Shown here: positions 1-64,000 of the stretch, piece after piece
Layout: each line of letters starts with the position of its first letter
Position numbering within the stretch: position 1 is the stretch's first letter
DNA from: Levilactobacillus mulengensis
Lineage (GTDB): Bacteria; Bacillota; Bacilli; Lactobacillales; Lactobacillaceae
DNA: 64,000 nt
Assembly (NCBI RefSeq): GCF_003946045.1
Contig: NZ_RHNW01000010.1
Location: forward strand, 1 to 64,000
Reading direction: 5' to 3'
Position numbers and translations under genes: made by a program
Notes under the pieces: model-generated
What the model saw: only the letters and a program-made list of their open reading frames with translations
The model's database searches: none
What the model was told of the DNA's origin: nothing

Positions 1-35
1 TATACCGGGAAAGGCGGTTCATTTCACCATATGGT

Positions 36-74
36 TACGAGGGTAAAGCGAAGCGGCACCCTCAGAGAGTTTTT
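36..74 (+). terminator. Likely terminator of the gene upstream of the window
   Basis: Inverted arms GAGGGT (39-44) and ACCCTC (58-63) enclose a short loop and are followed by a T-rich tract. No open frame precedes it in the window. In related genomes the ribosome hibernation factor gene often lies upstream of secA, so it may end that gene, but this is inference. Confidence 0.5.
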
Positions 75-83
75 TGTATAAGA

Positions 84-198
84 GTGCGGAGCGAGCCGCT
101 TAGGTCCTGAGCATTAGGGAGTAAAAGAGCTTCTGTCCGGCAGCGCCGGGCAGGAGTTCTTTTACTTTCTAAGCGCAGGGACCTGGCTCGCGTAGCAC
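84..198. repeat. Long imperfect fold-back in the secA upstream region
   Basis: The two halves are complementary over about 115 bases. Outer arms GTGC and GCGAGCC with GGTCC pair with GGACC, GGCTCGC and GCAC. An inner arm at 120-143 (AGTAAAAGA, then CTGTCCGGC) pairs with 145-167. It would form one long rod with small bulges. It has no reading frame and no U-tract, so it is not a simple terminator. It does not match the three branched elements found elsewhere in the window. Its function is unknown; a small RNA or intergenic repeat is possible. Confidence 0.55.
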
Positions 199-597
199 GT
201 TTCTGCCAGGTAACTTAGGTGTCACTACACAGTGTCGCAAGCAATTGACCTGTTAGTCGCCAGCCGGTTTGGCCGCTGAAATCACAATTTAATTTCCCCG
301 CAACGCAGACTTAACGCAGAACTGTTATACTTAAGACTCGAATCAGTGTGTCGGGGAGACCGCGATGCACGCTGGAAGTCTGTGACCCCCGTGAATATCG
401 CAATAGATTAATTGTTAAACTAATTTTGTTAACCCTATTTTAGGTTGGTGCTAAGCCAAAGAAACCGCTTCACCCAGCCGCCACTATGGAGATTTGTTTC
501 ATCTTGGTCGGGATAGTGGTAAAATGTAGGTTGATTTATTGTAAATAAATGGGTAACTTTAAATAGACTTACTAAATGTACTGAAGGGAATTCTCAC
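199..597. other. Gene-free region upstream of secA
   Basis: No plausible coding frame is present. A TATACT-like box at 326-331 and a TAAAAT box at about 521-526 are possible -10 elements. The second lies closer to secA and is the better candidate for its promoter, although neither has a clear TTGACA-like partner at 17 bases. A GAAGGGA sequence at about 582-588 serves as the secA ribosome binding site. Confidence 0.35.
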
Positions 598-2961
598 ATG
601 GCAAATATTTTGAAACGATGGGTCGAAAGTGATCGCCGGACTTTACGACGCCTCAGTAAATTAGCGGACGAAGTTGGTGCTTACGCCGACGAGTACGCAC
701 AACTTTCAGACGATGATCTGAAGGCAAAAACGCCGGAATTTAAACAGCGTTATCAAGACGGCGAAACGTTGGACGATTTACTGCCTGAGGCTTTTGCGGC
801 TGTCCGTGAAGGTGCCAAGCGGGTTCTCGGCCTCTATCCTTTCCACGTGCAGATCATGGGGGGAATTGTGCTTCATGAAGGGAACATTTCCGAAATGAAG
901 ACTGGTGAAGGGAAAACCTTGACCGCCACAATGCCCGTCTATCTGAACGCTATTGCCGGTAAAGGGGTTCACGTTGTAACGGTTAACGAATACCTGTCTG
1001 CACGTGACGCCACTGAAATGGGTGAACTGTACACCTGGATGGGCTTGACGGTTGGGTTGAACTCGGCTGAGAAGTCACCAGAAGAAAAGCGGGAAGCCTA
1101 CAACGCCGACATCACTTACTCAACCAACGGGGAAATCGGTTTCGATTACCTGCGTGATAACATGGTTGTTTACAAAGAAGATATGGTTCAACGACCATTG
1201 AACTTTGCGATTGTCGATGAAGTTGACTCCATCTTAATTGATGAAGCCCGGACGCCACTGATCATTTCTGGTCAGTCCGAAGGGACGAGTGCGCTTTACC
1301 AACGGGTTGATCGCTTTGCGAAGACCTTACATGAAAAAGACGACTTTAAGATTGACCTGGAATCCAAGACGGTTGCTTTGACCGACACTGGGATTGAAAA
1401 GGCCGAAAAGTACTTCAACTTGAAGAACTTGTATGATACCGACAACACGGCCTTGACCCACCATATGGATCAAGCCTTGCGGGCCAACTTTATCATGCTT
1501 CGTGATAAAGATTACGTGGTTCAAGACGGTGAAGTCTTAATCGTTGATTCCTTTACTGGACGGGTTATGGACGGTCGTCGTTACTCTGACGGCCTGCACC
1601 AAGCCATTGAAGCCAAGGAAGGCGTCGAGATTCAAGAAGAAACCAAGACGATGGCCAACATCACGTACCAAAACTTGTTCCGGATGTACAAGAAGCTTTC
1701 CGGGATGACGGGTACTGCCAAGACCGAAGCCGAAGAATTCCGGGAAATTTACAACATGGAAGTTATCACCGTGCCAACCAACAAACCGGTTGTCCGGGTC
1801 GATGAACCTGACCTGTTGTATCCAACCTTGGAATCCAAGTTTGACGCCGTGGTTAAAGAAATTAAGACGTTACACGAAAAGGGCCAACCCATGTTAATCG
1901 GGACCGTTGCCGTGGAAACTTCTGAATACCTGTCCCAACGTTTGGATAGTGAAAACATTCCGCACGTGGTCTTGAACGCCAAGAACCATGCCAAGGAAGC
2001 CGATATCATTCAAAACGCTGGTCAAAAGGGTGCCGTTACCATTGCCACCAACATGGCTGGGCGGGGGACCGATATTAAATTGGGACCCGGCGTCGTTGAA
2101 ATTGGTGGGTTAGCCGTTATCGGGACTGAACGTCACGAGTCACGGCGGATCGATAACCAACTTCGTGGACGTTCCGGTCGTCAAGGTGACCCTGGTATGA
2201 CCCAATTCTACCTGTCCTTGGAAGATGATTTGATGCGGCGGTTCGGTTCTGACCGTGTCAAAGCCTTCCTTGAACGGATGAACGTTGATGGCGAAGACGC
2301 TGTTATCCGTAGCCGGATGATTACCAAGCAAGTAGAATCCGCACAAAAGCGGGTTGAAGGGAACAACTACGATTCCCGGAAGAACGTTCTGCAATACGAT
2401 GATGTTATGCGTCAACAACGGGACGTTATCTACGGCGAACGGAACCAGGTCATTAACCAAGACGCCTCATTGAAGTGGGTCTTGATGCCAATGATCCAAC
2501 GGACCGTTGAACGGGTGGTTAACCTGCATACGCAAGGCGACCAATCCGATTGGGATTTGGATACCTTACTAGACTTCGGGATTTCCGCAATGGTTTCACC
2601 AGATAAGATCAGCCTGGATGATTTGAAGGGCAAGACCGCTGATGAAATCAAGGCCTTCTTCATGGGCTTGGCGGAAGAGGTTTACGCTGACAAGCAAAAG
2701 CAACTCTACGACCCAGCCCAAATGCTGGAATTCGAAAAGGTTGTGCTGTTACGTTGTGTCGACTCTCACTGGACCGATCACATCGATGCCATGGACCAAT
2801 TACGTCAATCCATTGGATTACGGGGCTATGGTCAGTTGAACCCATTGGTTGAATACCAACAAGATGGATTCCGGATGTTCGGCGAAATGATTTCCGACAT
2901 CGACTATGACGCCACGCGCCTGTTCATGAAGTCTGAAATTAGACAAAATATTACCCGTTAA
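598..2961 (+). CDS. secA: Preprotein translocase ATPase SecA
   Basis: SecA is the motor of the general secretion pathway: it binds preproteins and drives them through SecYEG by ATP hydrolysis at the membrane. The 787-residue product shows Walker A TGEGKT at residues 102-107, the DEVD Walker B box at 207-210, the preprotein cross-linking region, and the second helicase half with [11 protein letters not shown] and [11 protein letters not shown]. The usual C-terminal zinc-binding tail is absent; the protein ends shortly after the wing and scaffold region, which is normal for lactobacilli. The ATG start follows a GAAGGGA site. It is followed by its own terminator and then prfB, the order found across Firmicutes. 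Confidence 0.97.
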
Positions 2962-2969
2962 ACGGGAAC

Positions 2970-3005
2970 GAACGAGGCGGAAGCAATTCCGACCTCGTTT
3001 TCTTT
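2970..3005 (+). terminator. secA terminator
   Basis: A stem made of AACGAGG-CGGAA and TTCCG-CCTCGTT lies ten bases after the secA stop codon and runs into TTTTCTTTT. This is a typical intrinsic terminator. Confidence 0.8.
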
Positions 3006-3143
3006 TAACTTCGAGAATGTTATTGGAAATCAAGAAGGTCAGACAGTCTTAGTCACGAATAAGTTTAAGACAAAGTTTATTGGCGGCATATGACTGATAA
3101 GTGTGTCATACTAGTGGGAGTCTTGTTTGTGGGTTAAACTAGT

Positions 3144-3324
3144 GTTAGCCGCAGGGCTGGTGAAAATGAGCTCAGCCGTGGGAATTACCTTAGCAGCTGG
3201 TCTGCTTAGGCAATTGCTATCTTTGAGCCTCGGGCTGTGAGGCTCAAAGTAAGTCTGGAGACCGCTCTTTGGCTCCAGACGGGCGCCCACAGCGTCACGG
3301 CTCATTTTTCACCAGCCCGGAGGC
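3144..3324 (-). ncRNA. Structured intergenic element, copy A
   Basis: A 181-base element with conserved borders (GCCTCCGGG at one end, CTGCGGCTAAC at the other, read on the minus strand). Its ends pair through GGGCTGGTGAAAA and TTTTCACCAGCCC. Inside are a GTGGG/CCCAC helix, a hairpin with loop core AGCCAAAGAGCGGTCT (3259-3274 on the minus strand), a CTTTGAG/CTCAAAG helix and an AATTGCCT/AGGTAATT hairpin. Copy B at 13424 has the same fold with compensating changes in several helices. G-U pairs in two helices of this copy favour the minus strand as the RNA. No clear promoter is visible, so it could instead be a fold-back repeat; expression is not shown. Confidence 0.55.
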
Positions 3325-3375
3325 GAAAACATTTAGCCTGAAACAAATAGAATAACTAAAAAGGAGCCAACCAAT

Positions 3376-4492
3376 ATGGAATTAAGCGATGCAAAACGTG
3401 AAATTACCACCATGCGTGAACAACTAACCGGCTTTAGGGGGTCGCTTTGACTTTGATGCCCTGAACGAAAGCATCAGTGTCAACGAAGGCCAGATGGCCC
3501 AACCGGACTTTTGGGACAATGCCCAAACCGCGCAAAAATTAATTGATGAAACCAATGAAATGAAGAAAAAGGTCGAGGAATACCAAAATCTTTCCGACCA
3601 AGTCGATGACCTCGAGGTTGCCCTGGAATTGTTGCAGGAAGAACCCGATGCCGACATGCAGGCGGAGTTTGAGGCGGACTTTGCCAAGGCTAAGCAAGCA
3701 CTGCAGCAGTACAGTCTGAACATGCTGCTCAACCAAAAGTACGACCGTAACAATGCGATTTTAGAAATCCATCCCGGCGCTGGGGGCACTGAATCCCAGG
3801 ACTGGGGGGACATGTTGATGCGGATGTACACGCGCTGGGCCGAGCAGCATGATTTTAAGGTCACCATTTTGGATTATCAACCGGGGGATGTTGCGGGCTT
3901 AAGCAGCGCAACGTTACTGATTGCCGGGCACAATGCGTATGGCTATCTCCGGTCCGAGAAGGGCGTGCACCGGCTAGTTCGGATTTCCCCATTCGATTCG
4001 GCTGGGCGGCGGCACACGTCATTTGCTTCCGTGGATGTTTTACCAGAACTGGATGACTCGGTCGACGTTGAAATTAATCCGGCCGACTTGAAGGTGGATG
4101 TTTACCGGGCGTCGGGTGCTGGGGGCCAACACGTTAACAAGACGTCTTCGGCCGTACGAATCACCCACTTGCCAACGGGTATCGTGACGCAGAGTCAGGC
4201 GCAACGGTCACAACTGCAAAACCGGCAGACGGCTTTGGGGATGTTGCGGGCCAAGTTGTATGAACGCGAAGAACAGAAGAAGGCCGAGGAAAAGGCCAAG
4301 CTGGAAGGCGACCAGATGGATATTGGCTGGGGCTCTCAGATTCGGTCATACGTGTTCCATCCGTACACGATGGTCAAGGATCACCGGACGGACTACGAAA
4401 CGGGGAACGGCCAGGCTGTCATGGATGGTGACCTGGATCCGTTCATCGACGCCTATCTGCAGTGGCAACTGAGCCAGAAGAATCCAGACTAA
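3376..4492 (+). CDS. prfB: Peptide chain release factor 2, programmed frameshift
   Basis: RF2 recognises UGA and UAA stop codons and triggers peptide release at the ribosome. The gene is in two frames: 24 codons from ATG 3376 reach an in-frame TGA at 3448-3450, and a +1 slip continues at GAC 3449 to give 371 residues in total. With that numbering the SPF codon-recognition tripeptide is at 204-206 and the catalytic GGQ at 249-251, close to the family positions. This is the normal autoregulatory frameshift of prfB, not a mutation: low RF2 favours slippage and so more RF2. AAGGAG at 3361-3366 is the ribosome binding site. Reading only the second frame would lose the N-terminal 39 residues. Confidence 0.96.
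3436..3450 (+). promoter_or_regulatory. prfB programmed +1 frameshift site
   Basis: An internal Shine-Dalgarno-like AGGGGG (3436-3441) sits three bases before CTT (3445-3447) and the UGA stop followed by C. This matches the conserved prfB slippage arrangement, in which tRNA-Leu shifts from CUU to UUU. Confidence 0.95.
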
Positions 4493-4622
4493 GCAGTCCG
4501 TCAGCGTGATGAAACGTTAGTGCAACTAACAATCACCGTTGGGCAACTGCTACGGTAAGTGGCCTGATGAAACTGCCAGCGGGCATGTACGGGCGTTGAC
4601 TGATTCACAAAAATAATGATTG

Positions 4623-4660
4623 CGCGGGTAACACGAATGTCGTGTTGCCCGTTTTTGTTT
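4623..4660 (+). terminator. Terminator between prfB and the PDZ protein gene
   Basis: A 12-base stem (CGGGTAACACGA with TCGTGTTGCCCG, one G-T pair) and loop ATG are followed by TTTTTGTTT. It separates prfB from the following phosphate-regulator operon. Confidence 0.85.
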
Positions 4661-4671
4661 CATGCTATACT
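4643..4671 (+). promoter_or_regulatory. Candidate promoter of the PDZ protein-phoP-phoR operon
   Basis: A TATACT -10 box at 4666-4671 lies 17 bases after TGTTGC (4643-4648). The -35 box lies inside the 3' arm of the preceding terminator stem. The -10 match is good and the -35 match weak. Confidence 0.5.
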
Positions 4672-4707
4672 GGGGACAGCTATTTTTTCAGGAAAGGTGT
4701 CGATTTC

Positions 4708-5862
4708 ATGCGGACATTTATTGCTTGTGGCAGTTATTTGCTGCAGCCGCTAGTTTGGCTGGCCGTTCTGCGGGTCTGGCTGGCTAGTCGCGCGCGGATC
4801 AAGTCCGAACGTCATGACTTTGGGAGCGCCGTTTATGGCGATCACTTTGAGTTGCGTCACTTGTTGACGCAGGGGATTTTGCTGGGGTTAGGGCTCTCCC
4901 TGGTGAACTTCTTGATTGGGTTCAGTCTACCTATTATGTGGATTATCGTTTATGAAGTGTTGGCGTTTATCACGTTGATCATTTTGCCAACCACTGTTTT
5001 ACCACTGACCTTAATTGTGGTGAGCACGTTAATCACCTGGTGGGGCAGTAATTACATACCAATCAAGCCCGATTTATCAGCTGCCGGTCTCAGCTTTGGA
5101 CCCGTAGCGGGGGCCAACTATCTGTGGCTCGCCGTCATGTTCTTCCTGTTGCTGGGCCACTGGGTTGCTCACTATGGGGGCCGGTTCACCAGTCCTAAGA
5201 TCTATGCGAAACAACGGGGGAAGCGCATCGCCGGTTACCCTTGGCGTGAACTGCTCGTCATCCCCATGGTGACGCTGGTTCCTGGGGACTGGTTTACCAG
5301 TCAGTGGGCCTTTTGGCCGGTCTTTCACATTCAAGGACAGAGTTTTGCAATCTTAGTTTTACCATTACTGCTAGGCCTACGTTTCACCATCTTTCGGCAG
5401 GCCCCGCAGCTGGTCTACCGGCGTTTGGCGAAGCAATTCGTTTGGTTAGGCGTGGTCGCTGCGGCTTTCGTGGGTTGGACAACGTTTCGGCCACAAGATT
5501 CGCCATTCCTATTAATCGTCCTGTTAGTTGGTTATGCTGTTATCCTATGGCGGGCTAAACGCTATGACGAACACCAACAATTCTGGTATTCTCAGGTGGA
5601 CGACGGCGTCCGGGTACTGGCTATCCGGCCACGAACACCAGCCGTGAAAATGGATCTGGCTGCTGGCGATATTATTTTGGAATGCAACCATCGTCCCATC
5701 AATAGTGAAACGAGTTTTTATGAGGCGTTGCTGGCCAATCCCGCGTACTGTCATTTACGCGTGCGGGACATGAATGGCGAGTTGAAGATGACCGAAACGG
5801 CCATTTATTCCGGCGCACCGCACGAAATTGGGATCGTTTTATTCAGAGATCAGGAGGGGTAA
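4708..5862 (+). CDS. Polytopic membrane protein with C-terminal PDZ domain, MinJ-like
   Basis: The 384-residue product has about eight hydrophobic segments (roughly residues 2-25, 51-112, 136-155, 181-229, 243-260 and 265-281). These are followed by a cytoplasmic PDZ domain at about 296-378, with VRVLAIRPRTPAVKMDLAAG forming its binding-groove region. Architecture and position near secA-prfB resemble Bacillus MinJ, which links DivIVA to MinD in septum placement; that role is inferred from architecture only. The start is set at ATG 4708, ten bases after GGAAAGG; an in-frame extension upstream runs into the terminator and is rejected. It ends inside the phoP ribosome binding site, so it is probably co-transcribed with phoP-phoR. 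Confidence 0.75.
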   Translation: MRTFIACGSYLLQPLVWLAVLRVWLASRARIKSERHDFGSAVYGDHFELRHLLTQGILLGLGLSLVNFLIGFSLPIMWIIVYEVLAFITLIILPTTVLPLTLIVVSTLITWWGSNYIPIKPDLSAAGLSFGPVAGANYLWLAVMFFLLLGHWVAHYGGRFTSPKIYAKQRGKRIAGYPWRELLVIPMVTLVPGDWFTSQWAFWPVFHIQGQSFAILVLPLLLGLRFTIFRQAPQLVYRRLAKQFVWLGVVAAAFVGWTTFRPQDSPFLLIVLLVGYAVILWRAKRYDEHQQFWYSQVDDGVRVLAIRPRTPAVKMDLAAGDIILECNHRPINSETSFYEALLANPAYCHLRVRDMNGELKMTETAIYSGAPHEIGIVLFRDQEG

Positions 5863-5865
5863 CCT

Positions 5866-6573
5866 ATGAGTCGAGTCCTAGTCGTCGATGATGAACCCGC
5901 CATTGTGACGTTGTTGCAGTACAACTTGGAACAAGCAGATTTTCAAGTGGTCACAGCAATTGATGGCGAACAGGCGTTGAATTTAGCCCTACACGAAAAA
6001 TTTGATGTGATTTTACTGGATTTAATGTTGCCTAAATTGGATGGTGTTGAGGTGACCAAACGCCTCCGCCAAGAGAAAATTCAGACACCCATCATTATGG
6101 TGACGGCCAAGACGGGTGAATTTGATACGGTCTTTGGCTTGGAATTAGGCGCGGATGATTATATCACCAAACCGTTTAGTCCGCGCGAGGTGATTGCCCG
6201 GATGAAGGCTGTGATGCGGCGCTACCATGAGGATGAACCGCAAGAAAAGGCGCCTAGCAAGGCAGCACACCGGCTACAGGTCGGGGACCTGACCATTGAC
6301 CAGGATAAGTTTCAGGTGAAGCGGGGCGACCAGCCGATTGAGTTGACCCCCAAGGAGTTTGAACTGCTCCTGTTCTTTGCGAAGCGTCCCGGCAAGGTCT
6401 GGAGCCGCGAGCAATTGTTGGAGGGCGTCTGGGGGTTTGATTATAGTGGGCAGACGCGGATGGTCGACATTCATGTGTCTCATCTCCGGGAAAAAATTGA
6501 GCGGGACCCCAAGCATCCAACGTTGTTGAAGACGGTGCGGGGCTTTGGGTATACCTTTGAGGTCCAGCCATGA
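5866..6573 (+). CDS. phoP: Response regulator PhoP, OmpR family
   Basis: A 235-residue two-component regulator. The receiver domain (about 1-118) has the acidic pair D8-D9, phospho-acceptor D52, T80 and K102. The C-terminal winged helix (about 136-233) contains the OmpR/PhoB signature LTPKEFELLLFFAKRPGKVWSRE. It presumably binds the Pho box at 8127-8165 and activates the pst operon when phosphate is low; that pairing is inferred from proximity and family. The AGGAGG site lies within the end of the preceding gene, and the stop overlaps the phoR start by four bases (ATGA), so translation is coupled. Confidence 0.9.
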   Translation: MSRVLVVDDEPAIVTLLQYNLEQADFQVVTAIDGEQALNLALHEKFDVILLDLMLPKLDGVEVTKRLRQEKIQTPIIMVTAKTGEFDTVFGLELGADDYITKPFSPREVIARMKAVMRRYHEDEPQEKAPSKAAHRLQVGDLTIDQDKFQVKRGDQPIELTPKEFELLLFFAKRPGKVWSREQLLEGVWGFDYSGQTRMVDIHVSHLREKIERDPKHPTLLKTVRGFGYTFEVQP

Positions 6574-7922
6574 TCCGGCAACTGCTGGTGGTGTTTCTCG
6601 GCTTGGGTGCGGCCAATACGTTACTGGTGAGCGTGGTGCGCGCCCCACATTTTGCCTTGGCCACGTTGGTAGCCTGGTCGTTGGCCTTGCTGGAAACGGT
6701 GGTCGCTGGCTACCTATACCACTGGGCTGAACAGCGAATCACGATTTTGACGAAGAAGGTCGAGGGCATCCGTCATGAGGAGGCCCCGGCCCACGTGTTA
6801 TTGTCCCCACACGACCCGTTTTATCAGTTGGCCTTACAGATCAACTATCTGCAAACGCAGCAGCGTAAGGCTCGGCGGCAGATGGCGGGGCAAAACCAAG
6901 AGTTTGCCACCCTGCTGGATTACCTGCCCATCGGCGTGATGGTGATCGACCGCTATCGCAAGGTCGAACTGGCTAATCCGGCGATGGAGCAGTTCCTGCA
7001 GCATCGCATCTCACCGCGGCGGCATCCCTTCACGCAAGATATTCGGCAGTTTGAGCTGGCCAGTCTGATCAATTCAGCGTTGAGTGACCGCGAGACCCAG
7101 CACCGAACCCTGAAGTTGCCAGGCGTGGTTAACGAGCGGACCGTGGATGCCCGGGCCATTTATACGGCGACATCGCAGGACTACTTTCAAGTGCTGGTGC
7201 TGTTGTACGATGTGACCGAAGTTTATGCGGTGGAGCAGATGCAGATGGACTTCGTGTCCAATGCGTCCCACGAATTGAAGACCCCGGTCACGGCAATCTC
7301 CGGTTTTGCTAAAACGCTGTTAGCAGGAGCCAAGGATGACCCGGAAAAATCGGTCGAGTTCTTAAAAATTATTGACCAACAGAGCGAACGCTTGGTGGAA
7401 TTAATCAATGATGTCTTAACCATTTCGCACATCGAATCGGGCAACGCCGTTGAGGTGACCGAGGTCCCCGTGGGGCAGATGATTGCGAGTCAGGTCGCGT
7501 TGTTAACGCCTTTGGCGGCGGTCAATGCCGTGACGCTGATCAATCAGGTGCCGACGGACTTAATGGCCGTCACCGACCAGCGTAAGTTTGATCAGGTGCT
7601 GAAAAATGTGTTGAGCAACGCTATTAAATACAATCGGCCGCAGGGGTCTGTGACGCTCTCGACCCGAATCTTAGGGCACTCGTGGGCATTGACGATTGCG
7701 GACACCGGGATTGGCATTGCCCCGCAGGATCAGCTCCGGGTGTTCGAGCGTTTCTATCGAGCCGACGTGTCCCATTCCAACCAATTGGTCAGTGGGAGTG
7801 GCTTAGGCCTCGCCATTGTTCGGGAGTTGGTCGAATCGTTGAACGGCAAGATCGATTTGCAAAGTACGCCAGACGTCGGGACTAAGGTGACACTGACGTT
7901 CCCTTTGGCTGAAAAAGAATAG
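6570..7922 (+). CDS. phoR: Sensor histidine kinase PhoR
   Basis: A 450-residue membrane kinase partner of PhoP. Two N-terminal membrane segments (about 3-22 and 31-50) enclose only a short extracellular turn. A PAS domain (about 108-220) follows, then the HisKA box NASHELKTP with phospho-acceptor H234. The ATPase domain follows with N box LKNVLSNAIKYN, G1 ADTGIGI and G2 GSGLGLAI. The very short outside loop suggests it senses phosphate through the Pst transporter and PhoU and not by binding a ligand outside, as proposed for other PhoR proteins. It overlaps phoP and ends just before a strong terminator. Confidence 0.9.
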   Translation: MIRQLLVVFLGLGAANTLLVSVVRAPHFALATLVAWSLALLETVVAGYLYHWAEQRITILTKKVEGIRHEEAPAHVLLSPHDPFYQLALQINYLQTQQRKARRQMAGQNQEFATLLDYLPIGVMVIDRYRKVELANPAMEQFLQHRISPRRHPFTQDIRQFELASLINSALSDRETQHRTLKLPGVVNERTVDARAIYTATSQDYFQVLVLLYDVTEVYAVEQMQMDFVSNASHELKTPVTAISGFAKTLLAGAKDDPEKSVEFLKIIDQQSERLVELINDVLTISHIESGNAVEVTEVPVGQMIASQVALLTPLAAVNAVTLINQVPTDLMAVTDQRKFDQVLKNVLSNAIKYNRPQGSVTLSTRILGHSWALTIADTGIGIAPQDQLRVFERFYRADVSHSNQLVSGSGLGLAIVRELVESLNGKIDLQSTPDVGTKVTLTFPLAEKE

Positions 7923-7933
7923 ACGAATGACGT

Positions 7934-7969
7934 GGGTGCCTGGAAATTATTTTCCGGGCACCTTTTTTT
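7934..7969 (+). terminator. phoR terminator
   Basis: GGTGCCTGGAAA pairs with TTTCCGGGCACC (one G-T pair) and is followed by seven T residues, directly after the phoR stop. Confidence 0.9.
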
Positions 7970-8126
7970 GTGCAGGGGGGATGGACGCACGGGTGGTTGT
8001 GGCTTGCTTGGCGAAAGGAAATACTAGGCAGAGACAGTGGGGATGGCGTAACGAACGTCAACTGCTTAATTGGCTAGTTGTGGGGCGTGACCACTTAGCC
8101 AAAAAAATTACCCATAACGGGATATA

Positions 8127-8180
8127 TTTACATAACCTTTACAATACGTCTACACGACATTTACATTCGTTAGGTATACT
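8127..8180 (+). promoter_or_regulatory. Pho box and promoter of the pst operon
   Basis: Four TTTACA-type hexamers (TTTACA 8127, TTTACA 8138, TCTACA 8149, TTTACA 8160) are spaced exactly 11 bases apart, the arrangement bound by PhoP dimers in Bacillus. A TATACT -10 box follows at 8175-8180, and the last hexamer occupies the -35 zone, typical of an activated promoter. The stretch between the phoR terminator and this box (7970-8126) shows nothing else that I can support. Confidence 0.9.
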
Positions 8181-8232
8181 TGCTTTTGAAATGGTCGGGC
8201 CGCAAAGCCTAGCCGATTAGGAGGTTAACGGT

Positions 8233-9114
8233 ATGTCTAAGAAGCGCTGGGTGCAGGGCCTGGTCTTGGTTGTTCTGGTTGCGTTGGGAGTTTACGCTTA
8301 CCAAACGCGTCAGGTCAGCCATGCGGGTGAATCCATCACTGCGGTAGGGTCAACGGCCCTTCAACCCTTAGTAGAAGCAGCGGGCGAACAGTATACGGGC
8401 GAACACCTGGGGACGTTCATCAACGTTCAGGGTGGGGGCACCGGGACGGGATTGAGCCAGATTCAAGAGGGCGCGGTCCAAGTTGGAAATTCAGACCTCT
8501 TCGCTGCAGAACAAAAGGGAATTCGATCCAAGGAATTGGTTGACCATCGCGTAGCTGTTGTGGGCATTACCCCCATCGTGAACAAAAAAGTGGGCATCAA
8601 GAACCTATCGACACACCAGCTGATTCAGGTCTTTACCGGCCAGGTCACAAACTGGCGTCAGGTCGGTGGCGCGAACCTCCCCATCGTTTTAATCAACCGG
8701 GCCCAAGGCAGTGGGACTCGAGCAACGTTTGAACAATTTGGCCTGGAGAAGCACCGTTCCAAGACCTCACAGGAACAGGATTCTTCCGGGATGGTCCGGT
8801 CCATCGTCGCCACGACGCCCGGTGCCATCAGTTACGTGGCTTTTTCTTACGTTGACCAAACGGTTCAGGACCTGTCCTTGAATCACGTGGCGCCAACGGA
8901 AGACAACGTGACGACGAATCGCTGGAAGATTTGGTCCTACGAGCATTTATACACGAAAGGCCAGCCAACCGGTCTGACAAAGGCCTTCATTGCGTACGTT
9001 CAATCGCCAGCGGTCCAAAATACTTTGGTCCGTCAACTGGGCTATCTTTCGCCCAACCAAATGATGGTCGAACGAAATGCAACCGGGCAGATTACGCAGA
9101 CGGAGGGCAACTAA
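8233..9114 (+). CDS. pstS: Phosphate ABC transporter substrate-binding protein PstS
   Basis: The extracellular phosphate receptor of the Pst transporter, 293 residues. A charged start and hydrophobic segment (about 7-23) are followed by the family motif AVGSTALQPLVEAAG, and NRAQGSGTR lies later in the phosphate-binding region. There is no cysteine in the N-terminal region, so it is not a lipoprotein; it is probably held by an uncleaved membrane segment or released. Start ATG 8233 follows TAGGAGG. It is the first gene of pstS-pstC-pstA-pstB-pstB-phoU and lies directly downstream of the Pho box. Confidence 0.92.
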   Translation: MSKKRWVQGLVLVVLVALGVYAYQTRQVSHAGESITAVGSTALQPLVEAAGEQYTGEHLGTFINVQGGGTGTGLSQIQEGAVQVGNSDLFAAEQKGIRSKELVDHRVAVVGITPIVNKKVGIKNLSTHQLIQVFTGQVTNWRQVGGANLPIVLINRAQGSGTRATFEQFGLEKHRSKTSQEQDSSGMVRSIVATTPGAISYVAFSYVDQTVQDLSLNHVAPTEDNVTTNRWKIWSYEHLYTKGQPTGLTKAFIAYVQSPAVQNTLVRQLGYLSPNQMMVERNATGQITQTEGN

Positions 9115-9115
9115 T

Positions 9116-10045
9116 ATGAAAACAACGGAACAATTAGAAGCCAAGCTGAAGCGTCGTTCCAAGGCCGCCAAGTTAGAAATTTGGGGGCGCCTGGTCAGTC
9201 TAACGGCGCTGATGCTAATCGTAGCGGTCGTCGTAGCCATCATTGGGTTCGTAGCCTCCAAAGGGATCGCAACGTTTACCAGTAACCACGTCAGCCTCTG
9301 GGACTTTTTGTCCGGCAAGAGCTGGAATCCCGGGGTCAATGGCGCCAACGGCAAGCCTGAAGTTGGGGCGTTGCCCATGATTGTCGGCTCCTTCTTAATT
9401 ACGATTTTATCGGCCATCGTGGCCACGCCATTTGCGATTGGCACGGCGGTCTTTATGAATGAAATTTCACCTAATAAAGGGGCCAAGATTCTCCAACCGG
9501 TGACGGAACTCTTAGTTGGGATTCCTTCCGTGGTGTACGGGTTTATCGGACTCTCCGTGGTGGTGCCGACCACCCGAGCCATCTTTGGCGGCAGTGGTTT
9601 CGGGATTCTTTCCGGGACCTGCGTGCTCTTTGTGATGATTCTCCCAACGGTCACTTCGATGAGCGCCGATGCCTTGCGGGCCGTCCCCCGCTACTACCGG
9701 GAAGCTTCCCTTGCCTTGGGGGCGACGCAGTGGCAAACCATCTACAAGGTGGTCTTGCGCGCGGCAACGCCAGGCTTAATGACCGCGGTCGTCTTCGGCA
9801 TGGCGCGGGCTTTCGGGGAAGCCTTAGCTGTACAAATGGTGATTGGGAATGCCGCACTGATGCCCAACAGCCTGGTCTCACCGTCGTCCACGCTGACGTC
9901 GGTCCTGACGACGGGAATCGGCAACACCGTCATGGGTTCGCTGCAAAATAATGCGCTGTGGTCCCTGGCACTGGTTCTGTTATTCATGTCATTGGTCTTT
10001 AACTTAATTATTCGCTTGATTGGTCGAAAGGGGCGCTTACAATAA
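9116..10045 (+). CDS. pstC: Phosphate ABC transporter permease PstC
   Basis: One of two channel-forming subunits for high-affinity phosphate import, 309 residues with about six membrane segments. The cytoplasmic EAA loop is visible as REASLALGATQWQTIYKVVL. The start is placed at ATG 9116, one base after the pstS stop; a longer in-frame extension overlapping pstS is rejected. Its last base overlaps the pstA start, consistent with coupled translation. Confidence 0.93.
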   Translation: MKTTEQLEAKLKRRSKAAKLEIWGRLVSLTALMLIVAVVVAIIGFVASKGIATFTSNHVSLWDFLSGKSWNPGVNGANGKPEVGALPMIVGSFLITILSAIVATPFAIGTAVFMNEISPNKGAKILQPVTELLVGIPSVVYGFIGLSVVVPTTRAIFGGSGFGILSGTCVLFVMILPTVTSMSADALRAVPRYYREASLALGATQWQTIYKVVLRAATPGLMTAVVFGMARAFGEALAVQMVIGNAALMPNSLVSPSSTLTSVLTTGIGNTVMGSLQNNALWSLALVLLFMSLVFNLIIRLIGRKGRLQ

Positions 10046-10929
10046 TGAATTCCAAAACGCAAAATAAGATTGCCATTGGCGGTCTCTACGGAATTGCCGG
10101 ATTGGTCGTTCTGATTTTGTTAGCCCTGCTTGGCTACATCTTGGCCAGTGGGGTGCCACAGTTAAGCTGGCACTTCCTGACCGCACCGGGTAAGGCGTTC
10201 CTGAAGGGCGGGGGCGTTGGGATTCAGCTGTATAATTCCTTTTACCTGTTGATCCTGGCCATGCTGATTTCCTTTCCCATTGCCTTGGGCGCAGCCATTT
10301 ATCTGTATGAATACGCCAAGGATAATTGGGTCACGACCACGATTCGAACGGCGATTGAAATTTTAAGCTCGCTGCCCTCCGTGGTTGTTGGGTTGTTTGG
10401 TTTCCTGTTCTTCGTGGTCAAGCTGCACCTGGGATTCTCCATTCTGTCCGGGGCCTTTGCCCTAACGTTTTTCAACCTACCGTTGCTGACGCGGAGCATT
10501 GAAGATTCCCTACGTACCATCAGCGACGTGCAGCGGGAAGGTGGCCTAGCGCTCGGCCTGTCACGGTGGGAAACCGTTACCCGGGTGATTTTACCCGCCG
10601 CGGTACCCAGTATCCTGACCGGGGTCATCCTGAGTGCCGGCCGGGTCTTCGGGGAAGCCGCTGCGTTGATCTACACGGCGGGCCAGAGCGCCCCAGCGTT
10701 GGACTTCACGGACTGGAATCCGTTTAACATTTCCAGTCCGCTGAACCCGATGCGGCCAGCAGAAACGTTAGCCGTCCACATTTGGAAAATTAATTCGGAA
10801 GGCATCATGCCGGACGCCAAGGCCATTTCATCCGGGTCATCGGCCGTCTTGGTGATTGCCATCCTACTATTTAACTTTGCGGCCCGTTACCTGGGCAAAC
10901 GTTTGTATAAGCGCCTGACGTCGGCGTAG
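10045..10929 (+). CDS. pstA: Phosphate ABC transporter permease PstA
   Basis: The second membrane subunit of the Pst phosphate importer, 294 residues and about six membrane segments, with the EAA loop REGGLALGLSRWETVTRVIL contacting the ATPase. It starts in the TAATG overlap with pstC and ends 12 bases before the first pstB gene. It would pair with PstC in the membrane. Confidence 0.93.
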   Translation: MNSKTQNKIAIGGLYGIAGLVVLILLALLGYILASGVPQLSWHFLTAPGKAFLKGGGVGIQLYNSFYLLILAMLISFPIALGAAIYLYEYAKDNWVTTTIRTAIEILSSLPSVVVGLFGFLFFVVKLHLGFSILSGAFALTFFNLPLLTRSIEDSLRTISDVQREGGLALGLSRWETVTRVILPAAVPSILTGVILSAGRVFGEAAALIYTAGQSAPALDFTDWNPFNISSPLNPMRPAETLAVHIWKINSEGIMPDAKAISSGSSAVLVIAILLFNFAARYLGKRLYKRLTSA

Positions 10930-10941
10930 AGGAGGAAAGCC

Positions 10942-11766
10942 ATGTTTGTGAATAACGATGTAAAAAATGCGATGGCCATGGAAGAGCGGCACGTGATTAA
11001 GCTCAGTGACCCGGACCATCCCGTCATTCTCTCCACGGAAGACCTCCACGTGTATTATGGCAAGAAGGAAGCCCTGTTTGAAGGCGACCTGGAGTTTGCC
11101 AGCAATCAAATCTCGGCCTTGATTGGGCCCTCCGGTTCGGGGAAATCGACCTACTTGCGGTCGTTGAACCGGATGAATGATCGGATCGCCACGGTGACGG
11201 GGAAAATCATGTACCGCGGCGTGGATATTAATCAGCCCAGCATTGACGTCTATGAGATGCGGCGCCGGGTGGGGATGGTCTTCCAACGACCCAACCCGTT
11301 TGCCAAGTCAATTTACGATAACATCGCTTTTGCTTTACGACTCCGGGGGGTAACCGGTAAACATAAGTTAGATGAAATCGTGGAGACATCGCTCAAGCAG
11401 GCGGCACTCTGGGACCAGGTCAAAGACGACCTGAACAAGAGTGCGCTGGCGCTTTCCGGTGGTCAGGCACAGCGGTTATGTATCGCCCGTGCCATTGCCA
11501 TCAAGCCAGACATCCTATTATTGGATGAGCCAGCTAGTGCGTTGGATCCGGTGTCGACTGGGCAACTGGAAGACACGTTGTTGTCACTCAAGGAGCATTA
11601 CACGATTATCATTGTGACCCACAACATGCAACAGGCCGCGCGGATCAGTGAGTATACGGCATTTTTCAATCAGGGGCGGGTGTTGGAGTACGACACCACG
11701 AGCCATATCTTTACCAATCCGTCGGTGCAGGTGACCAGTGATTACGTGTCGGGGAACTTCGGCTAA
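10942..11766 (+). CDS. pstB1: Phosphate ABC transporter ATPase PstB, first copy
   Basis: A 274-residue ABC ATPase energising phosphate import. Walker A GPSGSGKS, the Q-loop region [20 protein letters not shown], the ABC signature LSGGQ and Walker [16 protein letters not shown] are all present. The N-terminal 30 residues are longer than in the second copy. Two adjacent PstB genes are common in lactobacilli and Bacillus; whether the copies form mixed dimers or act at different phosphate levels is unknown. GGAGG lies before the ATG. Confidence 0.92.
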
Positions 11767-11780
11767 GAGGAGGAGAAATA

Positions 11781-12539
11781 ATGAAAGAAGAAATTTTGAC
11801 GACGCAGGATCTTCACTTATACTACGGTGACAAGGAAGCCTTGAAGGGCATCAATTTAAACTTTGATGAAAAGGGCATCACCGCGTTGATTGGGCCATCG
11901 GGATGTGGGAAGTCCACTTACCTGCGGACCCTCAACCGGATGAACGATTTGATTCCGAACGTCACGATTACCGGGACGATTAAGTTTAAGGGTGATGACC
12001 TGTACGCCCCCAGCGCCGACACGGTACAGATTCGTAAGGAAATCGGCATGGTGTTCCAGCAACCTAACCCGTTTCCTTTTTCCATCTACGACAACGTGAT
12101 CTACGGACTGCGGATTGCCGGGGAAAAGGACAAGGAAAAGCTGGATGCCGTCGTTGAAAAGTCTTTGCGGCAGGCGGCCGTGTGGGATGAGGTCAAGGAT
12201 CACCTGCATGAAAGTGCCCTGGCCCTTTCCGGTGGGCAACAGCAACGGGTCTGCATCGCACGGGTCCTGGCCGTTTCACCAGAAATCATCTTGCTAGATG
12301 AACCAACCAGTGCACTGGATCCCGTGTCCAGTAGCCAAATTGAAGCAACACTCTTGAATTTACGCCACGATTATACGATTATTATTGTGACCCATAACCT
12401 CCAGCAGGCGTCCCGAATTGCGGACCGGACCGCGTTTTTCATGAACGGGGAGCTGATTGAAGTGGATCAAACGAAGAATATTTTTATGAACCCAGCAAAC
12501 AAGCAGACAGAAGACTACATTAGTGGTCGTTTCGGGTAA
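11781..12539 (+). CDS. pstB2: Phosphate ABC transporter ATPase PstB, second copy
   Basis: A 252-residue PstB closer to the standard length than its neighbour, with Walker [10 protein letters not shown]-loop [20 protein letters not shown], signature [15 protein letters not shown] and Walker [21 protein letters not shown] precedes the ATG 14 bases after the first copy. It shares the domain plan of the first copy, including the pattern of the NMQQA/NLQQA switch region, so the two probably arose by an old duplication. Confidence 0.93.
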
Positions 12540-12550
12540 GGAGGCAGGAT

Positions 12551-13231
12551 ATGCGCAGATTATTTGATGATGAGTTAGCTGAATTAGATGCTGACTTTAC
12601 TGAAATGGGGATGCTGGTCAGTGAAACGATTGAGCAGGCGGTGAGTTCCTTTACCAATCGGGATGCCGTTGCCGCGCAACAGATTATTGACCACGACCAT
12701 AAGATTAACGAACGTGAAATTGCGTTGGAAAAGAAAACGTTTGAAATGATTGCCTTGTACCAACCCGTCACCACGGATCTCCGAGAAATCGTGACGATTT
12801 TGAAGGCCGTGTCGGAACTGGAACGGGCCGGGGATCACGCCCGAAACATTGCCCACGCCACGATTAAATTTGGCACGAAGCAAAAGATTCCCGTTTTAGA
12901 ACAGCTACTGAACCAGATGGGGCTGATGACGACCCAGATGGTTAAGGATGTCTTGGCGGCGTACGTGGATAAGAACGACCACGAAGCGCGCAAGTTAGCC
13001 GATGTCGATCGGCAACTTGACCAGCTGAATCACCAGGTACGGGCCGATAGCTATGCCCAGATGCGTAGCGACCCCGCGTTTGAAACGGGCGCGTCCATTT
13101 ACCTGAACGTGGCGCAGGACCTCAGTCGTATTGGGGATTACGTGACGAACGTGTGTGAATGGATTGTTTACCTGAAGTCTGGTCAAATCATCGAATTGAA
13201 CACGGCGAGTCAGGATGGCGAAACGGCGTAA
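12551..13231 (+). CDS. phoU: Phosphate signalling and uptake regulator PhoU
   Basis: A 226-residue helical protein with two PhoU repeats (about 1-110 and 120-220), each with the acidic metal-binding pattern typical of the family (ELERAGDHARNIA and LSRIGDYVTNVCE). PhoU links the Pst transporter to PhoR and keeps the pathway off when phosphate is plentiful. It is the last gene of the pst operon, with AAGGAGG upstream and a terminator about 50 bases after its stop. Confidence 0.93.
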   Translation: MRRLFDDELAELDADFTEMGMLVSETIEQAVSSFTNRDAVAAQQIIDHDHKINEREIALEKKTFEMIALYQPVTTDLREIVTILKAVSELERAGDHARNIAHATIKFGTKQKIPVLEQLLNQMGLMTTQMVKDVLAAYVDKNDHEARKLADVDRQLDQLNHQVRADSYAQMRSDPAFETGASIYLNVAQDLSRIGDYVTNVCEWIVYLKSGQIIELNTASQDGETA

Positions 13232-13281
13232 TCCGTTGCGACCAGCACGAAAGCTTAATCTAAACTGAAGATTGATGAGAA

Positions 13282-13320
13282 CGGCCACTGAAGACTTGCT
13301 TTCAGTGGCCGCTTTCGTTA
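13282..13320 (+). terminator. pst operon terminator
   Basis: CGGCCACTGAA pairs with TTCAGTGGCCG across a seven-base loop and is followed by CTTTCGTT. The stem is strong, the U-tract moderate. Confidence 0.8.
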
Positions 13321-13423
13321 TTCTTGCCCTAGTGAGCCCGATAATTCTCGCAAGATTACTGGATTTACTAAGGTAATTTCGGATATGATAGAAGCACTTA
13401 ACCGTAAGCCGTGCGTTGTACAG

Positions 13424-13604
13424 GCCTCCGGGAGAGTGAAAACGGTCCGGAACGCTGTGGGCGAACGCCCGGAGCCAAAGAGCGGTCTCCGCGCTTACTT
13501 TGAGCCATCAAGATGTCTCAAAGATATCAATTGCCTAATCGGCCTAGTTCGCCGATAAGGCAATTCCCACAGCTGAGACCATTTTCACTCTCCCTGCGGC
13601 TAAC
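13424..13604 (+). ncRNA. Structured intergenic element, copy B
   Basis: The same element as at 3144-3324 but in the opposite orientation and also 181 bases long. Outer helix GGGAGAGTGAAAA with TTTTCACTCTCCC, helix GCTGTGGG with CCCACAGC, hairpin with loop core AGCCAAAGAGCGGTCT (13473-13488), helix CTTTGAG/CTCAAAG, and hairpin AATTGCCTAATCGGC with GCCGATAAGGCAATT containing one A-A mismatch that both copies keep. Helices that differ in sequence from copy A still pair. A TATGAT box lies at 13384-13389 but lacks a good -35 partner. It lies after the phoU terminator and before the pspC promoter. Confidence 0.6.
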
Positions 13605-13667
13605 GTTGCTAACTCACAGCTAACGTGGTCGCCTAGCCGATTACTTAGTGGGCTGATAGAGAGTTTA

Positions 13668-13696
13668 TTAGTTAATATATTTCAAATGTTTATGAG
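13668..13696 (+). promoter_or_regulatory. Candidate promoter of the pspC gene pair
   Basis: TTAGTT (13668-13673), a 17-base spacer and TATGAG (13691-13696). Spacing is ideal and both boxes are partial matches. It lies 28 bases ahead of the coding start. Confidence 0.45.
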
Positions 13697-13723
13697 GTAA
13701 ATTAAAAAGGAGTGTGTTCGCCT

Positions 13724-14059
13724 ATGGCAGCAAAGAAACGTTTCGTCCGTTCCCGTACTAACCGCTTAGTTGGTGGGGTATTGGGCGGCATTGCAGAATA
13801 TTTTGATTGGAACGCCAACCTTCTACGGTTGATCTACGTCTTGGTTTCACTCGCGATTCCCACCCATGGGGTCTTGGGCCTATTGGTCTACGTGGTTGTG
13901 ATGACCTTTATGCCGCTGGATGATTCACAGCCAGCAACGCCTAACTTCCGGGATCTATTCCGGGGCGGGGGCCAACAGGAACCCGACCACGCCGGGCGTA
14001 AGGTGATTCATGACGTCACCGAACAGGACGTCAAGGATTCTCACAAGGACGGTGAGTAG
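13724..14059 (+). CDS. PspC domain envelope stress protein
   Basis: A 111-residue protein with an N-terminal PspC domain (about 4-66): a charged start, the motif RLVGGVLGGIAEYF, and a membrane segment ending in a YVVVMTFMPLDD-like signature. The C-terminal 45 residues are hydrophilic and acidic. PspC-domain proteins act in membrane stress responses; in Bacillus the homologous pair yvlC-yvlD belongs to such a regulon. The start is placed at ATG 13724, 11 bases after AAAGGAGTG. It is followed immediately by the holin-4 family gene. Confidence 0.85.
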   Translation: MAAKKRFVRSRTNRLVGGVLGGIAEYFDWNANLLRLIYVLVSLAIPTHGVLGLLVYVVVMTFMPLDDSQPATPNFRDLFRGGGQQEPDHAGRKVIHDVTEQDVKDSHKDGE

Positions 14060-14060
14060 G

Positions 14061-14432
14061 GTGCGGTTTTGGCCAAGAATTTTTGTGAATGCGTTAATCT
14101 TCCTGGCGTTAGCCGGCTTTTTCCAGAGCTCGCTGGCCGGGTCATTTCAAAATAGCTTCACCGTCTCCAGCGTCTGGATTGCCTTACTGGCAAGCTTCGT
14201 GCTAGCCCTGTTGAATGCGGTGGTTAAGCCGATTCTCTTCGTGCTGTCGCTGCCGATTACCATTCTGACTTTGGGCTTGTTCAGCATCGTGTTGAACGCC
14301 GCCATGCTGGAGCTGACCTCGGTATTTGTCGGTGCCAACTTTGCGTTCAGCTCGTTTGGCACGACTCTGATCATCGCGGTGATCATGTCGTTATGTAACG
14401 CGATTATCAGCGACCACTTTGCCCGAGGATAA
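14061..14432 (+). CDS. Holin-4 family membrane protein, YvlD-like
   Basis: A 123-residue protein with four hydrophobic segments, matching the phage_holin_4_2 family despite having no phage context. The motif LNAVVKPILFVLSLPITILTLG is characteristic. The start is taken as GTG 14061, one base after the stop of the PspC gene, with GGACGGTGAG as a weak binding site; a longer frame from 14010 would overlap pspC. Its neighbour strongly suggests an envelope stress role as in Bacillus YvlD, not lysis. Confidence 0.8.
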   Translation: MRFWPRIFVNALIFLALAGFFQSSLAGSFQNSFTVSSVWIALLASFVLALLNAVVKPILFVLSLPITILTLGLFSIVLNAAMLELTSVFVGANFAFSSFGTTLIIAVIMSLCNAIISDHFARG

Positions 14433-14520
14433 CTTGCTGCTACCGGTTTAATTTGGTGGGAGTTCCCACGGGAAAGTGCTAAAATTAAAGTAGTTTACTA
14501 TGCAGTAAGGAGGAGCGCCC

Positions 14521-15456
14521 ATGACAGAAAGTGTCACGGTTGCCGAACTCGTCAAAGCCAACCGCTTAGATGTGTATTCCGGCGAAGAAAATCTAGACCG
14601 TCAAATTACGACCAGTGATATTTCCCGGCCGGGATTGGAATTGACCGGTTATTTTAATTACTATCCAGCAAAACGGGTTCAGTTACTGGGAATCACCGAA
14701 ACCTCGTTTGCAAAGGGCATGAGTCACAAAAAATTGCTCGATGTGATGCGGAAGATGTGTCAACCCGAGACACCCGCGTTTGTGATTTCCACGCAACTGG
14801 ATCCCCCAGAAGAACTCAAGGAATCTGCTGCTGAAGCGGGGATTCCTATCTTAGGGACCAAGCTCACCACGTCGCGGGTTCTCAGTAACATGACCAACTT
14901 TTTGGAAGGCAAATTAGCCGAACGCCAATCCGTTCACGGGGTTCTCGTGGACATTTACGGGGTTGGGGTCATGATTACCGGTGACTCCGGTGTTGGGAAG
15001 AGTGAAACCGCGTTGGAACTGGTTAAACGGGGCCACCGGTTGATTGCCGATGACCGAGTTGAAGTGTACCAGCAGGATGAACAGACCCTAGTTGGGGCCG
15101 CCCCGGCCATTTTGAGCCATCTGCTTGAGATTCGGGGAATCGGGATCATTGACGTGATGAACCTCTTTGGTGCCGGTGCCGTTCGGAGTGAAACGGACAT
15201 CGATTTGATTGTCCACCTGGAGCTCTGGAAGGACGACAACCACTTTGACCGTCTCGGCAATAATGATGAGACACAACGGTTCTTTGATGTCGTGGTGCCA
15301 AAAATCAGTATTCCCGTGAAGACTGGGCGTAACCTGGCAATTATCATTGAAGCCGCCGCCATGAACTTCCGGGCGCGGTCAATGGGCTATGATGCCACCA
15401 AAGTTTTTGATGAAAACTTAAAGCGCTTAATTAAGCAAAACGGAAATAAATCATAA
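14521..15456 (+). CDS. hprK: HPr kinase/phosphorylase
   Basis: HprK phosphorylates Ser46 of HPr when glycolytic intermediates are abundant and removes the phosphate when they are not, so it controls carbon catabolite repression through CcpA. The 311-residue product has the N-terminal sensor domain (1-130), catalytic H139, Walker A GDSGVGKS at 154-161, and the family signature [24 protein letters not shown] precedes ATG 14521. It opens the conserved hprK-lgt-gpsA-galU cluster; only five bases separate it from lgt. Confidence 0.96.
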
Positions 15457-15461
15457 GGGAG

Positions 15462-16325
15462 ATGGGCGTTATCTTTTCACCTATTGTGGCGGCGCTGAAC
15501 CCCATCGCCATTCACCTGGGACCGATTGCAGTCCACTGGTACGGCGTCATTATTGCGACCGGGGTCATCATTGCGGTGACCCTGGCGGTGCGTGAGGGTG
15601 ACCGCCGGGGAATCAAGTCGGATGATATTTACGACATGATTCTCTGGGCATTGCCGGCCGCTTTGATTGCGGCTCGCGCTTATTACGTTATTTTTCAGTG
15701 GTCGTACTACCAGCACCATCCCGGTGAGATTATTGCGATTTGGGATGGGGGTATCGCCATCTACGGCTCACTGATTGGGGCCGGCCTGGTCGTGTACTTC
15801 TTCTGCCGTTCCCGGTTCATTCCGGTGTGGTTGATGCTGGACGTGGCCGCGCCGACCGTTATTCTGGGTCAAGCCATTGGTCGGTGGGGGAACTTTATGA
15901 ATCAGGAAGCCTTTGGCCGCATCACTAGCCTGGCCTTCCTACAAGGCCTCCATCTGCCAAACTGGATCATCAATCAAATGTTGATCAACGGGGCTTACCG
16001 CCAACCCACCTACCTGTATGAGTCGACCTGGGATCTGATGGGCTTCGTCATTTTGATGAGCCTGCGTCACTATCCCAAGCTCTTCAAACAGGGCGAGGTC
16101 TTCCTGGGCTACGTGATGTGGTACTCGTTTGGCCGGTTCTTTATCGAAGGCATGCGGACGGATAGCCTGATGTTGTTGGGCGTCATCCGAGTGTCACAGT
16201 TGTTGTCGATCATCTTATTTGTGGGTGCCCTGATTCTCTGGGTATCCCGGCGACGGGCGGCCACGCCACCAATCGCTTACCTCGACGGAAATCCGTTTCA
16301 AGAAAAAACTAATCTTTCTAAATAA
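15462..16325 (+). CDS. lgt: Prolipoprotein diacylglyceryl transferase
   Basis: Lgt transfers a diacylglyceryl group from phosphatidylglycerol to the lipobox cysteine of prolipoproteins, the first step of lipoprotein maturation in the membrane. The 287-residue polytopic protein contains the Lgt signature [13 protein letters not shown] (140-152) with the conserved arginine R141. The loop corresponding to the HGGLIG motif reads YGSLIG with Tyr101. The ATG start lies in GGGAGATG five bases after hprK, so translation is probably coupled. Confidence 0.94.
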
Positions 16326-16340
16326 GGAGAATCCATTACT

Positions 16341-17354
16341 ATGTCAGAGAAAATTGCAGTACTCGGTGCCGGTTCATGGGGATCAATCTTAGCGAGCGTT
16401 TTGGACGAAAATGGTCATGACGTCCGCCTCTGGTCGTACAATCCCAAACAAGTTGAGGAATTAAACCAGCAGCATACGAACACGCATTACATTAAGGACT
16501 TTACTTTCTCTCCGTCGTTAGTGGCTTACTCCGATTTGGCGAGCGCCCTGGACGGCGTGGACGCCATTTTGTTTGTTGTTCCCACCAAGGCCATTCGTTC
16601 CGTGGCGGGTCAGGTTGCTGAAATTTTAAAGGCTAAGAACTTACAACCTGAACTGATTCATGCCAGCAAAGGGATTGAACAGAAGACTTACAAGCGGTTG
16701 TCACAAGTGCTGGAGGAAGAGATTCCCGCAGCTAACCGCAAGGCCGTGACCGTCTTGTCTGGCCCAAGTCATGCAGAAGACGTTGCCCGCAAGGATATTA
16801 CCTTGGTAACGGCCGCTAGTGTGAGCCCTGACGCGGCTAAATACGTGCAGAAACTGTTCATGACGCCATACTTCCGGGTTTACACGAACCCTGATATTAT
16901 TGGGGTCGAAATTGGTGCCGCACTGAAGAACATCATTGCTTTGGGTGCCGGGGCTTTACACGGTTTAGGCTACGGCGACAACGCCAAGGCTGCCTTGATG
17001 ACCCGGGGGCTGGCCGAAATTTCTCGGTTGGGGACCTCCTTTGGCGCCGACCCAATGACTTTCATTGGGCTGTCCGGTGTCGGTGATATTATCGTGACCG
17101 CCACGAGTTCTAATTCACGGAACTGGCGGGCCGGCGATGAGCTGGGTCGCGGTGAGGCGTTGGATGACGTCATCAACCATATGGGCATGGTCATCGAAGG
17201 CTTGGCAACGACTAAGGCCGCTTACGAACTTTCTCGTGAGCGCGGCGTTTCCATGCCGATCACGGAAGCTATCTATCAGGTTATTTATGAAGGCAAGGAC
17301 ATTCGCGCCGCCATCTCTGATTTGATGCAACGCGAGGGTCGGTCTGAATTTTAA
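16341..17354 (+). CDS. gpsA: Glycerol-3-phosphate dehydrogenase, NAD(P)+
   Basis: GpsA reduces dihydroxyacetone phosphate to sn-glycerol-3-phosphate for phospholipid and teichoic acid synthesis. The 337-residue protein starts with the Rossmann motif GAGSWG (8-13). It contains [11 protein letters not shown] and the catalytic region [15 protein letters not shown], with the substrate lysine in the latter. AAGGAG precedes ATG 16341, and the gene sits 15 bases after lgt in one transcription unit supplying envelope lipids. Confidence 0.96.
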
Positions 17355-17389
17355 AAATTTCTGGGGATACGAGGAAGGATCTTATTACT

Positions 17390-18295
17390 ATGAGAAAAGT
17401 TAGAAAAGCAGTGATTCCAGCGGCGGGTTTGGGAACCCGCTTCTTACCTGCAACCAAAGCGTTAGCGAAGGAAATGTTACCCATCGTGGACAAGCCAACG
17501 ATTCAATTCATCGTTGAGGAGGCCCACAAGTCTGGCATTGAAGATATCGTGATCGTGGATGGCAAGTCTAAGCGCTCGATTGAAGATCACTTTGATTCCA
17601 ACCCGGAATTGGAAGCGAATTTGGAAGCCAAGCATAAGGACGACCTGTTGCGTCAGGTTCAAGAAACCACGGGCATGAATCTCTACTTTATTCGCCAACC
17701 CTATCCACGGGGCTTGGGGGATGCCGTATTGACGGCCAAGGCCTTCATCGGCGACGAACCCTTCGTGGTGATGTTGGGTGACGACATGACCGACAGCAAG
17801 GTACCCTTGACCAAGCAATTGATCGACCGGTATGAAGAAACCGGTGCCTCCACGCTGGCGGTTATGCGGGTACCCCACAAGGACACGGCGAAGTATGGCG
17901 TGATTAATCCTTCCGAGGAAACGGCGCCAGGACTGTACAACGTCACGAATTTTGTGGAAAAGCCCCAACCGGACGAGGCACCTAGTGACTTGGCCATTAT
18001 TGGCCGGTACCTGTTCACCCCAGAAATTTTTGAAGCCCTGGAGAACACGCCAGTTGGCTTGGGCAATGAACTGCAATTAACGGATGCCATTGATAATCTA
18101 AACAAGACCCAACGCGTGTTTGCCCATGAGTATACGGGCAAGCGGTTTGACGTCGGCAATAAATTCGGCTGGATTCAAACCAACATCGAATATGGCTTGA
18201 ACCATCCAGAAACCAAGGACCAACTCCGGGCCTACATTAAAGAGTTGGGCGCCAAGCTGGCTAAGGCCGACGAGAAGGCACCCAAGTCGAAATAG
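17390..18295 (+). CDS. galU: UTP-glucose-1-phosphate uridylyltransferase
   Basis: GalU makes UDP-glucose, the glucosyl donor for glycolipids, teichoic acid decoration and exopolysaccharide, and for galactose metabolism. The 301-residue product shows the nucleotide-binding start [20 protein letters not shown], the [13 protein letters not shown] motif and [28 protein letters not shown] is the binding site 35 bases after gpsA. It is the last gene of the hprK cluster. Confidence 0.96.
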
Positions 18296-18365
18296 GTGAC
18301 AAGCTTACTTTTTAATAGTAAAGTAGGCTCTATCATCAAGGCAAGAGTGGAAGGGAGCGTTACGC

Positions 18366-19301
18366 TTGAAGAATTATGATGTGATTGTAATCGGCGCCGG
18401 CCCCGGTGGGATGACCGGAGCGCTGTACGCCTCACGAGCCAACTTATCCGTTTTAATGTTGGATCGCGGCATCTATGGGGGTCAAATGAACAACACGGCT
18501 GCCATTGAAAACTATCCTGGGTTCAAGTCCGTTCTCGGACCCGACCTGGCCAAGGACATGTACGAAGGCTCGACCCAATTTGGGGCTGAGTTTGCATACG
18601 GTAGCGTTGAAGCCATTGAAGACCATGGCGACCACAAGGTGGTTAAGACTGACGACGGTGACTACGCTGCGAAGGCAGTCATCATCGGTTCCGGTTCCGA
18701 ATACAAGAAGCTGGGCGTGCCTGGCGAGGATAAATTCGGTGGCCGGGGTGTTTCCTACTGCGCGGTCTGCGACGGGGCGTTCTTTAAGAACCGCGAAGTT
18801 GCTGTTATCGGTGGCGGGGATTCCGCTGTTGAAGAAAGCATCTACCTCTCTGGTTTAGCTTCCAAGGTCACGGTTTACGTTCGGCGTGACCAGTTGCGGG
18901 CCCAAAAGGTTATCCAGGACCGGGCATTTGCCAACGACAAGATCGAATTCGTTTGGAACACCAGCGTGACCGAAGTGTTGGGTGACGACATGAAGGTGAC
19001 CGGTGTGGCCACGAAGAACAACGTGACGGGTGAAACCGGCGAAAAGGCTGTGAGTGGGGTCTTCATTTACGTGGGGAACTTACCAATGACCGCTCCTTTC
19101 AAGGACCTGGGCATCACGGACGACGCTGGTTGGATCAAGACCGACGAACACATGCGGACGGCCGTCCCTGGTATCTTTGCTATCGGCGATGTGCGGCAAA
19201 AAGATTTGCGGCAGATCACGACGGCGGTCGGTGATGGCGGTATCGCGGGCCAAGAAGCCTTCAGTTTCATCGAAGACTTAAAGGCCGCTGCAACTAAATA
19301 A
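18366..19301 (+). CDS. trxB: Thioredoxin-disulfide reductase
   Basis: TrxB uses NADPH and FAD to reduce thioredoxin. The 311-residue protein has the FAD-binding GAGPGGMTGA near its start, the redox-active CAVC at 132-135, the NADPH-binding GGGDSAVEE and the C-terminal FAIGDVRQKDLRQITTAVGDG. The start is TTG 18366, the residue before KNYDVIVIGAG, preceded by GAAGGGA. A terminator follows. The 70-base gap after galU may hold its own promoter, but I see no convincing pair of boxes. Confidence 0.96.
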   Translation: MKNYDVIVIGAGPGGMTGALYASRANLSVLMLDRGIYGGQMNNTAAIENYPGFKSVLGPDLAKDMYEGSTQFGAEFAYGSVEAIEDHGDHKVVKTDDGDYAAKAVIIGSGSEYKKLGVPGEDKFGGRGVSYCAVCDGAFFKNREVAVIGGGDSAVEESIYLSGLASKVTVYVRRDQLRAQKVIQDRAFANDKIEFVWNTSVTEVLGDDMKVTGVATKNNVTGETGEKAVSGVFIYVGNLPMTAPFKDLGITDDAGWIKTDEHMRTAVPGIFAIGDVRQKDLRQITTAVGDGGIAGQEAFSFIEDLKAAATK

Positions 19302-19312
19302 GGTTTGAATGG

Positions 19313-19349
19313 AAACGGGAACGCCTTTGCGGGTGAGTCCCGTTTTTTA
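19313..19349 (+). terminator. trxB terminator
   Basis: AAACGGGA (19313-19320) pairs with TCCCGTTT and runs into a T-tract, 12 bases after trxB. Confidence 0.85.
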
Positions 19350-19458
19350 TTTAATCAGATTTAGTGAATTGAAACCGAAAAGAGTGGTAAGCTAACTTTA
19401 GAATATGTTGGGGACCACTCCAACGGCAATCACTAACTTGAGGGAGTTGAAGGGAACT

Positions 19459-20100
19459 ATGGGCATGAATCAATTTTTGCAAAGCTTGAGTGACTTGGAA
19501 ACGATCGACCGGGCACCGGGATACTTTAAATTTGAGCAACACTCCGTGGCCGCACACTCGTTTAAAGTGGCGGAAGTCGCGCAATTCTTAGGCGACGTGG
19601 AAGAGCAAGCTGGGCATGAGATCAACTGGCGCTTGTTGTACGAGAAGGCCTTGAATCACGATTACACCGAGCGGTTTATTGGCGACATCAAGACGCCCGT
19701 GAAGTACGCGACACCGCAGTTGCGTCAGATGCTAGCCGACGTGGAAACGTCGTTGACGGCCAACTTCATTCAAAATGAAATTCCCGAACAGTTCCAGGCC
19801 GCCTACACCCGCCGCTTAGGTGAGGGGAAGGACGACACGCTGGAAGGCCAGATTCTTTCCGTGGCCGACAAGGTGGACTTGCTGTACGAATCCTTTGGCG
19901 AAATTCAAAAGGGTAATCCGGAACCCGTCTTCACCGAAATTTACCGGGAAAGTCTGAGCACAATTTTGACATTCAATCAGATGGCCTGCGTCCAGTATTT
20001 CTTGGCCGAAGTGTTGCCAGAAATGTTGGCGGCAGACTTTAGTGACCGGCAGAAGTTGGCACAGTTGACGGATAAATTACTGGAGGATAACGCCCAATGA
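19459..20100 (+). CDS. HD domain phosphohydrolase, YfbR-like
   Basis: A 213-residue protein of the HD superfamily, metal-dependent hydrolases often acting on nucleotides. Visible metal ligands include the histidine in QHSVAAHSFKVAEVA, the HD pair in ALNHDYTERFIGDIKTP, and the aspartate in ILSVADKVDLLYES. The pattern resembles E. coli YfbR (5'-deoxynucleotidase), but the substrate cannot be told from sequence. The start is set at ATG 19459 after GAGGGAGTTGAAGGGA; ATG 19465 is equally possible and has the better spacing. Its stop overlaps the next gene by four bases. Confidence 0.78.
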   Translation: MGMNQFLQSLSDLETIDRAPGYFKFEQHSVAAHSFKVAEVAQFLGDVEEQAGHEINWRLLYEKALNHDYTERFIGDIKTPVKYATPQLRQMLADVETSLTANFIQNEIPEQFQAAYTRRLGEGKDDTLEGQILSVADKVDLLYESFGEIQKGNPEPVFTEIYRESLSTILTFNQMACVQYFLAEVLPEMLAADFSDRQKLAQLTDKLLEDNAQ

Positions 20101-20618
20101 AATTAGCAGGAGTTTGGAATCAACGACTGGACGGCGCCAGTGTGCGGCCGTTAACGCATGACGATGACGCGCTGATCTACCAATTTCAGGCCAGTCATCC
20201 GGCATACTTTGCCCACTTCCAGGACCATCCCGTGACGCGGCAGGAGGCCATTCAAGACGTGACGGACATTCCGCTGAACGCACAGCCGGAGCAGAAGGCC
20301 TACCTAGGAATTTTTCAGGATGGCGAGTTGCAGGTACTGGTCGATCTGATTATCGATTACCCACTGCCAAGTCTGGTCTGGCTAGGCATGTGGCTACCAG
20401 CTAAGACGGTCACCACGGAACAGTCCGCGGCCTTTTATGCGAGCTTGGTCGAGACGTTGAAAGCCGCGGGGGCAGTTCAGCTCCAGTTGAGTGTCTTCAT
20501 GGGCGACCGGCAAATGAAACAGTTCTGGGAAGACCGCGGGTTAGCTGCGATGCAGACGACCGCGCTCGTAAAAGGGGAACGGGTCGCCAACGTGACGATT
20601 TACCAGGATAAATTTTAA
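20097..20618 (+). CDS. GNAT-like acetyltransferase family protein
   Basis: A 173-residue protein translationally coupled (ATGA overlap) to the HD hydrolase. The C-terminal half carries the GNAT-like pattern of a strand, a helix containing YASLVETLKAAGAVQLQLSV and the final KQFWEDRGLAAMQTTALVKG. The acetyl-CoA pyrophosphate loop is poorly conserved. Substrate unknown; assignment to the fold is moderate. Confidence 0.55.
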   Translation: MKLAGVWNQRLDGASVRPLTHDDDALIYQFQASHPAYFAHFQDHPVTRQEAIQDVTDIPLNAQPEQKAYLGIFQDGELQVLVDLIIDYPLPSLVWLGMWLPAKTVTTEQSAAFYASLVETLKAAGAVQLQLSVFMGDRQMKQFWEDRGLAAMQTTALVKGERVANVTIYQDKF

Positions 20619-20632
20619 GCAGGTCGCCAAGC

Positions 20633-20661
20633 TGGCGAAAGTATGTTCGGTATGGTAAAAT
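20633..20661 (+). promoter_or_regulatory. uvrB promoter with LexA-type SOS box
   Basis: CGAAAGTATGTTCG at 20636-20649 matches the Gram-positive LexA/DinR consensus CGAACRNRYGTTYC at 12 of 14 positions. It lies inside a promoter made of TGGCGA (20633-20638), a 17-base spacer and TAAAAT (20656-20661). Control of uvrB by LexA is known in Bacillus. Confidence 0.75.
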
Positions 20662-20674
20662 ATTTTAGCGTAAT

Positions 20675-20703
20675 GAGTTTGGATTTACGTCCAGACTCTT
20701 TTT
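20675..20703 (+). terminator. Terminator-like hairpin in the uvrB leader
   Basis: GAGTTTGGA (20675-20683) pairs with TCCAGACTC (20690-20698), followed by TTTTT, only about 15 bases downstream of the probable transcription start and 140 bases before uvrB. The 3' arm CCAGACT can instead pair with AGTCTGG at 20725-20731, so the leader might switch between terminated and read-through forms. Confidence 0.55.
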
Positions 20704-20845
20704 GCGATTGCAGGCATTTCTGTCAGTCTGGCAGGGTCTGACAACGAACGAGACTGTGGCGTGGCGTCGAGGAAAGTGGGACTGGGAACAGACCAGACTT
20801 TCAGCCAGCGCAGTGAAAATAACAGTAGCAGGGAGGTTACCATTC

Positions 20846-22852
20846 ATGATCGATCGACAAACGGACCGTAAGTTTGATTTGGTGTCCAAGTATCAACCTA
20901 CCGGGGATCAGCCCGAGGCCATTAGCAAGTTGACCCAGGGAATCGAGGCTGGTGAAAAGGCCCAGATTCTGTTGGGGGCCACCGGGACCGGTAAGACGTT
21001 TACCATTTCTAACGTGATTAAAAATGTGAACAAACCGACACTGGTGTTGTCCCACAACAAAACGTTAGCGGGCCAGCTCTACGGGGAATTCAAACAGTTC
21101 TTCCCCAACAACGCGGTGGAATACTTTGTTAGTTATTATGATTATTATCAACCGGAAGCTTACGTACCCTCGAGTGATACCTATATCGAAAAGGATTCGT
21201 CCATTAATGATGAAATCGATAAACTCCGGCACTCGGCCACGAGTTCGTTATTGGAACGCAACGACGTGATTGTCGTGGCTTCCGTATCGTCTATCTTTGG
21301 GTTGGGTGATCCGACCGAGTACAAGAACCACGTGGTTTCCTTGCGGGTCGGCCAAGAGATTGAACGGGACGCCCTGTTACGTAAATTAGTGAATATTCAA
21401 TTTGAACGCAACGACTACGACTTCCAGCGGGGCCGGTTCCGGGTTCACGGGGATGTCGTTGAGATCTTCCCAGCGTCCCGGGACGAACGGGCGCTACGAA
21501 TCGAGTTCTTTGGCGATGAGATCGACCGGATTCGTGAGGTGGATGCCCTGACTGGTGAAATCGTGGGCGACCGCGAACACGTGGCCATCTTCCCGGCAAC
21601 CCACTTTATGACCAACGATGACATCATGGCGAAGGCCACGGCGGGCATCGAAGGCGAGCTCAAGGACCGAGTCGCGGAGTTGGAAAACGGTGGGAAATTG
21701 TTGGAGGCCCAACGGCTGAAGCAACGGACCACGTATGACCTCGAAATGATGCGGGAAATGGGCTACACCAGTGGGATTGAAAACTACTCACGCTGGATGG
21801 ACGGTCGTAAGGAAGGGGAGCCGCCTTACACGTTATTAGACTTCTTCCCCAAGGACTTCTTGATGGTCGTCGACGAGTCTCACGTGACCATGCCCCAAGT
21901 GCGGGGGATGTACAACGGGGACCGTGCCCGGAAGCAACAGCTGGTAGACTACGGCTTCCGGCTGCCAAGCGCGCTGGATAACCGACCACTGAAACTCAAC
22001 GAAGTGGAACAGCACATCAACCAGGTCGTTTACATGTCAGCCACGCCAGGCCCTTATGAACAAGCGCAGACCGACCACGTCGTGCAACAGATCATTCGGC
22101 CAACCGGTTTGTTGGACCCGACGATTGAGGTGCGGCCAATCATGGGGCAAATGGATGACCTGGTGGGTGAAATCAACGCGCGGGTTGAGAAGAACGAGCG
22201 GACATTTGTGACGACCTTGACTAAGAAGATGTCTGAAGACCTGACGGATTACCTGAAGGATCTGGGCATCAAGGTGGCCTATTTACACTCGGACATCAAG
22301 ACGCTGGAACGGACCGAAATCATGCGGGACCTGCGACTGGGTAAGTACGACGTGTTAGTCGGCATCAACCTGTTGCGGGAAGGCATCGATATCCCAGAAG
22401 TTTCGCTGATTGCGATTTTGGATGCCGACAAGGAAGGTTTCTTGCGTAACGAACGGTCGCTGATTCAAACGATTGGCCGGGCCGCGCGGAACTCCCACGG
22501 GCACGTTATTTTGTATGCCGATAAGGTGACGGAATCCATGCAGGCCGCGATGGATGAGACGGCTCGGCGGCGGAAAGTTCAGATTGCATATAACAAGAAG
22601 CATGGGATTACCCCAACCACCATTATTAAACCAATTCGTGACTTGATTGCGGTCACGAAGAAAAACGATAACGCTGACGAGAAGGATGACTTCGTGGCCA
22701 GCGACTTTGAAGATATGACCAAGGAAGATCAAGAAAAACTGATTGTTCGGTTGGAAGACGAGATGCGTGCCGCTGCTAAGAAGCTCGACTTTGAGCAAGC
22801 CGCATCGTTACGGGATACCATCATGGACATGAAGACTGAGATCGGTGATTAG
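20846..22852 (+). CDS. uvrB: Excinuclease ABC subunit B
   Basis: UvrB is the DNA-damage verification helicase of nucleotide excision repair, loaded by UvrA and recruiting UvrC. The 668-residue product has Walker A GATGTGKT (44-51) and the beta-hairpin region [20 protein letters not shown]. Helicase motifs [10 protein letters not shown] and QTIGRAARN are present, and a C-terminal UVR motif ends the protein. The start is ATG 20846 behind GGGAGG; a TTG 48 codons upstream in the same frame extends into the leader terminator and is rejected. uvrA follows after 20 bases. Confidence 0.97.
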
Positions 22853-22872
22853 GTTAGTGAGGAGATTTCAAT

Positions 22873-25725
22873 TTGGCAAACGATAAAATCGTGATTCACG
22901 GGGCGCGGGCCCATAACTTAAAGGATATTGACGTGACGATTCCTAAGAATAAATTGGTCGTCATCAGTGGCCTTTCCGGTTCCGGGAAGAGTTCATTGGC
23001 GTTTGACACCCTGTACGCGGAAGGCCAACGTCGTTACGTTGAGAGTCTGTCATCGTATGCTCGGCAATTTCTGGGACAGATGGATAAACCAGACGTTGAT
23101 TCCATTGATGGGCTCAGCCCGGCCATTTCCATTGACCAAAAGACGACCTCAAAGAACCCGCGGTCGACGGTCGGGACGGTTACCGAAATCAATGACTACC
23201 TGCGCCTGCTGTGGGCTCGGGTCGGGACGCCTATCTGTCCCAACGACGGTACTAAGATTACCAGCCAGAGTGTTGAGCAGATGGTCGACCAAGTCCTGGC
23301 CTTGCCTGAACGGACGAAGATGCAAATTTTATCACCCATCGTCCGGGGTAAGAAGGGGCAGCATAAGAAGATCTTTGAAAAGATTCAACGCGAAGGCTTC
23401 GTGCGGGTGCGGGTAGATGGTGGAACCATGGACCTGTCCGAAGTCCCAGAACTGAACAAGAATCAAAACCACGATATCGCCATCGTCATCGACCGGGTCG
23501 TAGTCAAGAAGGGGATTCGTTCCCGCCTGTTTGACTCATTCGAAGCCGCTCTGCGACTAAGTGGCGGCTATGCCATTGCCGACCTGATTGATGGTGAGCC
23601 GATGATTTTCTCTGAACATTACGCCTGCCCGGTCTGTGGGTTTACGGTGGGGGAACTCGAACCCCGGCTGTTCTCCTTTAACGCACCATTTGGGGCCTGC
23701 CCAGACTGTGATGGGTTAGGGGTCAAGCTGGAGGTCGACCTGGATCTGGTCGTTCCCGACAGAACCAAGACACTGCGCGAAGGTGCCTTGGAACCCTGGA
23801 ATCCCATCAGCTCACAGTACTATCCAGCCTTGCTGGAACAGGCCTGTGACGCTTTTGGTGTGGACATGGATACCCCATTTGAAAAGCTCTCCAAGAACGA
23901 CCAAGCCCTGGTGCTCTACGGATCACAAGGTAAGGAATTCCATTTCCATTACGAAAATGATTTTGGTGGCGTGCGTGACGTGGATGTTGCATTTGAAGGG
24001 GTCATCCCGAACATCGACCGGCGTTACCACGAAACCAACAGCGACTTCACCCGTGATGTGATGCGCAAGTACATGACCGAATTAACTTGTCAGACCTGCC
24101 ACGGCTTCCGGTTGAACCGCCAAGCCTTGAGTGTCAGAATCAATCACCAACACATTGGTGAGGTCTCTGATTTACCCGTTGAAAAGGAATTGGCCTTCTT
24201 CCAAGACCTGTCCTTTGGGGAACAGGACCAAGTCATCGCGCAACCCATCCTGAAGGAAATTCGGGACCGGTTGACGTTCTTACGGAACGTGGGGTTGGAC
24301 TACCTCACGCTCAGTCGTTCGGCGCGGACCCTGTCCGGTGGGGAAGCCCAACGAATTCGGTTGGCTACACAAATCGGGTCAAACCTGTCCGGGGTGCTCT
24401 ACATCTTAGACGAACCCTCAATTGGGCTGCACCAACGAGATAACGACCGGCTGATTGCCTCCCTCAAGCAAATGCGTGATTTGGGGAATACCCTGATTGT
24501 TGTTGAGCATGATGAGGATACCATGCGCGCTGCCGATTACATCGTGGATATTGGTCCCGGTGCCGGTGAAAACGGGGGCCACGTGATGGCTGCCGGGACA
24601 CCTAAGCAGGTCATGCGCTCACGGAAATCGTTGACGGGTCAGTACTTGGCTGGCAAACAGTACATTCCGGTACCTTTGGAACGGCGCGCTGGTAATGGGA
24701 AGTCAATCGAAATTACGGGTGCGGCGGAGAACAATCTGAAGGACATCACGGTCGACTTCCCATTGGGTGAATTCGTCGTGGTGACCGGGGTGTCTGGTTC
24801 CGGGAAGTCCACGCTGGTCAACACGATTTTGAAACGGGCCCTGGCACAGAAGCTGAATCACAACTCCGAGAAGCCTGGTAAGTACAAGGGCATCGCCGGC
24901 GTTAAAAACATTGAGCGCCTGGTGGATATCGACCAGAGTCCCATTGGTCGGACACCCCGGAGTAACCCGGCAACCTATACCGGGGTCTTTGACGACGTGC
25001 GGACGCTCTTCGCGCAGACCAACGATGCCAAGCTGCGGGGCTATCAGAAGGGGCGGTTCAGTTTCAACACCAAGGGTGGTCGGTGTGAAGCCTGCCACGG
25101 TGATGGGATCTTAAAGATTGAAATGAACTTCTTGCCCGACGTCTACGTGCCTTGTGAGGTTTGTCATGGGACGCGGTACAATTCCGAAACGCTGGAAGTC
25201 GAATACAAGGGGAAGAATATCTCTGACGTCTTGAACATGACCGTCAGTGAAGCTCTCAAGTTCTTCGACGCCATTCCTAAGATTACCCGGAAGCTGCAGA
25301 CGATTCAGGACGTTGGTTTGGGTTACGTTAAATTAGGCCAACCCGCCACCACGTTGTCTGGTGGGGAAGCCCAACGGATGAAGTTAGCCTCCGAACTGCA
25401 CAAGCAGCAAAATGGGAAGAACTTCTACATCCTGGACGAACCGACGACTGGGTTGCATAGCGATGATATCAAACGCCTGTTAGTTGTGCTTCATCGCCTG
25501 GTCGACAAGGGCAACACGGTGTTGGTTATCGAACATAACCTGGACGTGATCAAGACGGCTGATCACCTGATCGACCTGGGTCCTGAAGGTGGGGAAGCCG
25601 GTGGTAACGTGGTTGCGACCGGAACGCCCGAAGAACTGGCTGAGGTCAGCGAGAGTTATACGGGTCAATACCTGAAGCCGGTGTTGGAACGGGATACTGC
25701 CCGGACTAAAGAGGATCAAGCTTAA
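22873..25725 (+). CDS. uvrA: Excinuclease ABC subunit A
   Basis: UvrA is the ATP-dependent damage-recognition subunit of nucleotide excision repair. The 950-residue protein has two ABC ATPase modules: Walker [10 protein letters not shown] near residue 35, signature [16 protein letters not shown], second Walker [10 protein letters not shown] and second [12 protein letters not shown]. Zinc-binding cysteine pairs are visible (CPVC with CPDC, and CEAC with CEVC). The start is TTG 22873 after GAGGAGATT. It shares the LexA-controlled transcript with uvrB. Confidence 0.97.
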
Positions 25726-25741
25726 CGAAATGCCAATTAGT

Positions 25742-25788
25742 AGCAGCGAGTGCCCACGTCTTTGTGCGCGGTGCTTGCTGCTTTTTTG
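25742..25788 (+). terminator. uvrBA terminator
   Basis: AGCAGCGAGTGCC pairs imperfectly with GGTGCTTGCTGCT and is followed by TTTTTT. Confidence 0.85.
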
Positions 25789-25874
25789 ATTCGGTCGGTT
25801 AGTCATCAAAATGTTACAAAATGGGGTAACGTTGACCGTTCACGGTTTGTCCGGCGTGTAGGTGCGGGTAGAAC

Positions 25875-25903
25875 TTGTCGACGGACTGAAAAACCAGTAC
25901 AAT
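25875..25903 (+). promoter_or_regulatory. Promoter of the HdeD-like gene
   Basis: TTGTCG (25875-25880), a 17-base spacer and TACAAT (25898-25903), about 50 bases before the coding start. A good housekeeping-type match. Confidence 0.7.
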
Positions 25904-25952
25904 GATTGAAAGCCGGTCGCCACTTGACCGGAATTGTGAGGAGATGCAGACT

Positions 25953-26498
25953 ATGTTTAATATGAATCGATCCCGTTGGGGTTTTGACTGGGGCGAGTTC
26001 ATTCTCGGTATTCTATTCATCGTTGCCGCGTTTGGCTTAATGCGCTCACCTAAGATCGGGCTAACCGGATTAGCCATTATTTTTGCCTTCATGGCACTAC
26101 TGAGTGGGTTGACCACGATTGCGGGTTATAAAAAATTGCATGATGCAACCGGCTTACGGGCTAACTTTGCGTTAGTTTTTGGTGTCCTGGATATTCTGAT
26201 TGCGGTGGTGTTCTTCTTTGATATGAACAGTGCCATCGTCACGTTGGGTTACTTATTTGCCCTGTGGTTTATTTTTGACTCCATTGAACGGTTGCTGGTC
26301 GCCAGTCACCTCCGGAGCTTCGGGGGCGTTTGGTTCTGGCTGTCGGTCGTGTTAGATGTCGTAACCTTAATCGTCGGCATCATGCTCTTCATTCACCCGA
26401 TTGCTGCCGCCTTGTCCCTGAACGTATTGATTGCGTTCTTCTTTGCGGTCTTTGGTGTGAACGCGATTTGGATTGCCATTGCGCGCAGTCGTTCCTAA
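25953..26498 (+). CDS. HdeD family (DUF308) membrane protein
   Basis: A 181-residue integral membrane protein with six hydrophobic segments in three pairs, the HdeD/DUF308 plan. HdeD in E. coli is linked to acid resistance, but the biochemical role is unknown and cannot be assumed here. The start is set at ATG 25953, nine bases after GTGAGGAG; an earlier in-frame ATG lies too close to that site. It has its own promoter and terminator, so it is a single-gene unit. Confidence 0.75.
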   Translation: MFNMNRSRWGFDWGEFILGILFIVAAFGLMRSPKIGLTGLAIIFAFMALLSGLTTIAGYKKLHDATGLRANFALVFGVLDILIAVVFFFDMNSAIVTLGYLFALWFIFDSIERLLVASHLRSFGGVWFWLSVVLDVVTLIVGIMLFIHPIAAALSLNVLIAFFFAVFGVNAIWIAIARSRS

Positions 26499-26507
26499 TC
26501 ATAGTGA

Positions 26508-26546
26508 AGTCGGTAAACGGAAATCGTTTGCCGGCTTTTCTTTTAC
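26508..26546 (+). terminator. Terminator of the HdeD-like gene
   Basis: AGTCGGTAAACG pairs with CGTTTGCCGGCT and is followed by TTTCTTTT. Confidence 0.85.
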
Positions 26547-26563
26547 ACTGATTGGCAAAATAG

Positions 26564-26619
26564 TTGCGCCCAATCACGGGTCGGCTATACTGAAAGAAGT
26601 TACATACCTACGGGGGTAT
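26564..26619 (+). promoter_or_regulatory. coaDR promoter with CsoR/CstR-type palindrome
   Basis: TTGCGC (26564-26569), 16 bases, TATACT (26586-26591). Immediately downstream of the expected start is ATACCTACGGGGGTAT (26604-26619), an inverted repeat with ATACC and GGTAT ends and a G/C-rich centre. Operators of the CsoR/CstR/FrmR repressor family have this form. CstR controls persulfide-handling genes, which fits the enzyme encoded here. The regulator itself is not in the window. Confidence 0.6.
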
Positions 26620-26637
26620 CACGAAAGGAGCTTGGAT

Positions 26638-28290
26638 ATGAAAATTGTGATTGTTGGGGGCGTGGCCGGTGGTATGGCTGCTGCTGCGCGATTACGTCGG
26701 TTAGATGAGACGGCAGAAATCGTGGTGCTGGAACAGGGGACCTACGTGTCGTACGCCACCTGTGGCTTACCATTTTATTTGTCCGGTGAAATCAGTGACC
26801 GGGAAGATCTGCTGGTGCAAACGCCCGCCAAGTTACGGCAACGATTCGCTATCGACGTGCGGACGAACCATCGGGTGACGGCCGTTAATCCAGCACAACA
26901 TACGGTGACCGTGGTCAGCTCGGGACAAGAGACGGTCGAAGCCTATGACCGACTGATTTTGGCGCCCGGAGCCGTGCCAGTCGTGCCCGAGTTAGCCGGG
27001 TTGACCGCCGCGAAGAATGTCTGGGTTTTGCGCAATATTCCCGATGTAGACCAAATCATGGCGCAGCTCAACGACACGGCCGCCCAGCGCGTCACGTTGG
27101 TGGGTGGCGGCTTTATTGGCCTGGAAATGGCCGAGGCCTTGCGTCAACGGGGCTTGACCGTGACCATCGTGGAACAGCACCAGCACCTCTTGCCACCGTT
27201 GGATGAAGAAATGGCAGCCGGCGTTCAGCAGGCACTCGTTGCCCATGATGTCCGGGTCATCACCGGCCACGCGGTCCAGGAGTTTCGCCACGCGGGCCGA
27301 ATATTGGTCTTGGATGACGAGACCGAACTGCAAACGGACCTGACGTTGCTGACGGTCGGTGTGCGACCGGCCACGGACTTCCTTGCCAGCAGCGGCATCA
27401 CCTTGGGCGACCACGGCGGCATCGTGGTTGACGAGTATTATCAAACCAGTGCGGCTGACGTTTATGCGGTGGGGGATGCCATTCTGGTCAAGCAACAACT
27501 GACCGGGCAAGACGCGCTCATTTCGTTAGCGTCGCCGGCCAATCGGCAGGGCCGCCAGGTAGCGGATAACGTGGCCGGCCATCCCCGGCGGAACCGCGGA
27601 AGCATCGGCACGGCCATCGTGCGGGTGTTCGATCAGACTGCGGCAATGACCGGGTTGAACGAAGCCGACCTACGCAATCAAGGCGTGCCGTTTCGGGCGG
27701 TTCACGTGCGAGAAGACAATCACGCCAGCTATTTTCCCGGTAGCCAGTCCCTCTTATTAAAGCTCCTCTTTGCCCCGGATAGCGGCGAAATTTACGGCGC
27801 ACAGGGGGTGGGGCCGGATGGGGTTGACAAGCGCATCGACGTTTTGGCCACGGCCATTAAGGGACACCTGACGGTCGCAGACCTACCGGAGTTGGAATTG
27901 TCCTATGCGCCACCGTTTGGCTCCGCCAAGGACCCCGTGAACCTGCTGGGGTACGCCGCGTTAAACGTGGTTGAGGGTTTCAGCGATAACATTCAGTGGT
28001 CTGCGCTCAAGGAAAATGAGGTGGCCGGCCGCCAGCTGATCGACGTGCGAAATCCGGATGAATTGGCGCAGGGGTATTTCCCGGACTCGCGGAACATTCC
28101 ACTCGACCAGTTGCGTGACCGGTTAGGGGAATTAGATCCGCAGCAGGCATACATTGTCAGCTGCCAGAGCGGCCACCGGAGTTACGTGGCCGAACGCATT
28201 TTGAAGCAGCAGGGGTTTGACGTGGTTAATTTGGATGGGGGCTTTTCGCTGTATCACACAGTCCGGCCAGACGAGCTCCTATACGACTAA
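26638..28290 (+). CDS. CoA-disulfide reductase fused to rhodanese domain
   Basis: A 550-residue flavoprotein of the CoADR-RHD type. The N-terminal FAD and NAD(P)H domains carry VIVGGVAGGMAAAARLR, the single redox cysteine C42 in SYATCGLPF, VTLVGGGFIGLEMAEAL and the FAD motif AVGDAI. A pyridine-nucleotide dimerisation domain follows, then a C-terminal rhodanese domain (about 465-545) with active-site C509 in CQSGHRS. Such fusions reduce CoA persulfide or polysulfide. The start is ATG 26638 behind AAAGGAG; an upstream in-frame extension covers the promoter and is rejected. The upstream palindrome supports a thiol or sulfur stress role. Confidence 0.88.
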   Translation: MKIVIVGGVAGGMAAAARLRRLDETAEIVVLEQGTYVSYATCGLPFYLSGEISDREDLLVQTPAKLRQRFAIDVRTNHRVTAVNPAQHTVTVVSSGQETVEAYDRLILAPGAVPVVPELAGLTAAKNVWVLRNIPDVDQIMAQLNDTAAQRVTLVGGGFIGLEMAEALRQRGLTVTIVEQHQHLLPPLDEEMAAGVQQALVAHDVRVITGHAVQEFRHAGRILVLDDETELQTDLTLLTVGVRPATDFLASSGITLGDHGGIVVDEYYQTSAADVYAVGDAILVKQQLTGQDALISLASPANRQGRQVADNVAGHPRRNRGSIGTAIVRVFDQTAAMTGLNEADLRNQGVPFRAVHVREDNHASYFPGSQSLLLKLLFAPDSGEIYGAQGVGPDGVDKRIDVLATAIKGHLTVADLPELELSYAPPFGSAKDPVNLLGYAALNVVEGFSDNIQWSALKENEVAGRQLIDVRNPDELAQGYFPDSRNIPLDQLRDRLGELDPQQAYIVSCQSGHRSYVAERILKQQGFDVVNLDGGFSLYHTVRPDELLYD

Positions 28291-28292
28291 CT

Positions 28293-28516
28293 GAAAATCA
28301 GACGGTGTGCTTCCGTTCCCGGCGGCGGACTCAAGGCGCCCTGCTGTGGGGTCGGTTCCAGCCGAAGGGCGGGCTTCCACCTCAACTTTGAGCCTGAGAG
28401 GCGGTCTCAAAGGTTGCCCCGTGGAACTAGGCTGGGAAAGAACCCCAGCCAAGTCCACCGACACAGCTGGGCACCTTGGCCCGCCTCTGGTCACTCACAC
28501 TGGCCGAGTCATTTTC
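28293..28516 (+). ncRNA. Structured intergenic element, copy C (divergent)
   Basis: A 224-base relative of the elements at 3144 and 13424. Ends pair through GAAAAT (28293) and ATTTTC (28511). The helix GCTGTG (28343-28348) pairs with CACAGC (28462-28467). The loop core reads AGCCGAAGGGCGGGCT (28360-28375), differing from the other copies at three positions. CTTTGAG with CTCAAAG is retained, and the last hairpin is a different sequence (GGCTGGG with CCCAGCC) that still pairs. It begins right after the coaDR stop, and the next terminator is at 28629, so it may be transcribed as the 3' part of that message. Confidence 0.45.
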
Positions 28517-28628
28517 GGTGGTCGTCGGAAGGGGTGGACTGGTATGGTTAGCCGAAGATTCTAGAATGGCATATCGTAGCCCCAGCAACGGTGAATCTCA
28601 GTCTTAATGCGTTAGGAAAGATAGTTTA

Positions 28629-28666
28629 AAAACACGAGGCAGGACCGCCGTCCTGCCTCGTGTTTT
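28629..28666. terminator. Perfect bidirectional terminator
   Basis: A perfect 17-base inverted repeat (28629-28645 and 28650-28666) with loop CGCC. The arm starts AAAACACGAGGC and the complement ends in TGTTTT, so it can work in both directions. On the plus strand it would end the coaDR transcript including copy C. The remaining 110 bases up to the rapZ promoter show nothing that I can support. Confidence 0.8.
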
Positions 28667-28785
28667 AAGTTGCCCCAAGTAATCGTAGAGATGTTGTCGC
28701 TCTGACCTTAGCTTAAGCCACAACCACCCACCCCGCTCATGAAAAGCCGGTAAGTTTCCAAAAAACGGTGAATTTAAGAGAATCG

Positions 28786-28816
28786 TTAGGAAAAGACACA
28801 CCCGGTGTGTTATACT
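28786..28816 (+). promoter_or_regulatory. rapZ promoter with palindromic spacer
   Basis: A TATACT -10 box (28811-28816) is preceded by the perfect palindrome ACACACC-C-GGTGTGT (28796-28810), which fills the spacer behind a weak TTAGGA (28786-28791; spacing 19). The position is that of a repressor operator; the cognate regulator is unknown. Confidence 0.55.
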
Positions 28817-28854
28817 GCATAAAGATTGTTTTCGAAAAGGAGCAAAGGAGAGCC

Positions 28855-29739
28855 ATGACAGAAGATATTCGCCTGGTCATTATCACCGGGATGAGTGGGG
28901 CCGGCAAGACCGTCGCCATGCAAAGCTTTGAAGATTTAGGCTACTTTTGTATTGATAACATGCCGCCTTCGTTGCTGCCGAAATTTTGGGACCTGGTTCG
29001 CGAGTCGGGGAAGCTGTCCAAGATTGCGTTAGTGATTGACCTGCGTTCACGAGCATTTTATGACGAAATTGTCCGGATGCTGAACGATGTGGCGGTTCAT
29101 GGGACCATGAATGCCCAGGTACTTTTCCTGGATGCCTCGGATGAGGAGCTGGTATCCCGTTATAAGGAGACCCGTCGTTCCCACCCATTAGCGCGGAATG
29201 GCCGCGTGATGGAAGGGATTCAGCGCGAGCGGACCTTGCTCGCCCCCATTCGGCAGGCAGCACAGTTGGTCATTGATACTACGAAATTAAGCCCGCGGAA
29301 GTTGCGGGAAGAAATTTTTCATAACTACGAAACGGAAACCACCCACACATTTCACATCGAGATCATGTCGTTTGGCTTTAAATACGGCCTGCCCATCGAT
29401 GCGGATATCGTGATGGACGTCCGGTTCTTACCGAATCCGTACTACCTGCCCGAGCTGCGGGAGCAAACCGGGCTGGATCAACCGGTCTATGATTACGTGA
29501 TGAGTCAACCGCAAACGGAAGACTTCTATCAGCGGTTCGTGGGCCTGTTGACGTCCATTGTGCCCGGCTATAAAAAAGAGGGCAAGTCGAGCCTGACGAT
29601 TGCGATTGGCTGTACCGGTGGGCAACACCGCTCGGTCGCCTTGACGCAACGCATTGGCAAGACCCTCGGGGACACGTACCCCGTACACGTCACCCATCGG
29701 GATATTAACAAACGAAAGGAGTCCGCTAATCGATCATGA
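28855..29739 (+). CDS. rapZ: RNase adapter protein RapZ (YvcJ)
   Basis: A 294-residue P-loop protein with Walker A GMSGAGKT (12-19), the DNMPPSLL motif and the C-terminal [11 protein letters not shown] motif. In Gram-negatives RapZ directs glmZ RNA to RNase E; in Bacillus the homologue YvcJ binds nucleotides and affects competence, so the precise role here is open. The start is ATG 28855, three bases after AAAGGAGAG; a TTG start 29 codons earlier overlaps the promoter and is rejected. It overlaps yvcK by four bases. Confidence 0.93.
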
Positions 29740-30749
29740 GAGACCTAACAAACAGCCGCCGGCCCAAGATTGTGGTCATTGGCGGGGGCACGGGGCTACC
29801 GGTCATCTTGAGCAACTTACGCGATCAAGATGTCGATATCACGGCAGTCGTCACCGTTGCTGATGACGGGGGTTCCTCCGGCATCATCCGGCATTATGTC
29901 AACGTTGTGCCGCCTGGAGATATCCGCAACGTCATGGTGGCGTTGGCGGAAGTCCCAGACATTTATAAAGACTTATTCCAGTACCGGTTTGAAACGACGG
30001 ATGATTTCTTTGCGGGTCACGCCATTGGCAATCTCATCATTGCCGCCCTGTCAGAAATGCGGGGGGGTATTTTTGATGCCGTGCAGGAGTTATCGCAACT
30101 GATGCGGGTCAACGGCCACATTTACCCAGCCGCCAACGAACCGCTGGAACTACATGCACAGTTCGCTGACGGCAGCACGCTCAGCGGGGAGTCGGAAATC
30201 ACGGCCGCCCATAAGCTGATCAAGCGGGTCTGGGTCGAAACCAGTGACCATCATGACCAGCCGCAAGCCGTGCAGCCCGTGATCGATGCCATCATGAACG
30301 CTGATCAAATCGTGTTAGGGCCCGGGAGCCTATTTACCAGCATCCTGCCCAACCTGATGATCAAGAGCGTGGGGGATGCCGTGCGGGAAAGTTCTGCCGA
30401 AGTCGTCTACATCTGCAATATCATGACGCAGAAGGGCGAAACGGAAAACTTTACCGACGCCGATCACGTGCGTGTGCTGAATGAACATTTAAACGCAAAC
30501 TTTATTGATACCGTATTGGTCAACACCCGTAAGGTGCCCGACCAGTACATTGATTACCAACGTTGGGATGAAATGTCTCAACCCGTTCGGCATGATTTTC
30601 AGGGACTCCGCGATCAGGGGTGCCGGGTCATTTCGACCGACTTTTTACAATTACGCGATAACGGGGCGTTCCACAACGGGCAAGAGGTCGTTCATGAACT
30701 CTTGAACCTGATTGGGCAGCCGCGCTATCGAATGAAACGGAGGCCTTAA
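29736..30749 (+). CDS. yvcK: Gluconeogenesis and morphogenesis factor YvcK
   Basis: A 337-residue UPF0052/CofD-like protein with [17 protein letters not shown], the [11 protein letters not shown] loop and [13 protein letters not shown]. YvcK supports growth on gluconeogenic substrates and cell-wall synthesis in Bacillus and binds UDP-sugars; catalytic activity is not established. The ATG overlaps the rapZ stop (ATGA), and whiA follows after two bases. The rapZ-yvcK-whiA order is conserved in Firmicutes. Confidence 0.94.
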
Positions 30750-30751
30750 CG

Positions 30752-31690
30752 GTGTCATACGCCAGTGAAGTCAAGAAAGAATTAACCACCCTGGAGGTCC
30801 ACCGGGACAACGCTAAAGCCGAATTGGTCGCGTTGATCCGGATGAACGGTGCCTTAGGGCTCGCGAACCACCACTTTGTCTTGAACGTCCAAACGGAAAA
30901 TCCCGCGATTGCCCGACGGATGTACCAGTTGCTCAAACAGTTCTACGATTTGGAAAGTGAACTGTTGGTTCGGCGTAAGATGAAATTAAAGAAAAATAAC
31001 TTGTACATTGTGCGGGTCAAGACTGGCGTCACGGAAGTCCTATCCGACCTGGGCATCTTTGACGGCATGCAACTACTAGAGTCCGTACCCGATGACATTT
31101 TAAATGATGACATGCGGGTGCGCTCATACCTCCGCGGGGCCTTCCTCGCCGGCGGTTCCGTCAATAATCCCGAGACCAGCCGGTACCATTTGGAAATTTA
31201 CTCACTATATGAGGAACATAACCAGATGATTGCGGAGATGATGAACCGTTACGACCTCAATGCGCGGACCATCGTGCGGCGGAGTGGGTACATCACCTAC
31301 CTGAAGGGGGCCGAAAAGATTGCCGACTTCCTGTCACTGATTGGGGCGACGACGGCCATGCTGCGGTTCGAAGACGTCCGGATCATGCGCGACATGCGTA
31401 ACTCGGTCAACCGCCTGGTCAACTGTGAGAACGCCAACATGGACAAGGTGGCCAACGCCTCGACCCGCCAACTCGATAACATTCAGTTCATCGATGCGAC
31501 GGTCGGCTTGGGCCAACTGCCCACGAAGCTGCGGGAAGTTGCCGAGGCTCGGATGGCGCACCAGGAAGTCAGCTTGAAGGAGCTCGGCGACCTGGTACCC
31601 GGCGGTCCGATTTCCAAGTCAGGAATCAATCACCGGTTACGTAAAATTAATGATTATGCCAAACAGCTGCGCGAAGAAGCGACGGCTTAG
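30752..31690 (+). CDS. whiA: DNA-binding protein WhiA
   Basis: A 312-residue protein with an N-terminal LAGLIDADG-homing-endonuclease-like domain ([22 protein letters not shown]) and a C-terminal helix-turn-helix domain ([26 protein letters not shown]). In Firmicutes WhiA influences division and chromosome segregation; in actinobacteria it is a sporulation regulator. The start is GTG 30752, two bases after the yvcK stop. It is the last gene of the unit. Confidence 0.95.
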
Positions 31691-31701
31691 GCAGTATGAA
31701 G

Positions 31702-31734
31702 AGGAGTCTGGAGCTATTTCCGGGCTCTTTTTTT
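31702..31734 (+). terminator. whiA terminator
   Basis: GAGTCTGGA pairs with TCCGGGCTC across AGCTATT-type loop sequence and is followed by TTTTTTT. Confidence 0.8.
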
Positions 31735-31763
31735 GGCCAATTTTACGCTGGAAAAAATGCGCG

Positions 31764-31801
31764 CAAAAAAATAGCACCGGCCCCGGGGGTCAGTGCTATC
31801 G
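31764..31801 (-). terminator. clpP terminator
   Basis: On the minus strand GATAGCACTGACCCC pairs with GGGGCCGGTGCTAT and runs into seven T residues, just after the clpP stop. It is convergent with the whiA terminator. Confidence 0.85.
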
Positions 31802-31812
31802 TTAAAACAAGT

Positions 31813-32409
31813 TTACTTCTTTTGTTCACTACTATTGGTCATGATGTGGTCGATCAAACCATAATCGACGGCTTCTTGAGCACTCAAGTAGTTGTCCCGT
31901 TCAGTATCTTGATTCAGACGTTCAACGGGTTGGCCAGAGTTGTCAGCCAAAATCTTGTTGATCAATTGACGCGTCTTCAAGATTTCGCGAGCAGCGATTT
32001 CAATTTCAGTTTGTTGGCCTTGGGCACCACCGGATGGTTGGTGAATCATCACTTGGGCGTGAGGCAAAGCAAACCGCTTGCCCTTGGTCCCGGATGAAGC
32101 CAAGACACTGGCCATGGAAGCTGCCATCCCCAACGTAATGGTTTGCACGTCGGATTGGATGAAGTTCATGGTATCGTAAATGGCTAAGCCGGAAGAGACG
32201 ACCCCACCTGGTGAGTTGATGTAAAGTGAAATGTCCTTAGTGGAGTCTTGGGCATCCAAGAAGAGCAACTGCGCAATGATGGCGTTTGCCATGTCATCTT
32301 CGATTGGACCAGACAACATAATGATCCGGTCTTTTAAGAGTCGTGAATAGATATCATAGGCCCGTTCGCCACGGGATGATTGTTCGATAACTGTTGGTAC
32401 TAAATTCAT
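31813..32409 (-). CDS. clpP: ATP-dependent Clp protease proteolytic subunit
   Basis: ClpP forms the tetradecameric serine protease chamber that works with ClpX, ClpC or ClpE ATPases in protein quality control. The 198-residue product has the catalytic triad S98 (in GMAASMAS), H123 (in MIHQPSGG) and D172. The N-terminal loop [20 protein letters not shown] is standard. It is a single-gene unit on the minus strand; GGGAGG precedes the ATG and a CtsR box overlaps its promoter, indicating heat and stress induction. Confidence 0.97.
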
Positions 32410-32467
32410 GACAAGATAGCCTCCCTTATTAACAATTAAATGGCTAGCGTTTTGCTAACATGTTGTT

Positions 32468-32497
32468 AGTGTACCGCTATGGTCAGAGTAGGTCAAA
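32468..32497 (-). promoter_or_regulatory. clpP promoter with CtsR operator
   Basis: Read on the minus strand, TTGACC (32491-32496) and TACACT (32468-32473) are 17 bases apart. Overlapping the -35 box is a heptad direct repeat, GGTCAGA (32481-32487), three bases, GGTCAAA (32491-32497) on the plus strand. It matches the CtsR operator GGTCAAA-N3-GGTCAAA with one mismatch. ctsR is not in the window. Confidence 0.82.
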
Positions 32498-32725
32498 CGA
32501 AAAGACTCGCTGAGGAACCCTGAACCTTTTGACTAAAACTATCATAACAGAGTTTGGCCAAACGTCACGTATTCTGTCAGTCAATCGGAAGAGTGCTAAC
32601 GACGCTAAGCCTGAGTATTCAGTCAGTTACGACCACTTACGCCGGTTAAATAACCAGTTGCGACCAGTCTATTTATTTTTCAATTGGGATATGGTTTACT
32701 AAGAACAACGAAAGGGGGTGGCAGA

Positions 32726-33172
32726 TTGAAAATTCACGTGGAAATTGACGACACGGTGACCGAGCCCGAGGTGACGATTCGCGCGGCGGCCAATACCGAC
32801 CTCAGCCAACTGATGGCAGCACTCACTACTGTCGAGACGACGCCCAAGCGGCTGACCCTGCGACAACGGGGCCAGAGCGTCCAGGTGGCCGTGGCGGATA
32901 TTCTCTTCTTAGAGGCCGCTGATCACCAGGTCATGGTCCACACGGCCGACGCGGTCTTCGTGACCCGGCAACCGCTGTATGAATTGGCCGAGAGCCTACC
33001 GGTGACTTTCCAACGGATTTCCAAATCAGCCATCCTCAATCGCAATCAGATCTTGTCGCTGACCAAGTCGGTGACCGGAAATTTGGTTCGGTTTCAACAA
33101 TCGCATAAACAAATTTACGTGTCGCGCCGGTATTACAAGGCGTTGAAGGACGCATTAGAGGAAAAGGGGTAA
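32726..33172 (+). CDS. LytTR-type DNA-binding regulator
   Basis: A 148-residue protein with a LytTR DNA-binding domain at about 50-140 (DILFLEAADHQVMVHT, then FQRISKSAILNRNQI). The short N-terminal region (1-45) is not a receiver domain, so it is not a classical response regulator. The start is TTG 32726 behind AAAGGGGGTGG; an upstream in-frame ATG has no binding site. It is followed five bases later by the LiaF-like gene. Regulators of this size often control their own operon and a membrane partner; targets here are unknown. The 316-base divergent region between clpP and this gene holds the clpP promoter and no other clear signal. Confidence 0.82.
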   Translation: MKIHVEIDDTVTEPEVTIRAAANTDLSQLMAALTTVETTPKRLTLRQRGQSVQVAVADILFLEAADHQVMVHTADAVFVTRQPLYELAESLPVTFQRISKSAILNRNQILSLTKSVTGNLVRFQQSHKQIYVSRRYYKALKDALEEKG

Positions 33173-33177
33173 GCGTT

Positions 33178-33909
33178 ATGCATCGAAATTGGTTTTGGGG
33201 TGTGTTCCTGGTGTTAGCCGCGGGTATCTTAGTGACTAGCCGGATGGGAATTTTTACCTATCAAATTGGGTTCTGGACATTGTTGGTCGCGGTCTTCTTA
33301 GTGGCCGCGTTTGTGGAAAGCTTGGTTCATTTAACGGTGGGGGGGATGGTCTTCTCGCTAGCGTTCTTGGCGATTATCTTTGCGAAACCGTTGGGCATCG
33401 CGGCGTTAGCCCCTTGGACGATTCTCGGGGCCGCCATTTTGCTGACAGCCGGGTTGTCCCTGATCATCAAGCCGCGGTGGCGGTGGCACCATCACGGTCC
33501 ACGCGTCATCGTCAATGGTCAGGACTGGCATCACCGGGGGCAAGACTGGACGGAGGACGTGCAGGACGTGGATGATCCCGAGCTGACCGTGGATGTGAAC
33601 ATGAGCAGTAGTATCCGGTACCTGCAGTCACAGGATTTCAAACGCGCTATCATTAAGGTGTCCATGGGCAATGCCAAGGTTTACTTCGACAACGTGAAGG
33701 TCAATGATGCCGGGGCGGATGTCTACGTGGATGATTCGTTTGGTGGCGTTGAACTTTACCTGCCCAAGACGTGGAACGTTAAAAATGATATGAATACCAG
33801 CTTTGGCGCGGTCGAGGAGAAAGGCTTCCAGGAGACTGATCCGAATGCGCCAGAAGTCCGGGTTCACGGGAACATTTCCTTTGGCGGGATGACCATCATT
33901 TACGTCTAA
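33178..33909 (+). CDS. LiaF-like membrane protein, cell wall-active antibiotic response family
   Basis: A 243-residue protein with four hydrophobic segments (about 5-100), a basic and histidine-rich stretch (RWRWHHHG) and a soluble C-terminal domain (about 135-243) of the LiaF type, repetitive beta strands such as FKRAIIKVSMGNAKVYFDNV. LiaF restrains the LiaRS envelope-stress system in Bacillus, but no LiaR or LiaS lies here. Its partner is the LytTR gene five bases upstream, so the pair may form a one-component envelope-sensing module; this is inference. Confidence 0.78.
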   Translation: MHRNWFWGVFLVLAAGILVTSRMGIFTYQIGFWTLLVAVFLVAAFVESLVHLTVGGMVFSLAFLAIIFAKPLGIAALAPWTILGAAILLTAGLSLIIKPRWRWHHHGPRVIVNGQDWHHRGQDWTEDVQDVDDPELTVDVNMSSSIRYLQSQDFKRAIIKVSMGNAKVYFDNVKVNDAGADVYVDDSFGGVELYLPKTWNVKNDMNTSFGAVEEKGFQETDPNAPEVRVHGNISFGGMTIIYV

Positions 33910-33931
33910 ATAAAAATTTTTCGACGGCCCC

Positions 33932-33960
33932 TTGAATTTATATGCAGTATCAGGTATAGT
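33932..33960 (+). promoter_or_regulatory. Promoter of tRNA-Arg copy 1
   Basis: TTGAAT (33932-33937), a 17-base spacer and TATAGT (33955-33960), 32 bases ahead of the mature tRNA. Confidence 0.8.
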
Positions 33961-33992
33961 AATTAAGTACTCAAAAATACTGATGCTGTTAT

Positions 33993-34064
33993 GCGCCCGT
34001 AGTGTAATGGATCGCACGTAAGATTCCGGTTCTTGAAATGGGGGTTCGATTCCCTCCGGGCGCA
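33993..34064 (+). tRNA. tRNA-Arg (anticodon CCG), copy 1
   Basis: A 72-base cloverleaf: acceptor arms GCGCCCG and CGGGCGC with discriminator A, anticodon stem TAAGA/TCTTG with loop TTCCGGT giving anticodon CCG, and T arm GGGGGTTCGATTCCCTC. CCA is not encoded. It reads CGG arginine codons. A second identical gene lies at 34949. Confidence 0.95.
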
Positions 34065-34070
34065 TCAGTT

Positions 34071-34102
34071 GGTCGTAACCCTTGTGGTTGCGGCCTTTTT
34101 TG
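34071..34102 (+). terminator. Terminator of tRNA-Arg copy 1
   Basis: GGTCGTAACC (34071-34080) pairs with GGTTGCGGCC (34086-34095) and is followed by TTTTTTG. Confidence 0.9.
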
Positions 34103-34173
34103 TTTCATGGTGAGGAGCGATTGCGATTAATCGCGGGACAAATCTAAACTGCCGTCTAAACTAAATTGTGGCA

Positions 34174-34204
34174 ATAAAAAAGCCTGGGATTTAGTCCCAG
34201 ACTC
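34174..34204 (-). terminator. Terminator of the ECF S-component gene
   Basis: On the minus strand AGTCTGGGA pairs with TCCCAGGCT around CTAAA and is followed by TTTTTTA. Confidence 0.88.
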
Positions 34205-34219
34205 GCGTGGTTTTGAAAG

Positions 34220-34819
34220 TTAGCGACGAATCCGATCCCAGCGTTTCCGCAGGGGTAGGGCAATCAGTGGGGCCACAAGTACATCTAATAGTAATTCCGG
34301 AATACCATTCGTGAGTAACGAAATCATTAAGACGTAGCCTAAGGTTTGGTTACCCTGGGCACCGAACGCGGTAGCCACGGCGGGCGTTTGGTAGAAAATG
34401 AAGACCAATCCCAAGACTAGCAACGTGTTGACCAGCGCTGCACAGCCGGCAGCAACCTGCATGGAGCGCCGTTGGGACCAGTGGCGCTTGAGCCCCCAGG
34501 CATACAGACCACCGGCAGCCAGGCCCATCAATAGCCGGGGCAGAATCGAAATGAACGGGTTGGTAAAAATCAGTGGCGCTACCGGGCTGGACGGCCAGGT
34601 GAAGGCCCGAATGAACGTGATCAGCCCCCAGAAACCACCAATGGCCATGCCATCCTTCGGCCCTAAGGCGGTACCGGCGACGATGACGGTCAAACCAATC
34701 AACGTCATACTGAAGGGCCCAAAGGGGATGTAGCCCAAAAATGGAATGATATTTTGTAGTAAAACAATCGCCATGAGGAGCGCGTCCACCACCAGGCGGA
34801 AAGTCTTGTGTCGCGTCAT
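34220..34819 (-). CDS. ECF transporter substrate-binding S component
   Basis: A 199-residue membrane protein with about six hydrophobic segments, of the ECF (energy-coupling factor) S-component fold; the early QNIIPFLGYIPFGPFSMTLI region and the AxxxA-like small-residue helix support this. S components bind a vitamin or similar small molecule and share EcfA-EcfA'-EcfT modules encoded elsewhere. The substrate cannot be named from sequence. It is a lone minus-strand gene with its own promoter and terminator, set exactly between two identical tRNA-Arg genes on the plus strand. AGGTTTCGGT lies before the ATG. Confidence 0.8.
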   Translation of the reverse strand: MTRHKTFRLVVDALLMAIVLLQNIIPFLGYIPFGPFSMTLIGLTVIVAGTALGPKDGMAIGGFWGLITFIRAFTWPSSPVAPLIFTNPFISILPRLLMGLAAGGLYAWGLKRHWSQRRSMQVAAGCAALVNTLLVLGLVFIFYQTPAVATAFGAQGNQTLGYVLMISLLTNGIPELLLDVLVAPLIALPLRKRWDRIRR

Positions 34820-34851
34820 TTACCGAAACCTCCACGTAAGTTAATGCCGTT

Positions 34852-34883
34852 ATTATAGCATGATTTTTCGTGAAAACAGTCAA
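34852..34883 (-). promoter_or_regulatory. Candidate promoter of the ECF S-component gene
   Basis: On the minus strand a perfect TATAAT (34852-34857) lies 20 bases after TTGACT (34878-34883). Both boxes are good but the spacing is long. It diverges from the promoter of tRNA-Arg copy 2. Confidence 0.5.
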
Positions 34884-34889
34884 ACTGAC

Positions 34890-34918
34890 TTGTATTTTTA
34901 TCCAAAATCAGTTATAGT
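34890..34918 (+). promoter_or_regulatory. Promoter of tRNA-Arg copy 2
   Basis: TTGTAT (34890-34895), a 17-base spacer and TATAGT (34913-34918). The sequence following the -10 box (TATAGTAATT) is the same as in copy 1, so the promoter may belong to the duplicated unit. Confidence 0.8.
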
Positions 34919-34948
34919 AATTGAGGTGTTGTTCATAACAATTTTTAT

Positions 34949-35020
34949 GCGCCCGTAGTGTAATGGATCGCACGTAAGATTCCGGTTCTTGAAATGGGGG
35001 TTCGATTCCCTCCGGGCGCA
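34949..35020 (+). tRNA. tRNA-Arg (anticodon CCG), copy 2
   Basis: Identical over all 72 bases to the tRNA at 33993-34064, with the same acceptor, anticodon CCG and T arm, and the same flanking AT and TCA bases. Confidence 0.95.
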
Positions 35021-35034
35021 TCACTAACAACACG

Positions 35035-35068
35035 GCATCTCATACCTTCGGGTGTGGGATTTTTTTAT
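35035..35068 (+). terminator. Terminator of tRNA-Arg copy 2
   Basis: ATCTCATACC pairs with GGTGTGGGAT around TTCG and is followed by TTTTTTTAT. The stem sequence differs from that of copy 1. Confidence 0.9.
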
Positions 35069-35249
35069 ACCCTGAAATTAGTTTGTGGTTGCTGTAACGG
35101 GGTGGAATTGGGCATGTAACGACTAGTCGAGTTTTTTTGAATTGCGGTTCATTTAGACGGTGAAATCGCCATTCTGAGTGGGCTAATGAAAACTAATTTT
35201 CCAGTTTCTTCTACTGTAAGGGCTTACATAAATTAACAGACTGAATCAC

Positions 35250-35278
35250 TTGCTAAAGCGCTTGTGGTGACTTATACT
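35250..35278 (+). promoter_or_regulatory. cggR promoter with cre-like core
   Basis: TTGCTA (35250-35255), a 17-base spacer and TATACT (35273-35278). The spacer opens with AAGCGCTT (35256-35263), the palindromic core of CcpA-binding cre sites, though the outer bases match poorly. The stretch 35069-35249 shows nothing else that I can support. Confidence 0.6.
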
Positions 35279-35320
35279 ATTAATCGTAAAAGGTTGGCTC
35301 TGGTTGGCCTTTAAATTTTT

Positions 35321-35354
35321 GACCAGGGTGGGCGTTTATCAGCCACCTCTGGTC
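35321..35354 (+). promoter_or_regulatory. Inverted repeat in the cggR leader, possible CggR operator
   Basis: GACCAGGGTGG (35321-35331) and CCACCTCTGGTC (35343-35354) form an inverted repeat about 45 bases after the -10 box and 30 before cggR. It has no U-tract, so it is not a terminator. CggR represses its own operon from a site between promoter and gene in Bacillus, which makes this the best operator candidate; an RNA hairpin is also possible. Confidence 0.45.
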
Positions 35355-35383
35355 GAATAACGTCCCACTAGGAGGTAAGCAGG

Positions 35384-36412
35384 ATGCATGAAGATTGGCA
35401 GTGGGTCGAGGCAATTATGCCCCAGATGGTTGGGAAACTGACCAGCCGCTTCCGTGTTCTGCAAGGAATCGCCAACCTCCAACCCGTCGGTCGCCGGACC
35501 CTCGCTACCAAGCTAGCTTGCTCGGAGCGTACGGTGCGCACGACAACGGATGCCTTAGCGGGACTCGGTTTTGTTCAAATGTCCGTGAAGGGCATGCAGA
35601 TCACGGCCACTGGTCAGCGCGTTCTCCAGGGGTTAGCCCCCGTCATGAACGACTTGGCTGGTCGGCAACAGCGGGAACGAGAACTGGCAAAACGGTTGGG
35701 CATTGCCCACTGTACCATCGTGCCAGGTGATAGCACCGCGGCAAATGGGTCGCTCAACGGCTTAGCCCAGGCGGCTAGTCAAGTGTTGAACGATCAGATG
35801 CCGCAGGGCCGAAGTACCGTGGCCGTCATGGGTGGGCACACGTTGGCTACCGTGGCAGATGCGTTGACACCGGCACTAGCCGTCAATCGGCAGTTGCTAT
35901 TTGTCCCCGCTCGCGGTGGGGTTGGTGAATCGCCAGCCATTCAAGCCAATGCGGTTAGCGCCGCCATGGCTGAACACACTAACAGTGAGTTTCGCCAGCT
36001 GTATGTGCCTGAGCAATTAAATACGGAGACTTACAAGCCGCTCTTTGCCGAGCCGGCCATTCACGAAGTGCTCCAGTTGATTGCGCAAAGCAATGTGGTG
36101 ATTCACGGTATCGGTCAGGCGTTCGTCATGGCCGAGCGGCGCAACATGAATCCGCACGTGATTGCCGATTTATCTGCGGCCCATGCCGTGGGTGAGGCCT
36201 TTGGTTATTTCTATGATGACCAGGGCCACGTCGTCAGCAAGTTTCCCCGTATCGGGCTGGAAATTGGCGACTTAGCCGCTAAACAATTAGTCATCGCCGT
36301 AGCCGGTGGTGCCGAGAAGGGCGCTGCAATTGCGGCGTACATGCGTTTAGCGCCAGCACAGACTTGGTTAATTACCGACGAAGGTGCTGCTGACTTTGTT
36401 TTAAAGAAGTGA
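35384..36412 (+). CDS. cggR: Central glycolytic genes regulator CggR
   Basis: A 342-residue SorC/DeoR-type repressor: N-terminal helix-turn-helix (about 30-80, LATKLACSERTVRTTTDALAGLG) and a C-terminal sugar-phosphate-binding domain. In Bacillus it represses gapA and the lower glycolytic genes unless fructose-1,6-bisphosphate is present. AGGAGG precedes ATG 35384. It is followed 68 bases later by gap, as in most Firmicutes. Confidence 0.93.
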   Translation: MHEDWQWVEAIMPQMVGKLTSRFRVLQGIANLQPVGRRTLATKLACSERTVRTTTDALAGLGFVQMSVKGMQITATGQRVLQGLAPVMNDLAGRQQRERELAKRLGIAHCTIVPGDSTAANGSLNGLAQAASQVLNDQMPQGRSTVAVMGGHTLATVADALTPALAVNRQLLFVPARGGVGESPAIQANAVSAAMAEHTNSEFRQLYVPEQLNTETYKPLFAEPAIHEVLQLIAQSNVVIHGIGQAFVMAERRNMNPHVIADLSAAHAVGEAFGYFYDDQGHVVSKFPRIGLEIGDLAAKQLVIAVAGGAEKGAAIAAYMRLAPAQTWLITDEGAADFVLKK

Positions 36413-36418
36413 TACAAT
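36390..36418 (+). promoter_or_regulatory. Internal promoter for gap
   Basis: CTGACT (36390-36395), a 17-base spacer and TACAAT (36413-36418) lie across the end of cggR. They would allow gap to be expressed more strongly than cggR. Confidence 0.55.
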
Positions 36419-36480
36419 GAACAAGTATTGCTTTTTAAAAAAATTATCTTTGTTTGCTTCCTGAAGGAGGAAATCACAGT

Positions 36481-37491
36481 ATGACTGTAAAGATTGGTAT
36501 TAATGGTTTCGGACGTATCGGCCGTTTGGCTTTCAAGCGGATTCACGAACTCCACTCAAGTGACATCGAAGTTGTTGCCATCAACGATTTGACGACACCT
36601 TCAATGTTGGCTTACTTGTTGAAGTATGACTCAACTCATGGTCGTTTCCCTGGCGAAGTTTCCGCTACGGACAAGGGCATCGTGGTTGACGGTAAGGAAT
36701 ACCCTGTTTACGCTGACCCTAAGGCTCAAGACATTCCTTGGGTTAAGAACGACGGTGTTGACTTCGTTCTCGAATGTACCGGTTTCTACACTTCCGAAGA
36801 AAAGGCTCACGCCCACATCGATGCTGGTGTTAAGCGGGTATTAGTATCTGCTCCAGCCGGTGCCGTTACGACGGTTGTTCCTGGTGTTAACATGGACGCT
36901 TTAAGCAAGGACGATGTTATCGTTTCTGCTGGTTCTTGCACCACGAACTGTTTAGCACCTATGGCTTACTTCATGAACGAAGAATTCGGGATCAAGGCCG
37001 GGACTATGACCACGATTCACGCGTTCACTGCTACCCAACAAATCTTGGATGGCCCTCGTGGTAAGAAGATGCGTAACAACCGTACTGCCAGTGTTAACAC
37101 GATTCCTCACTCAACTGGTGCCGCTAAGGCTATCGGTTTAGTTATCCCTGACTTAAAGGGTAAGTTACAAGGCCACGCACAACGTGTTCCTTTGACTGAC
37201 GGTTCTTTGACGGAATTAGTTACTGTTCTGGACAAGAAGGTTACTGCTGACGAAATCAACGACGCTATGAAGAAGCACACTGAAGGTAACGAAGCCTTTG
37301 GTTACAACGCCGACGAAATCGTTTCTTCAGACATCATCGATGATGACCACGGTTCTGTCTTTGACCCAACCCAAACTGAAGTTACGACTAACGGTGACAC
37401 CCAATTAGTTAAGACTGTTTCATGGTACGACAACGAATGGGGCTTCACTTGCAACATGGTCCGGACTTTATTGCACTTCGCAACTCTCTAA
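36481..37491 (+). CDS. gap: Glyceraldehyde-3-phosphate dehydrogenase
   Basis: Gap oxidises glyceraldehyde-3-phosphate to 1,3-bisphosphoglycerate with NAD+ in lower glycolysis. The 336-residue protein begins with the NAD-binding [18 protein letters not shown] and has catalytic C153 in [13 protein letters not shown] 36481 follows GGAGG at good spacing; an upstream in-frame start is rejected. Codon use is highly biased (Gln almost always CAA, abundant GCT, GGT and CGT), unlike most genes in the window, as expected for a very abundant protein. Confidence 0.97.
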
Positions 37492-37528
37492 TCCGACCGT
37501 TGTAACAGTAGCTTTTAAATAGACTCAC

Positions 37529-37567
37529 GAACGCGGCGGAGGGAGGAATTTCTTCGCTGCGTTTTTT
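37529..37567 (+). terminator. gap terminator
   Basis: ACGCGGCGGAG and CTTCGCTGCGT form a stem with small mismatches, followed by TTTTTTG. Confidence 0.8.
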
Positions 37568-37596
37568 GTAAGTCGTTAAAAATTTGCACAAGTCCT

Positions 37597-37625
37597 TTGA
37601 AATTCGGAGGTAAGTGCTGTATATT
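37597..37625 (+). promoter_or_regulatory. pgk promoter
   Basis: TTGAAA (37597-37602), a 17-base spacer and TATATT (37620-37625), just after the gap terminator. pgk is therefore probably a separate transcript. Confidence 0.75.
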
Positions 37626-37671
37626 GTGAAAGTAATCATTTAAAGATAAGAACTCAAGGAGGATTTCAGAA

Positions 37672-38874
37672 TTGGCTAAATTAACAGTTTCTGATTTAGA
37701 CTTAGAGGGCAAAAAAGTCCTGATGCGGGTCGACTTTAACGTCCCAATCAAAGATGGCGTGATTGGTAACGATAACCGTATCGTTGCTGCATTACCAACG
37801 ATCAAGTACGTAATCGAACATGGTGGCAAGGCCATCCTCTTATCCCACTTAGGTCGGATCAAGAAGGAAGACGACAAGCCAGCATTGTCCATGCGTCCAG
37901 TTGCTGAACGTCTGTCCAACTTGTTAAACAAGCCCGTTACCTTCGTCCCAACGACTGAAGGCAAGCAGCTTGAAGATGCCATTGATGGCTTAAACAATGG
38001 TGACGTCTTAGTGATGGAAAACACCCGTTACGAAGATGTTAAAGACGGCGAATACGTTAAGCGTGAATCCGGCAACGACCCTGAATTGGGCAAGTACTGG
38101 GCTTCATTGGGTGACGTCTTCGTTAACGATGCTTTCGGGACGGCTCACCGTTCTCATGCATCTAACGCCGGTATCGCTGCCAACATGGCCCAAACGGCTG
38201 CTGGCTTCTTGATGGAAAAGGAAATCAAATTCATCGGTGGTGCTGTTGACAACCCAGAACACCCATTTGTTGCTATCTTGGGTGGTGCCAAGGTTTCCGA
38301 CAAGATCGGTGTGATCGACAACTTGTTGGCTAAGGCTGACAAGATTCTTATCGGTGGTGGGATGACTTACACGTTCTACGCTGCTAAGGGTATGAAGATT
38401 GGGAACTCATTGGTTGAAACTGACAAGATTGACTTAGCCAAGGAAATCTTGGACAAGGCCGGCGACAAGCTGGTTCTGCCTGTTGACTCCGTTGTTGCTG
38501 AAAAGTTTGACAACGATGCCGCTCACAAGACGGTTGACGGTGACGTGCCTGATGGCTACATGGCCTTGGACATTGGACCTAAGTCAGTTGCTGAATTCGA
38601 AGACGTTCTGAAGACTGCCAAGACGGTTGTTTGGAACGGCCCAATGGGTGTCTTTGAAATGAGCAACTACGCTGAAGGTACTTTGGAAATTGGTAAGTTC
38701 TTGGGGACCTTGACGGATGCTAAGACGATTGTCGGTGGTGGTGACTCAACTGCTGCTGTTCAACAACTTGGTGTTGCTGACAAGCTTTCCCACATCTCTA
38801 CTGGTGGTGGGGCTTCTCTCGAATACCTCGAAGGGAAGACGTTACCAGGAATTGCCGCAATTTCTGATAAGTAA
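37672..38874 (+). CDS. pgk: Phosphoglycerate kinase
   Basis: Pgk makes ATP from 1,3-bisphosphoglycerate. The 400-residue protein shows [21 protein letters not shown], the [12 protein letters not shown] hinge and [10 protein letters not shown] near the nucleotide site. The start is TTG 37672 (the next residues are [13 protein letters not shown]), eight bases after AAGGAGG. Codon use is strongly biased like gap. It has its own promoter and terminator. Confidence 0.97.
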
Positions 38875-38883
38875 ATTAATAAA

Positions 38884-38916
38884 GAGCTGTGGTGGTTGTC
38901 ATCACGGCTTTTTATT
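38884..38916 (+). terminator. pgk terminator
   Basis: AGCTGTGGTG pairs with CATCACGGCT around GTTGT and is followed by TTTTATT. Confidence 0.8.
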
Positions 38917-39018
38917 GTGATAGTCGCCGATCATTAAGGGTCTTCGCTGGCTAATCCGGTGGGAATTCGGTAAGATGATGGGCGTAGTCAATTTATTTTT
39001 AGGAAAGGGTGGATTAGG

Positions 39019-39777
39019 TTGCGGATACCACTCATTGCTGGTAACTGGAAAATGAACAAAACGGTAACGGAAGCGCGCAGTTTCGTTGAAGCTGTGCAGG
39101 GGAAGTTACCGGCTGCGGACGTCGTGGAAACGGCGATTGCCGCACCAGCGTTATTTTTACAGACCATGTTAGAGGCAAATACTGAAGATGTGCTGCGCAT
39201 TGGCGCGGAGGCTTGCTACTACGAAGATGACGGGGCGTACACGGGGGAAACTAGCCCACGCGCGCTCCACGAGATGGGGATTCCGTATACCATCGTCGGT
39301 CACTCCGAACGGCGCCGCTACTTTAACGAAACGGATGATGTCATTAACCGGAAAGTCCAAGCGGTTTTCCGAAATGGCATGACCCCAATCGTTTGTTGTG
39401 ACGAAACCATGGGCCGGCGCGAATCTGGTGAAAAAATTCACTGGGTCGTCAACCAGGTGACCGCCGCACTAAAGGGTGTCAGTCCGGAAGATGCTGCGAA
39501 GATCGTGATTGCCTATGAACCCAGTTGGGCGATTGGCAGTGGGACTTCCGCATCGACCGACCAAGCCGAAGAAGGCTGCTACCTGATTCGCCAAACGTTG
39601 GCAGACATTTACTCGGATGATTTAGCCAATGGGGTTCGAATCCTCTACGGTGGGAGCGTCAAGCCCGACAATATTGCTGGCCTGATGGCTAAGAATAATG
39701 TCGATGGCGTGCTCGCTGGGGGCTCTAGTTTGGATGAAACCTCTTTCATTCAGCTGGCGAACTACCAAAATTTGTAA
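39019..39777 (+). CDS. tpiA: Triosephosphate isomerase
   Basis: TpiA interconverts dihydroxyacetone phosphate and glyceraldehyde-3-phosphate. The 252-residue protein has the N-terminal GNWKMNKT with catalytic lysine, the histidine in [11 protein letters not shown], the catalytic glutamate in [11 protein letters not shown] and the phosphate loop YGGSVKPDN. The start is TTG 39019 after GGAAAGGGTGG. Its codon use differs sharply from gap, pgk and eno (many GCG, CGC, CTG and CAG codons), suggesting lower expression. A poor promoter region precedes it. Confidence 0.95.
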
Positions 39778-39793
39778 TTCGAGCAAAATGTGA

Positions 39794-41205
<1,412 letters not shown>

Positions 41206-41221
41206 TTTAAAAAATGAATGT

Positions 41222-41260
41222 GAAGAAGCAAGTCCAGCGATGGGCTTGCTTCTTTTTTTT
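41222..41260 (+). terminator. eno terminator
   Basis: GAAGAAGCAAG pairs with CTTGCTTC plus T residues around a CC..GG loop, followed by eight T residues. Confidence 0.9.
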
Positions 41261-41361
41261 ACATAATTTTTTGTGCGTGAAAAAGAATTTGAAAAATTTG
41301 CGCGAAAAATAAAATAATCGGCGGTTTCTTACGGAGTTAACTTTAACGAGGGGGAATTACA

Positions 41362-42624
41362 ATGATGAATTTTACAAGATTGCGCGTCATGCTGTTGATG
41401 GTTAGTGGCTTTACTGTGGGGATGGGGAGTGTTGGTGTGTTTGGAGGCTCGGTGGCTTGGGCTAAATTGGTGACCGTGGAGCACAAGATAAATGCTTTTA
41501 ATGAGGGCGATACTAAACCTCAGACAGTGCTTTATAAGAAAGAGACACAAAATCTTCAAACTGAAGACGACGTGAAGACATTACCAGCGTTGGAACATTT
41601 TACGTCACAGCATTATTCGGAACATAAAGGACAAGTAACGGTTGTATATAATGGTTCTCTAGCATTGGCACATGTTCATCTGATTTTTGAGATTGAGAAT
41701 GGGAGAATAATTTCTAAACGAGAATCTAAGCCAGAATTAACTCTCGGCGGTCGGTTAGTCTTTGATGTTCCGGCAGGTTATAAGTTGGTTGATGTTGGGG
41801 ATGCTGAGCGCAGAGTACTGTCTTTATCTGAAGAATGGCGTGTTAAGGTTAAGGCCATTTCCACGGGGGAACCTGGTGGGCAAGTGGGTGGTTCTGAAAC
41901 AAACGGCGGACCAAATCCGCAAGTACCTGATACGAAACCAGAACCGAAACCAGAACCGAAACCAGAACCGAAACCAGAACCGAAACCAGAACCGAAACCA
42001 GAACCGAAACCAGAACCGAAACCAGAACCGAAACCAGAACCGAAACCAGAACCGAAACCAGATAAGCCCGCCAAACAACCAGACGCTGGTGACAAGGACG
42101 TAGTGGCCATTCCTAAGCCGCCAGTACCGTCGAAACCACAAACCAAGCCAAGTACACCGCAGGCACCAACGCCACATCCTAGGCCTGTTCAGGTGCCCAC
42201 AATCACGCACCCCATCGGGCAACCGGCCTTGGACGCTGTTTCACGGCCAGGTAAGAAGCCGGTGCCTACGCTGACCACCGCACCCAATACCAGTACCTTG
42301 CCGCAATTGCAGGTGGTCAATCATCCGCTGAGCCATCAAGGGGCTGCGGATTGGTGGCACCCGGTGACGGCAAATGTTACGCCAGATAAGCCAGCTAAGC
42401 GACCAGCTCAGCAGACGCATCAGCCCCAAACGGCTCATCGTCGTCCGGCTGCGAATCCAGCGACTAGTGCTCGGCAGCCAGGTCATATTGCAAAACCAGC
42501 ACAGTCGGCAAAAACGTCGCAGTTACCCCAAACGGATGAACAAACGCTTCCATTGGCGTGGTACGGCGCTAGCGTCCTTCTAGGACTCACCGGTCTGACC
42601 GGGTACCGGCGGATTCGTCGTTAG
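41362..42624 (+). CDS. LPQTD-anchored surface protein with EPKP repeats
   Basis: A 420-residue cell-wall protein. Residues 1-35 form a signal peptide ending near GGSVAWA. A globular region (about 36-175) is of no family I recognise. Residues 194-233 are ten perfect EPKP repeats, and a long Pro/Thr/Lys/His-rich wall-spanning region follows. The C-terminus has the sorting signal LPQTDE (388-393), a hydrophobic segment and the basic tail YRRIRR, so sortase A would attach it to peptidoglycan. GAGGGGG lies seven bases before ATG 41362. The DNA coding for the N-terminal half is visibly richer in A and T than its neighbours, hinting at a transferred domain. Confidence 0.85.
   Translation: MMNFTRLRVMLLMVSGFTVGMGSVGVFGGSVAWAKLVTVEHKINAFNEGDTKPQTVLYKKETQNLQTEDDVKTLPALEHFTSQHYSEHKGQVTVVYNGSLALAHVHLIFEIENGRIISKRESKPELTLGGRLVFDVPAGYKLVDVGDAERRVLSLSEEWRVKVKAISTGEPGGQVGGSETNGGPNPQVPDTKPEPKPEPKPEPKPEPKPEPKPEPKPEPKPEPKPEPKPEPKPDKPAKQPDAGDKDVVAIPKPPVPSKPQTKPSTPQAPTPHPRPVQVPTITHPIGQPALDAVSRPGKKPVPTLTTAPNTSTLPQLQVVNHPLSHQGAADWWHPVTANVTPDKPAKRPAQQTHQPQTAHRRPAANPATSARQPGHIAKPAQSAKTSQLPQTDEQTLPLAWYGASVLLGLTGLTGYRRIRR
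41941..42060 (+). repeat. Ten perfect 12-base tandem repeats (EPKP coding)
   Basis: The unit GAACCGAAACCA occurs exactly ten times without a single difference. All three forward frames stay open across it, as do minus-strand frames, because the unit length is a multiple of three and lacks stops. Such perfect arrays change length readily by slippage or recombination. Confidence 0.97.
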
Positions 42625-42683
42625 TCTGGCAACATTTTGTGCTAAACTAGTTGTTAGACTAAAAATACCGGAGGAATCGCCTA

Positions 42684-44240
42684 ATGAAACGTCAGCACCG
42701 TACCCAACATGATCTCACACGACTCAACGCCATCTTTTTCGGTAGCGTGGTCGGCCTACTTGCTGGGGTCGTCGTCAGCACGTTTCGTTTGGCCATAGAG
42801 CACCTTCTTAAGTTTATGCAAGGAATGTACGGCTGGTTCGGTCAGAACCCGTGGTGGCTCATTCCGTGGGCAATTTTGCTGGTTGCCGTGGCCATTTTGA
42901 TTGGTCACTGGACCAAGGAATCTCCCATGATCAAGGGCTCCGGGATTCCCCAAATTGAAGGGCAACTGGCCGGCGAAATGGACTACGCTTGGTGGCCGGT
43001 TCTGTGGAAGAAGTTTGTCAGTGGGATTCTGGGCATTGGGTCCGGACTGTTTCTGGGACGGGAAGGGCCATCCATTCAATTGGGTGGGACTGTCGCTCAA
43101 GGAGTCGCCGAAGGGTTACACCTGAAGGGCAGCCAACGCCGCTTATTGATTGCCGGCGGGGCCGCAGCTGGCCTGTCAGCCGCATTTAATGCGCCGATTG
43201 CGTCGACGCTGTTTATTTTGGAAGAGGTTTACCATAATTTCTCGACACTGGTTTGGCTCACGTCGCTGACCAGTGCCGTTGTTGCCAACTTTGTTTCAAA
43301 TGAGTTCTTTGGCTTAACGCCAGTGCTGCACATTAACTACCAGCAGGCTTTGCCGTTAAAATATTATTGGTTATTACTGATTTTAGGAATCGGGTTAGGC
43401 CTGCTGGGCTACGTCTATCAGTGGGTCACGCTCCGTGGCGGTAACTGGTATGCGAAGCTCACTTGGTTACCGCAACACCTTGATGGTATCATTCCCTTCT
43501 TGCTGGTCATTCCTATCGGTCTTCTGTGGCCGGTTGCCTTAGGCGGCGGGAATCAGATGATTGTTCTGTTCGCTAAGCATACACCGCTACTCATGCCGTT
43601 AATTGGCTACTTCATTCTGCGGTTCTGCTTTTCAACGATTAGCTATAGTTCCGGTCTGCCAGGTGGGATTTTCCTGCCGATTCTGACATTGGGCGCTTTG
43701 CTCGGTGCGATTGGTGCTCGGTCCTTTGTGTTAGTGGGCTGGTTACCAAAAATCTACGTGGCCAATCTGATCATTTATGCCATGGCTGGTTACTTTGCCG
43801 GTATTTCTAAGGCCCCCTTTACGGCAATCCTACTGATTACCGAAATGGTTGGGACCTTGCATCATTTGATGCCATTGGCTGTGGTTGCCATTGTGGCCTA
43901 TATCACCGTCGATGTCTTGGGTGGCGCGCCAATTTATGAGGCCATGCTCCAGCAGATGGTGGCGCCAGCAGAGGCCAAGACGGCTGGACCGACGGATCGG
44001 ATTGAGTTTGCGGTGAGCGAAGGCTCCGGCCTGGCTGGTCGGCAGGTCCGTGATTTAGTTTGGCCTAAGGGGTCATTGCTGGTCAGCGTTCAACGGGGCG
44101 AGCGGTCCGTGATTCCCCGTGGTGATACCATTTTACGGGCAGGCGATACGTTACTGATTTTTACGTATCAGCGTAACCGAGCGTTCGTCCGCCAACAGCT
44201 TACCCAGTTAAACGATTCTCACCCTCATTTGGCCGATTAA
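42684..44240 (+). CDS. ClC family chloride/proton transporter with RCK_C domain
   Basis: A 518-residue ClC protein: GSGIPQ (85-90), GREGPS with gating glutamate E127, a second glutamate at E181 in FILEEVY and the GGIFLP motif. Glutamates at both positions suggest a chloride/proton exchanger and not a channel. The C-terminal about 75 residues form a TrkA-C/RCK_C regulatory domain. GGAGG precedes ATG 42684. In lactic acid bacteria such proteins may assist acid tolerance; this is inference. Single gene between the surface protein and secG. Confidence 0.9.
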   Translation: MKRQHRTQHDLTRLNAIFFGSVVGLLAGVVVSTFRLAIEHLLKFMQGMYGWFGQNPWWLIPWAILLVAVAILIGHWTKESPMIKGSGIPQIEGQLAGEMDYAWWPVLWKKFVSGILGIGSGLFLGREGPSIQLGGTVAQGVAEGLHLKGSQRRLLIAGGAAAGLSAAFNAPIASTLFILEEVYHNFSTLVWLTSLTSAVVANFVSNEFFGLTPVLHINYQQALPLKYYWLLLILGIGLGLLGYVYQWVTLRGGNWYAKLTWLPQHLDGIIPFLLVIPIGLLWPVALGGGNQMIVLFAKHTPLLMPLIGYFILRFCFSTISYSSGLPGGIFLPILTLGALLGAIGARSFVLVGWLPKIYVANLIIYAMAGYFAGISKAPFTAILLITEMVGTLHHLMPLAVVAIVAYITVDVLGGAPIYEAMLQQMVAPAEAKTAGPTDRIEFAVSEGSGLAGRQVRDLVWPKGSLLVSVQRGERSVIPRGDTILRAGDTLLIFTYQRNRAFVRQQLTQLNDSHPHLAD

Positions 44241-44266
44241 CCAAGCAGGGGGCTGGTAAAAAGTGG

Positions 44267-44295
44267 CTGACTATGATAAATTGGTAAGGTATAGT
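44267..44295 (+). promoter_or_regulatory. Promoter of the secG-est-rnr region
   Basis: CTGACT (44267-44272), a 17-base spacer and TATAGT (44290-44295), 40 bases before secG. The leader contains the short hairpin CCTATTCGATAGG. Confidence 0.55.
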
Positions 44296-44335
44296 TAGAC
44301 CTATTAGACCTATTCGATAGGTAGGAGGCAAATTC

Positions 44336-44572
44336 GTGTATAACTTTTTAATGACCTGTATTTTAATTGTTGCTGTTTTGATTATCATTGCGGTAATGAT
44401 GCAGCCTGCTAAGACCAACGACGCGTTATCCGCTTTATCTGGTGGTGCGGACGACTTATTTGCAAAGGCTAAGCCTCGTGGCTTCGAAGCTTTCATGCAA
44501 AAAGTGACCGTTGTTTTGGGTGCCTTATTCTTTGGGCTGGCAATGGCTTTAGTTTATTTATCTTCACACTAG
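44336..44572 (+). CDS. secG: Preprotein translocase subunit SecG
   Basis: A 78-residue membrane protein with two hydrophobic segments (about 4-22 and 53-74) and the conserved loop LSGGADDLFAKAKPRGFEAF. SecG assists SecYEG translocation. The start is GTG 44336 after GGAGG. It begins the conserved secG-est-rnr-smpB cluster, although a terminator separates it from est. Confidence 0.95.
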   Translation: MYNFLMTCILIVAVLIIIAVMMQPAKTNDALSALSGGADDLFAKAKPRGFEAFMQKVTVVLGALFFGLAMALVYLSSH

Positions 44573-44582
44573 AGTAGAATGT

Positions 44583-44617
44583 GGGCCTCCTGTTTGTTAG
44601 TTACAGGGGGCTTTTTT
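44583..44617 (+). terminator. secG terminator
   Basis: GCCTCCTGT pairs with ACAGGGGGC and runs into TTTTTT. Some read-through to est is likely given the conserved cluster. Confidence 0.8.
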
Positions 44618-44660
44618 ACAGACTACCCGAGTCAAAAATAGCGGAAAGTGGTGGTTTTAC

Positions 44661-45404
44661 ATGATTCGAAAACCAACCCCGCTCTTTTTCGAGCAGGGGC
44701 CTCAAGCAGTGATTCTACTGCACGCTTATTCCGGGAGCTCCAATGACATGCGTATTTTAGCGCGCCGGCTACAGGGTGAAAATTACACCGTGCTGGCGCC
44801 AATCTTTACTGGCCACGCCACGGGGGACCCGGCCGATGTTTTGCGGCTGGGTTCACCGAAGCAGTGGTGGCAGGACACTGAGGACGCGATTGCTTTGTTA
44901 AAGCAACGTGGTTACGAGCGGATTGCCATCTTTGGCCTGTCGTTAGGTGGCTTGTTTGCGACGCGAGCACTCCAGGAACATCCTGAACTTCTCGGTGGTG
45001 GGACGATTGCCTCCCCCGTGATCTACCGGGGACAAACCAACGTTCCGGCGGCATTTATTGAAATGGCTCGTGCCAGCTACCGGGAACAGAACATTACGGG
45101 GGATGACCAAGAACAACGTGTGGCGTGGTTGAAAGACCATTTGAACGCGCAGTTGATGGCCATTCAGGCGTTCGCTGATACGACAGCGACGCATTTAGAC
45201 CGGGTGAAGCAACCCGTCTTCATTGCCCAAGGGGATGCGGATCACATGATCGACCCCCGTTCGGGTAAGTGGTTGGCGGAGGCCTATCCGGCCGACCAAA
45301 TTGATTTTCACGAATACGCAGGAGCAGGTCACGTGTTAACCGTGAACACCGCGCACCGCGCATTAGAAACGGACATTTTAGCTTATCTACAAACAATCTT
45401 TTAA
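44661..45404 (+). CDS. est: Carboxylesterase, alpha/beta hydrolase
   Basis: A 247-residue serine hydrolase of the Est/YvaK family. The nucleophile is S94 in GLSLGG; the acid is probably in GDADHMID and the histidine in GAGHVLT near residue 226. These enzymes cleave short acyl esters or monoacylglycerols; the natural substrate is unknown. It keeps the position between secG and rnr seen in Bacillus. rnr follows after 18 bases. Confidence 0.9.
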   Translation: MIRKPTPLFFEQGPQAVILLHAYSGSSNDMRILARRLQGENYTVLAPIFTGHATGDPADVLRLGSPKQWWQDTEDAIALLKQRGYERIAIFGLSLGGLFATRALQEHPELLGGGTIASPVIYRGQTNVPAAFIEMARASYREQNITGDDQEQRVAWLKDHLNAQLMAIQAFADTTATHLDRVKQPVFIAQGDADHMIDPRSGKWLAEAYPADQIDFHEYAGAGHVLTVNTAHRALETDILAYLQTIF

Positions 45405-45422
45405 AATAACGAGGAATCGATA

Positions 45423-47828
45423 GTGCAAGATAATACATTGAAAACAGATTTAACAGCTTTCTTCCGGTCTCATTCGGAACAGAGCTACACAGTTGAAGAT
45501 ATTTCGGATGCACTCCACTACCACGGTTCAGCTGCTTTTAAGCTGATCGTGCAGGAGTTAGCACAGTTGGAACGCGACGGTCTTGTCCAAGTAACGGACC
45601 ACGGTCATTTTCAATTGGATCCTAGCCAACGGACGTTGACCGGGATTTTCCACGGTAACGACAAGGGCTTTGGCTTTGTCGCATATGATGAAAACAAGAT
45701 TGAACCGGATGCTTACATCGCGCCTAACAACACGTTACGGGCCCTGAACGGCGATACCGTTAAAATCGAAATTGTTCGCGCGGGGGATCCTCGTAGCGGC
45801 AAGGGACCTGAAGGTAAGGTCACGGAAATTGTTGAACACCACTACGAACAAGTTGTTGGTGAATTCTTCAAGACCGAAGACGATAACGGTTATTTGGGTC
45901 AGGTTCGTTTAACGGACAAGAAGGTCATGAAATACAAGTTCTACGTGACCGCTGTTGGCTTGAACCCCACCCCAGGTGAGGTCGTCACGGCTGAAATTAC
46001 CGAATACCCAAGCGATGCGCATCCAGATGCCATGGTTGGGATTGCCAAGCAAGTCATCGGGAGTGTTGATGACCCTGGTATCGATATTTTACAGATTGTG
46101 TACCAACACAATATTCCTTCTGAATTCCCAGAAGAGGTCATGCAGGCCGCTGATGAGATTCCAGATCACGTGCTGCCCGAAGAAATGGCTGGCCGTGAAG
46201 ATATTACGGACCAAGATTTGGTCACCATTGATGGCGAGTCTTCAAAAGACTTGGATGATGCCGTTACCGTTTGGAAATTGCCTAACGGAAACTACCATTT
46301 AGGGGTCCACATCGCTGACGTTTCCCACTATGTTCAAGAAGATTCAATCCTGGACAAGGAAGCCTACAAGCGGGGGACCAGTGTCTACTTGACTGACCGG
46401 GTTATTCCAATGTTGCCACGGCGCTTATCTAATGGGATTTGTTCCTTAAACGAGGGCGAATTGCGGTTATGTATGAGTTGTGACATGGAAATTGATGACT
46501 CCGGGAACGTGGTTAAGCACCGGATTCACCCATCTGTCATGCGTTCTAAGGCGCGAATGACCTACACGGCCGTTAACCAAATCTTGGAAGCTCATGACCC
46601 ATTGACCATGGACCGTTACAAGTCACTTGTCCCAATGTTTGAAGCTATGGGCGAGTTGCACAAGATTTTGGTTAAGCACCGTAAGCGTCGTGGGGCCATT
46701 GATTTTGATGACCGCGAAGCTGAAATCATTGTCGATGACAAGGGCCACGCCGTAGACGTTAAGTTACGGACACGTGGAATCTCCGAACGGATGATTGAAT
46801 CCTTCATGTTGGCAGCTAACGAAACGGTTGCGGAACACTACTTCCGTGCCAAGGTACCTTTCTTATACCGGGTCCACGAAACGCCAGATGGCGACCGTGT
46901 CCGGAGCTTCTTTGAATTCTTAACGGCCTTCGGGATCAACGTTAAGGGTGATGCCGATCACTTACGGCCAAAGATGTTGCAAGGTATTCTGAAGCAGGTT
47001 GCGGGTAAGCCTGAAGAAGCCATGGTTTCTGTGATGATGTTACGGAGCTTGAAGCAAGCCCGTTACGCTGATCAGTCCTTGGGTCACTTTGGGTTGGGCG
47101 CTGAGTTCTACACCCACTTTACGTCACCAATCCGGCGGTACCCAGATACCATGGTTCATCGGATGATTCACTACTACGAAGACCACGGTACCGGCGATAG
47201 CAGCAAGGAAAAGTTTGCCCCAATTCTGGAAGAAATCGGGATTCACACGTCCGAAGCTGAACGTCGTGCCATTGATGCTGAACGTGATACCAACGACATG
47301 AAGATGGCAGAATACATGGCTGACCACGTCGGCGAAGAGTTTGACGCCGTGGTTAGTTCCGTCATGAAATTCGGGATGTTTGTCGAATTGCCAAACACCA
47401 TCGAAGGGTTGATTCACATCAGTCGGATGCAGGATGACTACTACGAATACGTTGAAAAGTATCTGGCCTTAGTTGGGCGCAACACGCGTCGGACTTACCG
47501 GATCGGTCAAGAAATTCGGGTTAAGGTTATCCACGTCGACAAGGAACAAAGTGAAATTGACTTTGAATTATTAAATCCAGAAAAAACACCAACTAGTGAT
47601 TTATTACCACACCGTGAACACCGCTCTCGTGGGGGCAACTTCCACGGTCGGAGCAACAATGGTGGTCATAGTAATGGTAATAATCACGGTGGCAACCGTA
47701 ATGGTGGCAATCACCAGAACGGGAATCAGCGATCATCGAACCAACGTGGTGGGAATAATAGCCAACACCGGAGTAATAACAATGGTGGCGGCCAACACCG
47801 CAACAATTCACAAGGTGGTCGGCACTAA
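45423..47828 (+). CDS. rnr: Ribonuclease R
   Basis: A 3'-5' exoribonuclease (801 residues) that degrades structured RNA and takes part in trans-translation quality control. Domain order: winged helix (1-60), cold-shock domains (about 68-220), RNB domain with SKDLDDAV and HFTSPIRRYPD, S1 domain (about 635-715), then a tail. The tail (about 727-801) is made largely of Gly, Asn, His, Arg and Gln. The start is GTG 45423 after ACGAGG. smpB follows after 15 bases, the usual pairing. Confidence 0.96.
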   Translation: MQDNTLKTDLTAFFRSHSEQSYTVEDISDALHYHGSAAFKLIVQELAQLERDGLVQVTDHGHFQLDPSQRTLTGIFHGNDKGFGFVAYDENKIEPDAYIAPNNTLRALNGDTVKIEIVRAGDPRSGKGPEGKVTEIVEHHYEQVVGEFFKTEDDNGYLGQVRLTDKKVMKYKFYVTAVGLNPTPGEVVTAEITEYPSDAHPDAMVGIAKQVIGSVDDPGIDILQIVYQHNIPSEFPEEVMQAADEIPDHVLPEEMAGREDITDQDLVTIDGESSKDLDDAVTVWKLPNGNYHLGVHIADVSHYVQEDSILDKEAYKRGTSVYLTDRVIPMLPRRLSNGICSLNEGELRLCMSCDMEIDDSGNVVKHRIHPSVMRSKARMTYTAVNQILEAHDPLTMDRYKSLVPMFEAMGELHKILVKHRKRRGAIDFDDREAEIIVDDKGHAVDVKLRTRGISERMIESFMLAANETVAEHYFRAKVPFLYRVHETPDGDRVRSFFEFLTAFGINVKGDADHLRPKMLQGILKQVAGKPEEAMVSVMMLRSLKQARYADQSLGHFGLGAEFYTHFTSPIRRYPDTMVHRMIHYYEDHGTGDSSKEKFAPILEEIGIHTSEAERRAIDAERDTNDMKMAEYMADHVGEEFDAVVSSVMKFGMFVELPNTIEGLIHISRMQDDYYEYVEKYLALVGRNTRRTYRIGQEIRVKVIHVDKEQSEIDFELLNPEKTPTSDLLPHREHRSRGGNFHGRSNNGGHSNGNNHGGNRNGGNHQNGNQRSSNQRGGNNSQHRSNNNGGGQHRNNSQGGRH

Positions 47829-47843
47829 GCGAGGTGACTGAAC

Positions 47844-48317
47844 TTGGCGAAAAAAAAGTCCAAGAAAACACCAGATAACGTTTTAGCTCAGAACCGGAAG
47901 GCACGGCATGACTACGCAGTCACGGAAACGGTTGAAGCCGGACTCGTTTTAACGGGGACGGAAATCAAATCGTTGCGTGAACGGCGGGTCAACCTGCAAG
48001 ACGGGTTCGCCCAGATTCGGAACAACGAAGCGTGGATGATGAACGTGCACATCAGTGAGTACGTTCAGGGAAACCGATTCAACCACGATCCGTTGCGGAA
48101 CCGGAAACTCCTGTTACACAAGAAGGAAATTCGGCGGTTAGGTCAAGCAACAATGGATAAAGGGGTTACCCTGATTCCGTTGAAGATGTACCTGAAGCAT
48201 GGATTTGCGAAGGTGTTAATTGGGGTTGCCCATGGGAAACGAGAATATGACAAGCGCCAAACAATCAAACGGCGGGAACAAGACCGGGAGATTGCGCGGG
48301 TCATGAAGCGTTACTAG
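47844..48317 (+). CDS. smpB: SsrA-binding protein SmpB
   Basis: SmpB binds tmRNA and brings it to stalled ribosomes. The 157-residue protein has [29 protein letters not shown] and [20 protein letters not shown], the family signatures, with a basic C-terminal tail. The start is TTG 47844 after GAGGTGA. The ssrA gene itself is not seen in the following sequence. Confidence 0.96.
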
Positions 48318-48327
48318 TCATTTATAA

Positions 48328-48367
48328 GGGGGACAGCAGAACTTGGTTGGTTCGGCTGTCCCTTTTT
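48328..48367 (+). terminator. rnr-smpB terminator
   Basis: GGGACAGCAGAAC pairs with GTTCGGCTGTCCC (one mismatch) and is followed by TTTTT. Confidence 0.9.
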
Positions 48368-48407
48368 ACATAAAATTGGGATAGGTTTTTATTGGGAGGC
48401 TAATTAA

Positions 48408-49151
48408 ATGGCAACTGCACCAAAAATTCGGGTCAAGGACCTGCATAAGGCCTTTGGTCAAAATGAAGTTTTGAAGGGCATTACACTCGATGTCCAGCCC
48501 CAGGAAGTGCTCTGCATGATTGGGCCCTCGGGTTCCGGGAAGAGTACCTTTCTCCGTTGTCTAAATGGGTTGGAACAAATCACGAGCGGCGAGGTCTGGG
48601 TGGAAGGCCAACGGGTTGGTGACCCGAAAGTCAATCTGAACCAGATTCGTGAGAACATCGGGATGGTATTTCAGCATTTTAACTTGTTTCCGCATTTGTC
48701 CGTGCTCCAGAACGTGACGTTGGGGCCCGTTCAGTTGAAAGGCCTGAGTAAAGCCGCCGCTAAAGAGCGGGCCGAAAAGCTCCTCCAGCAGGTTGGCCTG
48801 GAAGATAAGGCTGAGGCGATGCCCCATTCGTTATCCGGCGGCCAGCAACAGCGGGTGGCCATTGCGCGAGCACTGGCGATGGAACCCGAAATCATGCTGT
48901 TCGATGAACCGACCTCGGCACTAGACCCCGAAATGGTCGGGGACGTGTTGCAAGTCATGCAGGATCTGGCAGAAGGTGGCATGACCATGGTCGTTGTGAC
49001 CCACGAAATGGGCTTCGCCAAAAACGTGGCCGATCGCGTGGCCTTCATGGATGAGGGGATTATCCAAGAGGCAGGGACTCCCACAGAGGTGTTTGACCAT
49101 CCGCAGAATCCGCGGACGCAGGAATTCTTAAATAAAGTGCTTAACGTTTAG
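48408..49151 (+). CDS. Amino acid ABC transporter ATPase, GlnQ-like
   Basis: A 247-residue ABC ATPase of the polar amino acid uptake family: Walker [24 protein letters not shown], Walker [21 protein letters not shown] and the [17 protein letters not shown] switch. No permease or binding protein lies next to it. It may therefore serve permeases encoded elsewhere. GGGAGG precedes ATG 48408, and it has its own terminator. The substrate (glutamine, glutamate or another) cannot be told. Confidence 0.88.
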
Positions 49152-49153
49152 AC

Positions 49154-49193
49154 AAAAAATCCGTTCTGGTTAATTCCGGGGCGGATTTTTTGT
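49154..49193 (+). terminator. Terminator of the GlnQ-like gene
   Basis: AAAAAATCCG and CGGATTTTTT form the base of a stem extended by TTCTGG and CCGGGG; it can act in both directions. Confidence 0.85.
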
Positions 49194-49506
49194 GATTTCG
49201 ACAAGTGACAGAACTAACGTGAATGCTGATGTAGTCCTGTTTATCACGAATGCTTTAAGACTGAAAAAAGTTGCGAGTGATAGCAGTTTCATTAGTTTTC
49301 ACTATGTGCTATTATATGGCTGGTAAATATATTCACTAATGCATATGATTTGAAGATAAATTAAATCAAGTGTTACTAATTTGAGGCTATACTTGGCAAT
49401 GTAGCAACGTATTTTAATCATTGCTTTTTTGACGGGCGATTCATGGCCAGAGGGACTTTTGAACTAAAAGTAAAACGATAAACGAACCTTGAGGAGGGGA
49501 AGACTT
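49194..49506. other. AT-rich gene-free stretch before the surface protein gene
   Basis: About 310 bases, clearly richer in A and T than the surroundings, without a coding frame. A TATACT box at about 49388-49393 could be the -10 element of the following gene but lacks a clear -35 partner. TGAGGAGGGG at about 49489-49498 is its ribosome binding site. Confidence 0.4.
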
Positions 49507-51306
49507 ATGAAGTTACAAGCGACGATTTTGTTAGCAGGATTGACCTTAGGAATGGCCCAACCCGTCAGTGCGGTCGTTTTGCCGCAGACAGCACCGGTTG
49601 TGACTGCACAGGCCGCAACAACGAAAGATGATATCCAGTATGAAGGCGACTATGGCGTTCACTGGACGTTATCAACTAGTGGGGTTCTCCATTTAGGTGC
49701 CGGCACGCTAGCCGATGAACCGATGCCACCGGCGAGTGGAACGGGATCGAGTGATGGGCAGTTTGCCAAACAGATTGCGTTAAAACAGGGGCTCACGACT
49801 CCCAGTGATGCTGAGCTCACGGCCGCCGGGAGTCTAGTGACCAAGGTCGTGCTGGACGGGCCGATTAAGACCTCCGCCAACGCCGCCAATCTTTTTGCAC
49901 AGTTGCCCAATGTGACCGACTATGAGAATTTGAATTTACTCGATACGTCTGCGGCCACCTCCATGAAGGGGATGTTCCTGCAGATGAACGGCAACAAAGT
50001 GTTGACCTCGCTGGACGTTTCTCACTTTAACACGAAAAATGTGACGACCATGTGGGGGATGTTCTATGGCCTCAAAGGAATCAGTGAACTGGACCTGTCG
50101 AATTTTGATACCGGACAGGTGACGGCCGCGACGTCCATGTTTTTTGGCGATTCTAGTTTGCAAGCCATTAACCTGGCCAATGCAACGTTTACTAATTTGA
50201 AGAGTGCCGACTACATGTTCTCAGGGTCTGATCTACGGACAATTCGCTTGGATTCCTTTGCGCCACCGGCAACCTTTTCGGGGTACGGCATGTTTGCCAA
50301 CAAGACCACGATTGGGCAAGTGACGTTTGGCCCGAAGACCCATTTCGCCGGGGATCCGAAATTGAATGATGCCCAGACGGTTCCGGATGAATTTACCGGA
50401 TTGTGGCAAGCCGTGGGCAAGGGGACGATTCAAAATCCCCTCGGCGATGAGTTCGCTCATGGTAAGGACATTACCGATCTGTATAACGGGACGGACAATC
50501 CGAGTGGTGTCGTCACCTACGTGTGGCAGCCGGTCAATCGGGTGATCGAACCGACGACCCCACCCGTGGTCACGCCACCTACCGTTACGCCACCCGCTGT
50601 CACGCAGAGCCAGCCCGTGACCGTTCGTTACCTGGATGAAAAGGGTAGTCAGCTGGCCAATAACCAGGTGTTGACTGGTGACATTGGTGAAATCTATCAA
50701 GCTAACCAGCTGAACTTTGCCGGATACAAGCTGAACCGGATCGAGGGCCAGGTCAACGGGACGTTTAGTGACCGTGCCCAGACGGTGACCTTCCACTACA
50801 CGCGCAACTTGATGTCTGGTGGGGATGCCGCCACGGTGGCCCCAATCGCTAGCGTCGTTTACGCAACGAAGAAGATTGGGCTATATCAGACCAAGAATTT
50901 CTCCAAGAAGACGGTCAAACACTGGTACAGCAAGCAGAAACGGGCCAACCGGCCAATGTTTGTGGTGACCGGCACGGCTGATTCCAAGAAGGGCAATCTG
51001 CGCTACAAGGTCAAGGACGTGAATCATAAATCCAAGACAGCCGGGAAGACCGGGTATATCACGGCGAAACCAAGTTATGTGACGGGCGTGTACTATGCGA
51101 CCAAGCAAGCTAAGGTTAAAGTGATTGCGAAGAACGGGCTTAACGCTTACCAGCAAAAAGCGTTGAAGACGAAGCGTGTCCACTATAGAAAGGGCCAACA
51201 GCTAAAGGTCAAAAAGATTGTTGCGTATCATAAGACGACGCGGTTCCAATTGACTAATGGCAAGTACGTGACGGCCAACAAGAAACTTGTGTTAGCCGTG
51301 AAATAG
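49507..51306 (+). CDS. BspA-type leucine-rich repeat surface protein with MucBP and DUF5776 domains
   Basis: A 599-residue secreted protein. Signal peptide about 1-36 (cleavage near AQA). Residues about 145-250 hold DUF285 (BspA-like) repeats of the form MF-x-LDVSHFNTKNVT. A proline/threonine linker follows near 350-375, then a MucBP domain (about 377-440, VTVRYLDEKGSQLA). A basic C-terminal DUF5776 domain (about 455-599) repeats YATKK/Y-type motifs. There is no LPxTG signal; DUF5776 domains are thought to bind the envelope by charge. A role in adhesion is likely but inferred. ATG 49507 follows GAGGAGGGG. Confidence 0.85.
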   Translation: MKLQATILLAGLTLGMAQPVSAVVLPQTAPVVTAQAATTKDDIQYEGDYGVHWTLSTSGVLHLGAGTLADEPMPPASGTGSSDGQFAKQIALKQGLTTPSDAELTAAGSLVTKVVLDGPIKTSANAANLFAQLPNVTDYENLNLLDTSAATSMKGMFLQMNGNKVLTSLDVSHFNTKNVTTMWGMFYGLKGISELDLSNFDTGQVTAATSMFFGDSSLQAINLANATFTNLKSADYMFSGSDLRTIRLDSFAPPATFSGYGMFANKTTIGQVTFGPKTHFAGDPKLNDAQTVPDEFTGLWQAVGKGTIQNPLGDEFAHGKDITDLYNGTDNPSGVVTYVWQPVNRVIEPTTPPVVTPPTVTPPAVTQSQPVTVRYLDEKGSQLANNQVLTGDIGEIYQANQLNFAGYKLNRIEGQVNGTFSDRAQTVTFHYTRNLMSGGDAATVAPIASVVYATKKIGLYQTKNFSKKTVKHWYSKQKRANRPMFVVTGTADSKKGNLRYKVKDVNHKSKTAGKTGYITAKPSYVTGVYYATKQAKVKVIAKNGLNAYQQKALKTKRVHYRKGQQLKVKKIVAYHKTTRFQLTNGKYVTANKKLVLAVK

Positions 51307-51307
51307 C

Positions 51308-51350
51308 AAAATCGGTATCAACCATGGAAACTGGCTGATACCGATTTTTT
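51308..51350. terminator. Bidirectional terminator between convergent genes
   Basis: AAATCGGTATCA pairs with TGATACCGATTT, flanked by A and T runs. It serves the surface protein gene on the plus strand and the LURP-one-like gene on the minus strand. Confidence 0.85.
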
Positions 51351-51894
51351 ATTTTTTGGTAAATTGCGCAATGTCGCCAGTAGCCGGGGCCCAAGCGTGA
51401 CTCCGCAGGGGAGCCAACGCCTTATGTTGATGCTTAGCCCAGCGGTCGAGAATCGCGGCCAGGCAGATGACTAGGGCTTCATGGTCGGGTTGATCGACGG
51501 CTAGTGTCGTGGTGCCCCCGCCGGATTGACTGACTTGGTCAATCGTGGCAATCAAGTCACGACCATGGGTGATTTTGAAATGGCCACTACTGAGGTTGCC
51601 CATGATGATCCAATTGAGTCCGCGGACGAACAGGACTTCGCGAATCACGCCGAAGGTCTTGCTGACGCGGCCGACCGTTTGCCGGTGATAGACCAGGCGA
51701 AATTTTGGCAACAGACCCAACGATTCTTGTTTGACCTCGGCTTCCAGTGCCCCGGCAATCGTGTAGACCGACAGCACGTCCGCTCTGAGCCCCCATTTAC
51801 CCACGAGCAAATAGCAGGATTGATTATTCGTATCGCGGATGACCGTCGTCGCCTTGGCGGACAGCGCGGCCTGATTGAGATACAGTGTACGCAT
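51349..51894 (-). CDS. LURP-one-related family protein
   Basis: A 181-residue protein of the LURP-one/DUF567 (YxjI) type, a tubby-like beta barrel with one central helix. The pattern LYLNQAALSAKATTVIRDTNNQSCYLLVG matches the family start. No catalytic residues are known for the family and its role is unknown. The start is ATG 51894, right after AAAGGAGGAGCCCC on the minus strand; an in-frame start 19 codons upstream is rejected. It is divergent from ung. Confidence 0.72.
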   Translation of the reverse strand: MRTLYLNQAALSAKATTVIRDTNNQSCYLLVGKWGLRADVLSVYTIAGALEAEVKQESLGLLPKFRLVYHRQTVGRVSKTFGVIREVLFVRGLNWIIMGNLSSGHFKITHGRDLIATIDQVSQSGGGTTTLAVDQPDHEALVICLAAILDRWAKHQHKALAPLRSHAWAPATGDIAQFTKK

Positions 51895-52016
51895 GGGGCT
51901 CCTCCTTTGCATCGTGCTCGAATTCGTTAAACCCATTCTAACATGTTTCACCAGAAGCTGTTCGATAATATCATTTAGCCGGCCGTTATGATAGAATAAA
52001 AGGCGAGGTGTTGGGA

Positions 52017-52736
52017 ATGAAACCGTTTATTCATAATGACTGGTGGCCAGTGCTTGAGCCCGAATTTGAGCAGACCTATTATCAGGAACTGCGCAAATTC
52101 TTGGTCGAAGAGTATCAGCACTATCGCATCGATCCGGACATGTATCATATTTTTACCGCGTTCGAGTGGACGCCGTTTAGTCAGGTCAAGGTGGTTATTT
52201 TGGGGCAAGACCCGTACCACAATCCTGGTCAGGCGCATGGCTGTAGCTTTTCCGTTCGGCCGGGCACACCGATTCCACCGTCGTTGAAGAACATTTACAA
52301 AGAACTCGATAGTGACTTGGGCATCAAGCCGGTTAACCATGGCTATTTGGAAAAATGGGCCAAGCAAGGTGTCCTGTTACTTAACTCCGTTCTGACCGTG
52401 CGTGATGGCAAGGCTTTTTCCCATCAAGGGCACGGTTGGGAACGGTTAACGGACGCTGCGATTGCGAAATTGTCGGAGCGACCCGAGCCCGTAGTCTTTA
52501 TCCTATGGGGGAGTGCCGCGCGGTCTAAGATCAGTTTGATTGACACGCAAACCAACATTGTGTTGCAAGCACCGCATCCCAGTCCGCTATCCGCTTACCG
52601 CGGGTTCTTTGGCTCCAAGCCATTTTCCAAGACCAACATCGCATTGACATCATTAGGGGAGACGCCCATCGACTGGCAACTACCAGAACACGTTACCGAA
52701 GATGAGACGTCCCGCCCAGCATCCAACCAAGCATAG
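52017..52736 (+). CDS. ung: Uracil-DNA glycosylase
   Basis: Ung removes uracil from DNA to start base excision repair. The 239-residue protein has the catalytic motif [13 protein letters not shown] with D65, and the DNA-insertion loop [13 protein letters not shown]. The start is taken as ATG 52017 downstream of GCGAGGTG; a TTG three codons earlier is a possible alternative. pta follows after 47 bases. Confidence 0.95.
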
Positions 52737-52783
52737 ACAGAGAGAGAATTGATTCGTGGGATATTTTATGGAGGTCATTATCT

Positions 52784-53758
52784 ATGGAACTTTTTGATAG
52801 TCTCAAGCAAAAGATTAATGGACAAAACAAAACCATCGTTTTCCCTGAGGGGGAAGATGCTCGGGTCTTAGGTGCCGCTAGCCGCTTAGCCGCTGATGGC
52901 TTGATCAAGTCCGTCGTTTTAGGCAAGCAGAGTGACGTTGAAGCCACTGCCAAGGACAACAACATTGACTTGAGTCAAGTCACGCTGTTGGACCCAGCCA
53001 CGATTCCAGCCGACCAACACAAGGAAATGTTAGATGCCTTGGTTGCACGTCGGAAGGGCAAGAACACGCCTGAACAAGCCGCTGAAATGTTAAAGGACCC
53101 GAACTATATCGGGACCATGATGGTCTACATGGGCCAGGCTGACGGGATGGTTTCTGGTGCCGTGCACGCAACTGGCGACACGGTTCGTCCTGCCTTACAA
53201 ATTATTAAAACTAAGGAAGGCGTCAGCCGTATCAGTGGGGCTTTCATCATGCAAAAGGGTGACGAACGCTACGTCTTCGCCGACTGTGCCATCAACATTG
53301 AATTGGATGCTGCCGGCATGGCTGAAGTCGCCGTTGAAAGTGCCCACACCGCCAAGGTCTTTGACATCGACCCTAAGGTTGCTTTACTGAGCTTCTCCAC
53401 TAAGGGCTCTGCTAAGGGCGAAATGGTTACCAAGGTGCAAGAAGCCACGAAGATTGCCCACGAAACGGCGCCTGATTTAGCCGTTGACGGTGAATTACAA
53501 TTTGACGCTTCCTTCGTGCCAAGTGTTGCGGCTCAAAAGGCCCCAGACTCCAAGGTTGCCGGCCACGCCAACGTCTTTGTCTTCCCAGAATTACAATCCG
53601 GGAACATTGGCTACAAGATTGCCCAACGCTTCGGTGGTTTTGAAGCCATTGGACCCATCCTGCAAGGCCTGAACAAGCCCGTTTCTGACTTGTCTCGTGG
53701 TTGCAACGAAGAGGACGTTTACAAGGTTGCCATCATCACCGCAGCCCAATCACTTTAA
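52784..53758 (+). CDS. pta: Phosphate acetyltransferase
   Basis: Pta converts acetyl-CoA and phosphate to acetyl-phosphate, used with acetate kinase to make ATP, and in heterofermenters also links acetyl-phosphate to ethanol formation. The 324-residue protein has the compact single-domain form, with VFPEGEDARVLGAASRLA at the start and VSGAVHATGDTVRPALQI in the substrate region. TGGAGGT precedes ATG 52784. Codon use is fairly biased. A strong terminator follows. Confidence 0.95.
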   Translation: MELFDSLKQKINGQNKTIVFPEGEDARVLGAASRLAADGLIKSVVLGKQSDVEATAKDNNIDLSQVTLLDPATIPADQHKEMLDALVARRKGKNTPEQAAEMLKDPNYIGTMMVYMGQADGMVSGAVHATGDTVRPALQIIKTKEGVSRISGAFIMQKGDERYVFADCAINIELDAAGMAEVAVESAHTAKVFDIDPKVALLSFSTKGSAKGEMVTKVQEATKIAHETAPDLAVDGELQFDASFVPSVAAQKAPDSKVAGHANVFVFPELQSGNIGYKIAQRFGGFEAIGPILQGLNKPVSDLSRGCNEEDVYKVAIITAAQSL

Positions 53759-53798
53759 ACTTTTCATTTACTGGACACAAATGAATCGTGTTAAATAA

Positions 53799-53845
53799 CG
53801 ATACCCGGATTGCTATTTGCTAGCAGTCCGGGTATCATTTATTTT
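53799..53845 (+). terminator. pta terminator
   Basis: ATACCCGGATTGCTA pairs with TAGCAGTCCGGGTAT (one mismatch) around TTTGC and is followed by CATTTATTTT. Confidence 0.88.
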
Positions 53846-53926
53846 GGTGAGTCGTGAGCGGTTCGGAAATGGGGCTGGTCACGGCTAAAGGATGAGAAAT
53901 CAGTTTTGAAAAAGGGGAATGGCAGT

Positions 53927-54400
53927 ATGTTTGAAACGACCGTAACGAGTCCCGACCAGACGATGGCCTGGGGCCAAGCCTTAGCGCCGAGTCTACAACC
54001 GCGCGATGTGATTTTACTGGACGGTGATCTGGGAGCCGGCAAGACCACCTTTACCAAGGGATTGGCGCTCGGCTTAGGCATTAAGCGCAACGTTAAGAGT
54101 CCCACGTTTACCATTATTCGTGAGTATCAGAGTGGCCGCATCCCCCTGTACCACATGGATGTGTACCGCCTGGAAGATGGCAGCGGAGATGAGCTGGGCT
54201 TGGATGAATACTTCAACGGGGATGGCGTGAACGTGGTCGAATGGTCCCAGTTCATTGCAGATGAGTTGCCCGCCCAGTACCTGCGCATCGTGTTCAAACG
54301 TGACGATGAAGCCGGTGAAAATCAGCGGACGTTGCGGTTTGAACCCGTGGGTGCCCGCTTCGAAAAAATTGTGCAGCAGTTGGAGGACAGTCAAAAATGA
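53927..54400 (+). CDS. tsaE: tRNA threonylcarbamoyladenosine synthesis ATPase TsaE
   Basis: TsaE is the ATPase that, with TsaB and TsaD, makes the t6A modification of tRNAs reading ANN codons. The 157-residue product has Walker A GDLGAGKT (33-40), SPTFTIIREY and the YHMDVYRLED motif. The start is ATG 53927 after AAAAGGGGAATGG; a TTG seven codons upstream overlaps that site. tsaB and tsaD are not adjacent. It overlaps the next gene by four bases (ATGA). Confidence 0.93.
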   Translation: MFETTVTSPDQTMAWGQALAPSLQPRDVILLDGDLGAGKTTFTKGLALGLGIKRNVKSPTFTIIREYQSGRIPLYHMDVYRLEDGSGDELGLDEYFNGDGVNVVEWSQFIADELPAQYLRIVFKRDDEAGENQRTLRFEPVGARFEKIVQQLEDSQK

Positions 54401-54912
54401 GTGAAGAAGTCGCCATTCGTTTGCCAGAACCAGCCGACGCTGAAGATTTATTAGCGTTGCTAGACCGGCTCCAGCAGGAGAGTGATACGTTCAGCTTGGC
54501 CGATGCTGACGATCCCGTCAGTGCGGCGCAGGAAGCCGACCAGCTCAAACAAATCGCTGGCAGTCCGCGTCATTTGTTGCTGGTTGCCAGCCTGGGCAAG
54601 ACACTGCTGGGGGTCTGCTCAATCGCACCGACACCCCAAGGAAACGTCGGTGAGCTCGGCATTGCCGTTGAGAAAAAATATTGGCACATGGGAATCGGCA
54701 CGGCCCTGGTCGACGAGGCGCTGTACTGGGCCCAAACGGCCAGCGACTTGCAGGCAATCGGTCTGATTGTGCAGACCCGCAACGTGGCCGCCATGAAGCT
54801 GTATCAGAAGTTAGGCTTTACCCGCACGACGACCCCGCCAACGAAGGTCACGGATGATGATGGCGAGCGGGTTACGGCGGTTGAGATGGTTTATCAACTG
54901 GACGCTGATTAG
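54397..54912 (+). CDS. GNAT family N-acetyltransferase
   Basis: A 171-residue acetyltransferase with a clear GNAT core: VGELGIAVEKKYWHMGIGTALVDEAL carries the acetyl-CoA loop, and VQTRNVAAMKLYQKLGF the final helix. It is translationally coupled to tsaE. It is not an obvious RimI, which often lies near tsaB, because it is longer and has an extended N-terminus; the substrate is unknown. Confidence 0.85.
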   Translation: MSEEVAIRLPEPADAEDLLALLDRLQQESDTFSLADADDPVSAAQEADQLKQIAGSPRHLLLVASLGKTLLGVCSIAPTPQGNVGELGIAVEKKYWHMGIGTALVDEALYWAQTASDLQAIGLIVQTRNVAAMKLYQKLGFTRTTTPPTKVTDDDGERVTAVEMVYQLDAD

Positions 54913-54997
54913 AGCGTGACAGAAGGCGGTTACCAGTTTTAAGCGGAGCCGGCTGCTTCTTGACACGCGTTTCGGCCATAGAAAACTAGAACAGTCA

Positions 54998-55030
54998 AAG
55001 CATCTGGGAGCTGTCCCGGATGCTTTTTTC
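54998..55030 (+). terminator. tsaE-GNAT terminator
   Basis: AAAGCATCTGGGA pairs with TCCCGGATGCTTT around GCTG and is followed by a T-tract. Confidence 0.85.
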
Positions 55031-55128
55031 TTCGGCAAATTTAGATGAGTGGGGGCGGGCCACTGCTTCCTTTGTCTCCGTGAAAGCGGTATCCTTGAGG
55101 CGGGACATCACTTTGAGGAGGATGCAGG

Positions 55129-56145
55129 ATGTATCAGGCAAATGAACAGCGTTACGATAAAATGACTTATAATCGGGTCGGCGACAGTGGCTTAAAGCTC
55201 TCCGCCATCGGCCTGGGTCTGTGGAACAACTTTGGCAGCGTGGATGATTATGCCACGCAAAAGGCCATCGTCCACCAGGCGTTTGACTTAGGAATCACCT
55301 ACTTTGATCTGGCCAACAATTATGGCCCGGAACCGGGCAGTGCGGAAATCAACTTTGGCCGCATGCTGGCGACGGATTTGAAACCGTACCGCGATGAACT
55401 GGTGATTGCCAGCAAGGCGGGGTACGTGATGTGGCCCGGTCCCTACGGCAACTGGGGCTCCCGCAAGAGTATCATTGCCAGCGCCGACCAGAGCTTGCGG
55501 CGGACGGGCCTGGATTACTTTGACATTTTCTACAGTCATCGGGCGGACCCCCAGACCAATCCGGCCGAAACGGCGTTGGCCCTGGATCAACTGGTACGTG
55601 AGGGCAAGGCCCTATACGTGGGGCTATCCAACTATAGTGGGGCGCAAATCAAGGTCATGGCCGGGATTTTTCGTGAGTTACACACACCTTTTATCATTGA
55701 CCAACCGCGCTACAACCTCTTGAACCGGCAAGTCGAAGATGATGTTTTGCCAGAACTGACCGCCGAGAAGAAGGGCGCCGTGTCCTTCAGCTCGCTGTGT
55801 CAGGGATTATTAACGAACAAATATTTGCACGGCATCCCCAGCGATTCTCGCGCCAAGAAGACCACGATTCCGTTCCTGCATCCCGCCCAGGTTGAACAGA
55901 CTTTGGGAACGATTAAAGTCTTGAATGCCGTCGCCGCCAATCGCAATCAAAGCCTGGCGCAGATGGCCTTGGCCTGGAACCTGCGGCAACCCGCCATCGC
56001 CAGTGTGCTGATTGGTGCCAGCCGGCCGGAACAGGTCGCCGATAACGTGGCGGCACTGGACAACTTGGTCTTTAGCTCCGCGGAGCTTGACCAGATTGAA
56101 ACGATTTTGGCCGCACAATCGCCCATTGATTGGGACGCTAAGTAG
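55129..56145 (+). CDS. Aldo/keto reductase, YghZ/Gpr-like
   Basis: A 338-residue NADPH-dependent oxidoreductase. It starts YNRVGDSGLKLSAIGLGLWNNFG, has the Asp/Tyr pair in YFDLANNYGPEPGSAE, the lysine in SKAGYVMWPGPYGNWGS and the histidine in IFYSHRADPQTNP. The insert around the lysine is typical of L-glyceraldehyde-3-phosphate reductases (YghZ) and potassium-channel beta subunits. The physiological substrate, possibly methylglyoxal or glyceraldehyde phosphate, is not determinable. GAGGAGG precedes ATG 55129. Confidence 0.88.
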   Translation: MYQANEQRYDKMTYNRVGDSGLKLSAIGLGLWNNFGSVDDYATQKAIVHQAFDLGITYFDLANNYGPEPGSAEINFGRMLATDLKPYRDELVIASKAGYVMWPGPYGNWGSRKSIIASADQSLRRTGLDYFDIFYSHRADPQTNPAETALALDQLVREGKALYVGLSNYSGAQIKVMAGIFRELHTPFIIDQPRYNLLNRQVEDDVLPELTAEKKGAVSFSSLCQGLLTNKYLHGIPSDSRAKKTTIPFLHPAQVEQTLGTIKVLNAVAANRNQSLAQMALAWNLRQPAIASVLIGASRPEQVADNVAALDNLVFSSAELDQIETILAAQSPIDWDAK

Positions 56146-56205
56146 TCGATCGTCAAAAATTAGTTAGACAGTAAATAACAATACTGAACACAAAAAATCG
56201 GACCG

Positions 56206-56252
56206 CAAAAAATCGGACGAAGCATTTCTACAAATGTTTAGTCCGATTTTTG
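56206..56252. terminator. Bidirectional terminator with duplicated arm
   Basis: AAAAATCGGAC (in 56206-56218) pairs with GTCCGATTTTT (56240-56250). The left arm CAAAAAATCGGAC also occurs 15 bases earlier at 56191-56203, a short tandem duplication. It sits between the convergent aldo/keto reductase and Xre genes. Confidence 0.75.
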
Positions 56253-56286
56253 TACCATATATTTAATTGGTGATCATTTGGCAGCC

Positions 56287-56490
56287 TCATTCGTCAACGT
56301 ATTTCAAAATATCCCCAGGCTGACACTCAAGCACGTGACAGATTTTACTCAGGGTACTAAAGCGAATGGCCTTGGCCTTGCCAGTCTTCAAAATTGAGAG
56401 GTTGGCCGGCGTGATGCCAATGGCCTTGGCCAGTTCTTGGCTGCTGATATTGCGCTCCGCCATGACCACATTCAACGTTAATTTCACCAC
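56287..56490 (-). CDS. Small Xre family regulator, YozG-like
   Basis: A 67-residue protein that is a single helix-turn-helix domain (SQELAKAIGITPANLSILKTGKAKAIRFSTLSKIC). It starts with GTG 56490 or the next GTG. Its binding site GGAGG overlaps the stop of the preceding DUF2975 gene, so the two are coupled. Such regulators usually act on their own operon. Confidence 0.85.
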   Translation of the reverse strand: MVKLTLNVVMAERNISSQELAKAIGITPANLSILKTGKAKAIRFSTLSKICHVLECQPGDILKYVDE

Positions 56491-56504
56491 AATAAGTCGA
56501 CCTC

Positions 56505-57080
56505 CTAAACAGTCAAATCGTTTTCAGCTTTGACCCGCATCGCGTGGCGGTAAGTTTCGTAGATAGCTGCAAGCATGATGATTTGAAAGACATCGTGGAA
56601 ACAGGTTTCCCAAGTTTCCGAGAAAACCCCGGTATTCACCCGCAGCAGCCAACTCTGTGACAGTTGGTTGCCACTAGCGAATAGCAGATCACCCAGTAGC
56701 ATCATGACCTGCGCCTTGATAATCGTGATTAGGGCTAACTCGTTTGAGGTGGAGAAATAGTTTTGGTCGCGGATATTCGAGAGTAACTTAATCAGGGCTT
56801 TAAGCAGTTTAATTGTCGCCCATACCGTGAGGACCACCCCCACCGACATAATCAGCGCGTACGGCCAACTGGGGAAACGCTTCACGGCACCCAGTGTGGC
56901 TTGCTGATTGTTTGAGAAACGTAAAAAGTCAGAGCCGTTGAGAATGGCGTGAGTAGTGTGGTTTTGAAACGCATCGGCCAGGTAGATAATCGGATAAATG
57001 AGCATGAAATAACCGGCGACAATCCCAAATCTAAGAAACATAATTAAAACATTAATACCAATCTTTAACCATTTCGACAT
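56505..57080 (-). CDS. DUF2975 family membrane protein
   Basis: A 191-residue protein with about four hydrophobic segments (8-35, 75-100, 117-135, 160-178), of the DUF2975 family, often found next to a YozG-like Xre regulator as here. The function is unknown. The start is ATG 57080 after AGGGGAGATG; an ATG three codons upstream touches that binding site and is less likely. Promoter with TCGATA repeats upstream. Confidence 0.75.
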   Translation of the reverse strand: MSKWLKIGINVLIMFLRFGIVAGYFMLIYPIIYLADAFQNHTTHAILNGSDFLRFSNNQQATLGAVKRFPSWPYALIMSVGVVLTVWATIKLLKALIKLLSNIRDQNYFSTSNELALITIIKAQVMMLLGDLLFASGNQLSQSWLLRVNTGVFSETWETCFHDVFQIIMLAAIYETYRHAMRVKAENDLTV

Positions 57081-57112
57081 GGTTAACATCTCCCCTGAAA
57101 TTTATTACGACT

Positions 57113-57152
57113 CGATAATACAATATCGATAAACAATAATCAATAGTCGATA
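57113..57152 (-). promoter_or_regulatory. Promoter and TCGATA repeats of the DUF2975-Xre operon
   Basis: Read on the minus strand, TTGATT (57138-57143) and TATTAT (57115-57120) are 17 bases apart. Three TATCGA motifs (on the plus strand TCGATA at 57113, 57126 and 57147) lie on and around the boxes. They are candidate binding sites for the small Xre protein of the operon. Confidence 0.6.
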
Positions 57153-57173
57153 ATCAATAAACCAATTTTCATC

Positions 57174-57220
57174 AAAAAAAGGCTTAGCCGCCACCCACAA
57201 AATGGAGTGACGGCTAAGTC
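57174..57220 (-). terminator. Terminator of the DEDD exonuclease gene
   Basis: On the minus strand ACTTAGCCGTCACTCCA pairs with TGGGTGGCGGCTAAG and is followed by a run of seven T residues. Confidence 0.85.
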
Positions 57221-57238
57221 CGATGGAACTATTCAATA

Positions 57239-57775
57239 TTAAGCATTCACCGTAACGAATGACTTCAACGGCTGCGTACCGAAGTGGTTGGCCTCGTACA
57301 ACAGAATATTGGCACAGGCCAAGCTATCGTCGAGCGCGTTGTGGTGATGGTGCAGATCAATGTTCAACTCGTCGCAAACGGTGTTGAGTTTGTGATTCGG
57401 AAATTCCGGGAAGAACTTCCGACTGGTCTTCACCGTGTCCAGCGTCAGGTAGCGGGCGGTCGGCAGGTTGTAATGCTCCAGACTGCTCCGCAAAACACCG
57501 TTATCAAACGGCGCGTTGTGGGCAATCACTAACCGGTCGCGCTGGAAGAAGGGGGACACGTGCTCCCACACTTCTGGAAACGTGGGGGCGTTGGCAACGT
57601 CACGTTCATGAATCCCATGAATCTGGACGTTGCGCCAGAAAAAGTCGGTATCGGGTTTGATCAAGGAATAAAACTCATCAACGACTTGGCTGTCACGCAC
57701 GATGGTCAGTGCGAGGGAACAGGCGCTGTAGCGTTTGCCGCTAGCCGTTTCAAAGTCCATGGCAACAAAATTCAC
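57239..57775 (-). CDS. DnaQ-like (DEDDh) 3'-5' exonuclease
   Basis: A 178-residue exonuclease domain standing alone. The DEDDh residues are visible: MDFETAS (exo I), HNAPFDNGVL (exo II) and HHHHNALDDSLACA (exo III, with histidine and aspartate). It resembles the proofreading domain of PolC. It may act in DNA repair or RNA turnover; the substrate is unknown. The start is GTG 57775 on the minus strand behind AGAGAGG. Confidence 0.87.
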   Translation of the reverse strand: MNFVAMDFETASGKRYSACSLALTIVRDSQVVDEFYSLIKPDTDFFWRNVQIHGIHERDVANAPTFPEVWEHVSPFFQRDRLVIAHNAPFDNGVLRSSLEHYNLPTARYLTLDTVKTSRKFFPEFPNHKLNTVCDELNIDLHHHHNALDDSLACANILLYEANHFGTQPLKSFVTVNA

Positions 57776-57818
57776 AGGGACATTTTCCTCTCTTATGGGT
57801 TGACGATTAACAACAGGG

Positions 57819-58583
57819 TTAGACGGTCAGGTCCTTGACGTCCAGTTCAACGGGGCAGTGGTCCGAGCCCATGACCTGGTCGAGGATCTCGGCCTTTTCC
57901 AGTTGGTCTTGCAGGCGGTTACTGGTGATGAAGTAGTCGATCCGCCAGCCGGCGTTGTTGTCGCGGGCGTGGAACCGGTAGCTCCACCACGAGTAGCGTT
58001 CGGTGGCATCTGGGTTGAAGTAACGGAAGGTGTCCGTGTAGCCTTCACTCAGGAGGTGCGCCATCTTTTCCCGTTCGTCGTCGGTGAACCCGGCGTTCTT
58101 GTGATTGGTCTTGGGATTCTTCAGGTCGATTTCCGTGCGAGCCACGTTCAGGTCGCCACAGAAGATGACGGGCTTCTTCGCGTCTAGCTTTTGGACAAAG
58201 GCCAGGAAGGCTTCCTCCCAGCCCATCCGAAAGTCCAGTCGCTTCAGGCCGCTCCCAGAGTTGGGCGTGTAACAGGTCAGCACGTAAAAGTCAGGATATT
58301 CCAGCGTAATCGTCCGGCCTTCGTGGTCAAAGTCTGGGGCGTCGATGCCGTAGAGGACGTTCAGTGGCTTGTGCTTGGTAAAGAGCGCGGTCCCCGAATA
58401 CCCCTTGCGTTCGGCGTAGTTCCAGTATTGATAATAACCTGGCAGGTCGAGGTCGATTTGGCCTTCCTGTAACTTCGTTTCCTGAATGCCAAAGAAATCG
58501 GCATCGAGGTCCTTAAACGTCTCGACGAAATTCTTTTTCACAATCGCCCGTAGGCCATTTACGTTCCAAGAAATAAATTTCAT
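57819..58583 (-). CDS. exoA: Exodeoxyribonuclease III
   Basis: An AP endonuclease/3' exonuclease of the EEP superfamily, 254 residues, acting in base excision repair after glycosylases such as Ung. Motifs: WNVNGLRAI, the metal-binding glutamate in IQETKLQ, CGDLNVARTEIDL, WWSYR, and the final GSDHCPVEL. GGAGGTGC precedes the ATG. It is transcribed away from murB, with a TATACT -10 box just upstream at about 58608-58613 on the minus strand. Confidence 0.95.
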   Translation of the reverse strand: MKFISWNVNGLRAIVKKNFVETFKDLDADFFGIQETKLQEGQIDLDLPGYYQYWNYAERKGYSGTALFTKHKPLNVLYGIDAPDFDHEGRTITLEYPDFYVLTCYTPNSGSGLKRLDFRMGWEEAFLAFVQKLDAKKPVIFCGDLNVARTEIDLKNPKTNHKNAGFTDDEREKMAHLLSEGYTDTFRYFNPDATERYSWWSYRFHARDNNAGWRIDYFITSNRLQDQLEKAEILDQVMGSDHCPVELDVKDLTV

Positions 58584-58778
58584 AACGCACCTCCAACTAA
58601 CTAATTTTAGTATACCAGAAAAGTTAGAATTTGCTGTAATTGAAGCGTTCTCTCCCGGTTGGTTGGCGTTTCATGGTAAAATAATTCTATTGACGACAAA
58701 AATGGACCGACCGCAATGACAGTTGGCCCAGTGACTAACAAAACCAAGTTTAAATTTTTGCGGAACGAGAGGAAAATC

Positions 58779-59693
58779 ATGATGATGGCAGATATAGCAA
58801 CGGCATTTCCAGCAATTGAGATCTTACGTGACGAGCCTTTGGCCAACTACACGTACACCGAGACTGGGGGACCTGCCGATTACTTAGCATTCCCAACGAA
58901 CATTCAAGAAACCAAGTCCTTACTGGCCTACGCCAACGAAGAAAAGTTGCCGGTCACCGTGGTCGGTAACGCCAGCAACCTCATCGTCCGTGACGGCGGC
59001 ATCCGGGGACTGGTTATGATTCTGACGAAGATGAATCAGATTACGACCACCGGCAACACCGTGACCGCCGAAGCCGGCGCCGCACTGATCAAGACGACCC
59101 AGGTTGCCCAGGCACATGCCCTGACTGGCTTTGAGTTTGCGGCCGGGATTCCTGGGAGCGTCGGGGGTGCCGTCTTCATGAACGCCGGGGCCTATGGTGG
59201 TGAAATCAGTGAGGTCGCGCTCTCCGCTGAGGTCTTGACGCCAGCCGGTGAGATTCGGACGCTGACCAAGGCTGAATTCGATTTCGGTTACCGTCACAGC
59301 TCGATTCAAGATTACCATGATATCGTCTTGACGGCGACCTTTGCGTTGACGCCTGGCGACGGGCAAGCCATTCAAGCAAAAATGGATGACCTGAATGCCC
59401 GGCGAGCTGCCAAGCAACCGCTAGAGCTACCATCCTGTGGCAGTGTCTTCAAGCGGCCTACGGGTCACTACACCGGCCAGCTGATTCAAGAGGCCGGCTT
59501 GCAGGGCCTGAAGTGGGGCGGTGCCCAGGTTTCGACCAAGCACGCCGGCTTCATCGTCAACATCGACCATGCCACAGCCACGGATTACCTGGACCTGATT
59601 CACCACATCCAGGCCGTTATTTGGGAAAAGAATCAAGTTCATTTGGAAACAGAGGTCCGCATCATCGGTGAAGAACCGACGACCACGGCCTAA
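58779..59693 (+). CDS. murB: UDP-N-acetylenolpyruvoylglucosamine reductase
   Basis: MurB reduces enolpyruvyl-UDP-GlcNAc to UDP-MurNAc, the second committed step of peptidoglycan synthesis. The 304-residue flavoprotein has [52 protein letters not shown] and the catalytic serine region [11 protein letters not shown]. Three consecutive ATG codons (58779, 58782, 58785) follow GAGAGGA; the first has a five-base gap and the second eight, so the exact start is uncertain. A longer frame from 58716 is rejected. Confidence 0.95.
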
Positions 59694-59723
59694 GCACACG
59701 AATTACAAAAGGGGGAACCTTAT

Positions 59724-61856
59724 GTGCCTATAGTTGAAGCAGTGATCCTGTTGATCGTGTTAGTTTTGTTCTCTAATATTATCAGTCACTACCTCACGTT
59801 TATTCCGGTCAGTTTGATTCAAATTGCGCTGGGACTCCTCGTTGCCTTAATTTGGAAATTCGAGGTCCCACTGGAAACTGATTGGTTTTTGCTTTTGTTC
59901 ATCGCCCCGTTGCTGTATAACGATGGGCGGCGCTTTCCCAGAAAAGAACTCTGGCGCTTGCGCGGCCCCATCTTTGCCAACGCCATCTGGCTGGTCTTCT
60001 TGACCACCATCTTGGGCGGCTTCCTGATTTACGAGTTGATTCCCAAGATGCCCTTTACCGTGGCGTTGGCCCTGGCGGCGATTCTGTCACCAACCGACCC
60101 CGTGGCGGTGCAGTCGATTTCCAAACAGGCCAAGTTGCCAGATAGCCTGCTGCACCTGGTGAGTGGGGAAAGTCTGATCAACGATGCTAGTGGCCTGATT
60201 GCCTTTAAATACGCGATTGCGGCGACGGTGACTGGGGCCTTCTCCATGGGAACGGCCGTCGGGGATTTCTTCTACATCAGTATCGTCGGCTTCCTGTCCG
60301 GGCTGATCTTCATGACAGCCATCCAGCTGTTGATGGATATTTTGCGCCGGCAAGGCATTGACGACGTGATCTTTAACACCGTACTTCAGATTGCCACGCC
60401 ATTCGTGGTTTACCTGGTGACCGAAGAGATTACCCACGCATCAGGCGTTATTGCCGTGGTTACAGCCGGGGTGCTCTATCACGCCCGGGAAAACCGGATC
60501 GTTGAAGATTCACCAGAATTGAAATTAGTGACTGAAAAAGTTTGGGATATTATTATCTATTCATTGAACGGTATCGTGTTCGTGATTCTGGGGATCGAGT
60601 TACCCGTGGCCACGTCGAAGGTCATCAAGGGTGGCCAGTTCAACACCTGGCAAGCCCTGTTCTTTGCCTTCATGGTCTGGGTGATTATCGTGGTGATTCG
60701 GACAGTTTGGACCTACGGGTACGTCTTGTTTGAACGACTCAATCACAAGGAACGTTCCGAGCGGCCTGGGATACGGATGTCCATTTTATCCGGTCTCTCT
60801 GGGGTCCGGGGAGCCGTGACCATGGCCGGGGTCTTATCCGTGCCCATGACGGTGGCCTCCGGGGCCGGCTTTCCAACGCGGTCGCTGATGCTGTTCGTGG
60901 CCTCCGGGGTCATCATCATCAGTCTGGTGGCGGCGACGATTACGTTGCCATTGATTTCCACATCGCGGCAACCCCTGCAAACGCGGGCGAGTGCCAGCGA
61001 TGAAAATGCCAACGAAATTGATCTGGACGAGGACGGCGAGGAGATTCCCGCCGACACCGTGCGCCAAATCAGTGAGGATGAGGCGCGGGCGTACATTATG
61101 CGCTTGGCCATTTCTAAGATTGAAGAGCTGCGGCGACCGAACAACCAGCGCGCCGCGTACGACTTGATCCTGGATTACCAATTTGTCATTCGTCGCTTGG
61201 AAATGAACTACCGCGCCGACACCGCGATGCAAAAGGTTTTGGAAGACGAAATCAAGCTGCGCGAGGTCACACTGGCCGGTGAACGGGCGTCCCTCAAGGA
61301 ACTGCGCAAGGGTGAAAAGATTACCCAGACCAGTTACGTGGGGGCCATCCGGCGCATCGAAAACTTTGAGAACCGGCTGACTCAGGTCGCGGGGCACACC
61401 ATGCCGAGCGTTCTGCGTTACTGGCGGGTCTTCTTCAAGCATATGTTCCGGAACGCCGCCTACTGGCTCCATTCGGAGGATACGGACCGGCTGCATGCCG
61501 AGAATAACCTGATTGAACGGGAAACGGCGAAGGCGGCCATCAAGGCGCTGTCACAGTACCTGGCCAGTTCCGACGTCGATGAGACCCAGTTCGATAACCA
61601 AGCGGTGTACCACTTGTTGGTCCAGTACCGGAACCGAATCGAACGGGCCAAGGCCGAGACGGCACCGGACCACGAGGACCTCTACCAACACCAGATCAAC
61701 AAGTTACGGGTGCGGGCACTGGGCGCCGAACGGACCGGGATTCAGACGTTGCTGGAAGCCGGCAACATCACCTGGAACATGGCATCCCATCTTCGACAGT
61801 ACGTGAACTATTCCGAGAACGTGCTGGTCATGTCGCTGAACAGCGAAGAGGGTTAG
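59724..61856 (+). CDS. CPA1 family sodium/proton antiporter
   Basis: A 710-residue cation/proton antiporter: about twelve membrane segments in residues 1-415 with the CPA1 signature ILSPTDPVAVQS and the ESLINDASGL motif. A long charged cytoplasmic tail (about 420-710) with coiled-coil character follows. It probably exports sodium or potassium for pH and salt balance; ion preference is unknown. The start is GTG 59724 after AAAGGGGGAAC; the overlapping ATG at 59722 meets a stop after two codons. It lies 30 bases after murB. Confidence 0.9.
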   Translation: MPIVEAVILLIVLVLFSNIISHYLTFIPVSLIQIALGLLVALIWKFEVPLETDWFLLLFIAPLLYNDGRRFPRKELWRLRGPIFANAIWLVFLTTILGGFLIYELIPKMPFTVALALAAILSPTDPVAVQSISKQAKLPDSLLHLVSGESLINDASGLIAFKYAIAATVTGAFSMGTAVGDFFYISIVGFLSGLIFMTAIQLLMDILRRQGIDDVIFNTVLQIATPFVVYLVTEEITHASGVIAVVTAGVLYHARENRIVEDSPELKLVTEKVWDIIIYSLNGIVFVILGIELPVATSKVIKGGQFNTWQALFFAFMVWVIIVVIRTVWTYGYVLFERLNHKERSERPGIRMSILSGLSGVRGAVTMAGVLSVPMTVASGAGFPTRSLMLFVASGVIIISLVAATITLPLISTSRQPLQTRASASDENANEIDLDEDGEEIPADTVRQISEDEARAYIMRLAISKIEELRRPNNQRAAYDLILDYQFVIRRLEMNYRADTAMQKVLEDEIKLREVTLAGERASLKELRKGEKITQTSYVGAIRRIENFENRLTQVAGHTMPSVLRYWRVFFKHMFRNAAYWLHSEDTDRLHAENNLIERETAKAAIKALSQYLASSDVDETQFDNQAVYHLLVQYRNRIERAKAETAPDHEDLYQHQINKLRVRALGAERTGIQTLLEAGNITWNMASHLRQYVNYSENVLVMSLNSEEG

Positions 61857-61890
61857 GCGTTCAAGGTCGTGTTTTCACGCAAATTTTAAA

Positions 61891-61935
61891 ATCAGTCGCT
61901 CATTCTGAAATTAATCAGAGTGGGCGACTTTTTTC
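61891..61935 (+). terminator. Terminator of the antiporter gene
   Basis: AGTCGCTCATTCTGA pairs with TCAGAGTGGGCGACT around AATTAA and is followed by TTTTTT. Confidence 0.9.
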
Positions 61936-61943
61936 GTTCCCAA

Positions 61944-61988
61944 AATAAAAATGACAACCGACAGTCACGAGGACTAGCGGTTGTCATT
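61944..61988 (-). terminator. Terminator of the DUF1361 gene
   Basis: On the minus strand AATGACAACCG and CGGTTGTCATT pair with an inner GACT/AGTC extension, followed by TTTATTTT. Confidence 0.85.
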
Positions 61989-62050
61989 GCGGGTTATTTA
62001 TTAGGTTAGAACATCATGCAGTGGGTGATGGATACGGGGCTGATTCCTAG

Positions 62051-62710
62051 CTAATCCGTCACGTCACGGTTGTTCATGATGAGGTATAGGATCCAGTAGC
62101 AGAACAGCTGAATAACTGTCATCAGGACCACGAAGATCCACATGTCCGGCGTCCACATGGTCATCAACGGCCGAATGAACTGTTCAGGATTTAAGAACAA
62201 GTAAATCGTGTGGATCCGTAAGAAACGGCCGATGTACAGGCCAACCGACGTCAGGAAGGTCAGGAGCAAGACGACAATCAGCCGGGCAATCCCGTTGCCC
62301 TTAGCCAGTCGCGCGGTGATGGCCTGGCTGACGTGATTGAGACTCCAGAAGCCCAGAAACGAGCAGCTGATGGCACTGACAATCATGTAGGTGAAGTAGA
62401 TCCACAGGTGCGGTGTGACGCGCAGGAGGCCGCTCATGGCGTAGGGCTGCAGGAGCGACAGGTGAAAGAGGTCAGTCAGCAGGTAGGGCGCGTTGGGATA
62501 AAAGAGTAGCCACAGCAGGACGAGTGGCCAGAATAGCCAGCCGCGCGGTCGTTTAGCCCCGAGATGAAAGCTGATCTCGATGGGGATGGCGCCTAGAAAG
62601 GTGTTGAGCACCAAGAACGAGAAGGGGTCCTTCGCACGGAAATAGAGGAAAATGAGCCACGCCACAAAGAAGACGCGGATTTCCCACCGGGCTCGCCGAT
62701 TCATAGCCAT
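62051..62710 (-). CDS. DUF1361 family membrane protein
   Basis: A 219-residue membrane protein with six to seven hydrophobic segments and the family motif FYPNAPYLLTDLFHL. The function is unknown. The start is ATG 62710, six bases after GGAAAGGA on the minus strand; TTG and GTG codons just upstream overlap that spacing. It is a single gene with its own terminator, divergent from cdaA. Confidence 0.78.
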   Translation of the reverse strand: MAMNRRARWEIRVFFVAWLIFLYFRAKDPFSFLVLNTFLGAIPIEISFHLGAKRPRGWLFWPLVLLWLLFYPNAPYLLTDLFHLSLLQPYAMSGLLRVTPHLWIYFTYMIVSAISCSFLGFWSLNHVSQAITARLAKGNGIARLIVVLLLTFLTSVGLYIGRFLRIHTIYLFLNPEQFIRPLMTMWTPDMWIFVVLMTVIQLFCYWILYLIMNNRDVTD

Positions 62711-62908
62711 CACCAATCCTTTCCCAAAGTACTACCCTCATTCTACAGCGCGGGGCCGAAATCGAACAGAATATGACTTCTATATTAGCAGATTATTTTC
62801 ATTTAAATAACGGGTGAACCTGACCTTAAGAAATCTGTAAGCTTTGTGACCAATGGGGCAGAGTTTCACGGGATTGTCGGCAATCGGGGCGAAATGTCAG
62901 CGGTGCCG

Positions 62909-62917
62909 TGCTATAAT
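62909..62917 (+). promoter_or_regulatory. Extended -10 promoter of cdaA
   Basis: TGCTATAAT (62909-62917) is an extended -10 box with a perfect TATAAT, 30 bases before cdaA. There is no clear -35 box, which extended -10 promoters do not need. Confidence 0.6.
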
Positions 62918-62947
62918 AAAATTTGAATTCAATTTGGAGGGAAAGTC

Positions 62948-63796
62948 ATGAACCTGGATTGGGGAAATCTCCTAACTATAGGAAATTTGGTCAACCTCCT
63001 CGACATTCTTGTGGTGTGGTTCGTCATCTATGAATTAATCGTGATGCTACGGGGAACTAAGGCTATCCAGCTCTTCCGTGGGGTTATTTTAATTCTGATT
63101 GTCCGCTTTATCAGTGCCTACTTGGGGCTGAACACGGTGTCGTGGCTGGTCGATCAAGTGATCAACTGGGGCGTTATCGCCATCATTATTGTTTTTCAAC
63201 CAGAAATCCGGCGGGGGTTGGAGCACCTCGGCCGGGGGTCCTTGTTTGTCCGGGTGCGGCATGAAAATGAAGCCGCCAACAAGATGATCGAAGGCCTTGA
63301 TAAAGCCATCCAGTACATGTCCAAACGGCGAATTGGGGCGTTAATGACCATTCAACGGGACACCGGGCTGGAGGACTACATTGAAACGGGAATCGACCTG
63401 GATGCCGAGCTGACCGGTGAACTACTGATCAACATCTTCATTCCCAACACCCCGCTGCACGATGGCGCGGTCATCATCCGTGATAACCGTATCGCCGTCG
63501 CGGCGGCCTACCTGCCCCTATCCGAGAGCAATCTGATTCCCAAGGAATTGGGGACCCGGCACCGGGCAGCCGTAGGGATTTCCGAGGTGACGGACGCGTT
63601 GACCATCGTCATTTCAGAAGAAACCGGGGAAGTTTCAATCACCAAGAACAACGAGCTGTTACGCGGGCTGACCCAAACGGACTACCTGAAGTTTTTACGC
63701 AACGAATTGGTCAATGATGAAGCCACTGACAACAATAACGTGTTCTTACGGGCACTGGATTGGTTTGATCAACGGTTTAGAGGGGGGCGGCGCTAA
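62948..63796 (+). CDS. cdaA: Diadenylate cyclase CdaA
   Basis: CdaA makes cyclic di-AMP from two ATP, a signal controlling potassium and osmolyte uptake and cell-wall balance. The 282-residue protein has three membrane segments (about 13-34, 41-60, 66-84), then the DAC domain with DGA at 172-174 and RHR at 204-206. GGAGGGAAAG precedes ATG 62948. Its stop overlaps the cdaR start (TAATG); glmM normally follows cdaR beyond this window. Confidence 0.96.
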   Translation: MNLDWGNLLTIGNLVNLLDILVVWFVIYELIVMLRGTKAIQLFRGVILILIVRFISAYLGLNTVSWLVDQVINWGVIAIIIVFQPEIRRGLEHLGRGSLFVRVRHENEAANKMIEGLDKAIQYMSKRRIGALMTIQRDTGLEDYIETGIDLDAELTGELLINIFIPNTPLHDGAVIIRDNRIAVAAAYLPLSESNLIPKELGTRHRAAVGISEVTDALTIVISEETGEVSITKNNELLRGLTQTDYLKFLRNELVNDEATDNNNVFLRALDWFDQRFRGGRR

Positions 63797-64000
63797 TGAA
63801 GAACGCGCGTTATACCACGTGGTTGTACCGCATCCTGGCGCTGATTCTGGCCGTGCTGTTGTTCTTCTACGTCAACAGTACCAAGTCTTCCAGCAGTGGC
63901 TCGTCGACCAGCTCGACGGGGAACACCACGTCGCTCACGGCCACCAAGACCATGACAGTGTCGGTGCCGTTACAACTGAATGTGAATAGTAATAAATATT
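63796..64000 (+). CDS. cdaR: CdaA regulatory protein CdaR (partial, cut by window end)
   Basis: Only the first 68 codons are present. The sequence shows a basic start (KNARYTTWLYR), one membrane segment (about 11-26) and a Ser/Thr-rich stretch. The beginning of what should be the first YbbR domain follows. CdaR binds CdaA at the membrane and modulates c-di-AMP production. It begins in the TAATG overlap with cdaA. The truncation is due to the window edge. Confidence 0.88.
   Translation, partial: MKNARYTTWLYRILALILAVLLFFYVNSTKSSSSGSSTSSTGNTTSLTATKTMTVSVPLQLNVNSNKY

Follow-up and report, generated by a model that had tools for sequence, protein, structure and literature searches.

The window, the whole stretch of 64,000 nucleotides that was analysed (positions 1–64000 of one contig), belongs to the 3.11 Mb draft genome of Levilactobacillus mulengensis (36 contigs) and carries three copies of a structured repeat, named A, B, and C. 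Copies A and B have secA, prfB, phoU, and a PspC-domain gene as neighbours, and copy C is flanked by an oxidoreductase gene and a RapZ-like gene. Copies A and B are each placed after a terminator-like hairpin of the upstream gene, such matches being little above chance. The features are as follows.

3144..3324, − strand: copy A, type 1 repeat, 181-nt core (covariance model R1, 197.5 bits)
3131..3143, unstranded: outer inverted-repeat remnant adjoining copy A, GGGTTAAACTAGT as read on the + strand
2978..2991, + strand: terminator-like hairpin separating secA from copy A (two matches in the stretch against an expectation of 0.6)
13424..13604, + strand: copy B, type 1 repeat, 181-nt core (R1, 190.9 bits)
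13430..13442, + strand: copy B, helix P1, 5' side, GGGAGAGTGAAAA
13454..13461, + strand: copy B, helix P2, 5' side, GCTGTGGG
13470..13491, + strand: hairpin H1, loop AAAGAGC, bulged T
13498..13523, + strand: hairpin H2, CTTTGAG..CTCAAAG, C.T mismatch
13529..13565, + strand: hairpin H3, AATTGCCT..AGGCAATT, A.A mismatch
13566..13573, + strand: copy B, helix P2, 3' side, CCCACAGC
13582..13594, + strand: copy B, helix P1, 3' side, TTTTCACTCTCCC
13282..13311, + strand: terminator-like hairpin separating phoU from copy B (one match in the stretch against a chance expectation of 0.7)
about 28308..28530, + strand: copy C, type 2 repeat (longer-core subtype) without the 5' arm, placed by sequence profiles with approximate limits

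A first-pass annotation had grouped the three copies into one family of structured elements with common borders in A and B. Copies A and B are indeed members of one family with at least 149 copies in the L. mulengensis genome (R1, E ≤ 0.01; 149 of 150 candidates scored). Both are 181 nt long and have the loop core AGCCAAAGAGCGGTCT exactly in common, while their outer helices and inner hairpins differ in letters and stay complementary, as had been described. The common borders stand but are not the outermost limits of the element, as imperfect and often decayed terminal inverted repeats (GGGTTAAAC.. / ..GTTTAACCC) lie outside the 181 nt. Copy C belongs to the family, but not as a plain third copy of the A/B kind: it represents a different subtype with a longer core. 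It has a type 1 profile match at 28343–28417 (E 9e-6), was read beside other type 2 copies, and the type 2 profile counts one match in the window. Strong copies also draw weak mirror hits from R1 on their wrong strand, and the R1 score for copy C (28315–28498, 35.0 bits) is not above those on the wrong strand of A (48.0 bits) and B (35.4 bits); the assignment of C therefore rests on sequence profiles. Clustering of 198 arm-bounded stretches separated type 1, type 2, and single deletion forms, with type 1 clusters appearing in both orientations because the arms are palindromic. Type 2 has outer arms as in type 1 and H1–H3-like motifs in its longer core, and the repeat is accordingly about 180 nt or 260–300 nt long.

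In the L. mulengensis genome, blastn with copy B gave at least 41 matches (40 of 205 candidates scored), and an exact hairpin pattern matched 85 times (control, 0). The covariance-model search of this genome and its relatives that the first-pass annotation had proposed shows a family that reaches across the genus and beyond. R1 matched 33 of 35 Levilactobacillus genomes (E ≤ 1e-3, 77 candidates scored per genome, per-genome numbers possibly including mirror hits), the exceptions at this threshold being G012 and G024. At E ≤ 1e-5, matches were found in 63 of 301 genomes and 10 of 40 genera of the family (own genome included) and in none of 298 genomes of a class sample besides the own genome; these searches applied stricter filtering and took 9 candidates from each genome to scoring, so that weak matches may be missed. 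Plasmid and phage collections gave no match (distant blastn). At up to 10 kb from phoU, the repeat was matched in 17 of 30 Levilactobacillus-type loci (E ≤ 1e-3), including those of L. brevis, L. parabrevis, L. hammesii, L. namurensis, L. koreensis, and L. acidifarinae, and in none of 9 loci outside this type (of 19, from Dellaglioa, Listeria, Vagococcus, Bacillaceae, and Chloroflexi), the scan having taken 39 of the 49 loci found. A related copy lies after phoU, in the place of copy B, in several species of the genus (L249:10869–11030, L251:10889–11050, L261:10711–10895, L275:10912–11092). The two relatives G029 and G015 are 97% and 96% identical, respectively, to the own genome over a secA stretch of 1162 bp. 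Their 1.19 Mb of sequence contained 118 R1 matches at E ≤ 1e-10, which is not an unbiased density since many G029 stretches were picked for known copies. In 772 kb of G015 (three stretches), 76 type 1 and 121 type 2 matches were counted at E ≤ 1e-6, fragments included.

The predicted fold is a cloverleaf in which helices P1 and P2 close a junction of the three hairpins H1–H3. Copy B is more stable than expected both as DNA (z = −7.6) and as RNA (z = −9.0), with none of 200 shuffles equally stable. The type 1 alignment, from which R1 was built, comprises 76 of the 77 distinct copies scoring ≥150 (L031, cut by a contig end, was left out). Pairing holds in 97.9% of 3912 cells in these 76 copies (89.5% in shuffles), and both sides have changed in 30 of 52 pairs (14.5 in shuffles); none of 500 shuffles reached either value, and pairing dropped to 37–53% in control structures slid by 1–3 columns. 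A fold held by compensating changes, as first proposed from two copies, is thus borne out. Neither of the two outcomes that had been named as evidence against such a fold was seen: covariation remains strong in the larger alignment, and the copies, far from being near-identical and confined to one strain, reach across the genus and beyond. The helices also contain fixed irregularities, namely a bulged T in H1 (76 of 76 copies), a C.T mismatch in H2 (72 of 76), an A.A mismatch in H3 (74 of 76), a T.G or G.G mismatch in P2 (74 of 76, with a T-A pair in copy B as an exception), and a T.C mismatch near the ends (74 of 76). In the representatives read from other genera, the overall shape and several of the motifs are retained by eye, and the TAA/TAA mismatch motif in H3 recurs. 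The way in which shape and built-in mismatches are preserved looks more like that of DNA than that of an RNA gene.

Comparison with the Rfam 15 library gave only tRNA matches at gathering score for the window and no match for six loci from the own and other genomes, and a permissive scan of copy B returned one hit with an E value of 1.7. The family, which had not been recognised at first reading, is thus without a known Rfam counterpart; it is a real, large family outside Rfam 15, of the kind of high-copy structured interspersed repeats.

DNA and RNA readings of the fold were compared by counting G–T versus A–C cells in paired columns, with acceptor and T stems of tRNAs from the own genome, relatives, and a few outgroup loci as control (299 tRNAs, 160 loci, 42 distinct stem sets; 35 G–T versus 6 A–C). 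On the strand read in the first-pass annotation, hereafter the reading strand, aligned set A1 had 39 G–T versus 39 A–C, the sums of A1 and A3–A6, five partly overlapping sets, were 207 versus 232 (Fisher P 2e-6 against the tRNA control), and comparisons between orthologues gave 23 versus 19. Dropping weakly paired columns changed the type 1 sums to 103 G–T versus 178 A–C, an excess owed mostly to the mixed-genus set and to L. brevis. Compared by column, A–C exceeded G–T in L. brevis (17 versus 4) and in the mixed-genus set (18 versus 4, or 18 versus 2 with one mirror-strand row left out), which means that G–T is favoured on the opposite strand there; removal of its mirror row changed the G–T versus A–C counts of set A4 from 41 versus 55 to 39 versus 54. 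Type 2 had 112 G–T versus 17 A–C in the raw counts, mostly from columns in which G–T is common, and 24 versus 14 after five columns with <80% Watson-Crick pairs were dropped. Model-free realignment left the direction of type 1 unchanged, with a G–U bias on whichever strand was folded, while type 2 leaned slightly to G–T on both strands.

G–T is thus not favoured on the reading strand, and weakly so on the opposite one. Its lack of favour on the reading strand argues against an RNA gene there and for DNA. The regulatory or small RNA that the first-pass annotation had considered for this strand is accordingly less supported: its wobble counts (207 versus 232) depart from those of tRNA stems (35 versus 6), orientation does not follow the neighbouring genes (30 of 55 tandem contexts of well-kept copies), and a promoter-like site is absent upstream of A or B. 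Judged from sequence, an RNA gene on the reading strand is unlikely and RNA from the opposite strand is possible, if weakly supported. A reading in which the data rule out RNA altogether was dropped, since A–C above G–T in L. brevis is G–T on the other strand.

The alternative that survives best is a structured RNA made from the opposite strand, as a dispersed small RNA or as part of a UTR, whose function keeps the fold. Folding that strand gives a lower consensus energy for type 2 as well as for each of the four type 1 sets (70 copies: −96.3 versus −82.5), the L. brevis and mixed-genus columns favour it, and an alignment made on it contains more G–U than A–C (55 versus 30; 28 versus 6 in L. 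brevis), a count that is itself biased towards G–U. Of two promoter-like matches in the stretch (0.6 expected), one (9/12, − strand, 13701–13674) is oriented towards the opposite strand of B, but the stretch around A contains none. The opposite-strand G–T to A–C ratios of 232:207, or 178:103 when filtered, remain below the 35:6 of tRNA stems (P 5e-5 and 0.005), with 1:1 in A1. Together with the missing Rfam match and the many copies that are unoriented to neighbouring genes, this makes an RNA origin of the fold rather unlikely overall, and in the own clade the DNA reading fits best.

In 39 orthologous same-type comparisons, some copies being compared with both relatives, 1895 pair columns contained 61 one-sided and 22 compensated changes; if the sides changed independently, about 1.5 two-sided changes would be expected. 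Some of the compensated changes form blocks that resemble conversion from other copies, others are single pairs in otherwise unique copies. Change amounted to 2.8% per paired side versus 8.1% in unpaired positions. Nearest-neighbour identity among 33 well-kept G015 copies had a median of 93.3% and a maximum of 97.8%, so that very recent copying is not evident.

Isolated elements were compared among G000, G015, and G029 (144 queried); the 85 comparisons obtained yielded the same subtype in 60 cases, another subtype or a partial element in 20, an empty site in three, and no hit in two. Type 1 and type 2 replaced each other at seven distinct orthologous sites, with arms and flanks kept in the five alignments read. 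The three 'empty' comparisons, from two sites, retain part of the element, and another five cases with a short gap turned out to be array states or partial deletions; a clean empty site was hence not found among the 85 close-species comparisons. When orthologous stretches of the own clade and G006 were compared, the counterpart lacked a copy in 24 of 79 comparisons that started from own-clade copies and in 8 of 34 that started from G006 copies, with some sites counted more than once. No target duplication was found in the empty/filled comparisons, in which the three 'empty' cases retained part of the element and the six G006 boundaries read were too diverged to show one. The secA–prfB site is occupied by type 1 in the own genome and G029, by type 2 in G015, and in other species by distant copies in some and a short gap in others. 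A second, unrelated-looking repeat (GCGAGCATTAACG.. with ..CACGTTTCGGC..) fills this site in several species (L130, L132, L133, L134, L143).

These data bear on a second alternative, in which the copies are inert repeats whose compensation arises by polymerase template switching between arms and by gene conversion, with no selection on the fold. Template switching is a described process of arm homogenisation (PMC8604942), two-sided changes turn up even when orthologues are compared (22 of 1895 pair columns, where about 1.5 would be expected) and partly as single pairs, and the switching of cores points to conversion. Correction between the arms alone would account for the two-sided changes but not for the fixed mismatches, which it would erase: these are kept in 72–76 of 76 copies, a mismatch motif of H3 recurs by eye in other genera, and the fold as such is kept across genera. 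We regard inert repeats as a rather unlikely explanation.

Several arrays have the order type 1, flank, type 2, repeated flank (L054:1425–2242; similar in L036, L039, L007, and L019), as if the flank had been duplicated with an insertion. The 1.19 Mb from G015 and G029 contained no copy that clearly encloses a gene, and three arm pairs there lie more than 600 nt apart; these three aside, no clear parent autonomous element with the same ends was seen. A Y1 transposase was rejected as partner, as its presence is not correlated with the repeat: Y1 (PF01797) matches occur in 23 of 35 genus genomes, where draft gaps could hide genes, the copy-rich G029 has none, and G012 has five but no repeat at E ≤ 1e-3.

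Gene calls with a simple codon-usage caller, which left large gaps, placed 111 of 115 copies outside any called gene. The 108 copies with both neighbours called lie between tandem (n = 75), divergent (n = 25), or convergent (n = 8) genes, and are sparser between convergent genes than the gaps overall (8/108 versus 110/621). Well-kept copies show no orientation relative to the neighbouring genes. With replication direction inferred from the local majority gene strand and GC skew, 51 of 72 well-kept type 1 copies run along the local replication direction (P 5e-4, orthologues counted twice); the figures are 30 of 42 in G015 alone and 37 of 55 in the own genome, the latter from those of the 95 best copies that had enough nearby sequence. 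The bias is non-significant in L. brevis (20 of 33), in older type 1 copies, and in type 2. Host roles linked to the nucleoid, gyrase, or replication are known for REP/BIME elements; that the repeat is likewise a host-serving DNA site instead of a selfish one would agree with its persistence between close species (same subtype in 60 of 85 comparisons), the slow change of paired sides (2.8% versus 8.1%), and its scarcity between convergent genes (8/108 versus 110/621 gaps), but is highly improbable given G012 and G024 without a match (E ≤ 1e-3, 77 candidates scored each) and the varying occupancy of the secA–prfB site across the genus.

The reading that we prefer, with a probability of roughly one half, is that A, B, and C belong to an old, high-copy fold-back repeat that is recognised as folded single-stranded DNA by a putative enzyme and homogenised by recombination. 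Of the three initial guesses for the family (regulatory RNA, trans-acting small RNA, or fold-back mobile repeat), the mobile repeat is therewith the best. The elements would constitute a family of interspersed fold-back repeats, non-coding and present in Levilactobacillus as well as in several other genera of the Lactobacillaceae, that would have spread as non-autonomous mobile elements. Single-stranded DNA exposed at replication forks would fold, and a putative nuclease or recombinase acting in trans would read the shape and the mismatches. At present, most copies would persist and be homogenised by recombination through their shared arms. The shape and the mismatches resemble features that a protein would read on a folded strand, by analogy with the extrahelical bases of integron attC sites, and an orientation linked to replication brings to mind the single-strand transposition that takes place on the lagging-strand template (PMC6006769). 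A more specific form of this reading, which we put forward tentatively and consider less likely than not, is a single-stranded DNA cloverleaf read by its shape and a fixed mismatch code. During replication a putative enzyme acting in trans would copy and exchange it; cores would be interchangeable between arms that are common to all, and each species would have its own co-evolved set of hundreds. There is a fair chance that the family represents a new mode of single-stranded-DNA recognition.

Several known systems resemble the preferred fold-back repeat in part. BOX repeats are built of boxA-boxB-boxC modules. Like BOX, RUP, and SPRITE of Streptococcus pneumoniae, which are taken as parasitic, the present repeat is short, high-copy, structured, and slow-moving (PMC3049150). 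It is set apart from them, by their description in that source only, through its cloverleaf and fixed mismatches, and through its range of 33 of 35 genus genomes and 10 of 40 family genera, whereas BOX, RUP, and SPRITE are almost absent from most other streptococci. REP/BIME elements with TnpAREP are likewise high-copy palindromes with a link to single-stranded DNA and the lagging-strand template (PMC8266576, PMC6006769), but REPs measure 20–40 bp (PMC3733652), compared to 181–300 nt with three hairpins here, and have a cognate Y1 transposase, whose genes do not track the present repeat. Integron attC sites go with an IntI-type integrase and have gene cassettes between them. They too act as a folded single strand, whose identity is marked by extrahelical bases (PMC2727003); the present copies are far more numerous and no cassette genes were noted between them. 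MITEs have in common the terminal inverted repeats, the lack of genes, the intergenic location, and the structure, but are typically AT-rich (PMC10969869), unlike the GC-rich multi-hairpin core with covariation, for which moreover no parent element (1.19 Mb) and no target duplication (empty/filled comparisons) were seen. Among the papers listed from the open-access PMC literature, none deals with such a repeat in lactobacilli, judged by titles and abstract openings; L. johnsonii is among the genomes scanned for stem-loop families (PMC2267715), and a text search of PMC12306157 for words starting with lactobacill found no mention of lactobacilli.

If the preferred fold-back reading is true, the intergenic DNA of a food genus that includes L. 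brevis is rich in a structured repeat not listed in Rfam, and strong covariation can arise in a repeat that is apparently kept as DNA. Counting G–T versus A–C cells against a tRNA control would then be an easy means of challenging the step from covariation to RNA, and the fixed mismatches would offer a direct handle for fishing out the putative fold-reading protein.

The window holds two further repetitions. A 12-bp tandem repeat, ACCAGAACCGAA, spans 11 registers at 41901–42086 inside the ORF at 41362–42624, and two identical 79-nt stretches (33989–34067 and 34945–35023), 956 bases apart, contain one tRNA each.
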